DNA from: an uncultured Candidatus Thioglobus sp.
Lineage (GTDB): Bacteria; Pseudomonadota; Gammaproteobacteria; PS1; Pseudothioglobaceae
DNA length: 64,000 bases
Assembly (NCBI GenBank): GCA_905182815.1
Contig: CAJJCX010000002.1
Coordinates: forward strand, 1-64,000
Direction: 5' to 3'
Shown: positions 1 to 64,000 of the stretch, in pieces
How positions within the stretch are numbered: position 1 is the stretch's first letter
How the letters are laid out: each line of letters begins with the position of its first letter
Notes under the pieces: model-generated
Database searches by the model: none
Seen by the model: only the letters and a program-made list of their open reading frames with translations
Told to the model about the DNA's origin: nothing
Position numbers and translations under genes: made by a program

Positions 1-31
1 TATATCTATACCTTTATTTATCTTATTAGTA

Positions 32-1444
32 TCAATAGCAGAATATCCAAGATGCAAATAGTTTGATGGCGGCTTTCTCTTCAGAGAATGATGCGTTTCC
101 TGGTCTAACTGCTACGCCTTTGTCTAGGAGTTTTTGACAAAGTTTTTCAGTATCAATTGACTCTGGAATTTTTACCCAAAATGTTGAGCCTCCAAGAGTT
201 GGAGTGCAAGATAAGAGAGGTTCTTGATTTATTTTTTCATTTATCAAACCCCAACGCTCTTTGTTTGTTTTTTGAATTTTGGTAAACATATTATGATAAT
301 GACCCAGGCCAATAAATAAGGCTACTGAGCGTTGATTATTTGCAGGTATATGTCTTATCATTAGTCGCCTTAAAGCTCTTGCCTCTTTTACAAAGGCTTC
401 TGGAGCAACCATATAGCCAAGCCTTAAACCTGGAGCAAAGGCTTTTGAAAAGCTTCCAACATAAATAACATTGTTATCCTTATCAAGACTTTTTAATGAT
501 GGATTGGGTTTCCTGAGAAAATTAACTTCAGCCTCATAGTCATCTTCAATAATTACCATTTGATTTTCTTTAGCAATAGATAGAAGCTTATTTCTTCTCT
601 CCATACTCATTGTTACACCTGTAGGGTATTGATGGCTTGGAGTGGTAAAAATAATATCAATCTCGGGTTTAATTTCATCAACTAAAATTCCGTCTTTATC
701 AATGCCTATAGGAACAATGTTGTCAGTTCGAAAGCTAAAAATGTTTCTCACATCTGGATATCCAGGATTCTCCATAGCAATAACTGTCCCTTGCTTAGCT
801 AATAGACTGGCAATAATATAGATCGCATTCTGACTACCTGAAGTAATTAAGATTTGATCTTTATTTGCCCAAATACCCCGCTTTGGAAGTACTTTAGATT
901 GAATTTGCTTGATTAAAGATGGGTCATCGCTATCAACATGATCAATATTCCATTTTTGTATTTCGGGAAGCGTTGACGAATGCCTAACGACCTCACGCCA
1001 TTCATAATAGGGAATTAAACTTTTATCAAGTTGACCAATTGTAAATGAATATGGAAGGCTTTGCCAATTCTCAGGATTACGAATATTAGTTTTAATTGAT
1101 GGTTTCTTTGTTATTAAAGCATCTAGCCATAATGGAGGGCTAATATTTTTAACTTGATCCTCATTACTATTTGTAAAATTCTCATAAAATTGCTCATTAA
1201 CAAAATAACCTCTTCTTTCTTTTGGGGTAATGTAGCCATCAAATTCTAATTCTTTATAGGCAGCAATCACTGTATTTCTTGCAACTTTAAGGGCTGCTGC
1301 AAGGTTTCTAGATGATGGTAGGGGTTCGTTTGGGCCAATTAAGCCATTAGTAATAGCATCAATTAATTGCTGACGAATCTGCAACTGCAAGGTCCTAGGC
1401 TTGTCATGTCTTAGAGAAAAAAATTGGTTCCACATTTCATCCAT
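32..1444 (-). CDS. tauR: MocR/GntR-type regulator of taurine catabolism (TauR-like)
   Basis: Transcription factor with an N-terminal GntR winged helix-turn-helix (residues about 11-86, with the PLPSSRNLAAAL recognition segment) joined to a fold-type I aminotransferase-like domain (about 110-470). The PLP lysine is Lys334 in SFSKAFAPGLRLGY, and the cofactor-site motif EDDYEAEVNF precedes it. Its 470 residues are usual for MocR proteins. It is divergent from tpa-ald-xsc, the position TauR holds in known taurine clusters, so it very likely activates that operon in response to taurine or a taurine-PLP adduct. The ATG at 1444 gives a full-length N terminus. The family is clear; the TauR role rests on context. 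Confidence 0.85.
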   Translation of the reverse strand: MDEMWNQFFSLRHDKPRTLQLQIRQQLIDAITNGLIGPNEPLPSSRNLAAALKVARNTVIAAYKELEFDGYITPKERRGYFVNEQFYENFTNSNEDQVKNISPPLWLDALITKKPSIKTNIRNPENWQSLPYSFTIGQLDKSLIPYYEWREVVRHSSTLPEIQKWNIDHVDSDDPSLIKQIQSKVLPKRGIWANKDQILITSGSQNAIYIIASLLAKQGTVIAMENPGYPDVRNIFSFRTDNIVPIGIDKDGILVDEIKPEIDIIFTTPSHQYPTGVTMSMERRNKLLSIAKENQMVIIEDDYEAEVNFLRKPNPSLKSLDKDNNVIYVGSFSKAFAPGLRLGYMVAPEAFVKEARALRRLMIRHIPANNQRSVALFIGLGHYHNMFTKIQKTNKERWGLINEKINQEPLLSCTPTLGGSTFWVKIPESIDTEKLCQKLLDKGVAVRPGNASFSEEKAAIKLFASWIFCY

Positions 1445-1447
1445 TTA

Positions 1448-1480
1448 TCTGGCCTATTAATTTTAAGAATTCTGGTTCTA
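1448..1480. promoter_or_regulatory. Candidate TauR operator: two direct CTGG repeats
   Basis: TCTGGCCTAT (1448-1457) and TCTGGTTCTA (1471-1480) are direct repeats 23 bp apart between tauR and tpa. Known TauR sites are direct repeats beginning CTGGAC; only the CTGG core is kept here. They lie just upstream of the likely tpa promoter, as expected for an activator. Confidence 0.3.
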
Positions 1481-1488
1481 TATGTATT

Positions 1489-1517
1489 TAAATTTAGGAC
1501 CCCTTGTATTTTATAAT
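1489..1517 (+). promoter_or_regulatory. Candidate tpa promoter
   Basis: A perfect -10 TATAAT lies at 1512-1517, but the hexamer 17 bp upstream (TAAATT, 1489-1494) is a poor -35. A good -10 with a weak -35 fits an activator-dependent promoter. The tpa start at 1564 is preceded by a GGGG ribosome-binding site at 1555-1558. Confidence 0.4.
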
Positions 1518-1563
1518 TCATTCTTTTGAATTACTATCAATTTTTACTTAAATCGGGGTAAGT

Positions 1564-2925
1564 ATGTCTAATAATACACTTATACAAAATGATAAAGACC
1601 ATGTTTGGCATCATTTAACGCAACATAAGGGCTTTGAATCGACTGATCCCATGATGGTCGCTAAAGCGAAAGGAATGGTTGTTACCGATACCAATGGTAA
1701 TGAGTATCTTGATGGAACATCTGGCGGTGTATGGACAGTAAATTTAGGATTTGGAAGAGATGATATGGTTCAAGCTGTCAGTAATCAACTGACAAAAATT
1801 CCATACTTTGCGGGCTCTTTTGGTAACGAGCCTGCTGCTGAATACGCAAAAGAAGTTACCTCACTTATGCCAGGTTTAGACCGCGTTTATTACTCAAACT
1901 CTGGTTCAGAAGCTAATGAAAAAGGCTACAAAATGGTTCGTCAGCTTGCCCATTTTCATAATGATGGGAAAAAACATAAAATTATTTATCGTGACCGTGA
2001 TTATCATGGCACAACAATTGGAGCTATGAGCTCATCTGGCCAAATTCAAAGAAAAAAACAATATGGTCCGTTTGCTCCAGGATTTGTTGAAATGCCTCAC
2101 TGCTGTTGTTATCGATGCCCATATGGAAAAAAATATGGAGAGTGCAATATCGAGTGCGCTACTGTCCTTGAAGATATTATTAAAAAGGAAGGGCCTGACA
2201 CCGTAGGTTCTGTCGTTTTAGAGCCGATTACTGCAGGTGGCGGAGTTATTCCTCCTGTTCCTGAGTATTTCCCAATTATTGAGTCAATATGTAGAAAATA
2301 TGACGTCCTTCTTCACATAGATGAAGTGGTTTGTGGCCTAGGTAGAACAGGAAAATGGTTTGGTTACCAGCACTATGATGTTCAGCCTGATATTGTCACT
2401 ACAGCTAAAGGTCTAGCTGCTGGATATGCTGCTGTATCAATTACGGTTACTACTGAAAAACTTTTTAACATGTTTAAAGAGGATCCAACTAATGTTGATA
2501 GCTACTTCCGAGATATTTCTACCTTTGGTGGAAGCACTGCTGGCCCTGCAGCTGCACTTGAAGTTTTAAAGATTATTAAACGTGAAAAACTTTTAGAGAA
2601 TGTTAATGAGGTTGGAGAGCATCTTAAAAATAAATTGCTTGAACTACAAGACAAGCATGAAATGATTGGTGAAGTTCGAGGCAAAGGGTTGTTTTGCGGT
2701 GTTGAGCTTGTAAAAGATAGGGCAACTAAAGAGCCTGTTGATGAAACTGTTGCAGCTAGCGTTGCAGCGCATTGCTTTAAAAATAAAGTGATGATTGGAA
2801 GAACTAATAGAAGTTTTGAAACTAATAATAATGTTTTGCTATTTAGTCCTGCATTCATATGTACTAAGACTGACATAGATTTAATCGTTGAATCTGTTGA
2901 CAATGCCTTAGAAGCAAATAAATAG
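1564..2925 (+). CDS. tpa: Taurine--pyruvate aminotransferase
   Basis: PLP-dependent class III aminotransferase that moves the amino group of taurine to pyruvate, giving sulfoacetaldehyde and L-alanine in the cytoplasm. Visible features are the cofactor loop SNSGSEANE (about 111-119), Asp253 in HIDEVVCGLG, the Schiff-base Lys282 in TTAKGLAAGY, and a cysteine-rich insert (Cys180-182, 185, 194, 198) typical of Tpa-like enzymes. At 453 residues it has the normal family length. It leads an operon with ald, 35 bp downstream, and xsc, which is what separates it from other omega-aminotransferases such as beta-alanine or GABA transaminase. Confidence 0.9.
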   Translation: MSNNTLIQNDKDHVWHHLTQHKGFESTDPMMVAKAKGMVVTDTNGNEYLDGTSGGVWTVNLGFGRDDMVQAVSNQLTKIPYFAGSFGNEPAAEYAKEVTSLMPGLDRVYYSNSGSEANEKGYKMVRQLAHFHNDGKKHKIIYRDRDYHGTTIGAMSSSGQIQRKKQYGPFAPGFVEMPHCCCYRCPYGKKYGECNIECATVLEDIIKKEGPDTVGSVVLEPITAGGGVIPPVPEYFPIIESICRKYDVLLHIDEVVCGLGRTGKWFGYQHYDVQPDIVTTAKGLAAGYAAVSITVTTEKLFNMFKEDPTNVDSYFRDISTFGGSTAGPAAALEVLKIIKREKLLENVNEVGEHLKNKLLELQDKHEMIGEVRGKGLFCGVELVKDRATKEPVDETVAASVAAHCFKNKVMIGRTNRSFETNNNVLLFSPAFICTKTDIDLIVESVDNALEANK

Positions 2926-2960
2926 AAAAAGTTTAATTAATTTAATATAGGAATATTGAG

Positions 2961-4079
2961 ATGATAATTGGAGTGCCAAAAGAAATTAAAAACCATGAAT
3001 ATAGAGTTGGTTTGACGCCTAAAAGTGTTAAGGAGTTTGTTAGTCATGGCCACACTGTTTTAGTTGAAACTAATGCTGGTATTGGTATTGGGGCAAGCGA
3101 TGATGATTATTCTAGTTGTGGCGCTGAAATCATATCTTCAGCTAAAGAAGTTTTTGCAACTGCGGATATGATTGTTAAAGTTAAAGAGCCTCAAGCTATA
3201 GAAATTGCAATGCTCAGAGAAGGTCAAATTCTTTATACATATCTTCACCTTGCACCAGATCCTGAGCAAACGAAGGGGCTTGTAGAGAGTGGTGCTATTT
3301 GTATTGCTTATGAAACGGTTACTTCTCCAAGAGGCGGATTACCATTATTGGCTCCTATGTCAAAAGTTGCAGGAAGAATGGCTGTTCAAGCAGGTGCTCA
3401 CTTTTTAGAGCAACCAAATGGTGGAATGGGAGCTTTGCTTGGAGGTGTTCCAGGAGTAGACCCTTTAAATGTCGTTATTTTAGGTGGAGGCGTCGTTGGC
3501 GTTCATGCTGCCCATGTGGCAGTTGGAATGGGTGCAGATGTTTGGGTTTTGGATAACAATCCTGATACATTAGAGCAGCATTGGCAACAATTTGGCAGAA
3601 GCACGAATACTGTATTCTCAACTAAAAGTTCAGTAGAAGAGTATGTATTGCAAGCTGACTTAGTTATTGGTGGCGTGTTGATTCCTGGTGCTGAAGCACC
3701 AAAATTAGTAACCAGAGAAATGATTAAGGCCATGAAGCCTGGATCAGTTATTGTTGACGTTGCGATTGATCAAGGTGGTTGCTTCGAAACTTCAAAGGCA
3801 ACAACTCACGCAGAGCCTACATACATCATTGATGAGGTAGTTCACTACTGCGTTGCTAATATGCCGGGTGGAGTTCCAAAAACATCAACCTATGCGCTAA
3901 ATAATGTAACACTTCCATTTGGACTTAGTATTGCAAATAAAGGCGTTAAACAAGCCTTATTAGATGATGAACATCTAAGAGCCGGATTAAATGTACATAG
4001 TGGTCAAGTAACATGTCCTGAAGTGGCTCATGACTTAGGTTATGATTACGTTTCAGCGCTTGATATGCTTAATAAATAA
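2961..4079 (+). CDS. ald: Alanine dehydrogenase
   Basis: NAD-dependent L-alanine dehydrogenase, which returns alanine made by Tpa to pyruvate and releases ammonium. This recycles the amino acceptor for taurine deamination. The usual active-site residues fall at their family positions: Arg15 (NHEYRVGLTP), Lys75 (VKVKEPQ), His96 (TYLHLAPD) and an Asp in SVIVDVAIDQGG. The Rossmann NAD site VVILGGGVVGVHAA lies at about 170-184. At 372 residues it has normal length. It sits between tpa and xsc, with 21 bp to xsc, so cotranscription is likely. Confidence 0.93.
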   Translation: MIIGVPKEIKNHEYRVGLTPKSVKEFVSHGHTVLVETNAGIGIGASDDDYSSCGAEIISSAKEVFATADMIVKVKEPQAIEIAMLREGQILYTYLHLAPDPEQTKGLVESGAICIAYETVTSPRGGLPLLAPMSKVAGRMAVQAGAHFLEQPNGGMGALLGGVPGVDPLNVVILGGGVVGVHAAHVAVGMGADVWVLDNNPDTLEQHWQQFGRSTNTVFSTKSSVEEYVLQADLVIGGVLIPGAEAPKLVTREMIKAMKPGSVIVDVAIDQGGCFETSKATTHAEPTYIIDEVVHYCVANMPGGVPKTSTYALNNVTLPFGLSIANKGVKQALLDDEHLRAGLNVHSGQVTCPEVAHDLGYDYVSALDMLNK

Positions 4080-4100
4080 ATTATAAAGGAGAACTACAAA

Positions 4101-5873
4101 ATGGCAAAAATGACTTCGAGTGAGGCTTTTGTTGAAACAATGGTCGCAAATGATGTAACCGATATCTTTGGTATTATGGGCTCTGCATTTATGGATGCAA
4201 TGGATATCTTCGAGCCAGCTGGTATTAGATTTATACCTGTTGTCCACGAGCAAGGCGCTGCACATATGGCAGATGGATATTCAAGAGTAAGTGGAAGACA
4301 TGGAGTGGTCATTGGTCAAAATGGCCCCGGTATTTCTAACTGCGTTACCGCAATTGCTGCTGCATATTGGGCGCACAGCCCTGTTGTAATTGTTACGCCT
4401 GAAGCTGGAACAATGGGGATGGGCTTAGGTGGATTTCAAGAAGCAAATCAGCTGCCAATGTTTCAAGAATTTACTAAATATCAAGGCCATGTTGTTAACC
4501 CAATGAGAATGGCAGAATTTACTGGTCGCTGTTTTGATAGAGCGATGAGTGAGATGGCCCCAACTCAGTTAAATATTCCTAGAGATTATTTTTATGCAGA
4601 AGGTGAATTTACTATTCCTACTCCACGTCGTGTAGATAGAGGTTCAGGTGGTGAAGATAGTTTAAATGAAGCTGTTGCATTAATTGGTAAAGCTAAGTTT
4701 CCAGTTATTGTTTCTGGCGGCGGCGTAGTTATGGCCGATGGTGTTGATGAATGTGCAGCTTTGGCTGAACGTTTAGGTGCGCCAGTAGTAAATAGCTACC
4801 TTCATAATGATTCGTTTCCTGCAAGTCATGATCTTTGGTGTGGTCCTCTGGGATATCAAGGCTCAAAAGCTGCAATGAAACTAATAGCAAAAGCAGATGT
4901 AGTTATTGCATTAGGTACGCGTTTAGGTCCTTTTGGAACACTACCTCAACATGGAATGGATTACTGGCCTAAAGATGCTCAAATTATTCAAATTGATGCA
5001 GATCACAAAATGCTTGGATTGGTCAAACCAATTAATGTTGGTATTTGTGGTGACGCTAAAGCAGTCGCAAGTATTCTTTGTCAAAAGTTGGCATCTGAAA
5101 CACTTAGTTGTGATTCTTCTAAAGCCGATAGAGCTTCAATTATTGCAGACGAAAAAGCTTCTTGGGAGTTAGAGCTTGATGAGTGGATTCATGAGACTGA
5201 CTCATATAGCATGGACATGCTTGCAGATAAAGAAGAAGGGTGGCTCCATCCTAGACAAGTACTTCGTGAACTTGAAAAAGCAATGCCTGAAGACGTTATG
5301 GTGTCGACTGATATTGGTAATATTAACTCGGTTGCTAATAGCTATCTGCGTTTTGAAAAGCCTCGAAGCTTTTTTGCAGCAATGAGTTTTGGAAACTGTG
5401 GTTACGCCTTTCCAACAATCATTGGTGCTAAGGCAGCTGCCCAGCATAGGCCTGCAGTTTCTTATGCGGGAGATGGTGCTTGGGCAATGAGTATGGTTGA
5501 AACAATGACCTGTGTTCGTCATGATATTCCTGTTACAGCTGTTGTATTTCATAATCGTCATTGGGGCGCTGAAAAGAAAAACCAAGTAGATTTTTATGAC
5601 AGACGCTTTATAGCGGCTGAGCTTACGGACCAGCATTTTGTTAATATTGCAGAATCAATGGGCGCTGAGGGTATTCGTGTTGACAAACTTGAAGACGTTG
5701 GCCCTGCACTTAAAAAAGCGATTGATATGCAGATGAACGAAAGAAAAACAACAATCATAGAAATTATGTGCTCTAGAGAGTTGGGTGACCCGTTCAGAAA
5801 AGACGCACTAAGTAAGCCAGTTAGACATCTAGAAAAGTATAAAGACTTTGGTGAAAAATCACCTCATCGTTAA
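4101..5873 (+). CDS. xsc: Sulfoacetaldehyde acetyltransferase
   Basis: Thiamine-diphosphate enzyme that splits sulfoacetaldehyde with phosphate into acetyl phosphate and sulfite, the C-S bond-breaking step of taurine catabolism. The N-terminal pyrimidine-binding domain carries the catalytic-glutamate segment VVHEQGAAHMADGYSR. The C-terminal ThDP motif starts with GDGAWAMSMVETM and ends at VVFHN. Its 590 residues match Xsc. A strong AAGGAG site lies ahead of the ATG at 4101. Phosphate acetyltransferase (pta), often the next gene in tau operons, is absent here, so acetyl phosphate must be converted by an enzyme encoded elsewhere. Confidence 0.93.
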   Translation: MAKMTSSEAFVETMVANDVTDIFGIMGSAFMDAMDIFEPAGIRFIPVVHEQGAAHMADGYSRVSGRHGVVIGQNGPGISNCVTAIAAAYWAHSPVVIVTPEAGTMGMGLGGFQEANQLPMFQEFTKYQGHVVNPMRMAEFTGRCFDRAMSEMAPTQLNIPRDYFYAEGEFTIPTPRRVDRGSGGEDSLNEAVALIGKAKFPVIVSGGGVVMADGVDECAALAERLGAPVVNSYLHNDSFPASHDLWCGPLGYQGSKAAMKLIAKADVVIALGTRLGPFGTLPQHGMDYWPKDAQIIQIDADHKMLGLVKPINVGICGDAKAVASILCQKLASETLSCDSSKADRASIIADEKASWELELDEWIHETDSYSMDMLADKEEGWLHPRQVLRELEKAMPEDVMVSTDIGNINSVANSYLRFEKPRSFFAAMSFGNCGYAFPTIIGAKAAAQHRPAVSYAGDGAWAMSMVETMTCVRHDIPVTAVVFHNRHWGAEKKNQVDFYDRRFIAAELTDQHFVNIAESMGAEGIRVDKLEDVGPALKKAIDMQMNERKTTIIEIMCSRELGDPFRKDALSKPVRHLEKYKDFGEKSPHR

Positions 5874-5888
5874 GTACTAGCTATTAAT

Positions 5889-5932
5889 CCTTTAGGGTGG
5901 TATATTACCCCGCCCTGAAGGAATTATTTTTA
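5889..5932 (+). terminator. Hairpin terminator after xsc
   Basis: CCTTTAGGGTGG (5889-5900) pairs over 12 bp, with two G-U wobbles, with CCGCCCTGAAGG (5910-5921) across a 9-nt loop. AATTATTTTTA follows. It lies 15 bp after the xsc stop and probably ends the tau operon. Its 3' arm also contains the only Shine-Dalgarno-like AAGG before the next gene. Confidence 0.6.
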
Positions 5933-5938
5933 AGTACT

Positions 5939-6490
5939 ATGAGCGAAAAAGCGATAACCCCATCCGATATTCATCAATATTGGTTCTCAGAAAAAAGCAA
6001 ACGACATTGGTTTTCATCAACTCCTGAAGTAGACAATGAAATCAAGCGGCGCTATGAAAATCTATGGGAGAGTATATCTTCTGGTGGGTTTATGGAGTGG
6101 CGTGACACTGCTGAAGGCTCAGTAGCCCTAGTAATTATTCTAGACCAGTTTCCTTTGAACATGTTTAGAGGTCAGGCAAAAAGCTTTAAATCGGAAGATA
6201 TGGCTGTTGAGGTTGTCTTAAATGCAATTAATAATGGCTATGATGAAAAGCTAAGTGATGAAAAATTGCTTTTTCTTTTTATGCCTCTTATGCATAGTGA
6301 GAATATAGACCATCAAAATCTACAAGTGTATTTATTTCAAAAATATAACTTTAACTTAGAGTATTCTAAACATCATAGAGATATTGTTAAAAAGTTTGGT
6401 CGTTTTCCTCATAGAAATGAAATATTTGGGCGAATGAGTACTATGGAGGAGCTTGACTACCTTCTGTCAGATAATGCTTTTAGAGGTTAA
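5939..6490 (+). CDS. DUF924 family protein
   Basis: Member of the DUF924 (YbgA-like/UPF0249-type) helical family, which has TPR-like helices and no settled function. Diagnostic segments are DIHQYWFSEKSKRHWFSS near the N terminus, VALVIILDQFPLNMFRG, and HRDIVKKFGRFPHRNEIFGR near the C terminus. I chose the ATG at 5939 (183 residues, MSEKAITPSD) over the upstream GTG at 5897, because 5897 would place 14 extra residues inside the terminator hairpin. It follows the tau operon on the same strand but is probably expressed separately. No link to taurine is evident. Confidence 0.8.
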   Translation: MSEKAITPSDIHQYWFSEKSKRHWFSSTPEVDNEIKRRYENLWESISSGGFMEWRDTAEGSVALVIILDQFPLNMFRGQAKSFKSEDMAVEVVLNAINNGYDEKLSDEKLLFLFMPLMHSENIDHQNLQVYLFQKYNFNLEYSKHHRDIVKKFGRFPHRNEIFGRMSTMEELDYLLSDNAFRG

Positions 6491-6529
6491 ATTGCATAAT
6501 GATTACAAATAATACACAGGAGTCCATCA

Positions 6530-6925
6530 ATGCAAGATAATAAAATTGAGTGTCATGATGGTGAATTCATTGAAACAAGTAAAGAGGAAATATTAGATGG
6601 GATTAATACATTTAATATAGATGAAGAGCATTATGATCAGTTCCCTGCTGAACTTTGGAAAGATGGAGATATTATCTTTAGTTGTTTAAAGGCAGAACAC
6701 ATTATCGATCAGGTCTTCGCATCTGCAGACGAGTCATTATGGGTCAATAGAGAGTTTATTATTAATGCGCTTGATAAGCAGTGGTATTACCCAAATATTT
6801 CAAGACAATTTAAAGACAATGAGTTCGAATACTTTGATTATATTCATGAGTCCTTAAGAGGTGATAAAAAAATTATCTCTCTTATAGATAAATTAAGAAA
6901 ACATAGCAAAGAATTTGATGACTAA
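6530..6925 (+). CDS. Hypothetical acidic protein, possibly DUF4116-like
   Basis: I do not recognise this 131-residue protein with confidence. It is acidic and aromatic-rich, with no signal peptide, membrane segment or cysteine cluster beyond isolated Cys. The spacing of W-x-D-x-E/I-I helices (ELWKDGDIIFSCL, ESLWVNREFIINAL) faintly recalls DUF4116 repeats. A good AGGAG site precedes the ATG. It follows the DUF924 gene by 39 bp. Its stop codon interlocks by 4 nt with that of glcB on the other strand, which argues that it is a real gene. Confidence 0.6.
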   Translation: MQDNKIECHDGEFIETSKEEILDGINTFNIDEEHYDQFPAELWKDGDIIFSCLKAEHIIDQVFASADESLWVNREFIINALDKQWYYPNISRQFKDNEFEYFDYIHESLRGDKKIISLIDKLRKHSKEFDD

Positions 6926-9063
6926 TTAGCCTCAAGAAACTTACGCCTGTATTTTATTAAAATTGCTTCCGTATAGCCATTAGGCTGACTCATTCCTTCA
7001 AAAGCCAGAGCTATTGATGCTTTGTAGGCAAAACTGTCGTAATTTGGTGCAAGTGGGAGGTAGCTTGGATCATACTTATTTTGATCATCAACGATAACAG
7101 CCATTTCCTCAAATGCTTTATTTACCTCTTCTTTTGAGCACATTCCATGGTGAAGCCAGTTAGCCATATGTTGCGAGGATATCCTAAGGGTTGCACGGTC
7201 TTCCATAAGCCCAACATGATTAATATCTTGGACCTTAGAGCAACCAATTCCTTGGTTAATCCACTTAACAACATAACCCAATATACTTTGTGCATTATTG
7301 TTTATTTCATTGATAATTTTCTCTTTAGGCATCTGCTCTTCAATTCTCAAGAAAGGAATTACAAGCAAGTCGTCTTGGTTTGGGTGTTGTTGGTTTGCTA
7401 GTAGCTCTTTTTGCTTCTTAAAAACATCAAAGCGATGATAATGCGTTGCATGCAAAGTTGCTGCGGTAGGGGATGGAACCCATGAACAGCTTGCACCTGC
7501 CTCTAAATGAACCATTTTGTTATCAAGCATTTGACGCATTTGATCTGGCTGAGCCCACATTCCTTTTCCAATTTGAGCTTTTTTAAATAGTCCACAATCA
7601 AGACCAGTGCTTACATTGTTTGGCTCATAGGCTGAATACCAAGCCTCTTCCTTTATGAGGTCTTTACAGCGCATTGCACCAGCCATCATAGACGTATGAA
7701 TTTCATCACCTGTGCGATCTAAAAAGCCTGTATTTATAAAAATAATACGGCTTTTAGCCTCATGAATACAAGACTTAAGGTTAAGAGTCGTTCTTCTTTC
7801 TTCATCCATTACGCCTATTTTGAGCGTATTAGTTTTTAGAGATAAGGCTTGTTCAACAAGCCCAAATAACTCCATTGTAAATTTTACTTCTTCAGGGCCA
7901 TGTAATTTAGGCTTAACAATATAGATGCTTCCTTTTTTTGAATTCGCTTTAATTTTAATATCATGAAGCGCAATAAGTGAAGTCACCATTGCGTCTAGTA
8001 TTCCCTCAGGAATTGGTGAGTCATCAAGATTACTAACAATTCCTGTCGTCATATGAATGCCAACATTACGAACGAGAGTCAAGCTTGTTCCAGCTAAGCT
8101 AAATTTCTCTCCATGTATATCAGTACAAACTTTATCTTCATTTAATGAGCGAGTAATGGTTTCACCACCCTTAGTAAACGTGGTGCTTAGTTCACGCTTC
8201 ATGAGGCCTAAGTAGTTACGATATGCGTGAATTTTTTCCGCATTAGAAACTGTTGATGCTGAGTCTTCAAAATCGACAATAGTTGTTATTGCAGACTCAA
8301 GAATGACATCAAAAATACCGCTCTTATGTAAACTTCTTTCTTGGTCACAAACCACTTCTAGGTGAAGGTTATTATTCTTAAGTAATATATGCCCATCGTC
8401 AGTTAATCCTATATATTTCTCTGGATTAATTAAGGTTGCCAATTCACCATCATTTAGGTTGAATATTAAAGCGCCAGAGTATTTAACTTGAGAGGTAATC
8501 TGTCTATAAGAAGCGCCTTTAAGAGGCGCAATTTCATCAAGAAAGTCACAGGCAAGTTCTGCAGTAAGATTAACTCGCTGAAGATTATGTGCAAAAGAGG
8601 TGCTCATACTGCCTTTGTTTGGAATTACATTCGTACCATAAAGGGAGTCAAATAAACTTCCCCAGCGAGCGTTCACCGCATTAAGAACAAAGCGCTGATT
8701 AGTAATAGGAACAACGAGCTGAGGGCCGGCAATTTGAGATATTTCATCATCTACTTCCTCAACATCAATAGAGAATTTATCAGGCATTGGAGTGATATAT
8801 TCAATGCCCTCTAAAAATTTCTTATAGCTCTGAAGATCAATTCTTTTATTTTCAGCATGCCATTGGTCAATTTTAGATTGCAATAAGTCTCTCTTTTCAA
8901 GAAGGGATGTATTCTTTTCCTGTAGCTCATTTAAAATTTGAGAGAGGGATTTAAAGAAGTCTTTGGCTGAAATATCTAATCCATCACAAACCTCTTCTTC
9001 AATGAAGCTAAAAAAAGTATTATCTACTCGAATCTTATTAATTATTTGACTATCACTGCTCAT
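6922..9063 (-). CDS. glcB: Malate synthase G
   Basis: Condenses glyoxylate with acetyl-CoA to malate, the second glyoxylate-shunt step. The 713 residues match the long G isoform (E. coli 723) rather than the A form of about 530. Characteristic segments are NARWGSLFDSLYGTN, LTLVRNVGIHMTTG (active-site Arg region), the SLKTNTLKIGVMDEERRTTLNL barrel segment and CSWVPSPTAATLHATHYH. It is the last gene of aceA-aceK-rraA-glcB; its ATG overlaps the rraA stop by one base (TAATG), so translation is probably coupled. Using the G isoform inside an ace operon, where aceB would be expected, is uncommon. Confidence 0.93.
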   Translation of the reverse strand: MSSDSQIINKIRVDNTFFSFIEEEVCDGLDISAKDFFKSLSQILNELQEKNTSLLEKRDLLQSKIDQWHAENKRIDLQSYKKFLEGIEYITPMPDKFSIDVEEVDDEISQIAGPQLVVPITNQRFVLNAVNARWGSLFDSLYGTNVIPNKGSMSTSFAHNLQRVNLTAELACDFLDEIAPLKGASYRQITSQVKYSGALIFNLNDGELATLINPEKYIGLTDDGHILLKNNNLHLEVVCDQERSLHKSGIFDVILESAITTIVDFEDSASTVSNAEKIHAYRNYLGLMKRELSTTFTKGGETITRSLNEDKVCTDIHGEKFSLAGTSLTLVRNVGIHMTTGIVSNLDDSPIPEGILDAMVTSLIALHDIKIKANSKKGSIYIVKPKLHGPEEVKFTMELFGLVEQALSLKTNTLKIGVMDEERRTTLNLKSCIHEAKSRIIFINTGFLDRTGDEIHTSMMAGAMRCKDLIKEEAWYSAYEPNNVSTGLDCGLFKKAQIGKGMWAQPDQMRQMLDNKMVHLEAGASCSWVPSPTAATLHATHYHRFDVFKKQKELLANQQHPNQDDLLVIPFLRIEEQMPKEKIINEINNNAQSILGYVVKWINQGIGCSKVQDINHVGLMEDRATLRISSQHMANWLHHGMCSKEEVNKAFEEMAVIVDDQNKYDPSYLPLAPNYDSFAYKASIALAFEGMSQPNGYTEAILIKYRRKFLEAN

Positions 9064-9542
9064 TAATTGGCCTTATTTTCAGTAACTATTACGCCGTCTT
9101 CATCGGCATAAATATATTCATTTGGATTAAATTTTACATTTGAAAAAGAGACATTTATATTTCTTTTTCCAATTCCTTTTTTAACACTTTTTAATGGGCA
9201 AACGCCAAGAGCTCTTATGCCAATTGGCATTAAATTTATGGCTACTGAATCCCTGATCAATCCATAGATAATAATTCCTTCCCAGCCATTCCTGATTGCA
9301 TCAGATGCCCTTTTATCACCTAGCATTGCGCACTTCATAGAGCCACCTGCATCGATCACTAATACAGATCCCTTGCCATGAGTATTTAAAGCCTGCTCAA
9401 CTAGGGAGTTGTCCTCAAAGCACTTAACAGTAACAATGCGACCTGAAAATGATTTTTTTAACCCATAACTTTTATATACGGGCTCTAAATACTGGACATT
9501 AGGGTGAAGCTTATCCGAAATATCACATGTCGATAGAGTCAT
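9063..9542 (-). CDS. rraA: RraA-family protein (RNase E regulator or HMG aldolase / oxaloacetate decarboxylase type)
   Basis: The 159-residue protein aligns along its length with E. coli RraA (TVKCFEDN, WEGIIIYG, YADEDGVIV). RraA proteins inhibit RNase E, while close homologues are divalent-metal pyruvate aldolases and oxaloacetate decarboxylases. This copy has GLIRDS, with the Arg-Asp pair of the aldolase branch, where E. coli RraA has Arg-Gln, so enzymatic activity is possible. I chose the ATG at 9542, with a GGAG site upstream, over the in-frame ATG at 9563. Both lie within the end of aceK, and the gene is coupled to glcB downstream. The fold is certain and the role open. Confidence 0.8.
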   Translation of the reverse strand: MTLSTCDISDKLHPNVQYLEPVYKSYGLKKSFSGRIVTVKCFEDNSLVEQALNTHGKGSVLVIDAGGSMKCAMLGDKRASDAIRNGWEGIIIYGLIRDSVAINLMPIGIRALGVCPLKSVKKGIGKRNINVSFSNVKFNPNEYIYADEDGVIVTENKAN

Positions 9543-11334
9543 CCGTTTCTCCATATATTTCACTCATACGTTTTTCTGATCCATATGGATAATAATCCAT
9601 GACCCCGTTGTTCTTAATTTTTTCTTGTATTGAAATCCAGTAATTTGCATCGAGAAGTTTTTTATAATTTCTATTAAATACTTCTTTCATATATGGATTT
9701 GGAAGCATGAAATATCTAAATTCTTCTGGAAAGACGTCATTCTGACCAACGTAATACCAGGGCTCAGAGGCAAGCTCTTGCTCGTATGTCTTGGATTCAG
9801 GAATCTTTTTAAAGACGGGCGTGCTCATTAAGGTAATTTCGTCATAGTCATAAAAGACGACTCTATTTTGGCGAGTTACTCCAAAGTTTTTTGTAAGCAT
9901 GTCGCCTGGAAAAATATTTGAGTTAATTAGCTCATCTATCGCTTTTCCATAATCATTAATTATGTTTGTTTGCTGTTCTTTAGTAGCAGTTTCAAGATAC
10001 ATATTGAGTGGCGTCATTTTATTTTCAATGTACATATGCTTAATGATTAACAGGTCCCCCTCAATTTCAATATTTGAGCCTGCTTTTCTCTTCAACTCTT
10101 CTAATAATGCATCATCGATATCTTTTAACGGAAAGGCAACATTTGAAAACTCCCATGTATCTGCTAATCTACCTATTCTTACGTGGTTTTTAACAAAGTA
10201 GTATCTATCCTTAACCATCTCTTTGGTGCCCATTTTAGGAGGTGCAAAGCGGTCGTTGATAATTTTGAATACATAGGGGTACATTGGAAAAGTAAAGACA
10301 GACATAACCATGCCCTTGATACCGGGTGCAATTATTAACTTTTCACTAGTAATTTTTGAGTACTTGAGAAAATGTCGGTATAACAAAGTTTTGCCTTGCT
10401 TATGAAGCCCAATTGCGCTGTATAGAACTGCCCTAGTTTTTCCTGGCAAAATCTCTTTTAAATATTCAACAATTGCAGAGGGGTAGTCTGTTGTAATAAA
10501 AAAGTACGATCTTGAAAAGCTAAAAACAATGGATATCCCTCCAACTTCAGTGAGAAGGCTGTCGACGTATAAACCTTTCTTTTCATCATTTAATAGAGCA
10601 ATAAGGAGCGGCCTATCTGAGTGGAGCTGAGAGACAATTTTGCCTACAATGTAGGCGCATTTTCCTCTGATAAAAGGGGTACTAATGACTTGAATCTCGA
10701 AAACTTCAGAGTCTAGTCGCGGCATCTGGCTATAAAGCTGCTCTTTTAATCTTTGGATATCTTGACTGAGATTACCAAACTCACATTTAAAATTGTAGCT
10801 ATCAAGAATAGATGTAAAGGCTTCGCTCAGCTGACCGTCTTCAACAAAGTAGCTGTCAATTACTGGTTCATCCATGTCAATATAATTCAGTGACACACAT
10901 GGCCTTGTAAAAATAAACTGGTTATTATAAAAACTTCTTGAAAAGATCCTACAAAATACCGAGTTATAGAAGGTTTCAGCTAGCTCAGGCTGCTTGTGTT
11001 CAGTTATTAGTTCAATGTAGACATGCTTTGTATTTTTCCAGAATTCAGAGTTAAACTTCTCCATACTAGGTGATTCATTGAATTCAGCCTTTGCGCCATA
11101 GAGAGTTTGTTTTTTTAACTCTAAAGATAGTTTTTTACAAAAGTAATCAACTTGTTCATCATAGAAATTAAGTCTTAATTTTGAATCGTCTTCTATTTTT
11201 TGCCATTCTCTCTCCTCAAAACACCTTTTTGCCTCTATAGAAGCACTCTTAATATTTTGGTAATGATACTCAAAGCCAATTAAAATCTTTTTAGCAATTG
11301 ATAAAGAGAGCTTTTGAGATGAGTTACTAAGCAT
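9523..11334 (-). CDS. aceK: Isocitrate dehydrogenase kinase/phosphatase
   Basis: Bifunctional enzyme that phosphorylates isocitrate dehydrogenase to divert isocitrate into the glyoxylate shunt and reverses this when needed. The N-terminal regulatory half spans about 1-310. The kinase half carries the ATP loop APGIKGMVMSVFTFP, the lysine segment YVFKIINDRFAPPK, and the catalytic and metal segments NIFPGDMLTKNFG and VVFYDYDEI. At 603 residues it is slightly longer than E. coli AceK (578). It lies 65 bp downstream of aceA, behind a perfect hairpin that may lower its expression. Its presence implies a complete TCA cycle with phosphorylation-controlled ICDH. Confidence 0.93.
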   Translation of the reverse strand: MLSNSSQKLSLSIAKKILIGFEYHYQNIKSASIEAKRCFEEREWQKIEDDSKLRLNFYDEQVDYFCKKLSLELKKQTLYGAKAEFNESPSMEKFNSEFWKNTKHVYIELITEHKQPELAETFYNSVFCRIFSRSFYNNQFIFTRPCVSLNYIDMDEPVIDSYFVEDGQLSEAFTSILDSYNFKCEFGNLSQDIQRLKEQLYSQMPRLDSEVFEIQVISTPFIRGKCAYIVGKIVSQLHSDRPLLIALLNDEKKGLYVDSLLTEVGGISIVFSFSRSYFFITTDYPSAIVEYLKEILPGKTRAVLYSAIGLHKQGKTLLYRHFLKYSKITSEKLIIAPGIKGMVMSVFTFPMYPYVFKIINDRFAPPKMGTKEMVKDRYYFVKNHVRIGRLADTWEFSNVAFPLKDIDDALLEELKRKAGSNIEIEGDLLIIKHMYIENKMTPLNMYLETATKEQQTNIINDYGKAIDELINSNIFPGDMLTKNFGVTRQNRVVFYDYDEITLMSTPVFKKIPESKTYEQELASEPWYYVGQNDVFPEEFRYFMLPNPYMKEVFNRNYKKLLDANYWISIQEKIKNNGVMDYYPYGSEKRMSEIYGETDDSIDM

Positions 11335-11354
11335 AATAAATAGTTACCAGTTAA

Positions 11355-11379
11355 AAGCCTTCTTTAATCAAGAAGGCTT
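11355..11379 (-). terminator. Intra-operon hairpin between aceA and aceK
   Basis: AAGCCTTCTT (11355-11364) and AAGAAGGCTT (11370-11379) form a perfect 10-bp stem with a 5-nt loop. Read in operon direction (minus strand) it is followed by only a short T run (CTTTTAAC). It is therefore more likely a partial terminator or 3'-end stabiliser of aceA mRNA than a full stop. Confidence 0.6.
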
Positions 11380-11399
11380 GATACATAGCAGCTCAAAAC

Positions 11400-12707
11400 T
11401 TAGCTAAACTGCTCTTCTTCAGTTGAACCTTTTAATGCAGTAACCGATGACTCACCACCCTGTATTACAGTTGTAACGTCATCAAAATATCCTGCACCAA
11501 CTTCTTGCTGATGAGATGCAAAAGTATAACCTTTCTTAGCAGCATCAAACTCAGGCTCTTGGACCTTATTCACATAATGCTTCATGCCTTCACCTTTTGC
11601 GTAATCATATGCAAGGTCAAACATGTTATACCACATGTTATGGATTCCAGCCAAAGTGATAAATTGATACTTATATCCCATCGCTGAAATATCTTCTTGG
11701 AAAGATGCAATTTGACTGTCACTTAGATTCTTTTTCCAGTTAAATGATGGCGAACAATTGTATGCAAGCAACTGATTAGGGTTTTCAGCTAAAACAGCTT
11801 CAGCAAATTCACGCGCAAAGCCAAGATCTGGTTTCCCAGTTTCACACCAAACCAGGTCAGCATAAGGGGCGTAAGCTACTCCTCTTGATATTGACTGCTC
11901 TAATCCATTTTTAACGATATAAAACCCTTCAGCAGTTCTTTTCCCGGTAACAAATGGAGCGTCATAAGGATCTACATCTGAAGTTAGAAGGTTCGCGGCC
12001 TCTGCATCAGTTCTTGCAAGAAGGAGTGTAGGGACGCCCATAACATCTGAAGCTAAGCGAGCAGATATTAATTTTTGAACTGCCTCTTGAGTTGGAACTA
12101 AAACTTTACCACCCATATGGCCACATTTTTTAACTGCAGCTAATTGATCTTCAAAGTGAGCGCCAGCAGCGCCACTAGTAATCATATTTTTCATTAATTC
12201 AAATGAATTTAATACACCTCCAAATCCAGCTTCTGCATCTGCCACAATTGGCAAAAAGAAATCAATAAATTTATCATCACCAGGATTAATTCCTTGAGCC
12301 CATTGAATCTCATCCGCTCTTTTAAAGGTGTTGTTAATTCGTCTAACCATAGTAGGGACAGAGTCATATGCGTAGAGTGATTGATCTGGATACATTGTTT
12401 CAGATGTATTTCCATCTGCAGCAACTTGCCAGCCTGAAAGGTAGACTGCTTCAATTCCAGCTTTAGCCTGCTGCATAGCCTGTCCTGCAGTAATAGCGCC
12501 CATAGAGTTTACATAGCCTTTCTTAGCTGAACCATTAACAAGATCCCATAGCTTTTCAGCGCCTCTTCTGGCATAAGTGCATTCTGGTTGAACAGATCCA
12601 CGGAGCCTAACAACATCTTCTGCAGAATAAGTACGCTTTACGTTCGACCATCGAGGGTTTTCTTTCCAATCTTTTTCTAGGGCTTTAATTTGCTCTTCTC
12701 TATTCAT
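11400..12707 (-). CDS. aceA: Isocitrate lyase
   Basis: Cleaves isocitrate to succinate and glyoxylate, the first step of the glyoxylate shunt. The active-site signature KKCGHMGGK is at residues 193-201 with catalytic Cys195. Metal-site segments such as [12 protein letters not shown] (about 153-164) and the downstream [15 protein letters not shown] loop are present. Its 435 residues match the short bacterial form (E. coli 434). A strong AAGGAGAT site precedes the ATG at 12707. It is first in the operon with aceK, rraA and glcB, and is divergent from an IclR-type regulator. Confidence 0.95.
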
Positions 12708-12791
12708 TAGTATCTCCTTTTAATTTGGTTGTGTTTATATTGCTTTTATCTACTCAAGCTTCTGAAATAGCTACTATTTACTTATATTTGA

Positions 12792-12821
12792 ATAATACCA
12801 ATTAAAAGATAATATGATCAA
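12792..12821 (-). promoter_or_regulatory. Candidate aceA promoter with extended -10
   Basis: On the minus strand TTGATC (12821-12816), an 18-bp spacer and TATTAT (12797-12792) preceded by TGG make a sigma-70 promoter with an extended -10. The start point would be near 12785, giving a leader of about 78 nt. The palindrome at 12847-12861 lies just upstream of its -35. Confidence 0.45.
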
Positions 12822-12846
12822 ATAATTTCACTATATAATATAATTT

Positions 12847-12861
12847 TTTCATAATATGAAA
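12847..12861. promoter_or_regulatory. Candidate IclR-family operator palindrome
   Basis: TTTCATAATATGAAA is a perfect inverted repeat with 7-bp arms and a one-base centre. IclR-family operators are commonly about 15-bp palindromes of this form. It ends 4 bp before the regulator's ATG and lies upstream of the aceA -35, so it could serve both autoregulation and control of the ace operon. Confidence 0.45.
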
Positions 12862-12865
12862 TAAA

Positions 12866-13555
12866 ATGAAACCTAGGTCTATTGATAAAAGTTACAACGC
12901 AATCGAAAAGTGCTTACAAATCTTGTCAATGTTTTCATTGGATAAATCTCAATTCTCAATAAAGGAGATCTGTGATCAGTTAAATTTTAATGTCTCAACT
13001 GCATATCGAATTCTAAGTACGCTTGAAGATTATGGCTACGTTTCAAGACTTAAGAATAAGAAGTACGTTGTGGGAACTCAGGCTCTTTATTTAAGCGCTA
13101 TATATACGCAAAGTAATCATCTTGAGCAGATACGTCCTATAGTTGATAGGATCAGAGATATATCTGATGAAACTGCATCTTTCTTTGTTGAAGAAGATAA
13201 TATGCGTATATGTTTATATAGAGCACACTCAAGAGATGAGATCAGACATAACATTGAGCAGGGCTCTCGTTTAGAGCTCAATCGTGGTGCCTCTGGGCGA
13301 ATTATCTTAGCTTTTGGTAAGCGTAAAAATGACAAGCAGGGTTTTTATAAAGATATTCGTGATAAAGGCTATTACTTGTCAATAAATGAACACAATGCTG
13401 CGCTCTTTGCACTCGCCGTACCTGTCATTTCTAATAGTAATAAATTTGTTGGTGCTATTGTAGTATCAGGCCCTATTAGCCGATTTGACGATGACCAAAA
13501 ATCAATTCTTCTTCAGCTGCTTAACGATCAGCTTCAAAACATTGTAATGCCTTAA
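12866..13555 (+). CDS. IclR-family transcriptional regulator
   Basis: The 229-residue protein has an N-terminal winged helix-turn-helix (about 8-70, with SIKEICDQLNFNVSTAYRILSTLEDYGYV) and a C-terminal IclR effector domain (about 75-229, with ELNRGASGRIILAF and ALAVPVISNSNKFVGAIVVSGP). It is divergent from aceA and 80 bp upstream of betB. By position it may control the glyoxylate operon, as IclR does in enterics, or choline catabolism; the sequence cannot decide. The leader has no clear Shine-Dalgarno site, and a perfect 15-bp palindrome sits just before the start. Confidence 0.88.
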   Translation: MKPRSIDKSYNAIEKCLQILSMFSLDKSQFSIKEICDQLNFNVSTAYRILSTLEDYGYVSRLKNKKYVVGTQALYLSAIYTQSNHLEQIRPIVDRIRDISDETASFFVEEDNMRICLYRAHSRDEIRHNIEQGSRLELNRGASGRIILAFGKRKNDKQGFYKDIRDKGYYLSINEHNAALFALAVPVISNSNKFVGAIVVSGPISRFDDDQKSILLQLLNDQLQNIVMP

Positions 13556-13635
13556 TATTTTGATTAATTAATTTACTTACAGTGAGTTCATAGAATGTAT
13601 CATTGTTTTTTACAATTTGATACTTATTAAGGTTT

Positions 13636-15090
13636 ATGATAGAACATTTATATATTCATGGCGCCTATTTAAAATCTAATTCTAGTGAAACTTTTGAGTC
13701 TATTAACCCTGCAAATGGGCAAGTTATAGCTCTTATAGACCAAGCTAGTGAGAGTGATGTTGAGGCAGCTATTAAATCAGCTGAGAAGGGTTTTGCTGTG
13801 TGGAGCAAGATGACGGCCGTTGAAAGAGGCCGAATCTTACTAAAAGCAGTTTCTATTTTGCGTGAAAGAAACAATGAACTTGCTGCATTAGAGGTTGCTG
13901 ATTGCGGCAAGCCATTACAGGAAGCTAATTGTGTTGATATCCATTCTGGTGCAGATGTAATTGAATATTATGCGGGCATTGCCCCGGGTTTGCAGGGCGC
14001 TCAGCAAGATTTAAACTCGAGTACCTTTTACATTTCAAAAAGAGAGCCTTTAGGGGTTTGTGCTGGTATTGGTGCTTGGAACTATCCTATTCAAATTGCT
14101 TGCTGGAAATCTGCTGCTTGTTTGGCTGCTGGGAATTCAATGGTATTTAAACCTTCTGAAGAAACTCCACTTAGCGTTTTAAAACTTGCTGAAATATATA
14201 CAGAAGCAGGGATGCCTCCAGGAGTATTTAATGTCGTCCAAGGTGACTATCGCGTAGGCCAGTACTTAACTCGACATCCAAGAGTTGCTAAAATTTCTTT
14301 TACTGGAGAAAGTGGAACGGGAAAGAAGATAATGGCAGATGCAGCTGGAAGCCTTAAAGAGGTAACTTTGGAGCTTGGAGGTAAGTCGCCATTAATTATT
14401 TTTAATGACGCTGATATTGATAATGCAATCTCTGGAGCGCTTCTTGCAAACTTCTATACTCAAGGTGAGGTTTGCACCAATGGAACAAGGGTGTTTGTGC
14501 AATCTGGTATTTACGATAAATTTATAGAAAAAGTCTGTCAGAGAAGTAAAAAAATAAAACTAGGTGATCCAATGGATTTAGATACTCAGATGGGCGCTTT
14601 AATAAGCTCAAAGCATCTTGATAAGGTTATGGATTATATTGATAAAGCTAAAAAATCAGGCGCTCGACTTGTTCTTGGTGGAAATCGTCATAAATCCAAA
14701 GAAACAGAAAATGGGTTTTTTGTAGAGCCAACAATTTTTGCAGATTGTAAAGACGATTCTGAGCACGTTACTGATGAAATTTTTGGGCCAGTAATGTCCA
14801 TTCTGCGCTTTGATGATGAGGCAGAAGTAATTGGCAGGGCAAACGATACTAAGTTTGGTTTAGCGGCTGGCGTTTTTACGCAAAACATTAATCGGGCGCA
14901 CCGAGTTATTAATCAATTAGAGGCAGGAATTTGCTGGATTAATAGTTGGGGAGATTCTCCTGCTGAAATGCCAGTTGGAGGCTATAAAGAGTCTGGAATA
15001 GGCCGTGAAAATGGCCCCGAAACTTTGAAGAGCTATACACAAATTAAAAGTATTTTTGTTCGGTTGGATGACGTTGAGAGTCCTTATTAA
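13636..15090 (+). CDS. betB: Betaine aldehyde dehydrogenase
   Basis: NAD(P)-dependent aldehyde dehydrogenase, most likely oxidising betaine aldehyde to glycine betaine. Catalytic Glu246 is in [10 protein letters not shown] and nucleophile Cys280 in [14 protein letters not shown], the cysteine context typical of BetB. The Rossmann segment [13 protein letters not shown] lies at about 221-233. At 484 residues it is close to E. coli BetB (490). Choline dehydrogenase follows 17 bp downstream, which supports the substrate over other family members such as aminobutyraldehyde dehydrogenase. Confidence 0.9.
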
Positions 15091-15107
15091 TATAGGCTAA
15101 GAAATAT

Positions 15108-16796
15108 ATGAGTAATGAGTTTGATTATATTGTTGTAGGTGCCGGTTCGGCGGGCTGCGTTTTGGCAAATCGTTTGACTGAGTCAGGTGAAAATAGAGTA
15201 TTACTTCTAGAAAATGGAGGTAGTGATAAAAACATAATGATTCAAATGCCAACTGCACTGTCATACCCTATGAATACTGATAAGTATGCATGGCAATTTC
15301 ATACTCAGCCAGAGCCTTTTCTTGATAATCGAAAAATGCATTGTCCTAGAGGCAAAGTGATGGGAGGTTCTTCCTCCATAAATGGAATGGTTTATGTGCG
15401 AGGCCATGCGCGTGATTTTGACCAATGGGAGGAGCAAGGGGCAGAGGGTTGGTCGTACAAAAATTGTCTGCCATATTTTAAGCGCTCTGAAAAATGGCAT
15501 TTGGGGGAAGATAACTACCGTGGAGGTAGTGGTCCTGTGGCAACTTCAAATGGTAATAACATGAAATTAAATCCTCTTTATCGAGCCTTTATTAATGCTG
15601 GAGTGGAGGCTGGTTATCCTGAAACTGCGGATTATAATGGTCAGCAACAGGAGGGCTTTGGTCCAATGCACATGACCGTTGGAAGTGGTGTTCGCTCTTC
15701 TACATCAAATGCCTATATTAAGCCAGCTAAAAATAGATCAAACCTTACAATACTAACTGGAGTGCTTGTTCAGCGAGTAATTCTAAAGAATAAAGTTGCA
15801 ACTGGAGTTGAGTATTCAATTAACGGTCAAACTAAAATATTGAATGCGAATACAGAGGTGATACTTTGTGCTGGGTCAATTGGTTCACCTCAGCTACTTC
15901 AGTTATCTGGGATTGGTCCAAAAAATGTTCTAAAAGATGCTGGAGTTGAGCTGCAACATGAATTGCCGGGTGTTGGCGAGAATCTTCAGGACCATCTTGA
16001 GGTATATTTTCAATATCATTGTAAAAAGCCAATTACACTTAACAGTAAATTAAACTTATTTAGTAAGGGTCTTATTGGTGTGCGCTGGATTCTATCTAAG
16101 TCAGGACTCGGCGCAACAAATCATTTTGAGTCTTGTGGTTTTATTCGTTCTCGTGCAGGCCTTGAGTGGCCTAATATTCAGTATCATTTTCTCCCAGCTG
16201 CAATGCGATATGATGGAAACGCAGCAATGAAGGGGCATGGGTATCAAGTTCATGCAGGCGTCAATAAAGTTAGCAGTCGGGGCAGCATTAAGATTAATAG
16301 CTCAGACCCGCAAGCTAAGCCAACAATCCTATTTAACTATTTGGAGAGCGAGCAAGATAGACAAGATTGGCGTGATTGTATTCGATTGACTCGTGAGGTT
16401 TTAAGTCAACCAGCACTGGACGAATATAATGCGGGTGAAGCAAGCCCAGGATTAGAGGTAAGTAGTGATGATCAAATAGATTCTTGGGTTAGGGCAAATG
16501 TTGAAAGCGCTTACCACCCATCTTGTTCTTGCAAAATGGGTGACTTAAGTGACCCTATGACCGTTGTTGATAATCAAGGTAAAGTAAATGGTATTGAAAA
16601 GTTAAGAGTAATTGATTCTTCTATATTTCCAACAATTCCAAATGGAAATCTTAATGGACCAACAATTATGTTAGCTGAAAAAATGGCGGATATCGTATTA
16701 GGAAATAAGCCACTCAAAGCTTCTGAAGCCGATGTATGGATTGATTCAGATTGGCAAAAAACCCAACGATCAGGCCGACCTAATAGGGCGTCGTAA
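15108..16796 (+). CDS. betA: Choline dehydrogenase
   Basis: FAD-dependent GMC oxidoreductase expected to oxidise choline to betaine aldehyde at the membrane, passing electrons to the respiratory chain. Visible are the N-terminal dinucleotide site [15 protein letters not shown] (about 8-22), the GMC signatures [18 protein letters not shown] and [17 protein letters not shown], and the C-terminal catalytic His in [11 protein letters not shown], with a GMC C-terminal asparagine region ([11 protein letters not shown]). Length of 562 is normal. It forms an operon with betB. No betT or ABC choline transporter is in the window. Confidence 0.9.
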
Positions 16797-16885
16797 AGTA
16801 AATAATTTTTCGTAAACAAAATAACTTGCTTATTCTTATAAACCCGTATAAAAATTACATCAATATAAATTACTAAAAATATGGC

Positions 16886-18088
16886 ATGGAAGTCGTAAAA
16901 TTAAATACTTATATAGTTGGTACCCCAAAGCCTCATATTGGTGGAATGTATTGGATCTTCCTTTCTATTGAAACTAAGTGCGGCATCGTTGGGATTGGAG
17001 AGATATATTCGGCCTCCTTTCATCCTGAAGTTGTTGTTAAGGCAACTGAAGATGTCTTTGAGCGATACCTAAAGGGCCATGACCCACATCATATTGAGCG
17101 CTTTTTCAGAGAGTGTTTTTCAAGTGGCTTTACTCAAAGGCCAGATTTGACAATGATGGGGGTATTAAGTGGGCTAGAGATGTCTTGTTGGGATATTATT
17201 GGAAAAGCTGCAAATAAGCCAATATATGAGCTTATAGGGGGCAAGGTTCATGACAAGCTAAGGTCATATACATATCTATACCCAAAAGACAAAAATGGAG
17301 TGCTTAATTATGATGATCCAGACTTAGGCGCTGAGTCTGCTATAAATTTTATGGAGCAGGGCTTTAGTGCAGTTAAGTTTGATCCAGCTGGCCCTTATTC
17401 AATATTCTCTGGACATCAAATATCACTGAGCCGCTTAAAGCACTGCGAAAATTATTGCCAAAAAGTAAGGGAGGCTGTTGGAGATAACTGTGACCTTCTT
17501 ATTGGAACTCATGGACAGTTAACTCCCGCTTCAGCTGTGCGGCTAGCTAAGAGGCTTGAAAAGTTTGACCCTTTGTGGTTTGAAGAGCCTGTTCCTCCGG
17601 GCCAGTCAAGTGCAATGGCAGAAGTTGCAAGTAAGACAAGTATTCCAGTTGCTACTGGAGAGCGCTTAACAACAAAGTATGAGTTTTTTGATATTTTAAA
17701 AAATAACTCTGCGTCAATAATTCAAATGAATTTAGGGCGAGTTGGCGGTATTTTAGAGGCCAAGAAAATTGCGAGCCTTTCTGAAGTTTTTTATGCTCAG
17801 ATTGCCCCGCATATTTATAATGGCCCAGTAGGAGCTGCAGCTAGTATACAGCTCGCTACTGCAACACCAAACTTCCTAATTATGGAAAGTATTGGGACTT
17901 GGGATGGCTTTCACTCAGATGTACTGATGCAGCCTCTTGATTGGAGTAAAGGAAATATTATTCCTTCAGATAAACCAGGATTAGGGATAGATCTTAACCT
18001 TAAAGTTATTGAAGCGAATTCACCTTATAAAGGAAAAAAGCTCCATCTTTCGATGGATACAAAACCTTACTATGTTGATGACGATTAA
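16886..18088 (+). CDS. Enolase-superfamily sugar-acid dehydratase-like protein (mandelate racemase/muconate lactonizing group)
   Basis: A 400-residue enolase-superfamily enzyme: N-terminal capping domain (about 1-130) and (beta/alpha)8 barrel. Metal and active-site candidates are the AVKFDPAGP lysine strand, LLIGTHGQLTP, WFEEPVPP, VATGERL and the QIAPHIYNGPVG histidine. The first metal ligand, usually Asp, is in a GTHG context, so the Asp is not obvious. It resembles sugar-acid dehydratases such as galactonate or mannonate dehydratase, but the substrate cannot be read from sequence. It lies 89 bp after betA and 26 bp before an oxidoreductase gene, perhaps forming a two-step pathway. Confidence 0.8.
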   Translation: MEVVKLNTYIVGTPKPHIGGMYWIFLSIETKCGIVGIGEIYSASFHPEVVVKATEDVFERYLKGHDPHHIERFFRECFSSGFTQRPDLTMMGVLSGLEMSCWDIIGKAANKPIYELIGGKVHDKLRSYTYLYPKDKNGVLNYDDPDLGAESAINFMEQGFSAVKFDPAGPYSIFSGHQISLSRLKHCENYCQKVREAVGDNCDLLIGTHGQLTPASAVRLAKRLEKFDPLWFEEPVPPGQSSAMAEVASKTSIPVATGERLTTKYEFFDILKNNSASIIQMNLGRVGGILEAKKIASLSEVFYAQIAPHIYNGPVGAAASIQLATATPNFLIMESIGTWDGFHSDVLMQPLDWSKGNIIPSDKPGLGIDLNLKVIEANSPYKGKKLHLSMDTKPYYVDDD

Positions 18089-18114
18089 AAATTTGTAGTT
18101 TTTTGGAGATTTAG

Positions 18115-19080
18115 ATGAAAGTAGGTTTTATTGGTTTAGGGAATGCAGGTGGCAAACTTGCAGGCAGTATTTTAAGAAATGGTTTTGACCTTACAGTTCA
18201 TGATCTTAACTCTTCTCTTGTTAATGAGTTTATTGAAAGAGGAGCAAAGAGTGTTGGCTCGCCTCAAGAAATGGCAAAGAAATGTGATGTGGTTATTACT
18301 TGTTTACCGTCTCCAAAAGCCTGCTCTGAAGTTATGGAATCTTCTGATGGGATCTTATCGGGATTAAGCAAAGGGAAAATTTGGCTTGAGATGAGCACTA
18401 CAGATGAGGCTGAGATTCGAAGAATTGGTGCTTTAGTTGAAGCAATTGGTGCATTACCAATTGATTGCCCTGTTTCAGGTGGCTGCCATAGGGCTGATAC
18501 AGGTAATATTTCAATCTTTGCTGGATGCTCAAGAGAGGCTTTTGAAAGAGCTTTGCCAATACTAACCACCATGGGAAGACGAGTGCTTCATACTGGTGAC
18601 TTAGGAACAGCCTCAACTCTAAAAGTTATGACCAATTACTTGGCTACGGTTAACCTTGCTTCGATAGCAGAAGCGCTAACAACAATGAAGATGCTTGGAA
18701 TGGATATGAACGTAACTTATGAGGCGATCAAAGCATCTTCTGGAACTTCATTTGTCCATGAAACTGAATCTCAGGTTATTCTTAATGGTAGCAGAGATAT
18801 AAGCTTTACAATGGATTTGGTTTCTAAGGATATTGGGATTTTTAATGAGCTTGCTCAGAGAAAAGGGCTGGATTTAGAAATTGCCCCTTTAATTGTTGAG
18901 ATTTTTAAAGATGGTGAGAAGAGATACGGGCCACGTGAGCTTTCTCCAAACATCATTAGGAGGCTTGAAGAAAGGGCCAATGTTGAAGTGTTGGGCGATG
19001 GTTTTCCAGCTGAAATGATTGATGATGAGCCAGAAGAAAAAGGCTATGAAGTAATAATTAAAGGCCGAAAAGATATTTAG
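18115..19080 (+). CDS. 3-hydroxyisobutyrate dehydrogenase family oxidoreductase
   Basis: The 321-residue beta-hydroxyacid dehydrogenase has an N-terminal Rossmann domain (GFIGLGNAGGKLAGSIL, about 4-20), the substrate motif DCPVSGGCHRADTG (about 119-132) and the catalytic lysine in TLKVMTNYLATVNL. The usual xMG after GLG is NAG here. A charged tail of about 40 residues (ending IIKGRKDI) extends past the family core. Relatives act on 3-hydroxyisobutyrate, tartronate semialdehyde or sulfolactaldehyde, so the substrate is open. It is probably cotranscribed with the enolase-superfamily gene upstream. Confidence 0.83.
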   Translation: MKVGFIGLGNAGGKLAGSILRNGFDLTVHDLNSSLVNEFIERGAKSVGSPQEMAKKCDVVITCLPSPKACSEVMESSDGILSGLSKGKIWLEMSTTDEAEIRRIGALVEAIGALPIDCPVSGGCHRADTGNISIFAGCSREAFERALPILTTMGRRVLHTGDLGTASTLKVMTNYLATVNLASIAEALTTMKMLGMDMNVTYEAIKASSGTSFVHETESQVILNGSRDISFTMDLVSKDIGIFNELAQRKGLDLEIAPLIVEIFKDGEKRYGPRELSPNIIRRLEERANVEVLGDGFPAEMIDDEPEEKGYEVIIKGRKDI

Positions 19081-19182
19081 TTTTTTTAGTAATTAAAGCT
19101 TAAAAATTAATATTTTCAGCAAGCTCTCTAAAGTCATCTAAGTATATTAAAATTCATTAACTTTTTTTAAATTAGCCCTATT

Positions 19183-21108
19183 ATGAATAGCAATCAAACT
19201 CCAAACTTTAAGCCAAAAGATATCGTTCTTAATATTTCCCAGGTTGTAAAAGATGGTATTAAGCAATCGGTACTTGCAAGTAAAGGTAATGATTGGGAGA
19301 GTGTGGTGGGTGTGCTTGATAATAACGAACATCTTATTGGCAAAGAGATGAGTGTTAACTCTCATCTTAATGCAGTTATGTTTTCTGAAGAGTTTAACAA
19401 GGACTACGAAAAAACCTTACCAATAATCTCTAACTACTATAGTGATCTTGGTGCTAATGAAGACTTGTATGAAGCATTTAAAAGAGTTAAGAATACAAGC
19501 CTTAATGATCAACAAAAGCACATTGTTAAAGACTCAATTAAGGGTTTTGAGCTTTCAGGCGTTGCCCTTAAGGGGAGTGACTCTAAAAGATTTAAAGAGA
19601 TTCAAGAAAGATTAAGCGTTTTAAGTAATCAGTTTTCTAAAAATGTTTTACAAGCAACCAACTCCTGGAAAAAGTCAGTCTCTATTGATGATTTGAATGG
19701 ATATAGTGAGGCAGAGCTTTCCAAGGTTAGAGAGGGAGATGAGTACGTCGTAAGTCTTCAAATACCAGTCTACATTGATCTTATGACTTATGCTGAGAAT
19801 AGAGGCTTAAGAGAAGAGGTTTATAGAGCATATATTTCAAGAGCGTCTGATGTTGGGATTACTCCAGTTAAATTTGATAACCGCAAGGTTATGGATGAGA
19901 TCTTAAAATTACGCTCAGAAATGTCTATCCTTCTGGGCTTATCAAACTATGCAGAATACTCAGTTCAATCCAAAATGGTAGACTCACCCGAATCCGTCAT
20001 AGATTTTCTAGAGAAGTTAGTAAATCTATCTCATCTGCAAGCAAAGACAGAATTGAAAGATCTGGAGGCTTTTGCTGGACATGATTTAATGCCATGGGAC
20101 TTAATGTTCTACTCAGAGAAATTAAAGCAAAAAGTATTTAACTTTAAGAGTGCTGATTTAAAGCCATATTTTCCAGAGAGTAGTGTTCTTAGCGGTTTAT
20201 TTGAAACGATTCAAAATCTTTATAGTGTTACGCTTACTGAGGTAGAAGAGGATTGCTATCATCCTGACGTTAGAGTAATAATGTTAGAGGATGAAGATGG
20301 GCCAATTGGAAAAATATATTTTGACGTTTATGCAAGAGAAAATAAACGAGGTGGGGCTTGGATGTCAGATTTCCAAGGATTATATAAAGACTCCTTGCCA
20401 GTTGCATTTGTTGTTTGTAATTTAAACTCACCTAAAGATGGCAAGCCAGCGCTATTTGATTTTGATGAGATTGTAACTATTTTTCATGAGTTTGGTCACG
20501 CGCTTCATCATTTATTAACTAAAGTTACTTTTCCATGTGCAGCTGGAATTAGCGGCGTTCCATGGGACGGCGTTGAGCTTCCTAGTCAATATATGGAAAA
20601 TTTTTGTTATGAAAGAGGCGTAATTGATTTAATTTCGGGTCACTGGGAAACGGGTGAAAAATTACCTGAAGAATTATTTAATAAAGTGATTGACTCTAAA
20701 AACTTTCAATCAGGACTGCAGATGCTTAGGCAGTGTGAATTTTCGCTATGGGATATAAATACTCATATTTCAAATCTAGATACATATAAAGTTCTAGATA
20801 GCGTGAGAGAGAAAACCGCTTTAGTTCCAGTTATTGATGAGAATAGATTCCTTAATTCTTTTTCCCATATTTTTAGTGGTGGTTACGCAGCTGGGTATTT
20901 CAGCTATAAATGGGCTGAGGTGTTGGCTGCAGATGCTTATGAATTTGTTAAAGATAATGGCGGAATTGAGTCTAAATCTGCTGATGATTTCCGAAGATTT
21001 ATTCTTGAAGTTGGTGGCAGTCTTGACTTTATGGGGCAATACATCAAATTTCGTGGCGGCAAGCCTAAAATGGAAGGCCTCTTAAAGTCTTCTGGAATTT
21101 CAATTTAA
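19183..21108 (+). CDS. prlC: Oligopeptidase A (M3 family)
   Basis: Cytoplasmic zinc metallo-oligopeptidase that degrades short peptides, including cleaved signal peptides. The zinc site FHEFGHALHH is visible, with the third ligand in the downstream ELPSQYMENFCYE segment, and GGYAAGYFSYKWAEVLAADAYE forms the substrate pocket. The length of 641 is a little below E. coli PrlC (680), with a shorter N-terminal helical part. The Shine-Dalgarno signal is weak. It is separated from the preceding catabolic genes by about 100 bp and is followed by a small membrane-protein gene. Confidence 0.92.
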   Translation: MNSNQTPNFKPKDIVLNISQVVKDGIKQSVLASKGNDWESVVGVLDNNEHLIGKEMSVNSHLNAVMFSEEFNKDYEKTLPIISNYYSDLGANEDLYEAFKRVKNTSLNDQQKHIVKDSIKGFELSGVALKGSDSKRFKEIQERLSVLSNQFSKNVLQATNSWKKSVSIDDLNGYSEAELSKVREGDEYVVSLQIPVYIDLMTYAENRGLREEVYRAYISRASDVGITPVKFDNRKVMDEILKLRSEMSILLGLSNYAEYSVQSKMVDSPESVIDFLEKLVNLSHLQAKTELKDLEAFAGHDLMPWDLMFYSEKLKQKVFNFKSADLKPYFPESSVLSGLFETIQNLYSVTLTEVEEDCYHPDVRVIMLEDEDGPIGKIYFDVYARENKRGGAWMSDFQGLYKDSLPVAFVVCNLNSPKDGKPALFDFDEIVTIFHEFGHALHHLLTKVTFPCAAGISGVPWDGVELPSQYMENFCYERGVIDLISGHWETGEKLPEELFNKVIDSKNFQSGLQMLRQCEFSLWDINTHISNLDTYKVLDSVREKTALVPVIDENRFLNSFSHIFSGGYAAGYFSYKWAEVLAADAYEFVKDNGGIESKSADDFRRFILEVGGSLDFMGQYIKFRGGKPKMEGLLKSSGISI

Positions 21109-21163
21109 GATATATAAACTTGGTAAAATATGATTTATTTGTTTTCGCTAGTGGAAAAAACTG

Positions 21164-21388
21164 ATGATTAAGTATTTGTTAGGTGCAATTCTTGCTTTGG
21201 CTGTTATTGGCGGCGCTTTCAAATATGAATCTAATGACACTAGTTGGCAATTAATTATTCTTAAGAAAGAGGCTTTAAATAGTGTAACTAACGGGGCGAT
21301 AAGAATTTACAAGCTATTTCCAGACATTAAATCACTATTTTCAGATTCAGATTTAGCCGATACTGCGGAAATAATACTAGAGGACTAG
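21164..21388 (+). CDS. Small hypothetical membrane-anchored protein
   Basis: A 74-residue protein with one N-terminal hydrophobic segment (about 3-20, YLLGAILALAVIGGAF) and an acidic C-terminal tail. No known domain is recognised. It starts 55 bp after prlC on the same strand and ends 7 bp before the convergent fabF stop, so it fills the interval tightly, which supports it as a real gene. The hydrophobic start could be an uncleaved anchor or signal peptide. No function is assigned. Confidence 0.5.
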   Translation: MIKYLLGAILALAVIGGAFKYESNDTSWQLIILKKEALNSVTNGAIRIYKLFPDIKSLFSDSDLADTAEIILED

Positions 21389-21395
21389 AGTTCTT

Positions 21396-22637
21396 TTAAG
21401 GTGCCTTAGATATAACAAGTGAGCCATTGGTACCGCCAAACCCAAAAGAGTTTGAAATTGCATGATTAATCTTCATTTCTCTTGCTTCATTCGCAGCATA
21501 GTCTAAGTCACATTGTGGGTCCTGATTAAATATATTTATTGTGGGAGGCGCTACTTGATCTCTAATTGCAAGAGTTGTAAATACTGCCTCAATTCCTCCT
21601 GCAGCGCCCAAAAGATGACCAGTCATTGATTTAGTTGAGCTCATAACAATATTTTTTGAGTGTGCACCTAAAGCTAGTTTAGCGGCCTCTGTTTCAGCGG
21701 CGTCACCAGCTGGAGTCGACGTTCCATGAGCATTAATATAATCTAGCTGATTCGGATTAATACCGGCATTATTCATAGCATTTCTCATGCATCTTGCAGC
21801 ACCTTCGCCGCCTTCTGATGGAAGCGTCATATGATATGCATCACTACTCATACCGTACCCTGTAAGTTCTCCATAAATGTGTGCCCCACGTTTTTTAGCG
21901 TGCTCATACTCCTCAAGAACGACAACGCCTGCACCGTCACCAAGAACAAAGCCATCTCTATCAACGTCCCAAGGTCTTGAAGCAGTTTCTGGATCATCGT
22001 TTCTAGTGGAGAGTGCTCGAGCTGCAGCAAAGCCCCCAAGGCCACAGTTAGTTGTTGACATTTCAGTTCCTCCAGCAATCATAACGTCAGCATCACCATA
22101 TTCAATTATTCTTGAGGCGTCACCAATATTATGAGTTCCGGTTGTACACGCAGTTACAATTGCAAAATTTGGACCCTTAAGACCAAATTTGATAGACATG
22201 TTCCCAGAGACCATGTTGATAATGGAAGAGGGTACAAAGAATGGGGAAATTCTCTTGGGCCCTTTCTCTCTAAAAAGATCTGCTGTTTTTTCAATTGTAG
22301 TTAGTCCGCCAATGCCAGCACCAATTGCAACTCCAATTCTCTCAGCATTTTCGTCTGTTACTTCAATGCCGCTATCTTCAAAAGCTTGTATTCCAGCCGC
22401 CATACCATAATGAATAAATATATCCATTTTTTTAGCCTCTTTAGGGCTTAAGTATTGAGACACATCAAACTCTTTAACAGCGCCTCCAAATTTAACAGCT
22501 TGAATCTCAGTATCAATATTTGTTATTGGCGCTATACCAGAAACGCCATTAATAATATTAGCCCAAGCATCATTAACATTGTTACCTACTGGGCTTACAA
22601 TACCTAATCCAGTAATTACAACTCTTCTTTTATTCAT
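21396..22637 (-). CDS. fabF: 3-oxoacyl-ACP synthase II
   Basis: Beta-ketoacyl-ACP synthase II, which elongates acyl chains in type II fatty acid synthesis. The catalytic triad is visible: Cys164 in [10 protein letters not shown] and histidines in [12 protein letters not shown] and [12 protein letters not shown]. Its 413 residues match E. coli FabF. It follows acpP by 127 bp, the same acpP-fabF order as E. coli, with a terminator hairpin between them, so part of its expression comes from read-through or a local promoter. Confidence 0.94.
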
Positions 22638-22708
22638 AGTAGATTTTCTTTTAAAGTTAACAAAGTAAATTTATATAAGTTATTTAATTTGAGAGATAAA
22701 TGTTGCGT

Positions 22709-22742
22709 AAAAAAAGGCGTATTACTTTTTAAAGTAAACGCC
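22709..22742 (-). terminator. Terminator/attenuator after acpP
   Basis: GGCGTATTACTTT (22716-22728) pairs with AAAGTAAACGCC (22731-22742) over 12 bp with a single bulged A. On the minus strand the stem is followed by a run of seven T's. It probably keeps acpP transcripts more abundant than fabF. Confidence 0.75.
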
Positions 22743-22764
22743 TTATAAGATTTATTGAAGTTTA

Positions 22765-22992
22765 TTAAGTGTTTGCGTTAATATAATCTATTGCTTGTTG
22801 AATAGTAGTAATATTTTCTGCTTCTTCGTCTGCAATTTCACAATCAAACTCTTCTTCAAGAGACATTACAAGTTCTACAGTATCTAATGAATCAGCCCCT
22901 AAATCATCGATAAATGAAGCATTATTGTCAATTTCACCACTAACATCTAACTGCTCACTTACAACTTTACGTACTCTATCTTCAATACTCAT
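22765..22992 (-). CDS. acpP: Acyl carrier protein
   Basis: A 75-residue, highly acidic carrier protein for fatty acid synthesis. The phosphopantetheine serine is Ser35 in [10 protein letters not shown], the universal ACP motif, with helix 2 [14 protein letters not shown] following. Length and sequence are typical (E. coli 77). It lies upstream of fabF and behind a hairpin terminator, which fits the very high expression usual for ACP. Confidence 0.95.
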
Positions 22993-23072
22993 TTTGAGTT
23001 AAATCCTTAAATTGTTTAAAAGTTTATATTTTATCTTCAAAAAACATTTAAATAGCGCTAAATTTTAAATAT

Positions 23073-23744
23073 TTATTGATAAAAAGTTGGATCCTTGATG
23101 TTTGCATTGTTAAAGCCATTTATCCTAAGTACGCATGCATCACACTCGCCACAAGCCTCTCCATTTGAGTTAGCTAGGTAACAGCTAATAGTTTGTGAGT
23201 AGTCAACACCAAGACTTAATCCTTTTTGGATAATCTCTGCTTTGGTCATACTAATTAAAGGCGTTTTAATTTCAATTTTTTCACCTTCAACAGATTGCTT
23301 TGTTGCCAGATTTGCCATATCTTCAAATGCTTTAATAAATTCAGGCCTGCAATCAGGATAGCCAGAGTAATCAAGAGCATTAACACCAATATAAATTTTT
23401 TGACAGTCAATTACTTCAGCCCATGCTAGTGCAAAAGATAAGAAAATAGTATTTCGGGCTGGAACATAAGTGACAGGGATTTCATCACTTTCAGAGTACT
23501 TTGGAACATCTATTTTGTCATCTGTTAAAGCAGAGCCTCCAATATCAGCAAGGGAGATTTTCATAATGCGATGCTCTGCCACTTTAGATTGCTTGGCAAT
23601 AGTTTTTGCAGATTCTAGCTCAGAGCGTTGCTTTTGACCATAATCAAAACTTAGCGCATAACATTCAAAATCATGAGCTTTTGCAATTGCAAGTACGGTT
23701 GTTGAGTCTAAGCCGCCAGATAACAAAACAATCGCTTTAGACAT
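23073..23744 (-). CDS. queC: 7-cyano-7-deazaguanine synthase
   Basis: ATP-dependent enzyme making preQ0 from 7-carboxy-7-deazaguanine in queuosine (tRNA) biosynthesis. It has the PP-loop [11 protein letters not shown] at the N terminus (about 8-18) and a C-terminal zinc site with four cysteines in [18 protein letters not shown]. Its 223 residues are normal. The ATG at 23744 overlaps the end of parE by 8 nt, so the two genes are translationally linked. No other queuosine genes are in the window. Confidence 0.93.
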
Positions 23745-25620
23745 TTGCCAGATTACCTTTGGTCTCTAACCAAGATTTACGGTCTGAAGCTCTTTTTTTA
23801 GAAAGCAGCATGTCCATAGTTTCTGCAACCTGAAGTGGGTGATTAAGAGTCAACTGAATTAATCTTCTAGTATCTGGCTGCATGGTTGTTTCTCTAAGCT
23901 GCTTTGGATTCATCTCACCTAATCCTTTAAATCTTTGAACTTGAATTTTTTGACGACTATTTTCCTTTGCAAGTTTGGCTTCAAATGCATCTTTCTCTTT
24001 ATCATCTAGGGCGTAGAATACCTGCTTTCCTGCATCAATCCGATATAGAGGCGGCATTGCCACATAGACATGACCTTCTTTAACTAGTTTAGGGAAGTGC
24101 TTAACAAATAAAGCGCAAATAAGGGTAGCAATATGAAGTCCATCTGAGTCAGCATCAGCTAAGATACAAACCTTTCCATATCGAAGCCCAGAAAGATCAC
24201 TATTATCGGGCTCTAAACCAATTGCAACACTTATATCATGAATTTCATTTGAGGCAAGAACTTGAGAAGAGTCAACTTCCCATGTATTAAGAATTTTACC
24301 TCTAAGTGGTAATATGGCTTGATACTCTTTGTCTCTAGCCTGTTTTGCTGAGCCTCCAGCAGAGTCTCCTTCAACTAAAAAAACTTCAGTTTGATCGAGA
24401 TCAACACTGGTACAGTCAGATAGCTTTCCAGGAAGCGCTGGCCCACTTACGATTTTTTTGCGAATAACTTTCTTAGCAGTTTTTAATCTGATTTGAGCAT
24501 TAAGGATAGCTAGTTCAGCAATTTTTTCAGCTATATCAGTATGCTGATTTAGCCATAAACTAAATGAGTCTTTAACTACTCCTGAAACAAAAGAGGCACA
24601 CTCTCGTGAAGATAGTCTTTCCTTTGTCTGGCCTGAAAACTGCGGATCAAGAATTTTAATTGACAATACAAAGGCAATATTTTGCCAAACATCATCAGGC
24701 GTTAATTTAATATTTTTTGGTATAAGGCTTCTGAACTCACAAAACTCTTTTAACGCATCTGTTAATCCAGATCGGAGTCCATTAACATGAGTTCCTCCAC
24801 CAATTGTAGGAATCAAGTTTACAAAGCTTTCAGCGGTAGTATTTGTAGTATTTTCAGTCCAAGTTAGTGCGCAATTAAGCTGCTCCTCTTTCGTTTTACT
24901 AGAGATTACAAAAGGTATTGCGGGAATGCAATCTAACCCATCTAGAGAAGCTTGAAGGTAGTCTTTAATACCATCTTCAAAGAGCCATTTATCTGTTGTT
25001 TCATCAATTTCGTTTACAAAGTTAACTTCAAGCCCAGGACAAAGAACCGCTTTAGAGCGAAGATTATGCCTTAAGTTTTTGATAGAAAACTTTACAGTAT
25101 CAAAATATTGAGGATCTGGTGAGAACTTTATTAAAGTTCCAGTATTACGCTTACCAACTTCTCCTATTTCCTCTAAATCTTTTGATTTAGCGCCTGATTC
25201 AAATTGCATATAGTATTGCTTTGAATCTCTTTTTATCCAGATTTCAATTGAACTCGATAGGGCGTTCACTACAGAAATTCCAACTCCATGAAGTCCACCA
25301 GAGAATTGATAAGAATCATTTGAGAACTTGCCGCCAGCATGAAGCTTTGTTAGGATAACCTCAACAGCAGGTGTTCCTTCTTTTGGATGAATATCTACAG
25401 GTATTCCTCTGCCATTGTCTTCAACAGACATAGAATTATCTTTATGAAGAGTTACGTTGATTTGAGTTGCATAGCCAGAGACAGCTTCATCAACACTGTT
25501 ATCAACTACTTCTTGAGCGAGGTGATTTGGACTTTCAGTATCGGTATACATTCCTGGGCGTTTTTTGACTGGCTCCAGGCCAGTTAGTACTTCTATTGAT
25601 GACGCGTCGTAATTAGACAT
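23737..25620 (-). CDS. parE: DNA topoisomerase IV subunit B
   Basis: ATPase subunit of the decatenating type II topoisomerase. The GHKL ATPase domain shows [23 protein letters not shown] and [15 protein letters not shown]. The TOPRIM domain shows [15 protein letters not shown] and [12 protein letters not shown]. At 627 residues without the roughly 170-residue gyrase insertion, and with N-terminal [15 protein letters not shown], it is ParE rather than GyrB (E. coli ParE 630). It is followed by overlapping queC and preceded by the groEL terminator, so it needs its own promoter. Confidence 0.93.
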
Positions 25621-25647
25621 ATGATGTATTGGTTGTAATTGGCTGAC

Positions 25648-25653
25648 ATAATA
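25648..25653 (-). promoter_or_regulatory. Candidate parE extended -10 promoter
   Basis: On the minus strand TGG-TATTAT (hexamer 25653-25648) is an extended -10 placed directly after the groEL terminator T-run. Start would be near 25641, about 20 nt before the parE ATG at 25620. No good -35 is visible. Confidence 0.4.
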
Positions 25654-25655
25654 CC

Positions 25656-25688
25656 AAAAAAAAGCCCCAAAAAATGGGGCTTTTTTTA
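25656..25688 (-). terminator. groEL terminator
   Basis: GCCCCA (25664-25669) and TGGGGC (25675-25680) form a GC-rich stem flanked by A and T runs of seven or more bases. It is a textbook intrinsic terminator for groESL on the minus strand, and by symmetry could act in both directions. Confidence 0.9.
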
Positions 25689-25703
25689 TAAAGACAAATA
25701 GTT

Positions 25704-27356
<1,653 letters not shown>

Positions 27357-27647
27357 TTATTCTTCAATTACTGCAACAATTTCATCTTCGCTCATCACTA
27401 GAAGCTTTTCTTCTGCTACAGTGATTTCCGCACCTGAGTATTGACCAAACATTACTATATCGCCAACCTTCACATCCAAAGGAATTAAATCTCCTTGGGT
27501 ACTAATTCTGCCATTTCCAGCTGCAACAACTTCACCTCTAGAAGGCTTTTCAGTTGATGAATCAGGGATAATTAAACCACTTGCTGTTGTTTTCTTTTCT
27601 TCTACTCTTCGCACAATGACACGGTCATGTAAGGGACGGATTTCCAT
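27357..27647 (-). CDS. groES: Co-chaperonin GroES
   Basis: Ten-kDa lid of the chaperonin. At 96 residues it has the conserved start [18 protein letters not shown], the mobile-loop region [19 protein letters not shown] and the [12 protein letters not shown] end. It lies 34 bp downstream of rpoH and 12 bp upstream of groEL on the same strand. Direct linkage of rpoH to groESL is unusual. A sigma-32-like promoter inside rpoH could drive heat induction. Confidence 0.97.
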
Positions 27648-27681
27648 ATTCTCTCCTGGTGTTGAACTACAAAATTTGTCG

Positions 27682-28521
27682 TTAAAGGTTTACTTGGCCT
27701 TCTAGACGTTCTTTAAGCTTTTTAATAGCTTTGTTTTCAAGTTGACGAACCCTTTCAGCGGAAACACCATACTTGTCTGCTAAAGTATGTAGGGTCGATT
27801 TTTCTTCTTTCAAGTACCTTGCTTGTAAAATATCGATACTTCTTTCATCTAAAGAAGAAAGTGCTTGATAAAGCTTATTATGTTGATCTTCTTGGTTTTT
27901 ATCATTTAATACTAATTGTTCAGGATTTTTACCAGGATCTGAGATGTAGTGCTCTGGAGTATAAGTATCATCGTCATCATTAACCTCAAAAGCAACATCG
28001 TTGAGCTGAAGCCTAGATTCCATTTCAATAACATCTTTTTCTTTAACGCCAAGATCTTCTGCAATTATTTTGGCTTGCTCACTTGTTAGAGATTGAAAAA
28101 TATTTGCCTTTGCTTTTCTGAGTTTAAAGAAAAGCTTTCTTTGTGCTTTAGTTGTTGCTACTTTAACAATTTTCCAGTTTTTAAAGATGTATTCATGAAT
28201 CTCTGCACGAATCCAATAAACAGCAAAAGAAGATAGCCTAACTTTTTTATGAGGGTTAAAGCGTTTAACCGCTTTCATTAAACCAATCGTGCCTTCTTGA
28301 ATTAGATCAGCATTTTCAAGACCATACCCTTTATAGCTATGCGCAATAAAGGCAACGAATCTCATATGAGCAAGAACAAGTCTTTGTGCAGCCGATAAAC
28401 TGCCATTCTCATAGAGTTCAATAGCCAACTCATATTCTTGCTCTGGAGTTAGAATTGGAGGGTATTTTTGTACCTCTAGATCTCTAGATGTATTTTTTAT
28501 CGATAATGCAAAATCACTCAT
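27682..28521 (-). CDS. rpoH: Heat-shock sigma factor RpoH (sigma-32)
   Basis: Sigma-70 family group 3 factor for heat-shock genes, 279 residues (E. coli 284). Region 2 has the core-binding segment [24 protein letters not shown]. The RpoH box, diagnostic of sigma-32, reads [11 protein letters not shown]. Region 4.2 is [27 protein letters not shown]. It has its own strong sigma-70-like promoter overlapping the end of gmk and lies directly upstream of groES-groEL, so sigma-32 may be cotranscribed with its main target genes. Confidence 0.95.
27787..27814 (-). promoter_or_regulatory. Sigma-32-like promoter inside rpoH, upstream of groES
   Basis: On the minus strand CTTGAA (27814-27809), a 14-bp spacer and CCCTACAT (27794-27787) resemble the sigma-32 consensus CTTGAA-N13-15-CCCCATnT. 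It lies about 140 bp before the groES ATG. It overlaps codons for the region-4 segment [11 protein letters not shown], so chance coding resemblance is possible. Confidence 0.4.
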
Positions 28522-28552
28522 AAATCTTCTTAAAATGATAATTTAGGGCTAA

Positions 28553-28580
28553 ATTATACCAAATTTTTCAGTTATATCAA
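28553..28580 (-). promoter_or_regulatory. rpoH promoter
   Basis: On the minus strand TTGATA (28580-28575), a 16-bp spacer and TATAAT (28558-28553) with an upstream TGG extended -10 form a near-consensus sigma-70 promoter. Its -35 overlaps the last codons of gmk, so rpoH need not depend on upstream transcription. Confidence 0.65.
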
Positions 28581-29198
28581 TTTTTTAAGTAGTTTTTTGT
28601 GTTTGATTGACTGCTCTTCTAAAGACAGGTGAGCGCGCTTAGATAGATTATTTGAAGAGGATATTATTGACTCTAGATCAGCTAAAGCAGCATTAAAATT
28701 GTCATTAATGACTAGATAATCAAACTCACTATAATGACTCATTTGATTTTCTGCATCCAGCATTCTTTTTTTGATGATTAGCTCATCATCTTGAGCCCTA
28801 TTCTTAAGCCTTAGTTCTAGTGCTTCTTTTGAAGGTGGTAAAATAAATATGCTAATTGCACTAGGTAAGTTCTGCTTAACTTGATGAGCACCTTGCCAGT
28901 CAATTTCCAGGATGACATCTATGTTATTGTTCAGATTGTCATTAATTAGTTTTTTAGAAGTCCCATAGAAGTTTTCAAAGACTTCAGCATGCTCAATAAA
29001 TGCATCATCACTCACCATTTTTTGAAATTCAGCAACTGAAACAAAATGATAATTAGTTCCATTAACCTCACCGGCTCTAGGCTTTCGTGTCGTATGAGAT
29101 ATAGAGACGCGCAGGTTTTTAGTATTATTAATTAATGACTCAACAAGAGATGTTTTTCCGCATCCTGAGGGAGCTGCTACTATAAATAGATTAGACAT
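28572..29198 (-). CDS. gmk: Guanylate kinase
   Basis: Phosphorylates GMP to GDP. It has the P-loop VAAPSGCGKTSLV (about 7-19), the GMP-binding segments SISHTTRKPRAGEVNGTNYHFV and EHAEVFENFYGTS, and a lid segment LRLKNRAQDDELIIKKRM. Its 208 residues are normal. It sits between yggX (23 bp upstream) and rpoH on the minus strand. In many bacteria gmk neighbours rpoZ and spoT; here spoT lies far away at the right edge. Confidence 0.95.
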   Translation of the reverse strand: MSNLFIVAAPSGCGKTSLVESLINNTKNLRVSISHTTRKPRAGEVNGTNYHFVSVAEFQKMVSDDAFIEHAEVFENFYGTSKKLINDNLNNNIDVILEIDWQGAHQVKQNLPSAISIFILPPSKEALELRLKNRAQDDELIIKKRMLDAENQMSHYSEFDYLVINDNFNAALADLESIISSSNNLSKRAHLSLEEQSIKHKKLLKKLI

Positions 29199-29221
29199 TT
29201 TTTAATCAAATTTCCATATAA

Positions 29222-29488
29222 TTATTTTGGTACATAACCCTCAATTTGATCAATGTCTTGCTCTGAAAAAAAGTAATTTTCCATTTGTTCTTTTAGGTAG
29301 CTCTGTGATGACTCATCAAATAAGTTTAAATTATTTTCATTAATTAACATAGTTTGGTGGTCAAGCCACATTTGCCAAGCCTCTTTAGAGACTGAATCCA
29401 GTATCCTTTTACCGAGATCGCCAGGGTAGGGCGCTCTTTCTAGTCCTTCTAGCTTTGTATCTAATTTAATGCAGTGAACTTCTTTCAT
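29222..29488 (-). CDS. yggX: YggX-type Fe(II)-trafficking / oxidative damage protection protein
   Basis: An 88-residue small protein of the YggX family, linked in enteric bacteria to protection of Fe-S clusters and iron handling. It shows the family features: a Cys near the start (MKEVHCIKL), [15 protein letters not shown], and [18 protein letters not shown]. Usual length is about 90. It overlaps the end of murJ by 4 nt (ATGA-type coupling) and precedes gmk by 23 bp. In enterics it usually neighbours mutY, so the location is unusual. Confidence 0.9.
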
Positions 29489-31014
29489 AATTGTTTTAAT
29501 CTAACTCCAAGTGTATAAAGCGTTAAAAAATATATAGCTATTGAAATGGTAATAGTTTTTGAAATAAGTATAGTCCTCTCTATTAGAGAGGATTCAAGAT
29601 AAAGACTTATACTTGAATCAAAGTAATAAATATACAGCGACATTATAGTGACTGCAAATATTACTTTAACTAGCATTTTATAAAAAGTAATATGAAACCT
29701 AAATATTGACTGCTTTATTAAGAAAAAATATAGAATTGCAGCATTAATTAGCGCTGAGATTGATGTGGCCGCTGCTAAGCCAACATGATCAAAGTACTGA
29801 ACTAATATTAAATTTAGAACTATATTTGAAACCATTGCAACTACGCCAGCTTTAACAGGAGTTTTAGTGTCTCCTCTTGATAGAAAAATTGGCGCAAAGA
29901 TTTTTATTGCAATGAACGCCATTAAGCCAGAGCCATATGCCTGAAGACTTAAAGATGTTTTTTTAGCAGATAAGGCATCAAATGCATCATATTGAAAAAG
30001 CGTAATTATTAGTTCTTCTGCAAGCAGAACTAAACCAGCACAAGCAGGAAGTCCTAATAAAATTGCATATAAAAGAGCTTTATCAATTGTATTTATAAAG
30101 TTTTTAGTGTCATTTTTTGCATGATAGTTACTCAGTTTTGCCAGTGCAACAGTAGCTAAAGCAATGCCAATTAAAGCTAGAGGAAGCTCTAGTAACCTAT
30201 CTGAATAATACAGCCATGAGACACTTCCAGCTATAAGGGTTGATGCAATCATTGTGTCAACTAATAAATTAATTTGAGATACTGATACTCCAAACAAGGC
30301 TGGAAGCATTCTCTTTCTAAGTATTGAAAGTGCCTTATGATGACCAAACTGTAATTTAGGTAGTCGTTTTATTTTTCTTAAAAATGGAATTTGAAAGCCA
30401 AGCTGTATAATTCCTCCAATGAGGACGCCCCAGGCTAGTGCCATAATTGGTGTGGACAAGTATTTAGATAAAAATACAGCGCTAAGGATTAATGAAACAT
30501 TTAGTAATACTGGAGTAAATGCTGGAATTATAAAATTATCATAAGTATTAAGGATAGATCCAGATAAGGCAGTAAGAGATATTAAAAGCAAATAAGGAAA
30601 AGTAATTCGAAGCATATCAGAGGCTAAATTAAACTGAGTTGCATCAGCTTTAAAGTAGAACCCCCATGCAAATAAAAGTATTATTAATGGCGCTATTACA
30701 ATTGCAATAAGGGTAATAATCATAAGTATGCTGAGTAATTTAGTAGCAATATGATTAATTACTAATTGAACCTCTTCATCAGATTGATTAGCTTTTGACT
30801 CTGCCAAAATTGGCAAAAAGGCTTGTGAAAAAGCGCCTTCGGCAAATAGACGCCTAAAAAAATTAGGTATTCTAAAGGCTACTAAGAATGCATCAGTTAG
30901 CTCATTAGCTCCAAAGAGCCTTGCAATAATAAAATCTCGAACTAGCCCTAAGATTCTTGAAATAAAGGTCATTGCAGCGACAATGCTGCTGGACTTTATG
31001 AAAGACTTAGACAT
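29485..31014 (-). CDS. murJ: Lipid II flippase MurJ
   Basis: Inner-membrane flippase of the MOP superfamily that moves the peptidoglycan precursor lipid II to the periplasm. At 509 residues with about 14 hydrophobic segments. The N-terminal signature is [49 protein letters not shown], which carries the conserved arginines. It follows lpxA by 15 bp and overlaps yggX. An lpxA-to-murJ junction departs from the usual lpxA-lpxB order, and lpxB is not in the window. Confidence 0.94.
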
Positions 31015-31029
31015 AACAGAAAATGCTAT

Positions 31030-31827
31030 CTATTCATCAACTGGGCCGCGCATGATGCCCACTCTTGAGTTTCGTATACATTCTACAAATTGCATAACTT
31101 CGTGACTGTCAGATTCTGATGCTTCAAGCTCACTTAGTGCATGGTCAAGAAGTCTGCCTTGAGAATCACGATAAACGACCTTAAAGGCTCGTTTTATAGA
31201 TGAAATTGAGCTTGCACTAAAACCTCTTCTCTTCATTCCAACAGAGTTAATGCTTCTTATTTTTGGATGGATGCCAGCTGCAACCATATAGTCAGGGATA
31301 TCTTTATTAATTTGACTACCCATTCCAGCGTAAGAATGCCTTCCAATGCCGCAAAATTGTTTAACTAAAACAAAGCCACCAAGTATGGCCCAGTCTGAAA
31401 TTCTAACATGACCAGCTAGTGAGGCGTTATTAGACATAATGATATGATCACCGAGCTGACAATCATGTGCAATATGAACATACGACATGAGCATATTATT
31501 TGAGCCAATTCTTGTTAAAGAGTTCTCTTTTTCAGTGCCTCTGTTAATTGTGCAAAACTCCCTAATCATGTTGTCATCTCCTATCACTAGGTTGCTTTCT
31601 TGCCCATCTTGATAAGTAATATCTTGAGGATCACCACCAATAGAAGCAAAAGAGTAAATATGATTATTTTTACCAATTTTCGTAGGGCCTGCAATTACAG
31701 CATGAGAATCTATTACTGTTCCAGCTCCTATTTCAACATTAGCACCAATAACTGCATAAGCTGCTATTTCAGCACTTTTATGAATTTTAGCGCTTTCATG
31801 AATAATGGCAGAAGGGTCAGTAGACAT
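31030..31827 (-). CDS. lpxA: UDP-N-acetylglucosamine acyltransferase
   Basis: First enzyme of lipid A synthesis, transferring an acyl chain from ACP to UDP-GlcNAc. It has the left-handed beta-helix hexapeptide repeats over about 1-180, the active-site His in VHIAHDCQLGDHIIMSN and the C-terminal helical domain. At 265 residues it matches E. coli LpxA (262). It follows fabZ by 5 bp in the classic lpxD-fabZ-lpxA order and presumably shares the bamA operon transcript. Confidence 0.95.
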   Translation of the reverse strand: MSTDPSAIIHESAKIHKSAEIAAYAVIGANVEIGAGTVIDSHAVIAGPTKIGKNNHIYSFASIGGDPQDITYQDGQESNLVIGDDNMIREFCTINRGTEKENSLTRIGSNNMLMSYVHIAHDCQLGDHIIMSNNASLAGHVRISDWAILGGFVLVKQFCGIGRHSYAGMGSQINKDIPDYMVAAGIHPKIRSINSVGMKRRGFSASSISSIKRAFKVVYRDSQGRLLDHALSELEASESDSHEVMQFVECIRNSRVGIMRGPVDE

Positions 31828-31832
31828 AATTA

Positions 31833-32276
31833 TTATTCAGCAGATTTTTGAGTACATAAAATTTCAGCAGAAGTAACTAATTTACCCTCAACTGAGGCCT
31901 TGCAGTTGAATTTCCATATGCCGCGTTTGACAGTAATAATTTCAGCATAAATTTCTAGTTGATCACCTGGCTCAACCATCCTTTTAAAGCGAACTTTATC
32001 AACACCTACCAACATGTAAATTTGACCAGTTTGTGGCTTTCCAACCTCAGATTTAAAAGCTAATATTCCAGTTGCTTGTGCTAAAGCTTCAATAATTAGA
32101 ACCCCAGGCATAATAGGCTGATCGGGAAAGTGACCAGTAAAATGTGGCTCATTAAAAGTAACATTTTTTATAGCTGTAAGGCTTTTTCCTACCTCAAGGT
32201 TAGTTACCCTATCAATAAGCAAGAAAGGGTAGCGGTGAGGTAGAAAATTTTTAACCTCGTTAATATTCATTTTCAT
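31833..32276 (-). CDS. fabZ: 3-hydroxyacyl-ACP dehydratase FabZ
   Basis: Hot-dog-fold dehydratase of fatty acid elongation. The catalytic His is in [23 protein letters not shown], with the Glu of the same segment; the N-terminal [13 protein letters not shown] is characteristic. Its 147 residues are normal (E. coli 151). It lies 5 bp from both lpxA and the disrupted lpxD, fitting the conserved lpxD-fabZ-lpxA block that balances phospholipid and lipid A supply. Confidence 0.95.
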
Positions 32277-32280
32277 AGGG

Positions 32281-33286
32281 TTATTTAATATTTTTTAATT
32301 TAATTTTTAGCAGAGTAGCAATTTTATCAAGTTTTGTGAGCCATACTCCTACCTTTTTCCATTCAGAATGAAGCATAAGAGGAACAAAGCCAGTATAAAC
32401 TCCTGGTTTTGTTATATTTCTATTGACTGTGCTAGTTGCGTTAACTATAACATCATCAGTAATTGTTAGGTGGCCAACAATACCAACCATGCCACCAATC
32501 ATGCATCTTTTCCCAATAACAGTAGTTCCAGCAATGCCAGTTTTTGCTGCAATAGCAGTATCACTTCCAATAATTACGTTATGAGCTATGTGAACAAGAT
32601 TGTCAATTTTTACTCCATCTATGAATTTCTGTATTATCAATAGAGCCTCTGTCAATAGTTGTGTTAGCCCCAATAGAGACATCATCACCAATAATCACAT
32701 TTCCAAGATGAGCAATTGCATGCCACTGGTTGTTTTGATCTCTTGCATTTCCAAAGCCTTCAGAGCCAATAACTGCACCAGATGAAATTACACATTTTTT
32801 ACCAATTTCACACCCTTTTTGGATTGTTACGTTTGATTCAATTAGTGAATTCATACCAATAGTTACGTCATCTTCGATTACACAATTTGCTCCAATAGAA
32901 GTATTTTCACCAATAGTTACATTTTTACCAATAATACAACCTGGAGCAAAATCAACTTTACTATAGGAATTTATTACTTGAGAAGCTGTTTGAAAATGAT
33001 TAATGTTTTGATGATTCTTAAATTGATGCGTTAATAATGCATAAGCTAAAGAAACATTTTCAACTAATAAAGCATTCGAAGGGCAATGCTCAATAAGCTT
33101 TTTATCAACAATTACAGCGCCAGCATTAGAGTTAGTTAGAGATTTTTTATATTTCTGACTTACTGCATGAGAAATTTGGTCTGAAGTAGCATTATCTAAA
33201 GTATTCATTCCTATAATTTCTTTAGAAGATTCCCCATAAACTTTGGCGTCTATTAGTTTAGCAATTTCTTCAAGAGTAAGCATCAT
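32281..33286 (-). pseudogene. lpxD: UDP-3-O-acylglucosamine N-acyltransferase, one frameshift
   Basis: Third lipid A enzyme, adding the N-linked hydroxyacyl chain. Two reading frames together encode a complete LpxD: N-terminal uridine-binding domain and hexapeptide helix up to TTIDRGSIDNTEI (33286 to about 32625), then DGVKIDNLVHIAHNVIIGSD with the catalytic His and the C terminus (about 32620 to 32281). Removing one base, most simply the G at 32623, restores one frame of about 335 residues (E. coli 341). The gene is essential in most Gram-negatives, so a sequence error is more likely than real loss. It overlaps skp by 3-4 nt. Confidence 0.85.
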
Positions 33287-33779
33287 AATGAATTATTTTG
33301 AATTCTTTGAATCACTTTATTGGTAATGTTCACCTCATCACTTACAAAGGCGGCATTTTCATAAAGAATAAGATCATAGCTTTCAGAAATCGCCAGGTCA
33401 TTGATTGTGTTGTTGATTAGTAGTTCAATTTTTTGAAGTAATTCGATTTTTTTAGTATTCATCGTTTCTTGCCAATACTCTGTTTCTTTTTTAAAACTTT
33501 CTTCAAGTAAAGTAAGTTTAGATAATTCTATTTGAAGATTTTCTTTTTTTTCAGTATTATTAATAGCGATAATTCTCTCTCTAAGAAGCTCAATGTGTTT
33601 GAATAAGTCTAGTAATTCTTGTTTTTTTGGCTCAAACTCTTAGATATTTGGTCTACACTTTGTTGATATTGGGGTAAGTTATTAATAATTTTCTGCGTAT
33701 CAATATAGCCAATTTTAACTGTGTCAGTCCATGCAGAAAAAGACAGTAATACTAAGCAAGATATAACTAAAATCCTCAT
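33283..33779 (-). pseudogene. skp: Periplasmic chaperone Skp/OmpH, one frameshift
   Basis: Periplasmic chaperone for unfolded outer-membrane proteins. The first frame, from the ATG at 33779, begins with a signal peptide (MRILVISCLVLLSFSAW) followed by KIGYIDTQKIINNLPQYQ. Adding one base near 33642 joins it to FEPKKQELLDLFKHIELLRERI, a coiled-coil tentacle, and the C-terminal SYDLILYENAAFVSDE typical of OmpH. The restored length is about 165 residues. It lies between bamA (7 bp) and lpxD, the conserved order, and the break is probably a sequence error. Confidence 0.8.
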
Positions 33780-33786
33780 GAAGATT

Positions 33787-36102
33787 TTAGAAACCAGTCC
33801 CTATAGAAAGCCAAAGTCTTCAGTGATATCACCAGCTTTTTTCAGAATGGAGTTGATATAAATGCTCCAATTGATCCAATTGGGCTTAGATATGCAAATC
33901 CAAATCCTGCAGACATTCTTATATCACCAAGTTTAATATTTGAGCTTTTTTCATAGATATTTCCTGCGTCTATAAATGCACTCATTCTCATTTTTTCATT
34001 ATCTTCAAAGAAAAAAGCAGGTGTTATTAAGTTTGCACTTCCAAGTATTGAAATTTCACCACCTTTTGCTTTTCCATTTGGATAAAGTGGGCCAAGCGTT
34101 TTATTTCCAAAACCTCTAATGGATCCTGCTCCCCCTCCAAAATGGCGTTTATAGAAAGGTAGTTCTTTACCACTATAGCCCTTTGAAAGGTTCAAATTAC
34201 CAGTAAGTTTTAAAGTTGTTGTGGTATTAATGGGGCATAGCTCGTATGATCAGCACTTATGTTGAAGTATCTGTAGTCCCCAAGAGGAAGAGATATCCCA
34301 GATTTAACGAGTTATTAACGCCTTCTGTTGGGTACATATAATTATTTAGTGTATTTTTACTCCAACTAACATTTGCCTTAAATTCATCATTACTTTTTAT
34401 AGCACACTGAGCTTGATTCATAGCCAGTTCCTGCAAAAAGTGCGCTACATTTGATATCATTTTTTGAGTATTCTAAGTTGGCATTAATTCTAGTATCATC
34501 ACTAAGAGGAAGGCCGTATCCAAAAGTAACACCAGTTGATCAATCTCATAGGAGTTTGCCGCTACATCATCATTATCAATTTCACTTTTGAATGCACCGA
34601 TACTTACACTATGACCTTCATCATTAAAATTTGGATTCATAAAATAAAAACTAACCTTGTTAAATGATTTTGCAATTTTAAGGTCGGCATTAAGTGTGTT
34701 TCCAGATCCAAATATATTTTTTTCTTGAATTCCAGCGCCAAAAGCAACACCATAATTATTACTATGACTCATTGAAAAGCTTACCGAACCAGTTTGAGTT
34801 TCTTCTACATTAAAGTTAATATCAATTTTATCAGCCATGCCTTCAACTTCAGAAGTTGAGATTTGAACATCTGAAAAGTAACCAAGTCGTCTTAAGTTAA
34901 GTAAAGATTCTTTAAGTATGCTTCTAGAATATAAGCCACCTTCTGAAATTCCAATTTCTCTTCTAATGACTTCATCTTGAGTGCGAGTATTTCCAGTGAA
35001 TAGTTATTCTATTTAGGTATGTTTTTTTATTTAAAGATATGTCAAAATTAATATTAACGGAATCCAAAAAATCTGAGGTAATAGGATTAACTTCTACAAA
35101 AGCGTAACCTTGGTCAGCATATAGGTCTGTAAGTGACTGAATATCATGATAATGAGGTTTCGGTTAAATACATCACCTTTTGACATAGAAATAGTATTAT
35201 TAAGTTCATTAGACTTATGTTGCCAAGCTCTCCTTCAAAAGAAACATCTCCTAAGTTTGTATTGAATTCCTTCAGATACTTCAATATTAATAGAAAGTTT
35301 CTCTTTATTTTCATTAAGAGTCAGACTCAACATTCAAGAACCTTAAAGTCTAAATAACCTGAGTCAAAATATGTTTGCTGTCATCATCTCAATTCCATTT
35401 CTTAATTTAGAATCAGTGAAATCATCTTTATTTGTAAAGTAGTTTATTAGAGCCATATCAGGCTCACCTATTTTAAATAATTTCAATAAGTTCCTTTTCA
35501 GAAATCTTATCTGAGCCAGAGATACAAATGAATCTATAGTAGCTCGATTTCCTTGAGATACTATAAGCTCAATTCCAGCTCTATTTTGGGTGTCTATTTC
35601 AATATTATGAATAATTTCTGAGTTGAAATATCCAGCTTGAGAGTATTTAGATTCAAGGAGTAATAAAAAATCTTCTAGCTTTTTTTCTGTAAAAATATTT
35701 CCTGTTGAAAGTTGGTTTTCAGTAATCTGCTCATTTAATGCCTCAGAAGTAAAGTGTATTTTCTCACCTTTTAACCAGTTAGAAAAGCCAGAATCTGAGC
35801 TTAATTCAATTTCTAAATACTTTATTGTTGGATTTTCTTTTAACGTAATGTTAAGTGATTTTTCATTTTTAACAATACTGATATTTTCAAATAGCCCAGT
35901 TTTAAATAGAGATTCAATGATTTGATCACTCACATAAGGTGAAAAGATTTGACCAGTTTCAAAAGGTATTAAGTTCTAATAAAGTGCTTTCAGAGGTATT
36001 ATTAAGCCCAATAAAATTAATTTTATTAATTGGATTGGCGAATGCTTGTGTTGTAAAAAATAAGAAAAGAAGAGCTGATAACTGAATAAATTTATTTTTC
36101 AT
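33787..36102 (-). pseudogene. bamA: Outer-membrane protein assembly factor BamA, broken by about a dozen frameshifts
   Basis: Core Omp85 protein of the BAM complex, inserting beta-barrels into the outer membrane. It starts at 36102 with a signal peptide (MKNKFIQLSALLFLFFTTQAFA). POTRA segments and barrel segments such as RHFGGGAGSIRGFGNKTLGP (the conserved VRGF-like loop) are recoverable only by switching frame repeatedly. Breaks are near 35965, 35370, 35330, 35318, 35265, 35215, 35160, 35000, 34540, 34470, 34250, 33840 and 33805. After correction it ends FSIGTGF, with the C-terminal Phe of barrel proteins. Size is about 770 codons. Essential gene, so sequence error is likely. Confidence 0.85.
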
Positions 36103-36172
36103 TTTTTTTACCTGAATTAATTAATTTTTTATTTATATTAATTGTAATAATAAATATAAATAAACTTAAGTA

Positions 36173-36203
36173 ATTTTAACAAAATTACCAATCATATTGT
36201 CAA
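36173..36203 (-). promoter_or_regulatory. Candidate bamA operon promoter
   Basis: On the minus strand a perfect -35 TTGACA (36203-36198), a 19-bp spacer and TAAAAT (36178-36173) with a TGT extended -10. It lies about 70 bp before the bamA ATG and could drive the whole bamA-skp-lpxD-fabZ-lpxA run. Confidence 0.5.
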
Positions 36204-36282
36204 AGTAAAGCTAAAAATTCTAATTGTTAGCTTTTGAGTCTAAATTTGAACTTCATGGTAATTGTTACTGTTATTTTTATTT

Positions 36283-36606
36283 TCAACTCGGTTGCAGGTA
36301 ATCTAGCCAAAGTTCATCTTTTTTGCTACCAAGCTTATACAAGTTACTCCACGAGTATATTCCAGTAGTATGGCCATCACTGAAATGAATTGCAATTGCA
36401 TAATTTCCCATGGGAACAAGTGTTTGAATAGTAACATCTTGCTTATCAAGCTGAAGAGTTTCTTGTCCAGGACCATGCCCTTGAACTTCTGCTGATGGAG
36501 AGTAAACTCTAAGATATTCACTTGTCATAGGGTAATCAGTCTCATCAAATCTTACAGTAAGAAGTTTTTTATCCTTACTAAGAGTTATATTGCTAGGTGT
36601 ATTCAT
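36283..36606 (-). CDS. DUF971 (gamma-butyrobetaine hydroxylase-like N-terminal) domain protein
   Basis: A 107-residue single-domain DUF971 protein. Family segments are ITLSKDKKLLTVRFD, YLRVYSPSAEVQGHG and GNYAIAIHFSDGHTTGIYSWSNLYKLG. This small domain also occurs at the N terminus of gamma-butyrobetaine hydroxylases and in Fe-S carrier-associated proteins, and its stand-alone form has no settled role. It is on the minus strand 180 bp upstream of bamA and divergent from dapF. The family is sure, the function unknown. Confidence 0.88.
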   Translation of the reverse strand: MNTPSNITLSKDKKLLTVRFDETDYPMTSEYLRVYSPSAEVQGHGPGQETLQLDKQDVTIQTLVPMGNYAIAIHFSDGHTTGIYSWSNLYKLGSKKDELWLDYLQPS

Positions 36607-36690
36607 TATTTTTATTGATTTTAATTATTGTAAGATTTTAGCATAGCAGTATCTAAATAAATCATGATACAAAAGGTTAAAATATATATC

Positions 36691-37509
36691 ATGATATATT
36701 TTACAAAAATGCATGGCCTTGGAAATGACTTCGTAATAATTGATAATATTGATGGGAATGTTAGTTTATCAACTGAAGAGATTCGAAAATTATCTGATCG
36801 TCGTTTTGGGATTGGCTTTGATCAATTGCTCATGGTTGAGAGTTCATCATCAAAAGATGCTGACTTTCGTTATGTAATATTTAATGCTGATGGCTCTGAA
36901 GTTAACCAATGTGGAAATGGCGCAAGGTGTTTTGCTCTTTATATTCAAAAGAAAAATTTATCTTATAAGAACCCACTTTCTGTTGAAACTAATACTGGCA
37001 TTATGGTTTTAACAGTCAACAGTGATGACTCTGTTCGAGTTGAGATGGGTGAGCCAAATTTTCTTCCATCAATAATTCCTCTTAATGTTAATGAAGAGAG
37101 TTCTGAATATATGGTTGAGGGTTTTAAAGTTGGTTCTTTATCGATTGGCAATCCTCATGCTATTTTGATTTTGGATGACATATCTGATATAGATTCTACT
37201 GCATTAAAAATTCAATCTTCTAATGACTTTCCTGAGGGTGTCAATGTTGGGTTTATGAAGGTATTAAGTAAAGATGAAGTTCAGTTAAGGGTTGTTGAGA
37301 GAGGGGCTGGTGAGACACTTGCTTGCGGCTCAGGTGCATGTGCAGCTGTGATTCATGGAATTAGGCTTGGTCTTCTTAATTCAAAGGTAAAAGTGCGCTT
37401 AAATGGCGGCAATGCAATGGTTGAGTATGATGGACAAAAAGTCTATCTTACTGGCCCTGGAGAGTTTGTTTATGAAGGCTCAATTAATCTGAGAAGTGCG
37501 CCATCCTAA
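36691..37509 (+). CDS. dapF: Diaminopimelate epimerase
   Basis: Interconverts LL- and meso-diaminopimelate for lysine and peptidoglycan. It has the two catalytic cysteines in NQCGNGARCFA and LACGSGACAA. I start it at the ATG at 36691 (MIYFTKMHGLGNDFV, 272 residues; E. coli 274) rather than the upstream ATG at 36664, which adds nine residues absent from the family. It is divergent from the DUF971 gene and its stop interlocks by 4 nt with the apaH stop on the other strand. Confidence 0.95.
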   Translation: MIYFTKMHGLGNDFVIIDNIDGNVSLSTEEIRKLSDRRFGIGFDQLLMVESSSSKDADFRYVIFNADGSEVNQCGNGARCFALYIQKKNLSYKNPLSVETNTGIMVLTVNSDDSVRVEMGEPNFLPSIIPLNVNEESSEYMVEGFKVGSLSIGNPHAILILDDISDIDSTALKIQSSNDFPEGVNVGFMKVLSKDEVQLRVVERGAGETLACGSGACAAVIHGIRLGLLNSKVKVRLNGGNAMVEYDGQKVYLTGPGEFVYEGSINLRSAPS

Positions 37510-38312
37510 TTAATCTCTAATGATTTTTGTGAAATATAATTGTGATTCTCTAAGTCATAAGCTGTAAGTCTATCACCCCATACGCACCCATGATCTAGAG
37601 GGTAAATATTTTTAGAGTCAACATCTTTAAGAGATGACCAGTGCCCAAAAAATATTTCTTCATCAGCCATTAGTCGGTTTGAATGCAAAAACCAGGCTTC
37701 AAAGTTTTCTGGATTTTGATCAACATTTAACTTATGCTCAAATTCAAGCTCACCATCTTCTTTGCAAAAACGCATTCTCATTAAGGCATTTATTGTGTAA
37801 CGAGAGCCTTCTTCATTAGAAAGGTTACTCAGTCCATTTATTTGGATAATTACCATACATTTTGGATAAAAATTCACTCACATTTTTTGATTGAAGATTT
37901 TTATGAACTGCCTCTGCATTTTTGATTACATCTGACTTGCTCCATTGAGGTGGGACTCCTGCGTGAACAAAGAGCGCATCTTTATGTTCAATTACAAGTG
38001 GCCTAGTAAGGAGATAGTCAAGTAAAACAGTTTTATCAGAGCAGATAATATGTCTAAGAACGTGTCATTTTTGTTAGGCTGGCGCTCAGTTAATGCACAA
38101 ACCAGTAGATGAAAATCATGGTTACCAAGAACCATGTCCATGTTATCTTGATTTGACTGAATAAAGCGGAGCGTTTCAAGTGAGTTATTGCCTCGATTAA
38201 CAACATCACCTAGGAAGTACAATCGATCTCTATCGATATTATAATTAATTTTATTTAAGAGCCCTTTAAGGCTTTTAAAACAGCCTTGAACGTCTCCAAT
38301 GGCATAGTCCAT
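37506..38312 (-). pseudogene. apaH: Diadenosine tetraphosphatase ApaH, two frameshifts
   Basis: Symmetrical Ap4A hydrolase of the calcineurin-like phosphatase family. The N-terminal piece (from 38312) contains the metal motifs GDVQGCFKSL, FLGDVVNRG and VLGNHDFHLL. Shifting frame near 38055 recovers LLDYLLTRPLVIEHKDALFVHAGVPPQW-type sequence. A second shift near 37832 reaches the C-terminal part with FFGHWSSL and DHGCVWGDRLTAY. The combined length of about 268 residues is near E. coli ApaH (280). The order pdxA-ksgA-apaG-apaH is conserved. The breaks resemble the other single-base errors nearby. Confidence 0.82.
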
Positions 38313-38321
38313 GTGTTTTGC

Positions 38322-38699
38322 CTAATGAAGGGTGTAGGGTTCACTTAATGTAAACTCTGGAATGACCGCATCAAATCTTTGTCCTTGATCACTAATCATC
38401 CCATAAGAACCTTTCATGGTTCCCGTTTCAGTGCTAATTACTGCACCAGAACTATATTTAAAGCTTTCACCAGGAGAAAGGTGGGGTTGCTGCCCAATTA
38501 CGCCTTCACCAATAACTTCTTCAGTTTCTCCAGATTCATCTTGTATTAGCCAGCGTCTTGTTCTTAGTTGGGCTCCAGTCTCTCCATTATTCGTAATGGT
38601 AATGGTGTAAGCATAAGCATATTGACTGTTCACTAGATTTGATTGCTCTGGTAAGTAGGTTACTTCTACATTTACTTCAATTTTGTTTTTCATAGTCAT
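38322..38699 (-). CDS. apaG: ApaG (Co2+/Mg2+ efflux-associated) protein
   Basis: A 125-residue fibronectin-like beta-sandwich protein of the ApaG family, whose biochemical role is unsettled. Diagnostic segments are YAYTITITNNGETGAQLRTRRWLIQDESG, GEGVIGQQPHLSPGESFKYSSG and GSYGMISDQGQRFD. It overlaps the end of ksgA by about 20 nt, and the ATG two codons inside (MKNKIEV) is an alternative start. apaH follows 9 bp downstream. Conserved linkage with ksgA and apaH supports the call. Confidence 0.94.
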   Translation of the reverse strand: MTMKNKIEVNVEVTYLPEQSNLVNSQYAYAYTITITNNGETGAQLRTRRWLIQDESGETEEVIGEGVIGQQPHLSPGESFKYSSGAVISTETGTMKGSYGMISDQGQRFDAVIPEFTLSEPYTLH

Positions 38700-39432
38700 T
38701 CATTAAGGTTACAAAGTTTTCAGTACTAAGCATTTCAGCTCTTTGAGATAAGTCAATTTCAGTTTGTGATTGATTTAATACAGATTTTAAACAGTTTTTT
38801 AGTGTTTTTCTTCGCTGAGAGAAGGCAAGTTTTACTATTTCCTCTAAAGGTTTTGAGTTTTTAACTAGCGGCTGCTCTTTCGTTTTCAGATAAAGTATAG
38901 CAGATTCAATTTTTGGCTGAGGTTCGAAAGATTCTTTTGGAACAACAAACATTAACTCAACCTCATAAAAAGCTTGCATCATAACGCTAAGACGTCCATA
39001 AGTCTTATTTCCTGGAGGGGCAACTATTCTATCAACCACTTCTTTTTGAAGCATAAAAGTCATATCAACAATTTGATCTCTATAGTCAAGAAGATGAAAT
39101 AATAAAGGGGAAGAAATATTGTATGGGAGATTTCCAATCACCCTAATTTTATTAGGAATTTGATTGAAATCAAATGTTAGTGCATCTGACTGATAGATGG
39201 TTAGTTTTTCTTCTCCCTCTAATTCAAGCATAGAAACTAGATCTCGATCAATTTCAATAACACTTAAATGATCTAAATATTCAAGTAAAGGGAAAGTAAT
39301 CGCTCCTTTTCCCGGGCCAATTTCTACAATACTGTCATCATTTTTTGGAGATATTGTTGAAATAATTTGGTTGATAATTTGATGATCAACTAAAAAGTTT
39401 TGCCCAAATCTTTTTCTAGGCTGGTGACGCAT
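38677..39432 (-). CDS. rsmA: 16S rRNA dimethyladenosine transferase
   Basis: Also called KsgA, it dimethylates two adjacent adenosines near the 3' end of 16S rRNA during 30S assembly. The SAM-binding motif is VEIGPGKGAITFPLL and the catalytic motif NLPYNISSPLLFHL; the N-terminal RKRFGQNFLVD is typical. The 251 residues are slightly short (E. coli 273). It overlaps pdxA by 17 nt and apaG by about 20 nt, so the group is tightly coupled. Confidence 0.95.
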   Translation of the reverse strand: MRHQPRKRFGQNFLVDHQIINQIISTISPKNDDSIVEIGPGKGAITFPLLEYLDHLSVIEIDRDLVSMLELEGEEKLTIYQSDALTFDFNQIPNKIRVIGNLPYNISSPLLFHLLDYRDQIVDMTFMLQKEVVDRIVAPPGNKTYGRLSVMMQAFYEVELMFVVPKESFEPQPKIESAILYLKTKEQPLVKNSKPLEEIVKLAFSQRRKTLKNCLKSVLNQSQTEIDLSQRAEMLSTENFVTLMNDYEKQN

Positions 39433-40378
39433 TGTTAGTTAAAGTTTTGAAGTAGGAAAGCGCTGTATTAAAGCTACCTAGACTAATATTACCAGTGCCT
39501 GCTAAGTCTAAAGCTGTGCCGTGATCAACAGAAGTGCGAATGAAGGGAAGACCTAAGGTTATATTAGCTGCATTTTTAAAACCTTTTGCTTTTAATACAG
39601 GCAAACCTTGATCATGATACATCGCTAAAACCACATCAATATTTTTTAATGAGTCTGGCGTAAAGGCAGTATCTGCTGGAACTGGTCCAATAAGATTGAT
39701 ACCACTCTTCTTGAGTGAATTTAAAGCAGGAATGATTGTTATTAGCTCTTCATCCCCAAGATATCCATTTTCACCTGCATGTGGGTTAAGACCGCACACA
39801 AGAATTGACGGATTTTTGACTCCTAGGTACTTAAAATCGTTATGAATTATGGTAATGACTTTTATAAGAGATTCTTTTGTAATATTTTTAGATACGTCTT
39901 TTAAGGCAAGATGAGTAGTAGCAAGGGCAACTTTAAGTTGATCTGTTGCAAGAAGCATTACAGTTTTAGGGGTTTGAGTTAAATCAGCAAGATACTCAGT
40001 GTGACCAATAAACTCAATTCCAGATTGATTAATGACAGCCTTATTAATAGGGCCAGTCAACATGCCGCCACAATCCTTATTAACACAATCCTTAGTTGCA
40101 TGCCTAATCAATGATAATACGTAATCTGAATTATCAGGGTTTAACTTGCCTGGCTCAACCCTTGACTTTGTTTTTATAGGATAAATACTTAGTTCGTTTG
40201 CTTTTCTTGTCTTATGTTCCTTTAATGAGATAGGTAAATTAAGAAGTTTTGCTCGATTAATTAATACATCAGGGTCACCATAAACTAGGAGATCTTCATG
40301 CCTTTCTTGTTGGGCGTATATGAGGGCTATGTCAGGACCAATTCCAGAGGGCTCGCCAGAAGTAAATGCAATAGACAT
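39416..40378 (-). CDS. pdxA: 4-hydroxythreonine-4-phosphate dehydrogenase
   Basis: NAD-dependent, zinc-requiring enzyme of pyridoxal phosphate synthesis. It shows the start SGEPSGIGPDIAL, metal-binding histidines in FIGHTEYLAD, GLNPHAGENG and AMYHDQGLPVLKAKGF, and the C-terminal IRTSVDHGTALDLAGTG. Its 320 residues are normal. It is upstream of ksgA with overlapping ends, as in E. coli. Upstream, where surA and lptD would lie in enterics, there is a small DUF2177 membrane-protein gene. Confidence 0.95.
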   Translation of the reverse strand: MSIAFTSGEPSGIGPDIALIYAQQERHEDLLVYGDPDVLINRAKLLNLPISLKEHKTRKANELSIYPIKTKSRVEPGKLNPDNSDYVLSLIRHATKDCVNKDCGGMLTGPINKAVINQSGIEFIGHTEYLADLTQTPKTVMLLATDQLKVALATTHLALKDVSKNITKESLIKVITIIHNDFKYLGVKNPSILVCGLNPHAGENGYLGDEELITIIPALNSLKKSGINLIGPVPADTAFTPDSLKNIDVVLAMYHDQGLPVLKAKGFKNAANITLGLPFIRTSVDHGTALDLAGTGNISLGSFNTALSYFKTLTNNASPA

Positions 40379-40385
40379 AATTAAG

Positions 40386-40769
40386 CTAGTTTAATTTAGC
40401 TGAAGTAAATACAGTAAGGGTTGCTACAGAGCCAGATAGAATCATTCCCCATAGAATATCTGCGACCACTAGTTTGAGGCTAAAGATATTCATAGTTGCG
40501 TAAACGGTAAGGTCGTAAGTTCCATAAGTTACTAGCCCATAAAAAGCACCAATCATAAAAACATTTAAAAGTGTATTACTAAGATTGGGATTAATAACAA
40601 AGAAAATTAAGCCTAATAAGAAGATTATATAAAACATGATTGCAGGAGCAACTTTAAGCTCCATAAGAGCTGCAACCTCTTGTTTGTACATTGGCGTTGC
40701 AACAAAATATATCCAAAATACATCAATGATGCAGAAAAATGCTAGAGCTATAAAGAATGTTTTAATCAT
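40386..40769 (-). CDS. DUF2177 family membrane protein
   Basis: A 127-residue integral membrane protein with four predicted transmembrane helices (about 4-24, 40-58, 66-85, 98-118). It has the DUF2177 pattern: an early Asp in IIDVFWIYFVATPMYK, then YGLVTYGTYDLTVYATM and a VADILWGMILSG motif. Function is unknown. It lies 7 bp upstream of pdxA on the same strand and probably heads that operon. Charged or polar residues within the helices (D16, D86, D103 region) are conserved in the family and may be functional. Confidence 0.85.
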   Translation of the reverse strand: MIKTFFIALAFFCIIDVFWIYFVATPMYKQEVAALMELKVAPAIMFYIIFLLGLIFFVINPNLSNTLLNVFMIGAFYGLVTYGTYDLTVYATMNIFSLKLVVADILWGMILSGSVATLTVFTSAKLN

Positions 40770-40841
40770 AATATTATTATACTTTTTATCAAATTAAATA
40801 GTTATAAGAATCAAAGAAAGAGTTCTTAAATTTACAAGTTT

Positions 40842-41789
40842 TTATGAAACAAGCTCGCCTTTTGCTTGAAGGTCTGCGTGGTAAGAGGACCTAACCATGG
40901 GGCCGCTTGCAACTTGATTAAAACCAAGATCATCTGCTATTTTTTTATATTTTTGAAACTGCTCAGGCGTAATGTATTCCTCAACTGCAAGATGATGTTT
41001 GCTCGGCTGTAGATATTGACCTAACGTTAACATATCAACATCATGAGATCTTAAGTCCTTTAGAACGTCAATCACTTGCCTTTCAGTTTCACCAACACCA
41101 AGCATAAGGCCTGATTTTGTTTTAACAGAAGGGTGTTTTTCTTTAAAGCTTTTAAGGAGGTCTAATGACTGTTCATAGTCTGAGCCAGGACGGACTTTGG
41201 GATAAAGGCTGGGCACCGTTTCCAAGTTATGATTAAAAACATCAGGCGGACAGTCTTTGAAAATATCCAGAGCTTTTTCAACCCTTCCTCTAAAATCAGG
41301 CGTTAAAATTTCAATTTTTACTTGAGGAGTTTTACTTCTAATAGCATCTATACACTCTTTGAAGTGGCCAGCACCTCCATCCCTTAAGTCGTCTCGATCA
41401 ACCGAGGTAATAACAACATACTTTAGTGACATTTTAGAAATAGTATCGGCTAAATGAAGCGGCTCATTTGTATCTAAAGTTTTTGGCCTTCCATGAGCAA
41501 CATCACAAAAAGGGCATCTTCTAGTACATATTTGACCCATAATCATAAATGTAGCGGTGCCATGGTTAAAGCATTCACTAAGGTTGGGACATTGAGCCTC
41601 CTCGCAAACTGTAAATAACTCTTGACTCCTTAATGTTTTTTTAAGTTCATTAACTTTTTTAGAGCCCGAGTGCCTAATTCTTATCCAGCTTGGTTTTTTT
41701 AATGGCTTTCTCTCGGAATCAGGCTTAATCTTAAGCCTACTAATTTTAGATTCACCTTTAAGTGCTTTAATTTCAAGTTCTTGAGACAT
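40842..41789 (-). CDS. lipA: Lipoyl synthase
   Basis: Radical SAM enzyme that inserts two sulfurs into protein-bound octanoyl groups to make lipoate. The auxiliary cluster motif is [12 protein letters not shown], the radical-SAM motif [13 protein letters not shown], and the C-terminal SSYHADLQA segment carries the conserved RSSYH serine ligand. Its 315 residues are near E. coli LipA (321). It overlaps lipB by 17 nt in the conserved ybeD-lipB-lipA order. It supplies lipoate for 2-oxoacid dehydrogenases and the glycine cleavage system. Confidence 0.95.
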
Positions 41790-42385
41790 AGTTCTTTAGA
41801 TAATTAGATAAGTTTAGCTTGATGTCATAAATATTGAGTGCATTATCCGTTAGATTGGACATTTGGGTAACATTTAAATCACTATAACCGCAAGGGTTAA
41901 TTAGCTTATAAGGCGCGAGATCCATATCAATATTTAGGCTTAAGCCGTGATAAGTTCTACCTTGTTTAACTTTGAGGCCTAGTGCTGCAATTTTTGAGCC
42001 GTCAACATAAACTCCAGGAGCCCCTGAAACTTTATGAGCTTCAATGGAATAATCAGCCAATAGGTCTATTATCGATTGTTCAATAAGAGAGACCATTTTT
42101 TTAATTCCAATTCCTAGTCTCTTGATGTCAATTAGGCAGTAAATTATTAATTGACCTGGGCCATGATAGGTTATTTGACCACCTCTATCAGACTGCACTA
42201 CTAGTATCTCAGTTTCTTTGAGAAGATGCTCTGGCTTTCCAGACAATCCTTGAGTGAATACGCTGTTATGTTCTAGTAGCCATAATTCATCGGGAGTTTC
42301 GATATTCCTAGACTTCGGTAAAAGATTTCATTTCATCCCATGTTTGGGTGTAATCTGTAAAACCTTTATCGCGTATTTCAAACAT
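41773..42385 (-). pseudogene. lipB: Octanoyl-ACP:protein octanoyltransferase LipB, one frameshift
   Basis: Transfers octanoate from ACP to lipoyl domains. The frame starting at 42385 (MFEIRDKGFTDYTQTWDEM) ends at a stop near 42311. One base removed there joins it to [20 protein letters not shown] and then the main body with [41 protein letters not shown] and the catalytic Cys in INPCGYSD. The restored length is about 203 residues (E. coli 213). It is 6 bp from ybeD and overlaps lipA. The break is probably a sequence error. Confidence 0.85.
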
Positions 42386-42391
42386 CAGATT

Positions 42392-42679
42392 TTATAAAAG
42401 ATAGGAAACCAAAGGAGAGGCTTGTAATTCATGATTGATAGCATCAAGTTGCTTTCTACTTGTTGCAATAATCCTTACAGTTATTGAAACATATTTACCC
42501 TTAGAGCTTTTTTTGGTAGTAATTTGATTATCATGAAGCTGTCCGATATGGCTTTCAACTATAGCGCAAATAGTTTGCTTTAGGTCAGGCTGATTTAACC
42601 CAAAAATCTTAATAGGGTAGTCACAGGGGAATTTAAAAATATCATCATTATCTTTACTCACAAATGAAATTTTACCCAT
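42392..42679 (-). CDS. ybeD: YbeD/DUF493 family protein
   Basis: A 95-residue DUF493 protein (E. coli YbeD 87), an ACT-like alpha/beta fold conserved upstream of lipB. Family segments are FPCDYPIKIFGLN, SSKGKYVSITVRIIATSRKQLDAI and the C-terminal LVSYLL. Its biochemical role is not settled; linkage to lipoate genes is the main clue. It is divergent from a rhodanese gene and 6 bp upstream of lipB. Confidence 0.9.
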   Translation of the reverse strand: MGKISFVSKDNDDIFKFPCDYPIKIFGLNQPDLKQTICAIVESHIGQLHDNQITTKKSSKGKYVSITVRIIATSRKQLDAINHELQASPLVSYLL

Positions 42680-42749
42680 TAAAGTTACTCGTACTTAATT
42701 GTTAAGAATAAAATATAATTCTAATATTAAAAATAACAAGAGGCTTGAA

Positions 42750-43067
42750 ATGATAGATGACTTAAATCCCAAAGAATTTCAAAATTATCTGAGTAATAAT
42801 GACACTGTTCTTATTGATGTTAGAGAAAAATGGGAGTTGGATTTGTGCAAGATTGAGGGAGCAATTCACTGCCCCATGAGTACTATTGCTGAGTCATTTT
42901 CTGACCTTAATCCTGATGACACTATTGCAGTTTATTGTCATCATGGAATGAGATCAATGCAGGTTGCAAACTTTCTGATTTCGAAAGACTTTCAATCTCT
43001 AGTAAATCTTCAAGGTGGAATTGATGCATGGTCCAGAGAAATTGACCCTTCAGTTGATAGATACTAG
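42750..43067 (+). CDS. Rhodanese-like sulfurtransferase
   Basis: A single-domain rhodanese of 105 residues, of the GlpE type. The start motif VLIDVREKWELDLCKIEGAIHCP and the active-site loop VYCHHGMRSMQVA, with the catalytic Cys, are clear, and GGIDAWSREID closes the domain. I chose the ATG at 42750, with an AGAGG site upstream, over 42699, which adds 17 non-family residues. It moves sulfane sulfur or detoxifies cyanide; the physiological partner is unknown. It is divergent from ybeD. Confidence 0.88.
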   Translation: MIDDLNPKEFQNYLSNNDTVLIDVREKWELDLCKIEGAIHCPMSTIAESFSDLNPDDTIAVYCHHGMRSMQVANFLISKDFQSLVNLQGGIDAWSREIDPSVDRY

Positions 43068-43134
43068 GGACTTATTCCAAGTTATTAGTAATTAACTATC
43101 TATAATTTATTTATTCCTTAATACAGCAAAAATT

Positions 43135-43794
43135 ATGAATCAAATTGAACAAATGTTTACCCTTCAAAAGCAATTAAATGATGAGACAAATGGTGAGATA
43201 TGGCTAACTGGGGTCACTCGAGAGAATAGAGAAATTTCATGGTATCGAGGGATTTATATGGAGGTAGCAGAGGCAATTGACTCTTTTAATTGGAAACACT
43301 GGAAAAATATTGATGACCAGCCAGACTGGGACAATATTAGAGTCGAGTTAGTTGATATTTGGCATTTTGTAATGTCTGAATCTATACGTATTGGTGATCA
43401 AGAATATGCAAATAAATTTTTAATGCTTGAGCCTAAGGGCAGTTTTGATGTTGATATTTTGGTTGACTCTTTAGAAGAAATGTTGAGCTTATCTGTGGCT
43501 TCAAGTATTCAGTCAGAGACTAACAATATCCGTAAGATTACCGACTTATTTTTTACAATAATTTCCCATTTAGATATTGATATTGAGAATTTATACAAGC
43601 GTTATGTTGTTAAAAATCAACTGAATACTTTTAGGCAGCAAAATGGCTACAAAGATGGTTCATATATAAAAAATTGGGATGGTGTTGAAGATAATGTTGT
43701 TGCATTTGAAATTATGGATTCAAATCCATCAATTACGCCGTCTGATCTTTATAAAAAGTTAGATTCAAAATATTCTTTAATCAAACAAATATGA
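43135..43794 (+). CDS. Dimeric dUTPase-like (all-alpha NTP pyrophosphatase) protein
   Basis: A 219-residue member of the dUTPase_2 family, which hydrolyses dUTP to dUMP and limits uracil in DNA. The paired metal-binding helices [16 protein letters not shown] (ExxE) and [14 protein letters not shown] (ExxD) are diagnostic, with [24 protein letters not shown] supplying the C-terminal nucleotide contacts. It replaces the trimeric Dut seen in most gammaproteobacteria. It is followed by selD with a 4-nt overlap, although no functional link is obvious. Confidence 0.87.
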
Positions 43795-44840
43795 AAACTA
43801 ATTCATCTTCAGTTAGGCTTACTGAATTCAGTCATGGCGCTGGTTGTGGCTGTAAAATTTCACCTAAGCTTCTAAAAGAAATTATAGGTACAAATATTAG
43901 TAGTTTTGTAGATCCAGGCTTATTAGTAGGTAATGAGTCGAGTGATGATGCTGCAGTCTATGACTTAGGTGATGGAAGGGCGCTTATTAGTACCACAGAC
44001 TTTTTTATGCCAATTGTAGATGATCCTTTTGACTTTGGAATGATTGCTGGAAGCAATGCTTTAAGTGATGTCTATGCAATGGGTGGTAGGCCACTAATGG
44101 CAATAGCAATATTTGGCTGGCCTATTAATAAACTCTCTGCAGATATTGGTGCAAGGGTCATAGAAGGTGGCCGTGAAATTTGTAGCCGCGCGGGAATTAC
44201 ATTGGCAGGTGGTCATAGTATTGACTCTCCAGAACCAATATTTGGCCTCTCTGTTTCTGGAATTGTTGATATTGATAAGCTTAAAAAAAATACAAGTGCA
44301 CAAGTTGGTGATACTATTTTTTTAACAAAACCTCTAGGAATTGGAGTTTTATCAACGGCGCAAAAAAAGAAAGTAGTAAGCTCAGATGATCACATTATGG
44401 CTGTAAAGCAAATGTGCGCACTAAATGATATTGGCTCTAAAGTAGCTAAAATTTCAGGTGTTAATGCAGTGACTGATGTTACTGGTTTTGGTTTAGCAGG
44501 GCATTTGCTAGAGGTTTGCAGAGGCAGTAACGTTTCTGCAGAAATATATTTTGATAAATTACCATTATTACCAAATATTTTAAAATATATTGATGGGGGA
44601 TGCGTTCCAGGAGGCACTGAGAGAAATTTTGATAGTTATGGTGAATCTATTTGTAAACTCTCTGATTTGGAGAAATCAATTATTTGTGACCCACAAACCA
44701 GTGGAGGTCTATTGATTACAGTTTCAAAAGAAGCCATGTCAGAATTTAATAAGCTACTAACTTCTAACAATATGAATATTAATCCAATAGGAAAAATTAT
44801 TAAAACTAGTGATAATTCTGAATCTATTTTCTTAAGATGA
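43791..44840 (+). CDS. selD: Selenophosphate synthetase
   Basis: Makes selenophosphate from selenide and ATP, the selenium donor for selenouridine and selenocysteine. The active-site loop [12 protein letters not shown] has Cys (not selenocysteine) at the catalytic position. ATP-binding segments [21 protein letters not shown] and [14 protein letters not shown] are present. The 349 residues match E. coli SelD (347). It overlaps both the dUTPase-like gene upstream and mnmH downstream by 4 nt, so the three are likely cotranslated. Confidence 0.95.
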
Positions 44841-45925
44841 GCAGCCTCGAAGAAATTAATAATTTTTCGCAAATTTTTAAAGATAACAAGCCCTTGCTCG
44901 ACATCAGAGCCCCCATTGAATTTGCTGAGGGATCTTTTCCAGGCGCTTTAAATCTTCCTCTGATGACTAATGAAGAAAGACATCAAATTGGTATTTGCTA
45001 TAAAGATAAAGGCCAAGAGTCTGCAATTAAACTCGGACATGAGCTTGTAAAAGGGTCATTAAAAGAGCAAAGAATAGGCAATTGGCTTGATTTTGCTAAT
45101 AAACATCCAACTGGTGCACTTTTTTGTTTTAGAGGGGGATTGCGCTCAAAAATTGCTCAAGAGTGGATTTATGAACAATCAGGAATTTCATTTCCTCGAA
45201 TAAAAGGAGGCTATAAAGCGATCAGGTCATTTCTTATTGATGAGATGAGTCGAATTATAAATGAAAAGAAGCTCTTAGTTTTAGGAGGCCAAACGGGTTG
45301 TGGTAAAACATTGTTATTAAATGAGCTTGATAACAGTATAGATCTTGAAGGATTTGCGAATCATAGAGGCTCTGCTTTTGGTAATGACGTAACTCCGCAG
45401 CCCAGACAAATTGACTTTGAAAACCAGCTAACTGTAGAGTTAATTAAGAAGGAAATTTATAATGTATTTTTAATAGAAGATGAGGGTAATAATATTGGCA
45501 TGATACACATGCCAGATGCTATAAAAATTAAAGCACGCCAGTCTGATATTATTATCTTAAATGCAAGTCTTGAAGAGAGATTAAGTATTAGTTTAAAATC
45601 TTATGTCATTGATATGGCTCAAAAATTTATAGCTTTACATGGTGATTTTGGTTTTGAGCTGTATTCAAATTATTGGCTAAATTCTCTCTCCAAAATTCAA
45701 AAAAGATTAGGTGGAGATAGATATAAAATTCTTTTGAAGCAATTAAATTTAGCGCTAATTAATCATCAAATAAATGAAGATTTAAATGACTATTTACCTC
45801 TTATTGAGTCGCTTTTAGTTGATTACTATGACCCAATGTATAACTATCAAATTGAACAGAAAAAACAAAGAATCATTTTTCGAGGCAATTATGAAGAAGT
45901 CACTAGTTATCTTAAAGAAAGTTAA
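44837..45925 (+). CDS. mnmH: tRNA 2-selenouridine synthase
   Basis: Also called SelU; it replaces sulfur with selenium in 2-thiouridine at the tRNA wobble position, using selenophosphate. The N-terminal rhodanese domain (about 1-125) has catalytic Cys in [16 protein letters not shown]. The C-terminal domain has the P-loop [15 protein letters not shown] and [11 protein letters not shown]. The length of 362 matches E. coli YbbB (364). It is translationally coupled to selD. selA and selB are not in the window, so selenium may serve only tRNA here, which is inference. Confidence 0.94.
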
Positions 45926-46185
45926 GATTTAGAGGTAATTTTTATATCAGTTATTGGTCTTGATCGACATGCAAGGATTTCTCCTGGGGATAATGGAACA
46001 AGGCAGTCTTTATGAATGACATCACCCTTTACAAGTCTTAATATGCAGCTTCCGCAGTGACCTTGTCTGCAATTAAAATTTATTAAAACGTTGTTAGTTT
46101 CAAGCTCAGTTAATATTGATTCATCACCATATACATAGAGTGACTCTGTTTTTCCATTTATATTATCAACATCAATTTTAAACAT
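45922..46185 (-). CDS. yfaE: 2Fe-2S ferredoxin (YfaE-like)
   Basis: An 87-residue plant-type 2Fe-2S ferredoxin. Three ligands are in CRQGHCGSC and the fourth in LACRSRP, giving C-x5-C-x2-C plus a distal Cys. In E. coli YfaE reduces the diferric centre of NrdB to regenerate its tyrosyl radical. Its location 14 bp after nrdB, in the order nrdA-nrdB-yfaE, supports the same role. Its stop interlocks with that of mnmH on the opposite strand. Confidence 0.92.
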   Translation of the reverse strand: MFKIDVDNINGKTESLYVYGDESILTELETNNVLINFNCRQGHCGSCILRLVKGDVIHKDCLVPLSPGEILACRSRPITDIKITSKS

Positions 46186-46199
46186 TTAATGGGCAACAT

Positions 46200-47336
46200 T
46201 TAGAGCTTAAAATCATCAAAATCTTGATCTTCTGCATCAATTGTGTTATCAATAGCACTAACCAAATATGAGGTAATTTCAGTTTCTTGAGGAGCAACTT
46301 GAACATTGTCTGAATCTAACCAATGGTTGAGCCATGGAAGGGGGTTCGTTGTTTGCTCAAAGATAGGCTGCATATTTAATGCTGCCATACGATTATTAGT
46401 AATATATTCAAGATATTGTTTAAGGATTTCGGCATTAAGACCAATCATTGAGCCATCACGAAATAAATATTCTGCCCACTCTTTTTCTTGGTTTGCGCCA
46501 TCTTTAAACATCTCAATGACTTCTGCTTCGCACTCAATAGCAATTGCTTGCATATCTGGATCATCTTTACCGTCACGCATTAAATTTAACATATGCTGAG
46601 TTCCGGTAAGATGAAGCGCTTCATCGCGGGCAATTAGTTTAATAATTTTTGCATTACCCTCCATTACCTTTCTTTCTGCAAAAGCAAAAGAGCACGCAAA
46701 ACTTACATAAAAACGAATCGCTTCTAAAATATTAACTGACATAATAGTTAAATAAACTAGGCGTTTAAGTGAGTATAAGTTGATATTAATTGACTCACCA
46801 TTAATTAGGTGCTCACCCTCACCATGAAGCAAGTAAGCTTGAGTGTGCTTAATTAACTTGTCATAGTACTTAGAGACACTGGTTGCTCTCTGGATAATTT
46901 CGTCTGTCTTCATTATTTCATCAAAAACAACACCAGGTTCATTCATAATTGCTCTAATAATATGAGTATAAGAGCGAGAATGAATCGTTTCAGAGAATGC
47001 CCAGGTTTCAATCCAATTCTCTAGCTCGGGCAGTGAAACAATTGGCAAGAAGGCTATATTAGGTGAGCGTCCTTGAACCGAATCTAGCAAGATTTGGTAC
47101 TGAAGATTGGAAATAAAAATGTGTTTTTCATTGGGTAATAACTTACTAAAGTCAATTTTATCCTTTGAAACATCTATTTCTTCAGGACGCCAAAAGAAAG
47201 AAAGTTGTTTTTCAGTTAGCTTTTCAAATATTTCAAATTTTTGTTGATCAAATCGGGCGACATTAACAGAATCCCCAAAGAACATTGGCTCTTTTAAGGT
47301 GTCATTTATTTCTTGATTAAAAATACTATAAGACAT
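46200..47336 (-). CDS. nrdB: Ribonucleotide reductase class Ia, beta subunit
   Basis: Small subunit carrying the diiron-tyrosyl radical cofactor. The radical tyrosine is Tyr123 in [13 protein letters not shown]. Iron-ligand helices include the Glu of [22 protein letters not shown] and [18 protein letters not shown]. At 378 residues it is close to E. coli NrdB (376), and the presence of this Tyr marks class Ia rather than radical-free variants. It lies 9 bp downstream of nrdA and 14 bp upstream of its ferredoxin. Confidence 0.95.
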
Positions 47337-47345
47337 AATTATATT

Positions 47346-49661
47346 TTAGAGTTTGCAAACACCATCTTCACAATCATCATCTCCCTGTTTAGTGTTATTT
47401 TGGTCATCACCAGAGCCATCTCTTGTCGTATGATAATAAAGCGTTTTAATTCCATACTTATAAGCTTTAAGTAAGTCCATTAAAAATAACTTCATAGGAA
47501 CTCTACTTCCTTCGAATTGAGAAGGGTCATAATGAGTATTTGTTGAGATTGATTGATCCACGAATTTTTGCATAATCGCGCATAACTGAAGATAACCTTC
47601 GTTATCCTTTATGTCCCAAAGAAGCTCATATTTTTTATGAAGTTTTTCATATTCAGGAACAACTTGTTTTAATATTCCATCTTTTGATTGTTTTACTGAT
47701 ATAAAGCCTCTAGGAGGCTCAATTCCGTTCGTTGAATTCGAGATTTGAGATGAACTTTCACAAGGCATTAATGCTGTTAGAGTTGAGTTTCTTAGACCTT
47801 TAGATTTAATATTTTTTCTAAGTGTATCCCAATCTAACTCTAGCTTTGTGGAGCAAAATGCATCAATATCTTTTTTGTAACTATCAATGGGCATTATGCC
47901 TTTTGCGTATTGAGTTTCAGAAAAAAGAGGGCAGGGACCAAGTTCTTCTGCAAGCTTATTTGAAGCTTTTAAAGAGTAGTATTGAAGTGCTTCAAAGGTC
48001 TTATGAATTAAGTCATTTCCTGAACCATCTGAATATTTGGCATCATTTTTAGCCAAGTAATACGCTAAGTTTGTTACTCCAATACCAAGTGTACGTCGGT
48101 TGTTACTAGCAATCTCAGCTGATTTGAGAGGATAGTCCTGATAATCTAGTAATGAATCTAAAGAGCGGACAATAATTTCAGTAATGTCTTCAAGCTCATC
48201 AAGGCTATCTAACGCGCCTAGATTAACTGCAGAAAGAGTACAAAGTGCAACCTCACCTTTTTCATCTTGGACTGAAAACAGGGGCTTCGTTGGAAGCGTG
48301 ATCTCCATACAAAGGTTCGATTGTCTGATTGGAGCATACTCTGGGTTAAAAGCACCATGAGTATTACAATGATCAACATTTTGAAGGTAAATGCGACCAG
48401 TATTTGCCCTTTCTTTCATGAACATTGCAAATAAGTCACGCGCTTTAATGGTCTCCTTTCGGATTGAGTCATCACTCTCGTATTTCTCATACAGTTTTTT
48501 AAATTTTTTCTGATCAGCAAAAAAAGAGTCATATAAACCAGGAACATCATTTGGTGAGAATAGTGTGATATCAGAGTCTTTTAAAAAGCGCTCATACATT
48601 AATCCATTAAATTGAACACCATAATCAAGATGCCTAATTCTGTTTTCATCGGTACCAGTATTATTTTTAAGCACTAATAGGCTTTCAACTTCAAGGTGCC
48701 ATAGTGGATAAAATAACGTTGCAGCACCACCTCTAACACCACCTTGGGAGCAGGATTTAACAGCAGTATGGAAGTGTTTAAAGAAAGGTATACATCCAGT
48801 ATGAGTTGCTTCCCCACCTCTAATTGGACTTCCAATAGCTCTAATTTTTCCAGCATTTATTCCAATTCCAGCTCGCTGCGAAACGTACTTAACAATTGCA
48901 CCAGATGCAGCACTAATTGAGTCTAAATCATCATCAGTTTCAATTAAAACGCAAGATGAAAATTGACGCGTTGGAGTTCTAACACCAGCCATAATCGGCG
49001 TAGGAAGGGAAATTTTAAAGTTAGATGAGGCATCATAAAAGCGCTTTACAATATCAATTCTTGCTTTACCTTTATACTCTTGGAATAAGCACATTCCAAC
49101 GAGCATGTATAACATTTGCGGTGATTCATGAATATCACCAGTCACTCGATTTTGAACTAAATATTTACCTTCTAATTGCTTAACAGCAGCATAAGAAAAC
49201 TTCATATCACGCCAGTGATCAATATAATTATTAAACTCTTCAAATTCAGATGCGTTATATTTATCGAGAATATCTTTATCGTATATACCTAATTTAGTCA
49301 GTTTTGTTACATGATCAATTAGAGAGGGAGGCGTAAAAGATTTGTAAGCCTTTTTTCTCAAATGAAAAATTGCTAATCGAGCAGCTAAATATTGATAATC
49401 AGGAACATCAGTAGAGATTAAGTCTGCTGCAGATTTAATAATTGTTTCATGGATATCTTCAGTGCGGATACCATCAAAAAAAGCTAATTGAGCATTAATT
49501 TCAACTTGTGAAACAGAAATATTATCGAGGTCTTGAGATGCCCAATGAACAACACGGTGGATTTTTTCAAGGTCAATTGACTCTTTTGAGCCGTCTCTTT
49601 TAGTAACTAATATTTCTTGATCGACTGCATTGTCTTTTACAGCCTGTATTTCTTGACTCAA
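47346..49661 (-). CDS. nrdA: Ribonucleotide reductase class Ia, alpha subunit
   Basis: Large subunit that reduces NDPs to dNDPs. It has an N-terminal ATP-cone (about 17-105, LVTKRDGSKESIDLEKIHRV) for allosteric activity control. Catalytic cysteines lie in TRQFSSCVLIE and SNLCMEITLP, and the C-terminal shuttle pair in CEDGVCKL. It has 771 residues (E. coli 761). It starts with TTG at 49661, preceded by a strong AGGAG. Two NrdR-box-like palindromes lie immediately upstream. Confidence 0.95.
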   Translation of the reverse strand: MSQEIQAVKDNAVDQEILVTKRDGSKESIDLEKIHRVVHWASQDLDNISVSQVEINAQLAFFDGIRTEDIHETIIKSAADLISTDVPDYQYLAARLAIFHLRKKAYKSFTPPSLIDHVTKLTKLGIYDKDILDKYNASEFEEFNNYIDHWRDMKFSYAAVKQLEGKYLVQNRVTGDIHESPQMLYMLVGMCLFQEYKGKARIDIVKRFYDASSNFKISLPTPIMAGVRTPTRQFSSCVLIETDDDLDSISAASGAIVKYVSQRAGIGINAGKIRAIGSPIRGGEATHTGCIPFFKHFHTAVKSCSQGGVRGGAATLFYPLWHLEVESLLVLKNNTGTDENRIRHLDYGVQFNGLMYERFLKDSDITLFSPNDVPGLYDSFFADQKKFKKLYEKYESDDSIRKETIKARDLFAMFMKERANTGRIYLQNVDHCNTHGAFNPEYAPIRQSNLCMEITLPTKPLFSVQDEKGEVALCTLSAVNLGALDSLDELEDITEIIVRSLDSLLDYQDYPLKSAEIASNNRRTLGIGVTNLAYYLAKNDAKYSDGSGNDLIHKTFEALQYYSLKASNKLAEELGPCPLFSETQYAKGIMPIDSYKKDIDAFCSTKLELDWDTLRKNIKSKGLRNSTLTALMPCESSSQISNSTNGIEPPRGFISVKQSKDGILKQVVPEYEKLHKKYELLWDIKDNEGYLQLCAIMQKFVDQSISTNTHYDPSQFEGSRVPMKLFLMDLLKAYKYGIKTLYYHTTRDGSGDDQNNTKQGDDDCEDGVCKL

Positions 49662-49679
49662 ACCCTACTCCTGAAAGAT

Positions 49680-49727
49680 GCACTACATTTAGTGCTTACG
49701 GAGATAAATATACACTAAATATAGAAT
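49680..49727. promoter_or_regulatory. Two NrdR boxes upstream of nrdA
   Basis: GCACTACATTTAGTGC (49680-49695) and ACACTAAATATAGAAT (49712-49727) match the 16-bp NrdR box pattern acaCwAtATaTwGtgt. Their centres are 32 bp apart, three helical turns, the spacing typical of paired NrdR sites. They should repress the nrdA-nrdB-yfaE operon when dATP/ATP-bound NrdR is present. Confidence 0.75.
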
Positions 49728-49835
49728 ATAAATAATATAGATATAAGATTATTAAATAGATTGAGGATAAAAAAGAGCTAAGCAATTGAAAGAAAAGGAG
49801 AAATTACGCTATAAAATAATCAAAAAAAATAAATA

Positions 49836-50705
49836 TTAAGATTTAAATCTTGATACAAAAATTCCAGAGATAATTAGAACTAACGCCAATATATTACTTA
49901 AAAGAATATCTTCACCAAGTAGCAATGCTCCAAGGAAAAAAGCAACAACAGGGATTAAATAATTAATATTAGAAAGAAATGTTGCACCAGCAGAGTTGAT
50001 AATAATGAAATAAACGAGAGCTGCAAGACCAGTGGGTAGTATTCCAAGAAGAATAAGACTGGCACCACTCAATAATGGAACACCAGAAAAATCAATAAAA
50101 AATACGCCTGGCCATATGAAAAATGAGAGCGTGCTAGCAATTAATAATACACATGCACTGGATACAATAGGGTCATAAGAGGGCAACCGAGAAGCAATTA
50201 TAGTATTAACTCCATAAGCACATGCAGCAGATAATACTAGTAAGATTCCAATCAACGTATTAGAGCCATCTCTAAGTGAAGGACTTAATATAAATAACAC
50301 ACCAGATATCCCAATAACAAATCCAAATGCCTTATATCTATTTAGTTTATCGTTAGGTAGAAAGAAATGCGCAAGAACAAGTGTAACTAACGGCATAATA
50401 GCCATCAACAATCCAGCCATCCCAGAAGTAATTGTTACTTGTCCCTTAGCAATTAGAAGGTAAGGCAAAATATTACCAATTACAGCATAAACAATAAAAT
50501 GAAGCCAAGGCGTAATAGATCTAGGAAATTTCTTTCCATAAAAGAAGGCAACTAACATCATAGTAATCGCACCAATAAATAATCTATAGCCAACGACTTG
50601 CTCAGGAGAAAAAAATAATAGTGAGCGATCAATTAAAAGAAATGATGATCCCCACATTAGCACGAGTAATCCTAAAAGCGAATAATTTCTTTTGTTTACA
50701 GACAT
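49836..50705 (-). CDS. EamA/DMT-family transporter
   Basis: A 289-residue inner-membrane protein with about ten transmembrane helices arranged as two EamA repeats (about 5-138 and 150-286), typical of the drug/metabolite transporter superfamily. The N-terminal LLVLMWGSSFLLIDRSL and the second-repeat start GILLVLSAACAYGVNTII are characteristic. Members export amino acids or metabolites or take up small solutes; the substrate cannot be told here. It stands alone between the nrd operon and an AT-rich gap of about 380 bp that must hold its promoter. Confidence 0.85.
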   Translation of the reverse strand: MSVNKRNYSLLGLLVLMWGSSFLLIDRSLLFFSPEQVVGYRLFIGAITMMLVAFFYGKKFPRSITPWLHFIVYAVIGNILPYLLIAKGQVTITSGMAGLLMAIMPLVTLVLAHFFLPNDKLNRYKAFGFVIGISGVLFILSPSLRDGSNTLIGILLVLSAACAYGVNTIIASRLPSYDPIVSSACVLLIASTLSFFIWPGVFFIDFSGVPLLSGASLILLGILPTGLAALVYFIIINSAGATFLSNINYLIPVVAFFLGALLLGEDILLSNILALVLIISGIFVSRFKS

Positions 50706-51089
50706 ATCGAAGATAAAGGGACCAAGAAAAAAATGTGAAAAAAACCTGAAATAGCAGGGGGACTAAGACTGTTATTATCCACAGTAACTCTATTTAGGGT
50801 AATTTATGTTTAATATTAGATTAGTTATTTAACATAATATAAATTATACGAAGTTAATAGGAGCTTAAGCTAGCAAAAATGACTAAATAACGGCAAATAC
50901 TTGACTAAACATATAAAAATCAATGAGTTACATAATGGACTCGAAATTTGCCCATATACCGCATATCTATTACTTATACAATAACTTATCTAGAAAAATA
51001 GTGAAAGTCTAAATTATAGAAGATATGGGAGCAGGGGGTAAAAGTATAGTAAATTAAGTAACAAAACTACTGAAAAGGTTGAAAACCTA
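50706..51089. other. Gene-free AT-rich interval
   Basis: No convincing reading frame, tRNA or structured RNA is seen in these 384 bp. It must contain the EamA gene promoter. It holds one perfect DnaA box (TTATCCACA, 50775-50783) with no accompanying cluster. Near the right end a short AGGTT/AACCT hairpin (about 51076-51090) may help end the gene that stops at 51090. Confidence 0.4.
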
Positions 51090-51488
51090 TTATTCCTTTA
51101 TTCTTTTTTTAACAAACTTACCTGTAAGCCTGTATTTTTGACTTGGACTTTTAGGACTATCTGGAATTGTTAGCTCTAAGAAGTTTTGATCAAGAAGTGG
51201 GTTGATGATTGCTGTTTTAAACTTTGATTTATTTGATCTCTTTAAAATCTTCATCAGCTCTAAAGCACTGCTTTCTATTTTACATTTTTTTAGAATTTGT
51301 AGATGGTCCCTACTTAGTCCCTTCTTAGTCCCTTTAGTCTCATTATTGCTTTCAGAGCTATATAAAAAAGATAATTGCTCAACCTCCTCACCAATTTTTT
51401 TACTTCTCTTTATGTCCTTGGTCCAGTCTACAGATTGTGTAATTTCTGGAGTCTCGGGCAATTGTTCTTTTTTTAGGAAACCAAACAT
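51090..51488 (-). CDS. Orphan protein with C-terminal winged-helix-like domain
   Basis: A 132-residue charged protein. The N-terminal half (1-65) is hydrophilic and probably disordered. The C-terminal half (about 68-130, ALELMKILKRSNKSKFKTAIINPLLDQNFLELTIPD then QKYRLTGKFVKK) resembles the winged helix found at the C terminus of Fic-family and AlbA/AAA_4-type proteins, where 'NPLL..g.l..T.P..P.s..QkYrlT' is typical. Here it stands alone, perhaps as a remnant or a small DNA-binding protein. No partner gene is adjacent; the next gene is aapP, 130 bp away. Confidence 0.55.
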   Translation of the reverse strand: MFGFLKKEQLPETPEITQSVDWTKDIKRSKKIGEEVEQLSFLYSSESNNETKGTKKGLSRDHLQILKKCKIESSALELMKILKRSNKSKFKTAIINPLLDQNFLELTIPDSPKSPSQKYRLTGKFVKKRIKE

Positions 51489-51618
51489 TTATCAATTAGT
51501 AAGTTAGTTAATTAATAGTCTTCTTAGTCGAATTATATAACTAGAAGGTTACGCGTATGTTGCTTTATTCTTAATTAGGGCTCATTAAATCTGTTAACTG
51601 GCCTTTTAAATCCTAATA

Positions 51619-52368
51619 TTAATGAGTTAGTATCTGATCTAAAAATAGCTGTAATCTATCAGATTCCGCATGGTTAAAGAAGTTCTCAGGATCGTTTTCT
51701 TCGACTATTTGACCATCATCCATAAAAATAATTCTATTTGCAACTTTGCGTGCAAAGCCCATTTCATGAGTTACACAGATCATAGTAATGCCCTCTTTAG
51801 CTAGTTCAACCATTACATCTAAGACTTCAGAGATCATCTCAGGATCTAGAGCCGATGTTGGCTCATCAAATAGCATTATTTTTGGCGAAGTGCATAAAGA
51901 CCTTGCAATAGCAACACGCTGTTGCTGTCCACCACTAAGTTGATTTGGATACTTCTCAGCTTGGTCCCTTATCCCTACTCTATCCAGTAATTTAAGAGCT
52001 TTATCTCTCGCCTCTTGCTTTGTTTCATTGTGGACCCATATTGGCGCAAGTGTTAAGTTATCTACGATTGTTAAGTGTGGGAATAGATTGAAGTGTTGAA
52101 ATACCATTGCCACTTCACTTCTAATTTTTCTAATTTTTTGCGCATCATCTGTAAGTTCAGTGCCTGAGACCAGAATGCTTCCTTCTTGAAACTTTTCAAG
52201 AAAGTTAACACATCTTATTAGTGTTGACTTACCACTACCTGATGGGCCACATACCACTATTATTTCACCTTCTTTTACATTTAAATCAATATTTTTTAGT
52301 GCATGGAAGTCACCATACCACTTATTTAATTTTGATATTTCTATTATATTTGCTTTTTCAGTGCTCAT
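51619..52368 (-). CDS. aapP: Amino-acid ABC transporter ATP-binding protein
   Basis: ATPase of a polar/general L-amino-acid importer, 249 residues. It has Walker A GPSGSGKSTLIR, signature LSGGQQQRVAIARSL, Walker B IMLFDEPTSALDPE and the switch His in VTHEMGFA. It is closest in pattern to GlnQ/AapP/BztD. It is last in the operon aapJ-aapQ-aapM-aapP, 14 bp after aapM. The order and the unusually long second permease favour the Aap/Bzt type over a simple glutamine transporter. Confidence 0.9.
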   Translation of the reverse strand: MSTEKANIIEISKLNKWYGDFHALKNIDLNVKEGEIIVVCGPSGSGKSTLIRCVNFLEKFQEGSILVSGTELTDDAQKIRKIRSEVAMVFQHFNLFPHLTIVDNLTLAPIWVHNETKQEARDKALKLLDRVGIRDQAEKYPNQLSGGQQQRVAIARSLCTSPKIMLFDEPTSALDPEMISEVLDVMVELAKEGITMICVTHEMGFARKVANRIIFMDDGQIVEENDPENFFNHAESDRLQLFLDQILTH

Positions 52369-52382
52369 CTTTATTGACCTTT

Positions 52383-53531
52383 TTAATTTGTATTTTCAGT
52401 ATTGAAGCGTAACTCTAGTTTTCTTGAATAGCGAGACATGGTATATAGTATAGCCCACATAACAATTGTAACGAAGACAAAGCCTTCAGTTTCCCTTCCA
52501 AGCCAATAAGGATCATTACTTGTTAGGTTAACCATTGCTAGCATATCAAACAGCCCTATTATCAGAACTAGTGTCGTATCTTTAAATAGTGATATTGAAG
52601 ATCCAACTATATTAGGAATAGAAATTTTAAGTGCTTGTGGCAAGATAATTAATACATTTTTTTGGAAGTAACTTAGTCCTATTGCATCAGCCGCCTCATA
52701 CTGCCCTCTTGGGATTGCTTGCAGCCCTCCTCTAACAACCTCTGCAAAATATGCAGCTTGGAATAGAGCAATACCTATAAGGGCTCTTAAGAGTTTATCA
52801 AAATAATTTCCTGACTCTAAGAATAATGGAAGCACAAAAGAGGCCATGAAGAGAATTGTGATTAAGGGAACAGCTCTTATAAACTCAATAAATAGCGTGG
52901 AAAATAACTTAATTACTTTAAGGTTTGACTGCCTTCCAAGTGCAAGTAGCACGCCTATTGGAAATGAAACAATAATGCCAACTGATGCAATAATAAGAGT
53001 TAGCAAGAGTCCGCCCCATTGATCAGTTGAAACTGGCATTAGAATCCCAAAGCCACCTGCAATTAATACGTAAGAAACTAGAGGGTATAGAATAATTAGT
53101 GATAATGTAACTCTATTCTTATGCTTATAGTGCTTTACCAATGGTACGATAACAAAAAGAAGCGCTGTTAATCCAAATACAATATTAGGTCTCCAGGTCT
53201 CTGTGCGAGGATAGAAGCCATAGGTATACATATATAACTTTTCATAGATATATGGCCAGCATGCGCCTTCACGACCACAATTCTGATTTGTTGCCATGGC
53301 TTCACTAAACTTGATATCAAAACCAAAAAGATTTACAGTACCAAAGCTAAAGCTTGCATTAAATATCATCCAATCCAGTAAGGGAGGAATCATGATATAC
53401 AGCAAATAGAGTGAGGCAAGTGTAAGGGCGCTATTAATCCAAGATGAGAAAAGGTTAGTCCTGAGCCATAAAACTGCCCCAATTTGAGAAATTGGTGGCT
53501 TCCTGGTTGATTGCTGATCAAATACTGACAT
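52383..53531 (-). CDS. aapM: General L-amino-acid ABC transporter permease AapM
   Basis: Inner-membrane permease of 382 residues, much longer than HisM-type permeases, with an extra N-terminal membrane and periplasmic region (about 25-130, including the Cys-containing NQNCGREGACWPYIYEKL loop) typical of AapM/BztC. The C-terminal part holds the transport domain with the EAA loop YFAEVVRGGLQAIPRGQYEAADAIGLS. About eight transmembrane helices. It starts 2 bp after the aapQ end and is followed by aapP. Confidence 0.9.
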   Translation of the reverse strand: MSVFDQQSTRKPPISQIGAVLWLRTNLFSSWINSALTLASLYLLYIMIPPLLDWMIFNASFSFGTVNLFGFDIKFSEAMATNQNCGREGACWPYIYEKLYMYTYGFYPRTETWRPNIVFGLTALLFVIVPLVKHYKHKNRVTLSLIILYPLVSYVLIAGGFGILMPVSTDQWGGLLLTLIIASVGIIVSFPIGVLLALGRQSNLKVIKLFSTLFIEFIRAVPLITILFMASFVLPLFLESGNYFDKLLRALIGIALFQAAYFAEVVRGGLQAIPRGQYEAADAIGLSYFQKNVLIILPQALKISIPNIVGSSISLFKDTTLVLIIGLFDMLAMVNLTSNDPYWLGRETEGFVFVTIVMWAILYTMSRYSRKLELRFNTENTN

Positions 53532-53533
53532 AA

Positions 53534-54755
53534 TTATCTTCCTTGGATTTCCATTTTTTTATTGACATAATTAAGCAATAAAGAAATAAACAGCGAAATT
53601 ACTAGATAAACCAACATCGCCATAGCTAAAATTTCAACTGCTTGACCAACCTGGTTTAGGACGGTGCCTCCAAATGTACTCATTAATTCTGGGTAGCCAA
53701 TTACTGTGGCTAATGAAGAGTTCTTTGTTAAATTTAGGTATTGATTAATGGTGGGTGGAATTGCCACTCTTAATGCTTGCGGCAAAACAATCAGCTTAAG
53801 AGACTGAACTGGCGATAAGCCTATTGCAGCAGCAGCCTCCTTTTGGCCTTTATCAACTGCCTCTATTCCAGATCTTATTGCTTCAGCAATATAAGTTGCA
53901 GTGTAGACGCTCAATGCAAAAGTTAATGCTAAAAATTCTGGAACAACAGCCATGCCACCTTTCAGATTAAATTTTCCTAGAACTGCATAATCAAATTGAA
54001 GTGGTGAGCCAACTAAAAAGATAAACCATTACCGGTAAGCCAACTATTAAACCAAGAGTGTACATCCAAGTACTGGTATGTGTTCCTGTAAGCTCATGTC
54101 TCTTCTTATAAAATTTTTTAATAAAATAAGCAGCAATGATTCCAATAATGAATGCTAAGGCAACAAATATAAAGCCATCTTCGGCAATTGGTTTTGGAAG
54201 GTATAAGCCTCGCTGATTAAGGAAGGCAATATCAAAAAATGCCAAGCTTTGTTTAGGGTGAGGAAAAACATTAATAAATAGGTTGTACCAAAAAAGAATT
54301 TGTAACAGAATGGGTATATTTCTAAAGAGCTCAATATAGCCCCCCGCAAGTTTTGCAATTAGATAGTTATTAGAAAGCCTTGCAATACCAATTAACAGCC
54401 CAATTAGTGTAGATAGAATTATGCCAATAAAGGCAACAACTAGGGTATTTACAAGTCCTACATAAAAAACAGTTAAATTTGAAGATTCTGGAGTGTAGTC
54501 AACTACAATATTACCAAGGAAAGGCAAGATATCAAAACCTGCCCTATTATTAAGAAAAGAAAACCCTGTTTGTATTCCTCTCGCTTCAATATTTTCAAAG
54601 AGGTTTCCTATTGCCGTATAAAAGAGTCCTACTACTAAAACAAATGTAATTACCTGGAAGAAAAAAGCTCTTGCCTCATTGTTATAAAGTAAATCACGAA
54701 AGTTTGATCCTCTGTGTTTAGATTTACCAAGGGAGTCGAGAATAAGTTTTTTCAT
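53534..54755 (-). pseudogene. aapQ: General L-amino-acid ABC transporter permease AapQ, one frameshift
   Basis: Partner permease of AapM. The first frame (from the ATG at 54755, MKKLILDSLG) has the N-terminal RAFFFQVITFVLVVGLFYTAIGN and VDYTPESSNLTVFYVGLVNTLVVAF regions and runs into a stop at 53991. Adding one base in the T-run near 54023 continues it as LVGSPLQFDYAVLGKFNLKGGMAVVPEFLALTFAL and the EAA loop YIAEAIRSGIEAVDKGQKEAAAAIGLS. The restored length is about 405 residues, as in AapQ/BztB. A homopolymer error is the simplest cause. It lies after the aapJ terminator. Confidence 0.87.
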
Positions 54756-54820
54756 ATAGAGCAATAAATATTAATTGAGAAATTTTACTAAAAAACGAGC
54801 TTTGAATTAAGAAAAAAAGT

Positions 54821-54856
54821 AAAAAAAAACCAGCCTGCTAAAGTATAGCAGGCTGG
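54821..54856 (-). terminator. Terminator between aapJ and aapQ
   Basis: CCAGCCTGCT (54830-54839) and AGCAGGCTGG (54847-54856) form a perfect 10-bp stem with a 7-nt loop. Read on the minus strand it is followed by nine T's. It should leave binding-protein mRNA in excess over the permease genes downstream. Confidence 0.9.
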
Positions 54857-54880
54857 CTTAAGTTCTATCTAGATAATTGC

Positions 54881-55889
54881 TTATCTAAATGGAGGTGAGT
54901 AAAGGATACCACCTTGTGACCATAGTGCATTAACACCACGAGCAATACCAATTGGAGTATCAACACCAATGTTGCGCTCAAAGCTTTCAGAGTAGTTACC
55001 TACTTGCTTAATGATCTGGTAAGTCCAGTCTGGAGTCAAACCAACGTACTCATGAGTGCTTCCAGAACGACCCATTAAGCGCTCGCGCTCAGGGTTATTT
55101 GAAACCATATCAACAGTAGCACTAGTAACACCAATCTCTTCAGCAGTGATCATAGCGTTAAGAGACCATCTTACGATGTTAAACCACTGATCGTCACCTT
55201 GACGAACAACAGGGCCTAAAGGCTCTTTAGAAATGATTTCTGGAAGTACAACGTGCTCAGAAGGATCGTTCGCACCAGCACGCATTGAATATAATCCAGA
55301 TGCGTCAGTTGTTAGAACGTCACAACGACCAGCAGTCATAGTTAGTTAGAGTTTGTGCATTCGTGTCTGAAACAACAGAGTTGTAATCGATACCGTTTGC
55401 TTTACCCCAGTCAGCTAAGTTTAATTCAGTAGTTGTACCTGCTTGAATACAAATCGCAGCTCCACTTAATTCCATAGCACTAGAAACACCTAGAGAAGAC
55501 TTAACCATAAAGCCTTGTCCATCATAGTAGTTAACACCAGCAAAGTTAAGACCTAGTGAAGCGTCACGAGTAATTGTCCAAGTAGTGTTTCTAGACAACA
55601 TATCGATCTCACCAGACTGAAGTGCAGTGAATCTTTCTTTAGCAGTTAGTGGTACAAATTTAACTTTAGTTGCATCGCCAAGCGTTGCAGCAGCAACAGC
55701 ACGACAAACATCAACGTCAACACCTGTCCAAGTACCTGAAGAGTCAGCTGAAGAGAATCCCGCAAGACCTTTAGATACGCCACAAGAAACGTGGCCTTTA
55801 GCTTGAACGTCGCTTAATGTAGAAGCTTGTACACCAAGTGCACCAACAACTAACAACGAAGCAGCAGTCAATTTTAGTAATTGTTTCAT
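54881..55889 (-). pseudogene. aapJ: General L-amino-acid-binding periplasmic protein AapJ, one frameshift
   Basis: Periplasmic solute-binding protein of the Aap/Bzt system. It starts at 55889 (MKQLLKLTAASLLVVGALGVQAS, a clear signal peptide) behind a strong AAGGAG; longer upstream starts would lack this. It has the family segments VDVDVCRAVAAATLGD, LTAKERFTALQSGEIDML and SRNTTWTITRDASLGL. A single extra base near 55345 breaks the frame before TAGRCDVLTTDASGLYSMRA; removing it gives about 335 residues ending GGILYSPPFR. Codon and context look normal, so this is probably a sequence error. Confidence 0.88.
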
Positions 55890-55913
55890 ATATATCTCCT
55901 TAATGAGTTTCAA

Positions 55914-55922
55914 AGTATAACA
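55914..55922 (-). promoter_or_regulatory. Candidate aapJ extended -10
   Basis: On the minus strand TGT-TATACT (hexamer 55919-55914) is an extended -10, about 25 bp before the aapJ ATG and with start near 55907. The -35 is poor. The Shine-Dalgarno AAGGAG lies between it and the start codon. Confidence 0.4.
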
Positions 55923-56264
55923 ATCCATCACAATTGCGTGAGGATTAAAGAATTTTATCACTACTAAGCAACACAATGCTAGTTATTTTTAAAATCAATT
56001 TACGTCTCTAAGGCTAATGATATAGGGATATTTCAAAAAATTTTATTCAATAATATGTAGAAATACTATTAAAAAATTAGTGAATTTAATTCAACTTTTA
56101 TAGACCATCTTAAGGTTTATTCTTTAATGAAATTGATTCTGAATCAATAATTATAACTTTAAAGTAGTAATTTTATAATTTTTAATTTCTGTATATAAAA
56201 CAGTGGCTTAAGTACTTTTTAGTTAATAAATACATTTGTTTTTAATACTTTTATTTATGAACTA

Positions 56265-56300
56265 TAGTTATTTTATAACTGTAGTGGTATAAAATAACTA
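56265..56300. promoter_or_regulatory. Perfect 13-bp inverted repeat spanning the nadE promoter
   Basis: TAGTTATTTTATA (56265-56277) and TATAAAATAACTA (56288-56300) are exact inverse complements around a 10-bp centre. The right arm includes the likely -10 (TGG-TATAAA, 56288-56293) and the left arm covers the -35 position. A protein bound here would block the promoter. The HTH domain encoded by the adjacent gene is the obvious candidate. Confidence 0.6.
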
Positions 56301-56326
56301 ATATATACTTTAACTAACGAATCATA

Positions 56327-58202
56327 GTGAATAAAAAAACAACTGAATACCTTGCTCTAGTGCGTGAGAAAACTGGTTTTTCTGATTATAAAATTGCTAA
56401 GGAGTATGATATAAATCAATCTAACCTTAGTAAATATAGCTCTGGTAAGGCCGCTCTTAGTGAGACGCACGCCTGGTTATTTGCTAATATCCTTGAATTA
56501 GATCCATCTGAAGTGGTTGCAAATACTAAGTATGAACATGCAATAAATACTGGAAATAATTTGAAGGCTATATTTTGGCAGGAACAGCTTAATAAGATAT
56601 TTTCTGAATCGGAGTCAATAAAAATCCAAATTGCTCAATTTAACCCTATTGTTGGAGATATTAAGGCTAATGCCTTAAGAATGTTAGATTTGATTAATGA
56701 GGCTCATGAAATTGGAGCGCATTTAATTGTTTTTCCAGAATTAGCAATTACTGGCTACCCTCCGGAAGATCTTTTATTTAGAGAGGGTTTTATTAATCAA
56801 GTTAACGAAGAAATTAATAGTTTATGCAATCTAGTGCCTTCAGCTATAACTATTCTATTTGGTGCGCCAAGCCAATCAAATGAGTCTCTTTTTAATAGTG
56901 CTTTTTGCATTCAAAATAATCGAGTAATTCATGTTTACAATAAGCAAGAATTACCAAACTATGGCGTTTTTGATGAAAAGCGCTACTTTGCTTCTGGTGA
57001 CGAGTCATTTATATTTGAATGTCAGCAAACTAAAGTTGGCGTTTTAATTTGTGAAGATCAATGGATTGACGGTCCAATTGATAGGCTATGTCAATCTAAT
57101 GTTGATGTAGTGGTGTCTCTTAATGCATCACCCTTTCAATTAAATAAACAAAATGAGCGTATAGATATTTGCAAACGTTATGCGCTGAAGTTTGATCTTT
57201 CATTTATCTACGTGAACATGGTTGGAGGACAAGATGAAGTTGTTTTTGATGGCAACTCTTTTGTCATAAGTAATCTTGGAGAGCTTACTCTTCAGCTACC
57301 AGCATTTAAAGAGATGTCGTTACTTCATAATAGTACTAATTATTTGCCTTCAGTTTTAAGTGAGGAGGAGTCAATATATTCTGCACTTGTTTTAGCAACG
57401 AGGGATTATATTCAAAAAAACTCCTTTGGAGGAGCTTTAATTGGCCTGTCTGGTGGTATTGATTCAGCTTTAACTCTTGCAGTTGCAGCTGACGCTATTG
57501 GTCCTGAGAATGTTCATGCAGTGATGATGCCCTACCAATTTACTTCTGATATGAGTCTTGAGGACTCTGAACTTCAGGCGCAAGCTCAGGGAGTGCAGTT
57601 CTCAAATATTGATATTCACTCGATGGTTGATTCTTTTAATTTTTCTCTTAATGATTTTTTTGAAAATACTTCTCCAGATTCGACTGAAGAAAACATTCAA
57701 TCTCGTGTTCGAGGTACGCTTCTAATGGCGCTTTCAAACAAATATCATAAAATTGTTCTTGCAACTGGCAATAAATCAGAGATGGCAGTTGGCTATGCGA
57801 CCTTATATGGCGATATGTGTGGTGGTTTTGCTCCACTTAAAGATATTCCCAAAACAATGGTATACAGGCTTTCTAGATATAGAAACACAATTTCTCCAGT
57901 TATTCCTGATCGCGTTATAACAAGGCCTCCTTCTGCTGAGCTTGGCTCCTAATCAAGTTGATCAAGATACACTGCCTTCTTATGACGTTTTAGACGATAT
58001 TTTAAAGAGATTTGTTGAATTAAAGCATTCTGTAGCTCAAATTACTGAGCAAGGGCATAGTCTTGAGGTTGTTAATAAGGTTACTTCTATGATCCTTAGA
58101 AACGAATACAAGAGGCGTCAATCTGCTCCTGGGCCTAAGATAAGTGGCAATGCATTTGGTAAAGAAAGAAGGTATCCAATGACATCAAAGTTTAAGCCTT
58201 AA
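56327..58202 (+). pseudogene. nadE: HTH-domain/glutamine-dependent NAD synthetase fusion, one frameshift near the 3' end
   Basis: Makes NAD from deamido-NAD, ATP and glutamine. Residues 1-92 form an XRE/DUF3693-like helix-turn-helix (SDYKIAKEYDINQSNLSKYSSGK, then LELDPSEVV), starting at GTG 56327. Residues about 98-360 are the nitrilase-type glutaminase with Glu138, Lys206 and Cys242 (GVLICEDQW). The synthetase domain follows with PP-loop LIGLSGGIDSALT. One extra G near 57945 breaks the frame; correcting it continues APNQVDQDTLPSYD to 58202, about 624 residues against a usual 540. The extra length is the HTH. The frameshift is probably an error; the fusion is in one uninterrupted frame. Confidence 0.88.
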
Positions 58203-58206
58203 TTTT

Positions 58207-59499
58207 CTAATTCTCAAAAACCTTTAAAAGTCCTGCTGCCTTGTGTTTTGTTTCAGCTAATTCTTTTTCAGGTATTGAGTCATATACTATTCCAGCTCCT
58301 GCTCTAAAACTTAAAGCATCTCCTTCGTGGATGAAGCTACGAATAAGGATGTTGAAATCCATCTTGCCGTTTTGGCTTATATACCCAACTGATCCTGTAT
58401 AGGCCTCTCTCGGCATCTGCTCTAGTTCATTAATGATCTCCATGCAGCGCACCTTTGGACACCCTGTAATAGTTCCTCCTGGAAATAGAGCTCTAACAAT
58501 GCCTTTAATGCCAATATTATCACGAAGTTTTCCTTTTATATTAGAGACAATATGATGAACAAATGGATAGGTCTCTAGAGTCATTATTTCGTTAACAAAA
58601 ACGCTGCCATACTCACACACCCTTCCCATGTCATTTCTCTCTAAATCAAGAAGCATTACATGCTCAGCAATTTCTTTAGGGTGATTTATTAGGTTATCTT
58701 TTTGAGTTTTATCTAAATCACCCTTTCCCCTGGGATGAGTTCCTGCAATAGGTCTTGTCTCAAGAGTTTTGTCATTCACACTAAAAAGCCTTTCTGGAGA
58801 AGAGGAGATTATGCTGAAATTTTCATATTGAATTAGAGCAGAAAAAGGCGCTGGATTAGCCTTTTTTAGAGCATTATAGATTATTGCTGAATCTGTAGTT
58901 TCTGTTAGTTGATATTGCCATTTTCTTGACAGGTTAACCTGAAAGACATCACCTGCAATAATATAATCTAAGCTACTTTTAACGCCATCAATAAATTTAC
59001 TTTCAACCTCTTCAGATTGACTGCCTTTGATTCTTTGTGTTGGAGTTTTATCAAGGAGCTTAATATCAGATAATATTGAATTAATACGGGATTGGTTATT
59101 ATCTTGATCAATAATGAAAGTTTTGTCTAGTTTGTGGTCTACAATTATTGCTGATGGTACTTGAACTGCGTAAGCTATTGGTAGTTTTGATTTATGTAAT
59201 TTAGAGGCTAAAGTTGACTCAATCTGGCCTATCAGCTCATATGAGAGATAAACAAACCATCCTCCAATAAAGGGGAGGTCAGAATCTAACATAGTTGATT
59301 TACTTTTGTCTTGAAGTTCTTTTAAAAAATCAAAGTCAGAAAAATCCTTAAGAACAATATTCTCACCAGGGAATGCAAACAATATTGAGTATCTGTTGTT
59401 TTCGTTGTGGTTAACGCTTTCAAGTAAGAAAGGGTAGCGGCCTTTATTGAGATAACAAAAAGAAGTTAAATCTACTTTTTGTATTTCTAATATTTCCAC
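58207..59499 (-). CDS. pabB: Aminodeoxychorismate synthase component I
   Basis: Chorismate-using enzyme of folate synthesis that, with a PabA glutaminase, makes 4-amino-4-deoxychorismate. The 430 residues include the chorismate-binding motif TRPIAGTHPRGKGDLD, the PIAGT form typical of PabB, and FPGGTITGCPKVRCMEIINELE, plus GDVFQVNLSRKW. It is convergent with nadE (4 bp between stops) and 4 bp downstream of cpoB. Anthranilate synthase TrpE is less likely because that signature reads differently and no trp genes are near. Confidence 0.9.
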   Translation of the reverse strand: MEILEIQKVDLTSFCYLNKGRYPFLLESVNHNENNRYSILFAFPGENIVLKDFSDFDFLKELQDKSKSTMLDSDLPFIGGWFVYLSYELIGQIESTLASKLHKSKLPIAYAVQVPSAIIVDHKLDKTFIIDQDNNQSRINSILSDIKLLDKTPTQRIKGSQSEEVESKFIDGVKSSLDYIIAGDVFQVNLSRKWQYQLTETTDSAIIYNALKKANPAPFSALIQYENFSIISSSPERLFSVNDKTLETRPIAGTHPRGKGDLDKTQKDNLINHPKEIAEHVMLLDLERNDMGRVCEYGSVFVNEIMTLETYPFVHHIVSNIKGKLRDNIGIKGIVRALFPGGTITGCPKVRCMEIINELEQMPREAYTGSVGYISQNGKMDFNILIRSFIHEGDALSFRAGAGIVYDSIPEKELAETKHKAAGLLKVFEN

Positions 59500-59503
59500 T
59501 AAA

Positions 59504-60160
59504 TTAAAGGTCTAAAAGTAATTGATTTGCTTTATCAATCAAAGGGTGAACAGGATATTGCTTAATCATATCTATTAACAACAACTTAGCCGCACTTACT
59601 TCATTTAGCTTATCCAAGACCCTTGCCAATTCAAACATTGAGTCAGCAAATTTTAAGTGTTCTTGATTGTTAGACTGATAATCTAAAAATGAATCTTTGG
59701 CTTTTAAATATTTCTCACTTTCAAAATAAGCTCTTGCAAGCCACAACTTTGAATCTTTTAGATTTGATGAATTAGGAGAGCTTTTTGCAAAGCTTATAAA
59801 TAGAGTAATTGCTTTCTCATAATTCCCAAGAAGAAATTCATTTTTCCCATCTGAATAAAGCTTTTCAGCGCTGTTAGACTGAATTTTTTTAGTTGATTTT
59901 TTTTCTTGTTTAGTATTAGAGAGATTTAATTCAATGATTTGACGAAGTTCTGCAATCTTGGCAGAGCTGATTCTTTGCTCTTCTTTGATCAGTTCGATCT
60001 CATCTTTTAATGAAAGGATTTCATTATTTAGGGATTTAACTTCTTTGTTGATTTTTAAGATTGCAAGGTCTAAATCAAGGCCTTCGTTAGCATAAACCCC
60101 ATGCTGAAATAACATAGGGTTTATGAAAAGTATAAATATAAGAATATTCTTTTTCATCAA
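59504..60160 (-). CDS. cpoB: Cell division coordinator CpoB (YbgF)
   Basis: Periplasmic Tol-Pal-associated protein that coordinates outer-membrane constriction with peptidoglycan synthesis. It has an N-terminal signal peptide (about 1-24, IFILFINPMLFQHGVYA), a trimerising coiled coil (about 30-80, KEVKSLNNEILSLKDEIELIKEE) and TPR repeats (about 98-218, with FLLGNYEKAITLFISF and LWLARAYFESEKYLKAKDSF). Its 218 residues are slightly short of E. coli (263). It lies 46 bp downstream of pal, the conserved order. Confidence 0.9.
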   Translation of the reverse strand: MMKKNILIFILFINPMLFQHGVYANEGLDLDLAILKINKEVKSLNNEILSLKDEIELIKEEQRISSAKIAELRQIIELNLSNTKQEKKSTKKIQSNSAEKLYSDGKNEFLLGNYEKAITLFISFAKSSPNSSNLKDSKLWLARAYFESEKYLKAKDSFLDYQSNNQEHLKFADSMFELARVLDKLNEVSAAKLLLIDMIKQYPVHPLIDKANQLLLDL

Positions 60161-60206
60161 GCGACAAAAACTATTTACTTAAAAAAGATTTGAGAAAACT
60201 TTACCT

Positions 60207-61055
60207 CTAGTAGTAAGAGAATTCTACTCTTCGGTTCTCTTCCCACGCCATTTCATTGCTTCCAACTAGAATTGGAGACTCTTCACCATAGCTTACAACT
60301 AAAATTCTGTCATCAAGGTTATAAAGGCTTAAGACCTCTTTTACACTTAAGGCACGATTTTCACCAAGTGCTAGGTTATATTCACGGGTTCCACGCTCAT
60401 CTGCATGCCCTTCTAATCTCAAGCTTAGTGAAGGATTGTCTTGCATAAAGTTAGCATGCTCAATAATCTTTCTTGTAGATACTTCATCTATCTCAGTATC
60501 GTCATAATCAAAATACAGAATAAAAGAGTCACTAGAGTTTTTGAAATTTTCAATAATTGCTAACATCGCTGCTGCATCATCCATTAACGCCTGAATAAGC
60601 TCATCTCTATTAGCTAAATTTCCATCTGCATCAAGAACAATCAAGTCACCCATACCTTTAGAATTGATCATTTCGATAAGTGCATCATCAGATAGTGATT
60701 CAAGTTCTGCCGTCTTTCCATCAAGCAAATCTCCACTTTCAACAATAGCGTTTATGATTTGATCTCTATTTTGAAGGTTACCATCTGCATCAAGAACTAT
60801 AAGATCTCCCAATCCCTTCTCTTTAGCGATAGCAATTAACTCATCATTAGATAATTGCTCAAGCTCATCAATTGTAAATCCACCATCTTCATCCATTGCA
60901 ACTAGCGTTGCATCACCACCAAGATCTGCTTGCTCAGTTGCAGCATCACTTGGGTTAATTAAATCAAGAAACTTATCACCCAGTTCAGAAATACTATTAG
61001 CACCACAAGAGCTTAAAAAGATAACACTTGATAAAAGTAGAATTTTTTTTGACAT
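60207..61055 (-). CDS. pal: Peptidoglycan-associated lipoprotein Pal with extra repeats
   Basis: Outer-membrane lipoprotein binding peptidoglycan and TolB. It has a lipoprotein signal with lipobox LSSC (Cys17) and a C-terminal OmpA-like domain (about 175-282) with YFDYDDTEID, LEGHADERGTREYNLALGENRA and NRRVEFSYY. Between them are about 110 extra residues holding two near-identical 39-residue repeats (66-104 and 119-157), each ending in an EF-hand-like LDADGNLxNRD loop. Length is 282 against 173 in E. coli. It lies between tolB and cpoB. Pal identity is sure; the insert is unexplained. Confidence 0.92.
   Translation of the reverse strand: MSKKILLLSSVIFLSSCGANSISELGDKFLDLINPSDAATEQADLGGDATLVAMDEDGGFTIDELEQLSNDELIAIAKEKGLGDLIVLDADGNLQNRDQIINAIVESGDLLDGKTAELESLSDDALIEMINSKGMGDLIVLDADGNLANRDELIQALMDDAAAMLAIIENFKNSSDSFILYFDYDDTEIDEVSTRKIIEHANFMQDNPSLSLRLEGHADERGTREYNLALGENRALSVKEVLSLYNLDDRILVVSYGEESPILVGSNEMAWEENRRVEFSYY
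60585..60860 (-). repeat. In-frame tandem repeat in pal (two 39-codon units)
   Basis: Units at 60744-60860 and 60585-60701 (period 53 codons) encode LSxDxLIxxxxxKGxGDLIV followed by LDADGNLxNRDxxIxAx. A shorter, related acidic segment MDEDGGFTIDELE precedes the first unit. The pattern indicates internal duplication. Confidence 0.85.
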
Positions 61056-61064
61056 TTTTTTTCC

Positions 61065-62345
61065 TTAGTTTGAATAATTTGACCAAGTAGGTTCTCTTAC
61101 TTCGCCGGTTTTTTGCATTAATTCAACAATTTGGTTGTTGTGAAGTGAAATTATAGACAAAATTCCCTTGTTGTCTCTATTAGTTGAAAAAATAATCATT
61201 CCACCGTTTGGAGAAAAGTAAGGAGATTCATCTGATTTATTTCGAGTCATTACCGTTAAGTCTCTAGATTTGATGTCTAATAAGGCGACCCTGTAGTCTT
61301 TATCAACTCTGTGAATGAGTGCCAAATCTTTACCATCAGGTGAAAAAACTGGTTTTGCGTTGTATCGACCTTCAAAAGTAGCTCGAGATATTTTTCCAGA
61401 GTTAAGGTCCTTTATATAAACTTGAACTTGCCCTGTCCTGTTAGAAGTAAACGCAATACTATTACCATCTGGTGAAAAGCTAGCTTCTGTATCAATTGAT
61501 ATGTTTTTAGTTAACCTCTTAAGGTTCTTTGATTTAAAGTTATATAAATATATATCTTTATTTCCTTGTTTGGAAATTGTTAGCGCAATACTATCTCCAC
61601 TTGGATGGAAAGTAGGTGAGGATGCAATACCATCAAATTTTGGTAACTTAATTGGAATTGTTTTTAAAAAAGGAGTCATAACAAAAACTTCAGACCTATT
61701 ATTTTTAAAAGAGACATAAGCAAGTTTTTGCTGATCTTTTGACCAGGCTGGAGATAAAATTGGGTTTGATTGTCTAACAATTGTTTGAGGGTTTTCTCCA
61801 TCAGAGTCGGATATTTGAAGCCTATATGTTCTACCACCACTATTATTATCAGTCACAGTAACATATGACAGCCTAGTATTAAAAGAGCCTTTTTGTCCAA
61901 GAAGGACATAATAAATTTTATCACTTAGGAAATGAGCCATTCTTCTAAAGCCAGAGTTACTAACAGTAATCTTTTTTTGATATAAGCTTTTTTCAGAAAA
62001 GACATCATAAATATAAATATAAATGTTGTAAACCTTTGGGCTTATTTGCTCAACTTTTCCAAAAACAACTGCATCTTTTTTATGCTCTTTCCAAAAGTTA
62101 AAATCAATTTGATTTGTTACCAATGCGTCAGTACTTAAGGCGCTAAATTGGCCTGATCTATTTAAATTATCTCTAATAATTTTAGCGATGTCTACATTTT
62201 CTTTTGAATCACCAATTATTTCAAAAGGAGCAATAACTATAGGAAAAGCAGCCTCTTTAGATTTTAAAATATTTACTTCTAAAAGTGCATTAGCTGAAAA
62301 TGACAATAATAGGTTGAATAACAAAATAAACTTTAAATATTTCAC
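61065..62345 (-). CDS. tolB: Tol-Pal system beta-propeller protein TolB
   Basis: Periplasmic protein linking Pal to the TolQRA motor. It has a signal peptide (about 1-20, FILLFNLLLSFSANA), an N-terminal TolB domain (about 21-165) and a six-bladed propeller of PD40 repeats (LSPAWSKDQQKLAYVS, ASFSPDGNSIAFTSNRTGQVQVY, PVFSPDGKDLALIH, PYFSPNGGMIIFSTNRD). The 426 residues are normal (E. coli 430). Its ATG overlaps the iscX stop by 4 nt. tolQ, tolR and tolA are not in the window. Confidence 0.94.
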   Translation of the reverse strand: MKYLKFILLFNLLLSFSANALLEVNILKSKEAAFPIVIAPFEIIGDSKENVDIAKIIRDNLNRSGQFSALSTDALVTNQIDFNFWKEHKKDAVVFGKVEQISPKVYNIYIYIYDVFSEKSLYQKKITVSNSGFRRMAHFLSDKIYYVLLGQKGSFNTRLSYVTVTDNNSGGRTYRLQISDSDGENPQTIVRQSNPILSPAWSKDQQKLAYVSFKNNRSEVFVMTPFLKTIPIKLPKFDGIASSPTFHPSGDSIALTISKQGNKDIYLYNFKSKNLKRLTKNISIDTEASFSPDGNSIAFTSNRTGQVQVYIKDLNSGKISRATFEGRYNAKPVFSPDGKDLALIHRVDKDYRVALLDIKSRDLTVMTRNKSDESPYFSPNGGMIIFSTNRDNKGILSIISLHNNQIVELMQKTGEVREPTWSNYSN

Positions 62346-62539
62346 TCTTTCTCCTCAATCCAGTTCATTTGAATGGCTTCAAGAACCCTTTCACCACACT
62401 TACTTTGTCCTTCTTCAAAATCCTCAAGATCCATAACAAGCTGACGTAAATCAACAAAATTAATAGTTTTGGGATCAATATTAGGAGAGGTTTCTTCCAA
62501 TGAAATAGCTATTTCAAGTGAGTCAGTCCAGCAAAGCAT
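62342..62539 (-). CDS. iscX: IscX-like Fe-S assembly modulator
   Basis: A 65-residue acidic protein of the IscX/YfhJ family, which binds IscS and iron and tunes Fe-S cluster assembly. It matches the E. coli protein along its length: LCWTDSLEIA, the acidic DLRQLVMDLEDFEEG and EAIQMNWIEEKE. It normally ends the isc operon; here it is translationally coupled to tolB by a 4-nt overlap, with no other isc genes near. Confidence 0.9.
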   Translation of the reverse strand: MLCWTDSLEIAISLEETSPNIDPKTINFVDLRQLVMDLEDFEEGQSKCGERVLEAIQMNWIEEKE

Positions 62540-62616
62540 TATGTAATAGCATTAATAATTAATAAAGGTGTAATTTTAATCAATTCAATTGCTGACTTTG
62601 TACATTTTAATAAATA

Positions 62617-64000
62617 TTAAACTCTTTCAGCAGAAACAAGATGTGGGAGCTTGTTAAGTTGCTCCAATACGTCATTTAGTTGAATGATGTTTTTAATTAT
62701 AACAACAATGTGAAATAGCCTTGTAGAGTGTTGGCTTTCTTGCTGTTCAATATTTTCAATATTAACACCTAAGTTTGCTATGGTGTTTGCAATAGCTGCC
62801 AAACGACCACTTCTATTTTCAACTATAGCGCTTATTGCAACTTCAAAGACTTCATCTTCATCTGAGTTCCATTCAATTTCCATCCATTGTGCATTTTTTT
62901 CTTTAATATGCTCTAGATTTGAACAGATTGAGCGGTGCATAACCAGGCCTTTTTGTGTTGTTAAAACGCCTGTAACTTCATCTCCAGGGATGGGGTAGCA
63001 ACAATGAGCAAAGTTTATTGCCATTCCTTTTGTTTTATTTATAGAAATTGTATTAATTGTTTCGTTGTTAATATCCTGGAGGAGTTTATTAATAACTACA
63101 GCTACAAATATTTCAGACAATCCTACTTTTATATATAAGTCTTGAAAATCAAAACAATTGAGCTCCTTCAGGCATTTATCCCATTTATCTTTTGGTACAT
63201 CATTAATTTTAATTTTTTGATAATTAAGCGCATCAGAAATCAAAAGTTTTCCAAGTTTTGCTAATTCAGTTTTTGAGTTATCTTTAAGATTTGCCTTTAT
63301 TGCAGTTTTGGCTTTTGAAGTTACAACAAAATCTAGCCAGCTTGGCTTAGGCTTAACAAACCGACTAGTAATTATTTCCACTGTTTGACCAGATTTAAGC
63401 TTGGTTGAAAGCTCTGCTTCCGTTCCATTAATAGTAGCTTTTTGAGATCTTTTTCCAATATTTGTATGAACAGCGTATGCAAAATCAAGTACTGTTGCTC
63501 TAAGAGGCAGCTGAATTATCTTGCCAGCTGGAGTAAACACAAATACCTCATCAAAAAATAAATCGGCTTTTGTGTTCTCTAGGAAGTCAGCTGAAGTGTC
63601 AGTATTTTGCTGAATATCTAGTAAAGATCCAATCCAGTTTCTAGCTAATTTATCAGTTGGCTTACCAGTGTTTTTATAGTGCCAGTGAGCGGCAATCCCA
63701 TACTCAGATATGAATTCCATTTCTTGAGACCTGATTTGAACTTCAATGAACATTTTTCTAGGACCAAGCACAACTGTATGAATAGACTGATAACCATTTG
63801 GTTTTGGAGCTGAAATATAATCCTTAAATTTAAGCGGAATAGGTTTATAAAGACTATGTATATGGCCTAATGCCTGATAACAAGTATTTGTATTTTCAAC
63901 AACAATTCTAAAGGCATGCATATCAAGAACCTCTGAAAATTTTCTTGATTTAAATTTCATTTTATTGTAAACGCTTGAAGGCTGTTTTTGACGCCCTTCT
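62617..64000 (-). CDS. spoT: RelA/SpoT (p)ppGpp synthetase/hydrolase, 5' end beyond window
   Basis: C-terminal two-thirds of a long RSH protein controlling the stringent response. The frame stays open to the edge, reading EGRQKQPSSVYNKM before the internal Met at 63960, which matches the synthetase domain, so that Met is not the start. Following parts are the synthetase core (MHAFRIVVENTNTCYQALGHIHSLYKPIP, PNGYQSIHTVV, IAAHWHYK), the TGS domain (VFTPAGKIIQLP, AVHTNIG), the zinc-finger-like HCCYPIPGDEVTG and a C-terminal ACT domain. Conserved synthetase motifs look intact. The hydrolase part lies outside, so SpoT versus RelA is judged mainly by overall similarity. Confidence 0.85.
   Translation of the reverse strand, partial: EGRQKQPSSVYNKMKFKSRKFSEVLDMHAFRIVVENTNTCYQALGHIHSLYKPIPLKFKDYISAPKPNGYQSIHTVVLGPRKMFIEVQIRSQEMEFISEYGIAAHWHYKNTGKPTDKLARNWIGSLLDIQQNTDTSADFLENTKADLFFDEVFVFTPAGKIIQLPLRATVLDFAYAVHTNIGKRSQKATINGTEAELSTKLKSGQTVEIITSRFVKPKPSWLDFVVTSKAKTAIKANLKDNSKTELAKLGKLLISDALNYQKIKINDVPKDKWDKCLKELNCFDFQDLYIKVGLSEIFVAVVINKLLQDINNETINTISINKTKGMAINFAHCCYPIPGDEVTGVLTTQKGLVMHRSICSNLEHIKEKNAQWMEIEWNSDEDEVFEVAISAIVENRSGRLAAIANTIANLGVNIENIEQQESQHSTRLFHIVVIIKNIIQLNDVLEQLNKLPHLVSAERV

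Follow-up and report, generated by a model that had tools for sequence, protein, structure and literature searches.

A conserved multi-unit element, a candidate autoregulatory operator, in the promoter of the HTH-nadE fusion gene of Thioglobaceae

The window (the whole stretch of 64,000 nucleotides analysed here), which comes from a relative of Candidatus Pseudothioglobus in the Thioglobaceae, contains a nadE gene whose product carries an HTH domain at the N-terminus of a glutamine-dependent NAD synthetase, and a perfect inverted repeat lies directly in front of this gene. The question raised by the locus is whether the repeat is a site through which the enzyme controls its own synthesis. Comparison with relatives in the Thioglobaceae, a family of sulfur-oxidising marine bacteria, uncovered a set of conserved units that are restricted to HTH-nadE promoters, a gene fusion shared by all near-complete genomes of the family, and a loss of constraint on the HTH part in one lineage. 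From these sequence comparisons we consider it likely that the units make up a multi-unit operator through which HTH-NadE represses its own gene, with nadE as essentially the only target.

The inverted repeat and the units within it

The repeat, TAGTTATTTTATA-ACTGTAGTGG-TATAAAATAACTA, has two exact 13-bp arms and a 10-bp centre at 56265-56300 and stops 26 bp 5' of the GTG start (56327) of HTH-nadE, as the preliminary description had stated. If arms of at least 13 bp and a loop of at most 20 are required, the 64 kb hold just two perfect inverted repeats, the nadE repeat included, and third-order Markov copies of the window held a mean of 0.08; the chance of the nadE repeat in a shuffled copy of its intergenic region was 0.004. 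The second perfect inverted repeat of the window (25657-25687, AAAAAAAGCCCC..GGGGCTTTTTTT) resembles an ordinary terminator. The coordinates of the features of the nadE locus are collected in Table 1.

Table 1. Features of the HTH-nadE locus (positions in the 64-kb window)
Feature	Position	Strand	Remarks
Operator unit C (candidate), ATGTATTTATTAACTAA, 16.8 bits	56219..56235	-	absent from the preliminary description
Operator unit B (candidate), AGTTATAAAATAACTAT, 14.6 bits	56264..56280	-	core GTTATTTTATAAC 56267-56279
Perfect inverted repeat, 13+10+13	56265..56300	.	contains units A and B
Putative -35 position, TAGTTA (3/6 match, 17-bp spacer)	56265..56270	+	inside unit B
Operator unit A (candidate), TGGTATAAAATAACTAA, 20.0 bits	56285..56301	+	core GGTATAAAATAAC 56286-56298
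Putative extended -10, TGG-TATAAA	56285..56293	+	inside unit A
HTH-NadE reading frame, 541 aa	56327..57952	+	interrupted by one extra base near the 3' end
N-terminal XRE-type HTH domain and two C-terminal helices, residues 5-93	56339..56605	+	
Presumed recognition helix, residues 31-39, QSNLSKYSS	56417..56443	+	
Glutamine-dependent NAD synthetase part (nitrilase-type glutaminase and NAD synthase)	56612..57949	+	
C-terminal rest of NadE	57942..58202	+	other frame; single frame in relatives

A perfect inverted repeat near a start codon could function as RNA in the nadE leader, as a terminator, an attenuator or a riboswitch. We consider this very improbable. The arms are only 8% GC, intrinsic-terminator criteria (a G+C-rich stem, then a T run) revealed no terminator-like site at the repeat, in keeping with its earlier description as unlike a terminator, and no Rfam 15 match above the gathering score was found in the 64-kb window. 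Furthermore, a promoter with its putative -10 at 56288 would leave the greater part of the repeat untranscribed, and the same-orientation units found in the other clade of the family (see below) cannot form a hairpin.

Exact 13-bp arms are limited to the window and a handful of close relatives, and the conserved part of the repeat consists of two putative binding units of about 17 bp, B and A (consensus GGTA-W5-TAACTA), which are placed in inverted orientation with their centres 21 bp apart. An alignment of the upstream regions of 18 genus members gave the fuller consensus (A/T)(G/T)GTA-W5-TA(A/C)CTA(A/T), which includes the imperfect dyad GKTA-N5-TAMC. The core of unit A, GGTATAAAATAAC, is identical in 17 of the 18 members, and that of unit B, GTTATTTTATAAC, is a near-perfect 13-bp dyad. 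A third unit, C, sits 45 bp upstream of unit B; when the window was scanned with the unit matrix, units A, B and C were the only positions that scored at least 11 bits. Among the 18 genus members, mean column conservation was 0.91 in the three units versus 0.63 elsewhere upstream (p about 5e-18), and 30 of 51 columns were invariant in the units versus 13 of 256 elsewhere. Inspection by eye found no single regular helical spacing of the units (gaps of 15, 18, 21, 30, 36 and 45 bp). The preliminary description had interpreted the repeat as an autorepressor operator consisting of a single dyad with a 10-bp centre. The family-wide conservation before HTH-nadE supports a candidate operator, but the single dyad has to be replaced by two units and a third one upstream.

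Two further features were noticed around the units. An IHF-like sequence, AATCAATnnGTTA, lies upstream of the candidate operators (loci L069, L073 and L067), and upstream of unit C it is kept in most relatives and degenerate in the window. The candidate operator is duplicated in three relatives (L066, L068 and L074), giving four units with TATAAAATAACTATAGTTATTAATTACC between both copies.

The repeat had also been said to span the -35 position and an extended -10, and we located the same elements, TGG-TATAAA at 56285-56293 and TAGTTA 17 bp 5' of TATAAA. The -35 match is poor (3/6), and both promoter positions are putative. The A/T spacer is nearly invariant in unit A and variable in units B and C, which fits the assignment because TATAAA in unit A would also serve as the -10.

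Conservation of the unit and its restriction to HTH-nadE

The unit was sought in the HTH-nadE promoters of 56 named relatives, which belong to Pseudothioglobus, Thioglobus, the Ruthia/Ruthturnera clam symbionts and the Bathymodiolus symbionts. At least one unit was detected in all 56 promoters and at least two in 55 of them, when 0.012 would be expected per shuffled promoter. The full matrix came from the tested promoters themselves, and the more independent figure is therefore that of a cross-clade test, in which a matrix built from Pseudothioglobus only recognised units in 35 of the 37 promoters that came from the other clade, versus 0.016 in shuffled promoters. The layout is mostly -34(+), -55(-) and -100(-) in Pseudothioglobus, and mostly -82(+), -46(+) and -28(-) in the Thioglobus clade, where TATAAT immediately follows the -46 unit. 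Orientation and spacing of the units differ between the two clades, and the putative promoter is overlapped in every case. One unit in a varied layout with constant promoter overlap is the behaviour of protein binding sites, not of RNA hairpins.

We also considered the explanation that the units are a product of chance, that is, that an AT-rich promoter contains similar A/T boxes that are kept by RNA polymerase only. Such an explanation could draw on unit A, which probably includes the -10. It is already strongly disfavoured, and we give it hardly any weight: apart from the low probability of the repeat in shuffled sequence, units B and C are conserved as well and C lies outside any core promoter element, the most informative columns of the unit matrix are G and C, and a unit is found in every one of the 56 promoters.

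The full element was detected in 21 of 29 genus genomes; the 11 near-complete genomes among the 29 all have it, and the places listed are all at nadE. The possibility that it is a common genomic repeat, which the preliminary description had raised, was rejected, as a search for further copies found the full element once per genome and at nadE only. The genome-wide scans used patterns rather than the matrix. With the exact unit pattern, a search of whole genomes of the genus gave few matches off nadE, and those inspected were within coding sequence with one exception; four of the coding matches are one and the same polA site, and the sole non-coding match inspected was found in one species, just 5' of a purE-like frame. 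A regulon beyond nadE was rejected on the basis of these matches, which suggest that there is essentially no other promoter target across the genus. The unit was expected to be absent before plain nadE, and indeed no unit stood in front of any of the 12 plain nadE genes taken from other families, although this is a weak control, most of those genomes being GC-richer.

The HTH-NadE protein and a proposed mode of autorepression

The frame starting at 56327 contains, in this order, HTH_3, CN_hydrolase and NAD_synthase domains. HTH_3 scored 23.8 bits against a cut-off of 23 on the isolated domain, and 19.8 bits, under the cut-off, on the whole protein. Scores for NF010588 (glutamine-dependent NadE) were 722 and 734 bits versus a cut-off of 479 and were obtained from two relatives, the window copy being frameshifted. 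Residues E138, K206 and C242 and the SGGxDS loop are invariant in 25 sequences, and the closest NadE is 97% identical to the window copy. The frameshift results from an extra base near 57941 (57935-57950; GAGCTTGG versus GAGCTTG in relatives), which shifts the frame at residue ~540 and disrupts the last ~86 codons, whereas relatives have one frame of about 624-625 aa. As the remaining gene is intact, this is probably an assembly error. The adjoining amino-acid ABC transporter genes (53534-55889; permease and binding protein) seem split into two frames each, and multiple frame breaks within 5 kb suggest uncorrected indels in the assembly.

When a model of the HTH domain (pLDDT 93.8) was compared with solved structures, DNA-binding antitoxins of the HigA type ranked best (78 residues, Z 8.9), and some of the matched structures carry operator DNA. 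These XRE antitoxins are the closest solved folds; their identity to the HTH of NadE is 8-20%, none of the HigA-specific family models gave a match for HTH-NadE, and, unlike HigA, which pairs with a higB toxin, the HTH of NadE has no toxin partner and is fused to an enzyme. The full-length model was of moderate quality (pLDDT 80) and shows a compact separate HTH domain and little more. The best solved relatives of the catalytic part are 5kha and 4f4h, the latter of which we take to be B. thailandensis NadE. The B. thailandensis enzyme is grouped with dimeric type 2 NadE; on type 2 enzymes NAD+ exerts a feedback inhibition that PII relieves (PMC7196632). The type 2 glutamine-dependent enzymes are alike in the catalytic part, but neither a DNA-binding domain nor an autoregulatory operator has been described for them. 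An octamer model with DNA wrapping was dropped, given that the best solved relatives include a dimeric type 2 enzyme.

Of the 83 family genomes, 71 contain the HTH, as do all 49 that are near-complete, and in nearly every case it is part of the ~625-aa nadE frame. Outside the family it was detected in one genome among 369 class genomes, as weakly similar separate proteins of 94 aa. AGTTA..TAACT inverted half-sites are present 5' of a distant separate 94-aa HTH protein from another gammaproteobacterial family (L154:1385-1420). A phage origin of the HTH was rejected: viral contigs contained no relative, and phage records yielded no more than a CI-like repressor with a 31% match. One of the 83 family genomes encodes a separate 84-aa HTH paralogue (L155:1501-1755), which lies just 5' of a ribonucleotide-reductase-like gene. 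Within the 3.3-kb locus of this paralogue the top-scoring site is TGGTATTTTATATCTAC, with 8.8 bits against 3.7 for the runner-up, and it lies at -39 relative to the start of the paralogue itself, which suggests that the unit and this HTH subfamily form a pair.

The paralogue bears on another explanation, namely that the units are the target of some other regulator with a gene of its own, the HTH of NadE having a different role. Binding by NadE's own HTH is deduced from sequence, and the paralogue shows that a separate HTH protein exists in one genome. The explanation is nevertheless improbable, because the unit set occurs at HTH-nadE only, the paralogue is confined to 1 of 83 family genomes, and the HTH and the operator lose constraint in one and the same lineage (see below). 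Among known regulators, the NrtR winged-helix domain (PF21906) was found in 0 of 83 family genomes, and the NadR family (TIGR01526) in 0 of 83 above the cut-off.

We favour the interpretation that the HTH of NadE itself binds the units and that the effect is repression. The repeat would be the promoter-proximal half of a multi-unit operator, in which each unit (GGTA-W5-TAAC, an imperfect 13-bp dyad) would be bound by a pair of XRE-type HTH domains of a NadE dimer; a dimer carries two HTH domains, so that one dyadic unit per dimer is predicted. Units A and B lie over the putative -10 and -35, so that their occupation would exclude RNA polymerase, and unit C, together with a fourth unit in some species, may add cooperative binding. 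We infer that NAD(+) or another NadE ligand tunes this repression, and NAD+ or NaAD would be the first candidates because type 2 NadE is inhibited by NAD+ (PMC7196632).

Alternatively, the HTH of NadE could bind the units but mainly activate or fine-tune nadE, with upstream units activating and proximal units repressing. XRE proteins such as lambda CI both activate and repress, and units are present at -100 and -70 besides those over the promoter. However, the best-kept units in both clades overlap the putative -10 and -35 or the +1 region, the usual place for repression, and we regard a mainly activating or fine-tuning role as unlikely.

Constraint in reduced genomes and comparison with known NAD regulators

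Four family genomes, each a single contig of ~1.02 Mb, are presumably those of Vesicomyosocius-type clam symbionts; the genome of V. okutanii is 1.02 Mb (PMC3202245). All four keep the entire HTH-nadE frame. Their dN/dS values are 0.76-1.17 for the HTH part versus 0.07-0.11 for the NadE part, and the HTH values in sister symbiont lineages are 0.08-0.34. Thus, in the ~1.02-Mb genomes evolution of the HTH part is neutral, with dN/dS about 1, and the NadE part is constrained. All four lack an upstream element and have a disrupted -28 unit; the -84 unit is lost in one of the four, and the -46/-48 unit, which overlaps the -10, is retained in the clade. The regulator domain and the operator appear to lose constraint jointly while the enzyme is kept. 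This natural knock-out counts for less in that it concerns a single clade with generally eroding genomes, and as a single lineage it is a strong illustration rather than an independent replication.

The arrangement resembles that of NadR of Enterobacterales, an enzyme of the NAD pathway that has an HTH at its N-terminus and acts as a repressor of NAD genes (PMC12421817). NadR combines an HTH with NMN adenylyltransferase and ribosylnicotinamide kinase, and HTH-NadE is likewise an NAD enzyme with an N-terminal HTH; in contrast to NadR, which has several targets (nadB, nadA, pnuC and pncB), nadE is the only target seen for HTH-NadE. The DNA-binding domain of PutA is a ribbon-helix-helix, whereas that of HTH-NadE is an XRE-type HTH, and the enzymes are different, yet regulation of the own gene would be common to both. 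PutA binds the putA-putP spacer only and hence regulates its own gene, and together with BirA, PepA and PyrH it belongs to the trigger enzymes, which double as DNA-bound regulators (PMC8249747). The nadE promoter contains what may be a cognate operator of this trigger-enzyme type. HTH-NadE is best explained as a fusion of enzyme and repressor that has its analogues in NadR and PutA, yet is unrelated to NadR; the kind is already known, since NadR, PutA and BirA are on record as such fusions (PMC8249747).

NrtR, NadQ and NiaR are transcription factors of NAD metabolism (PMC12421817, PMC5343134) and are proteins unrelated to HTH-NadE, and the NadQ motif, ttATRCTCannntGAGYATaa (PMC5343134), is unlike the HTH-nadE unit. 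Four transcription factor types have been listed for bacterial NAD metabolism (PMC12421817). A survey of the NADS family covers synthetase-glutaminase arrangements, and the term HTH is absent from it (PMC3376133). In the literature searched, we found no description of HTH-NadE, of an XRE domain on NadE or of nadE as a sole target.

Taken together, these comparisons allow a broader reading, which is plausible but which we offer tentatively. HTH-NadE would represent one more class of bacterial NAD regulator in addition to NadR, NiaR, NrtR and NadQ, and would repress a single target. As the enzyme of the last step in NAD synthesis, it would detect its substrates or product in its active site and signal to the operator, so that nadE transcription would read the NAD state directly. 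It would have arisen once, at the base of the Thioglobaceae, when a small XRE regulator was fused to NadE, and would now be in the course of being lost in the vertically inherited clam symbionts. If this is true, a regulator type built into NAD synthetase itself is added to those of NAD metabolism, in marine SUP05/Thioglobus bacteria and in vent and seep symbionts. An exact candidate operator and a testable protein are now at hand, and a single reading frame exhibits a regulatory domain that decays while the enzyme stays, during genome reduction.

One observation speaks against the favoured interpretation: in a mussel symbiont (G421; L117 / L196) the HTH part of nadE contains a frameshift and all three operator units are intact. 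The frameshift may reflect either recent loss of the domain or an error in the assembly.
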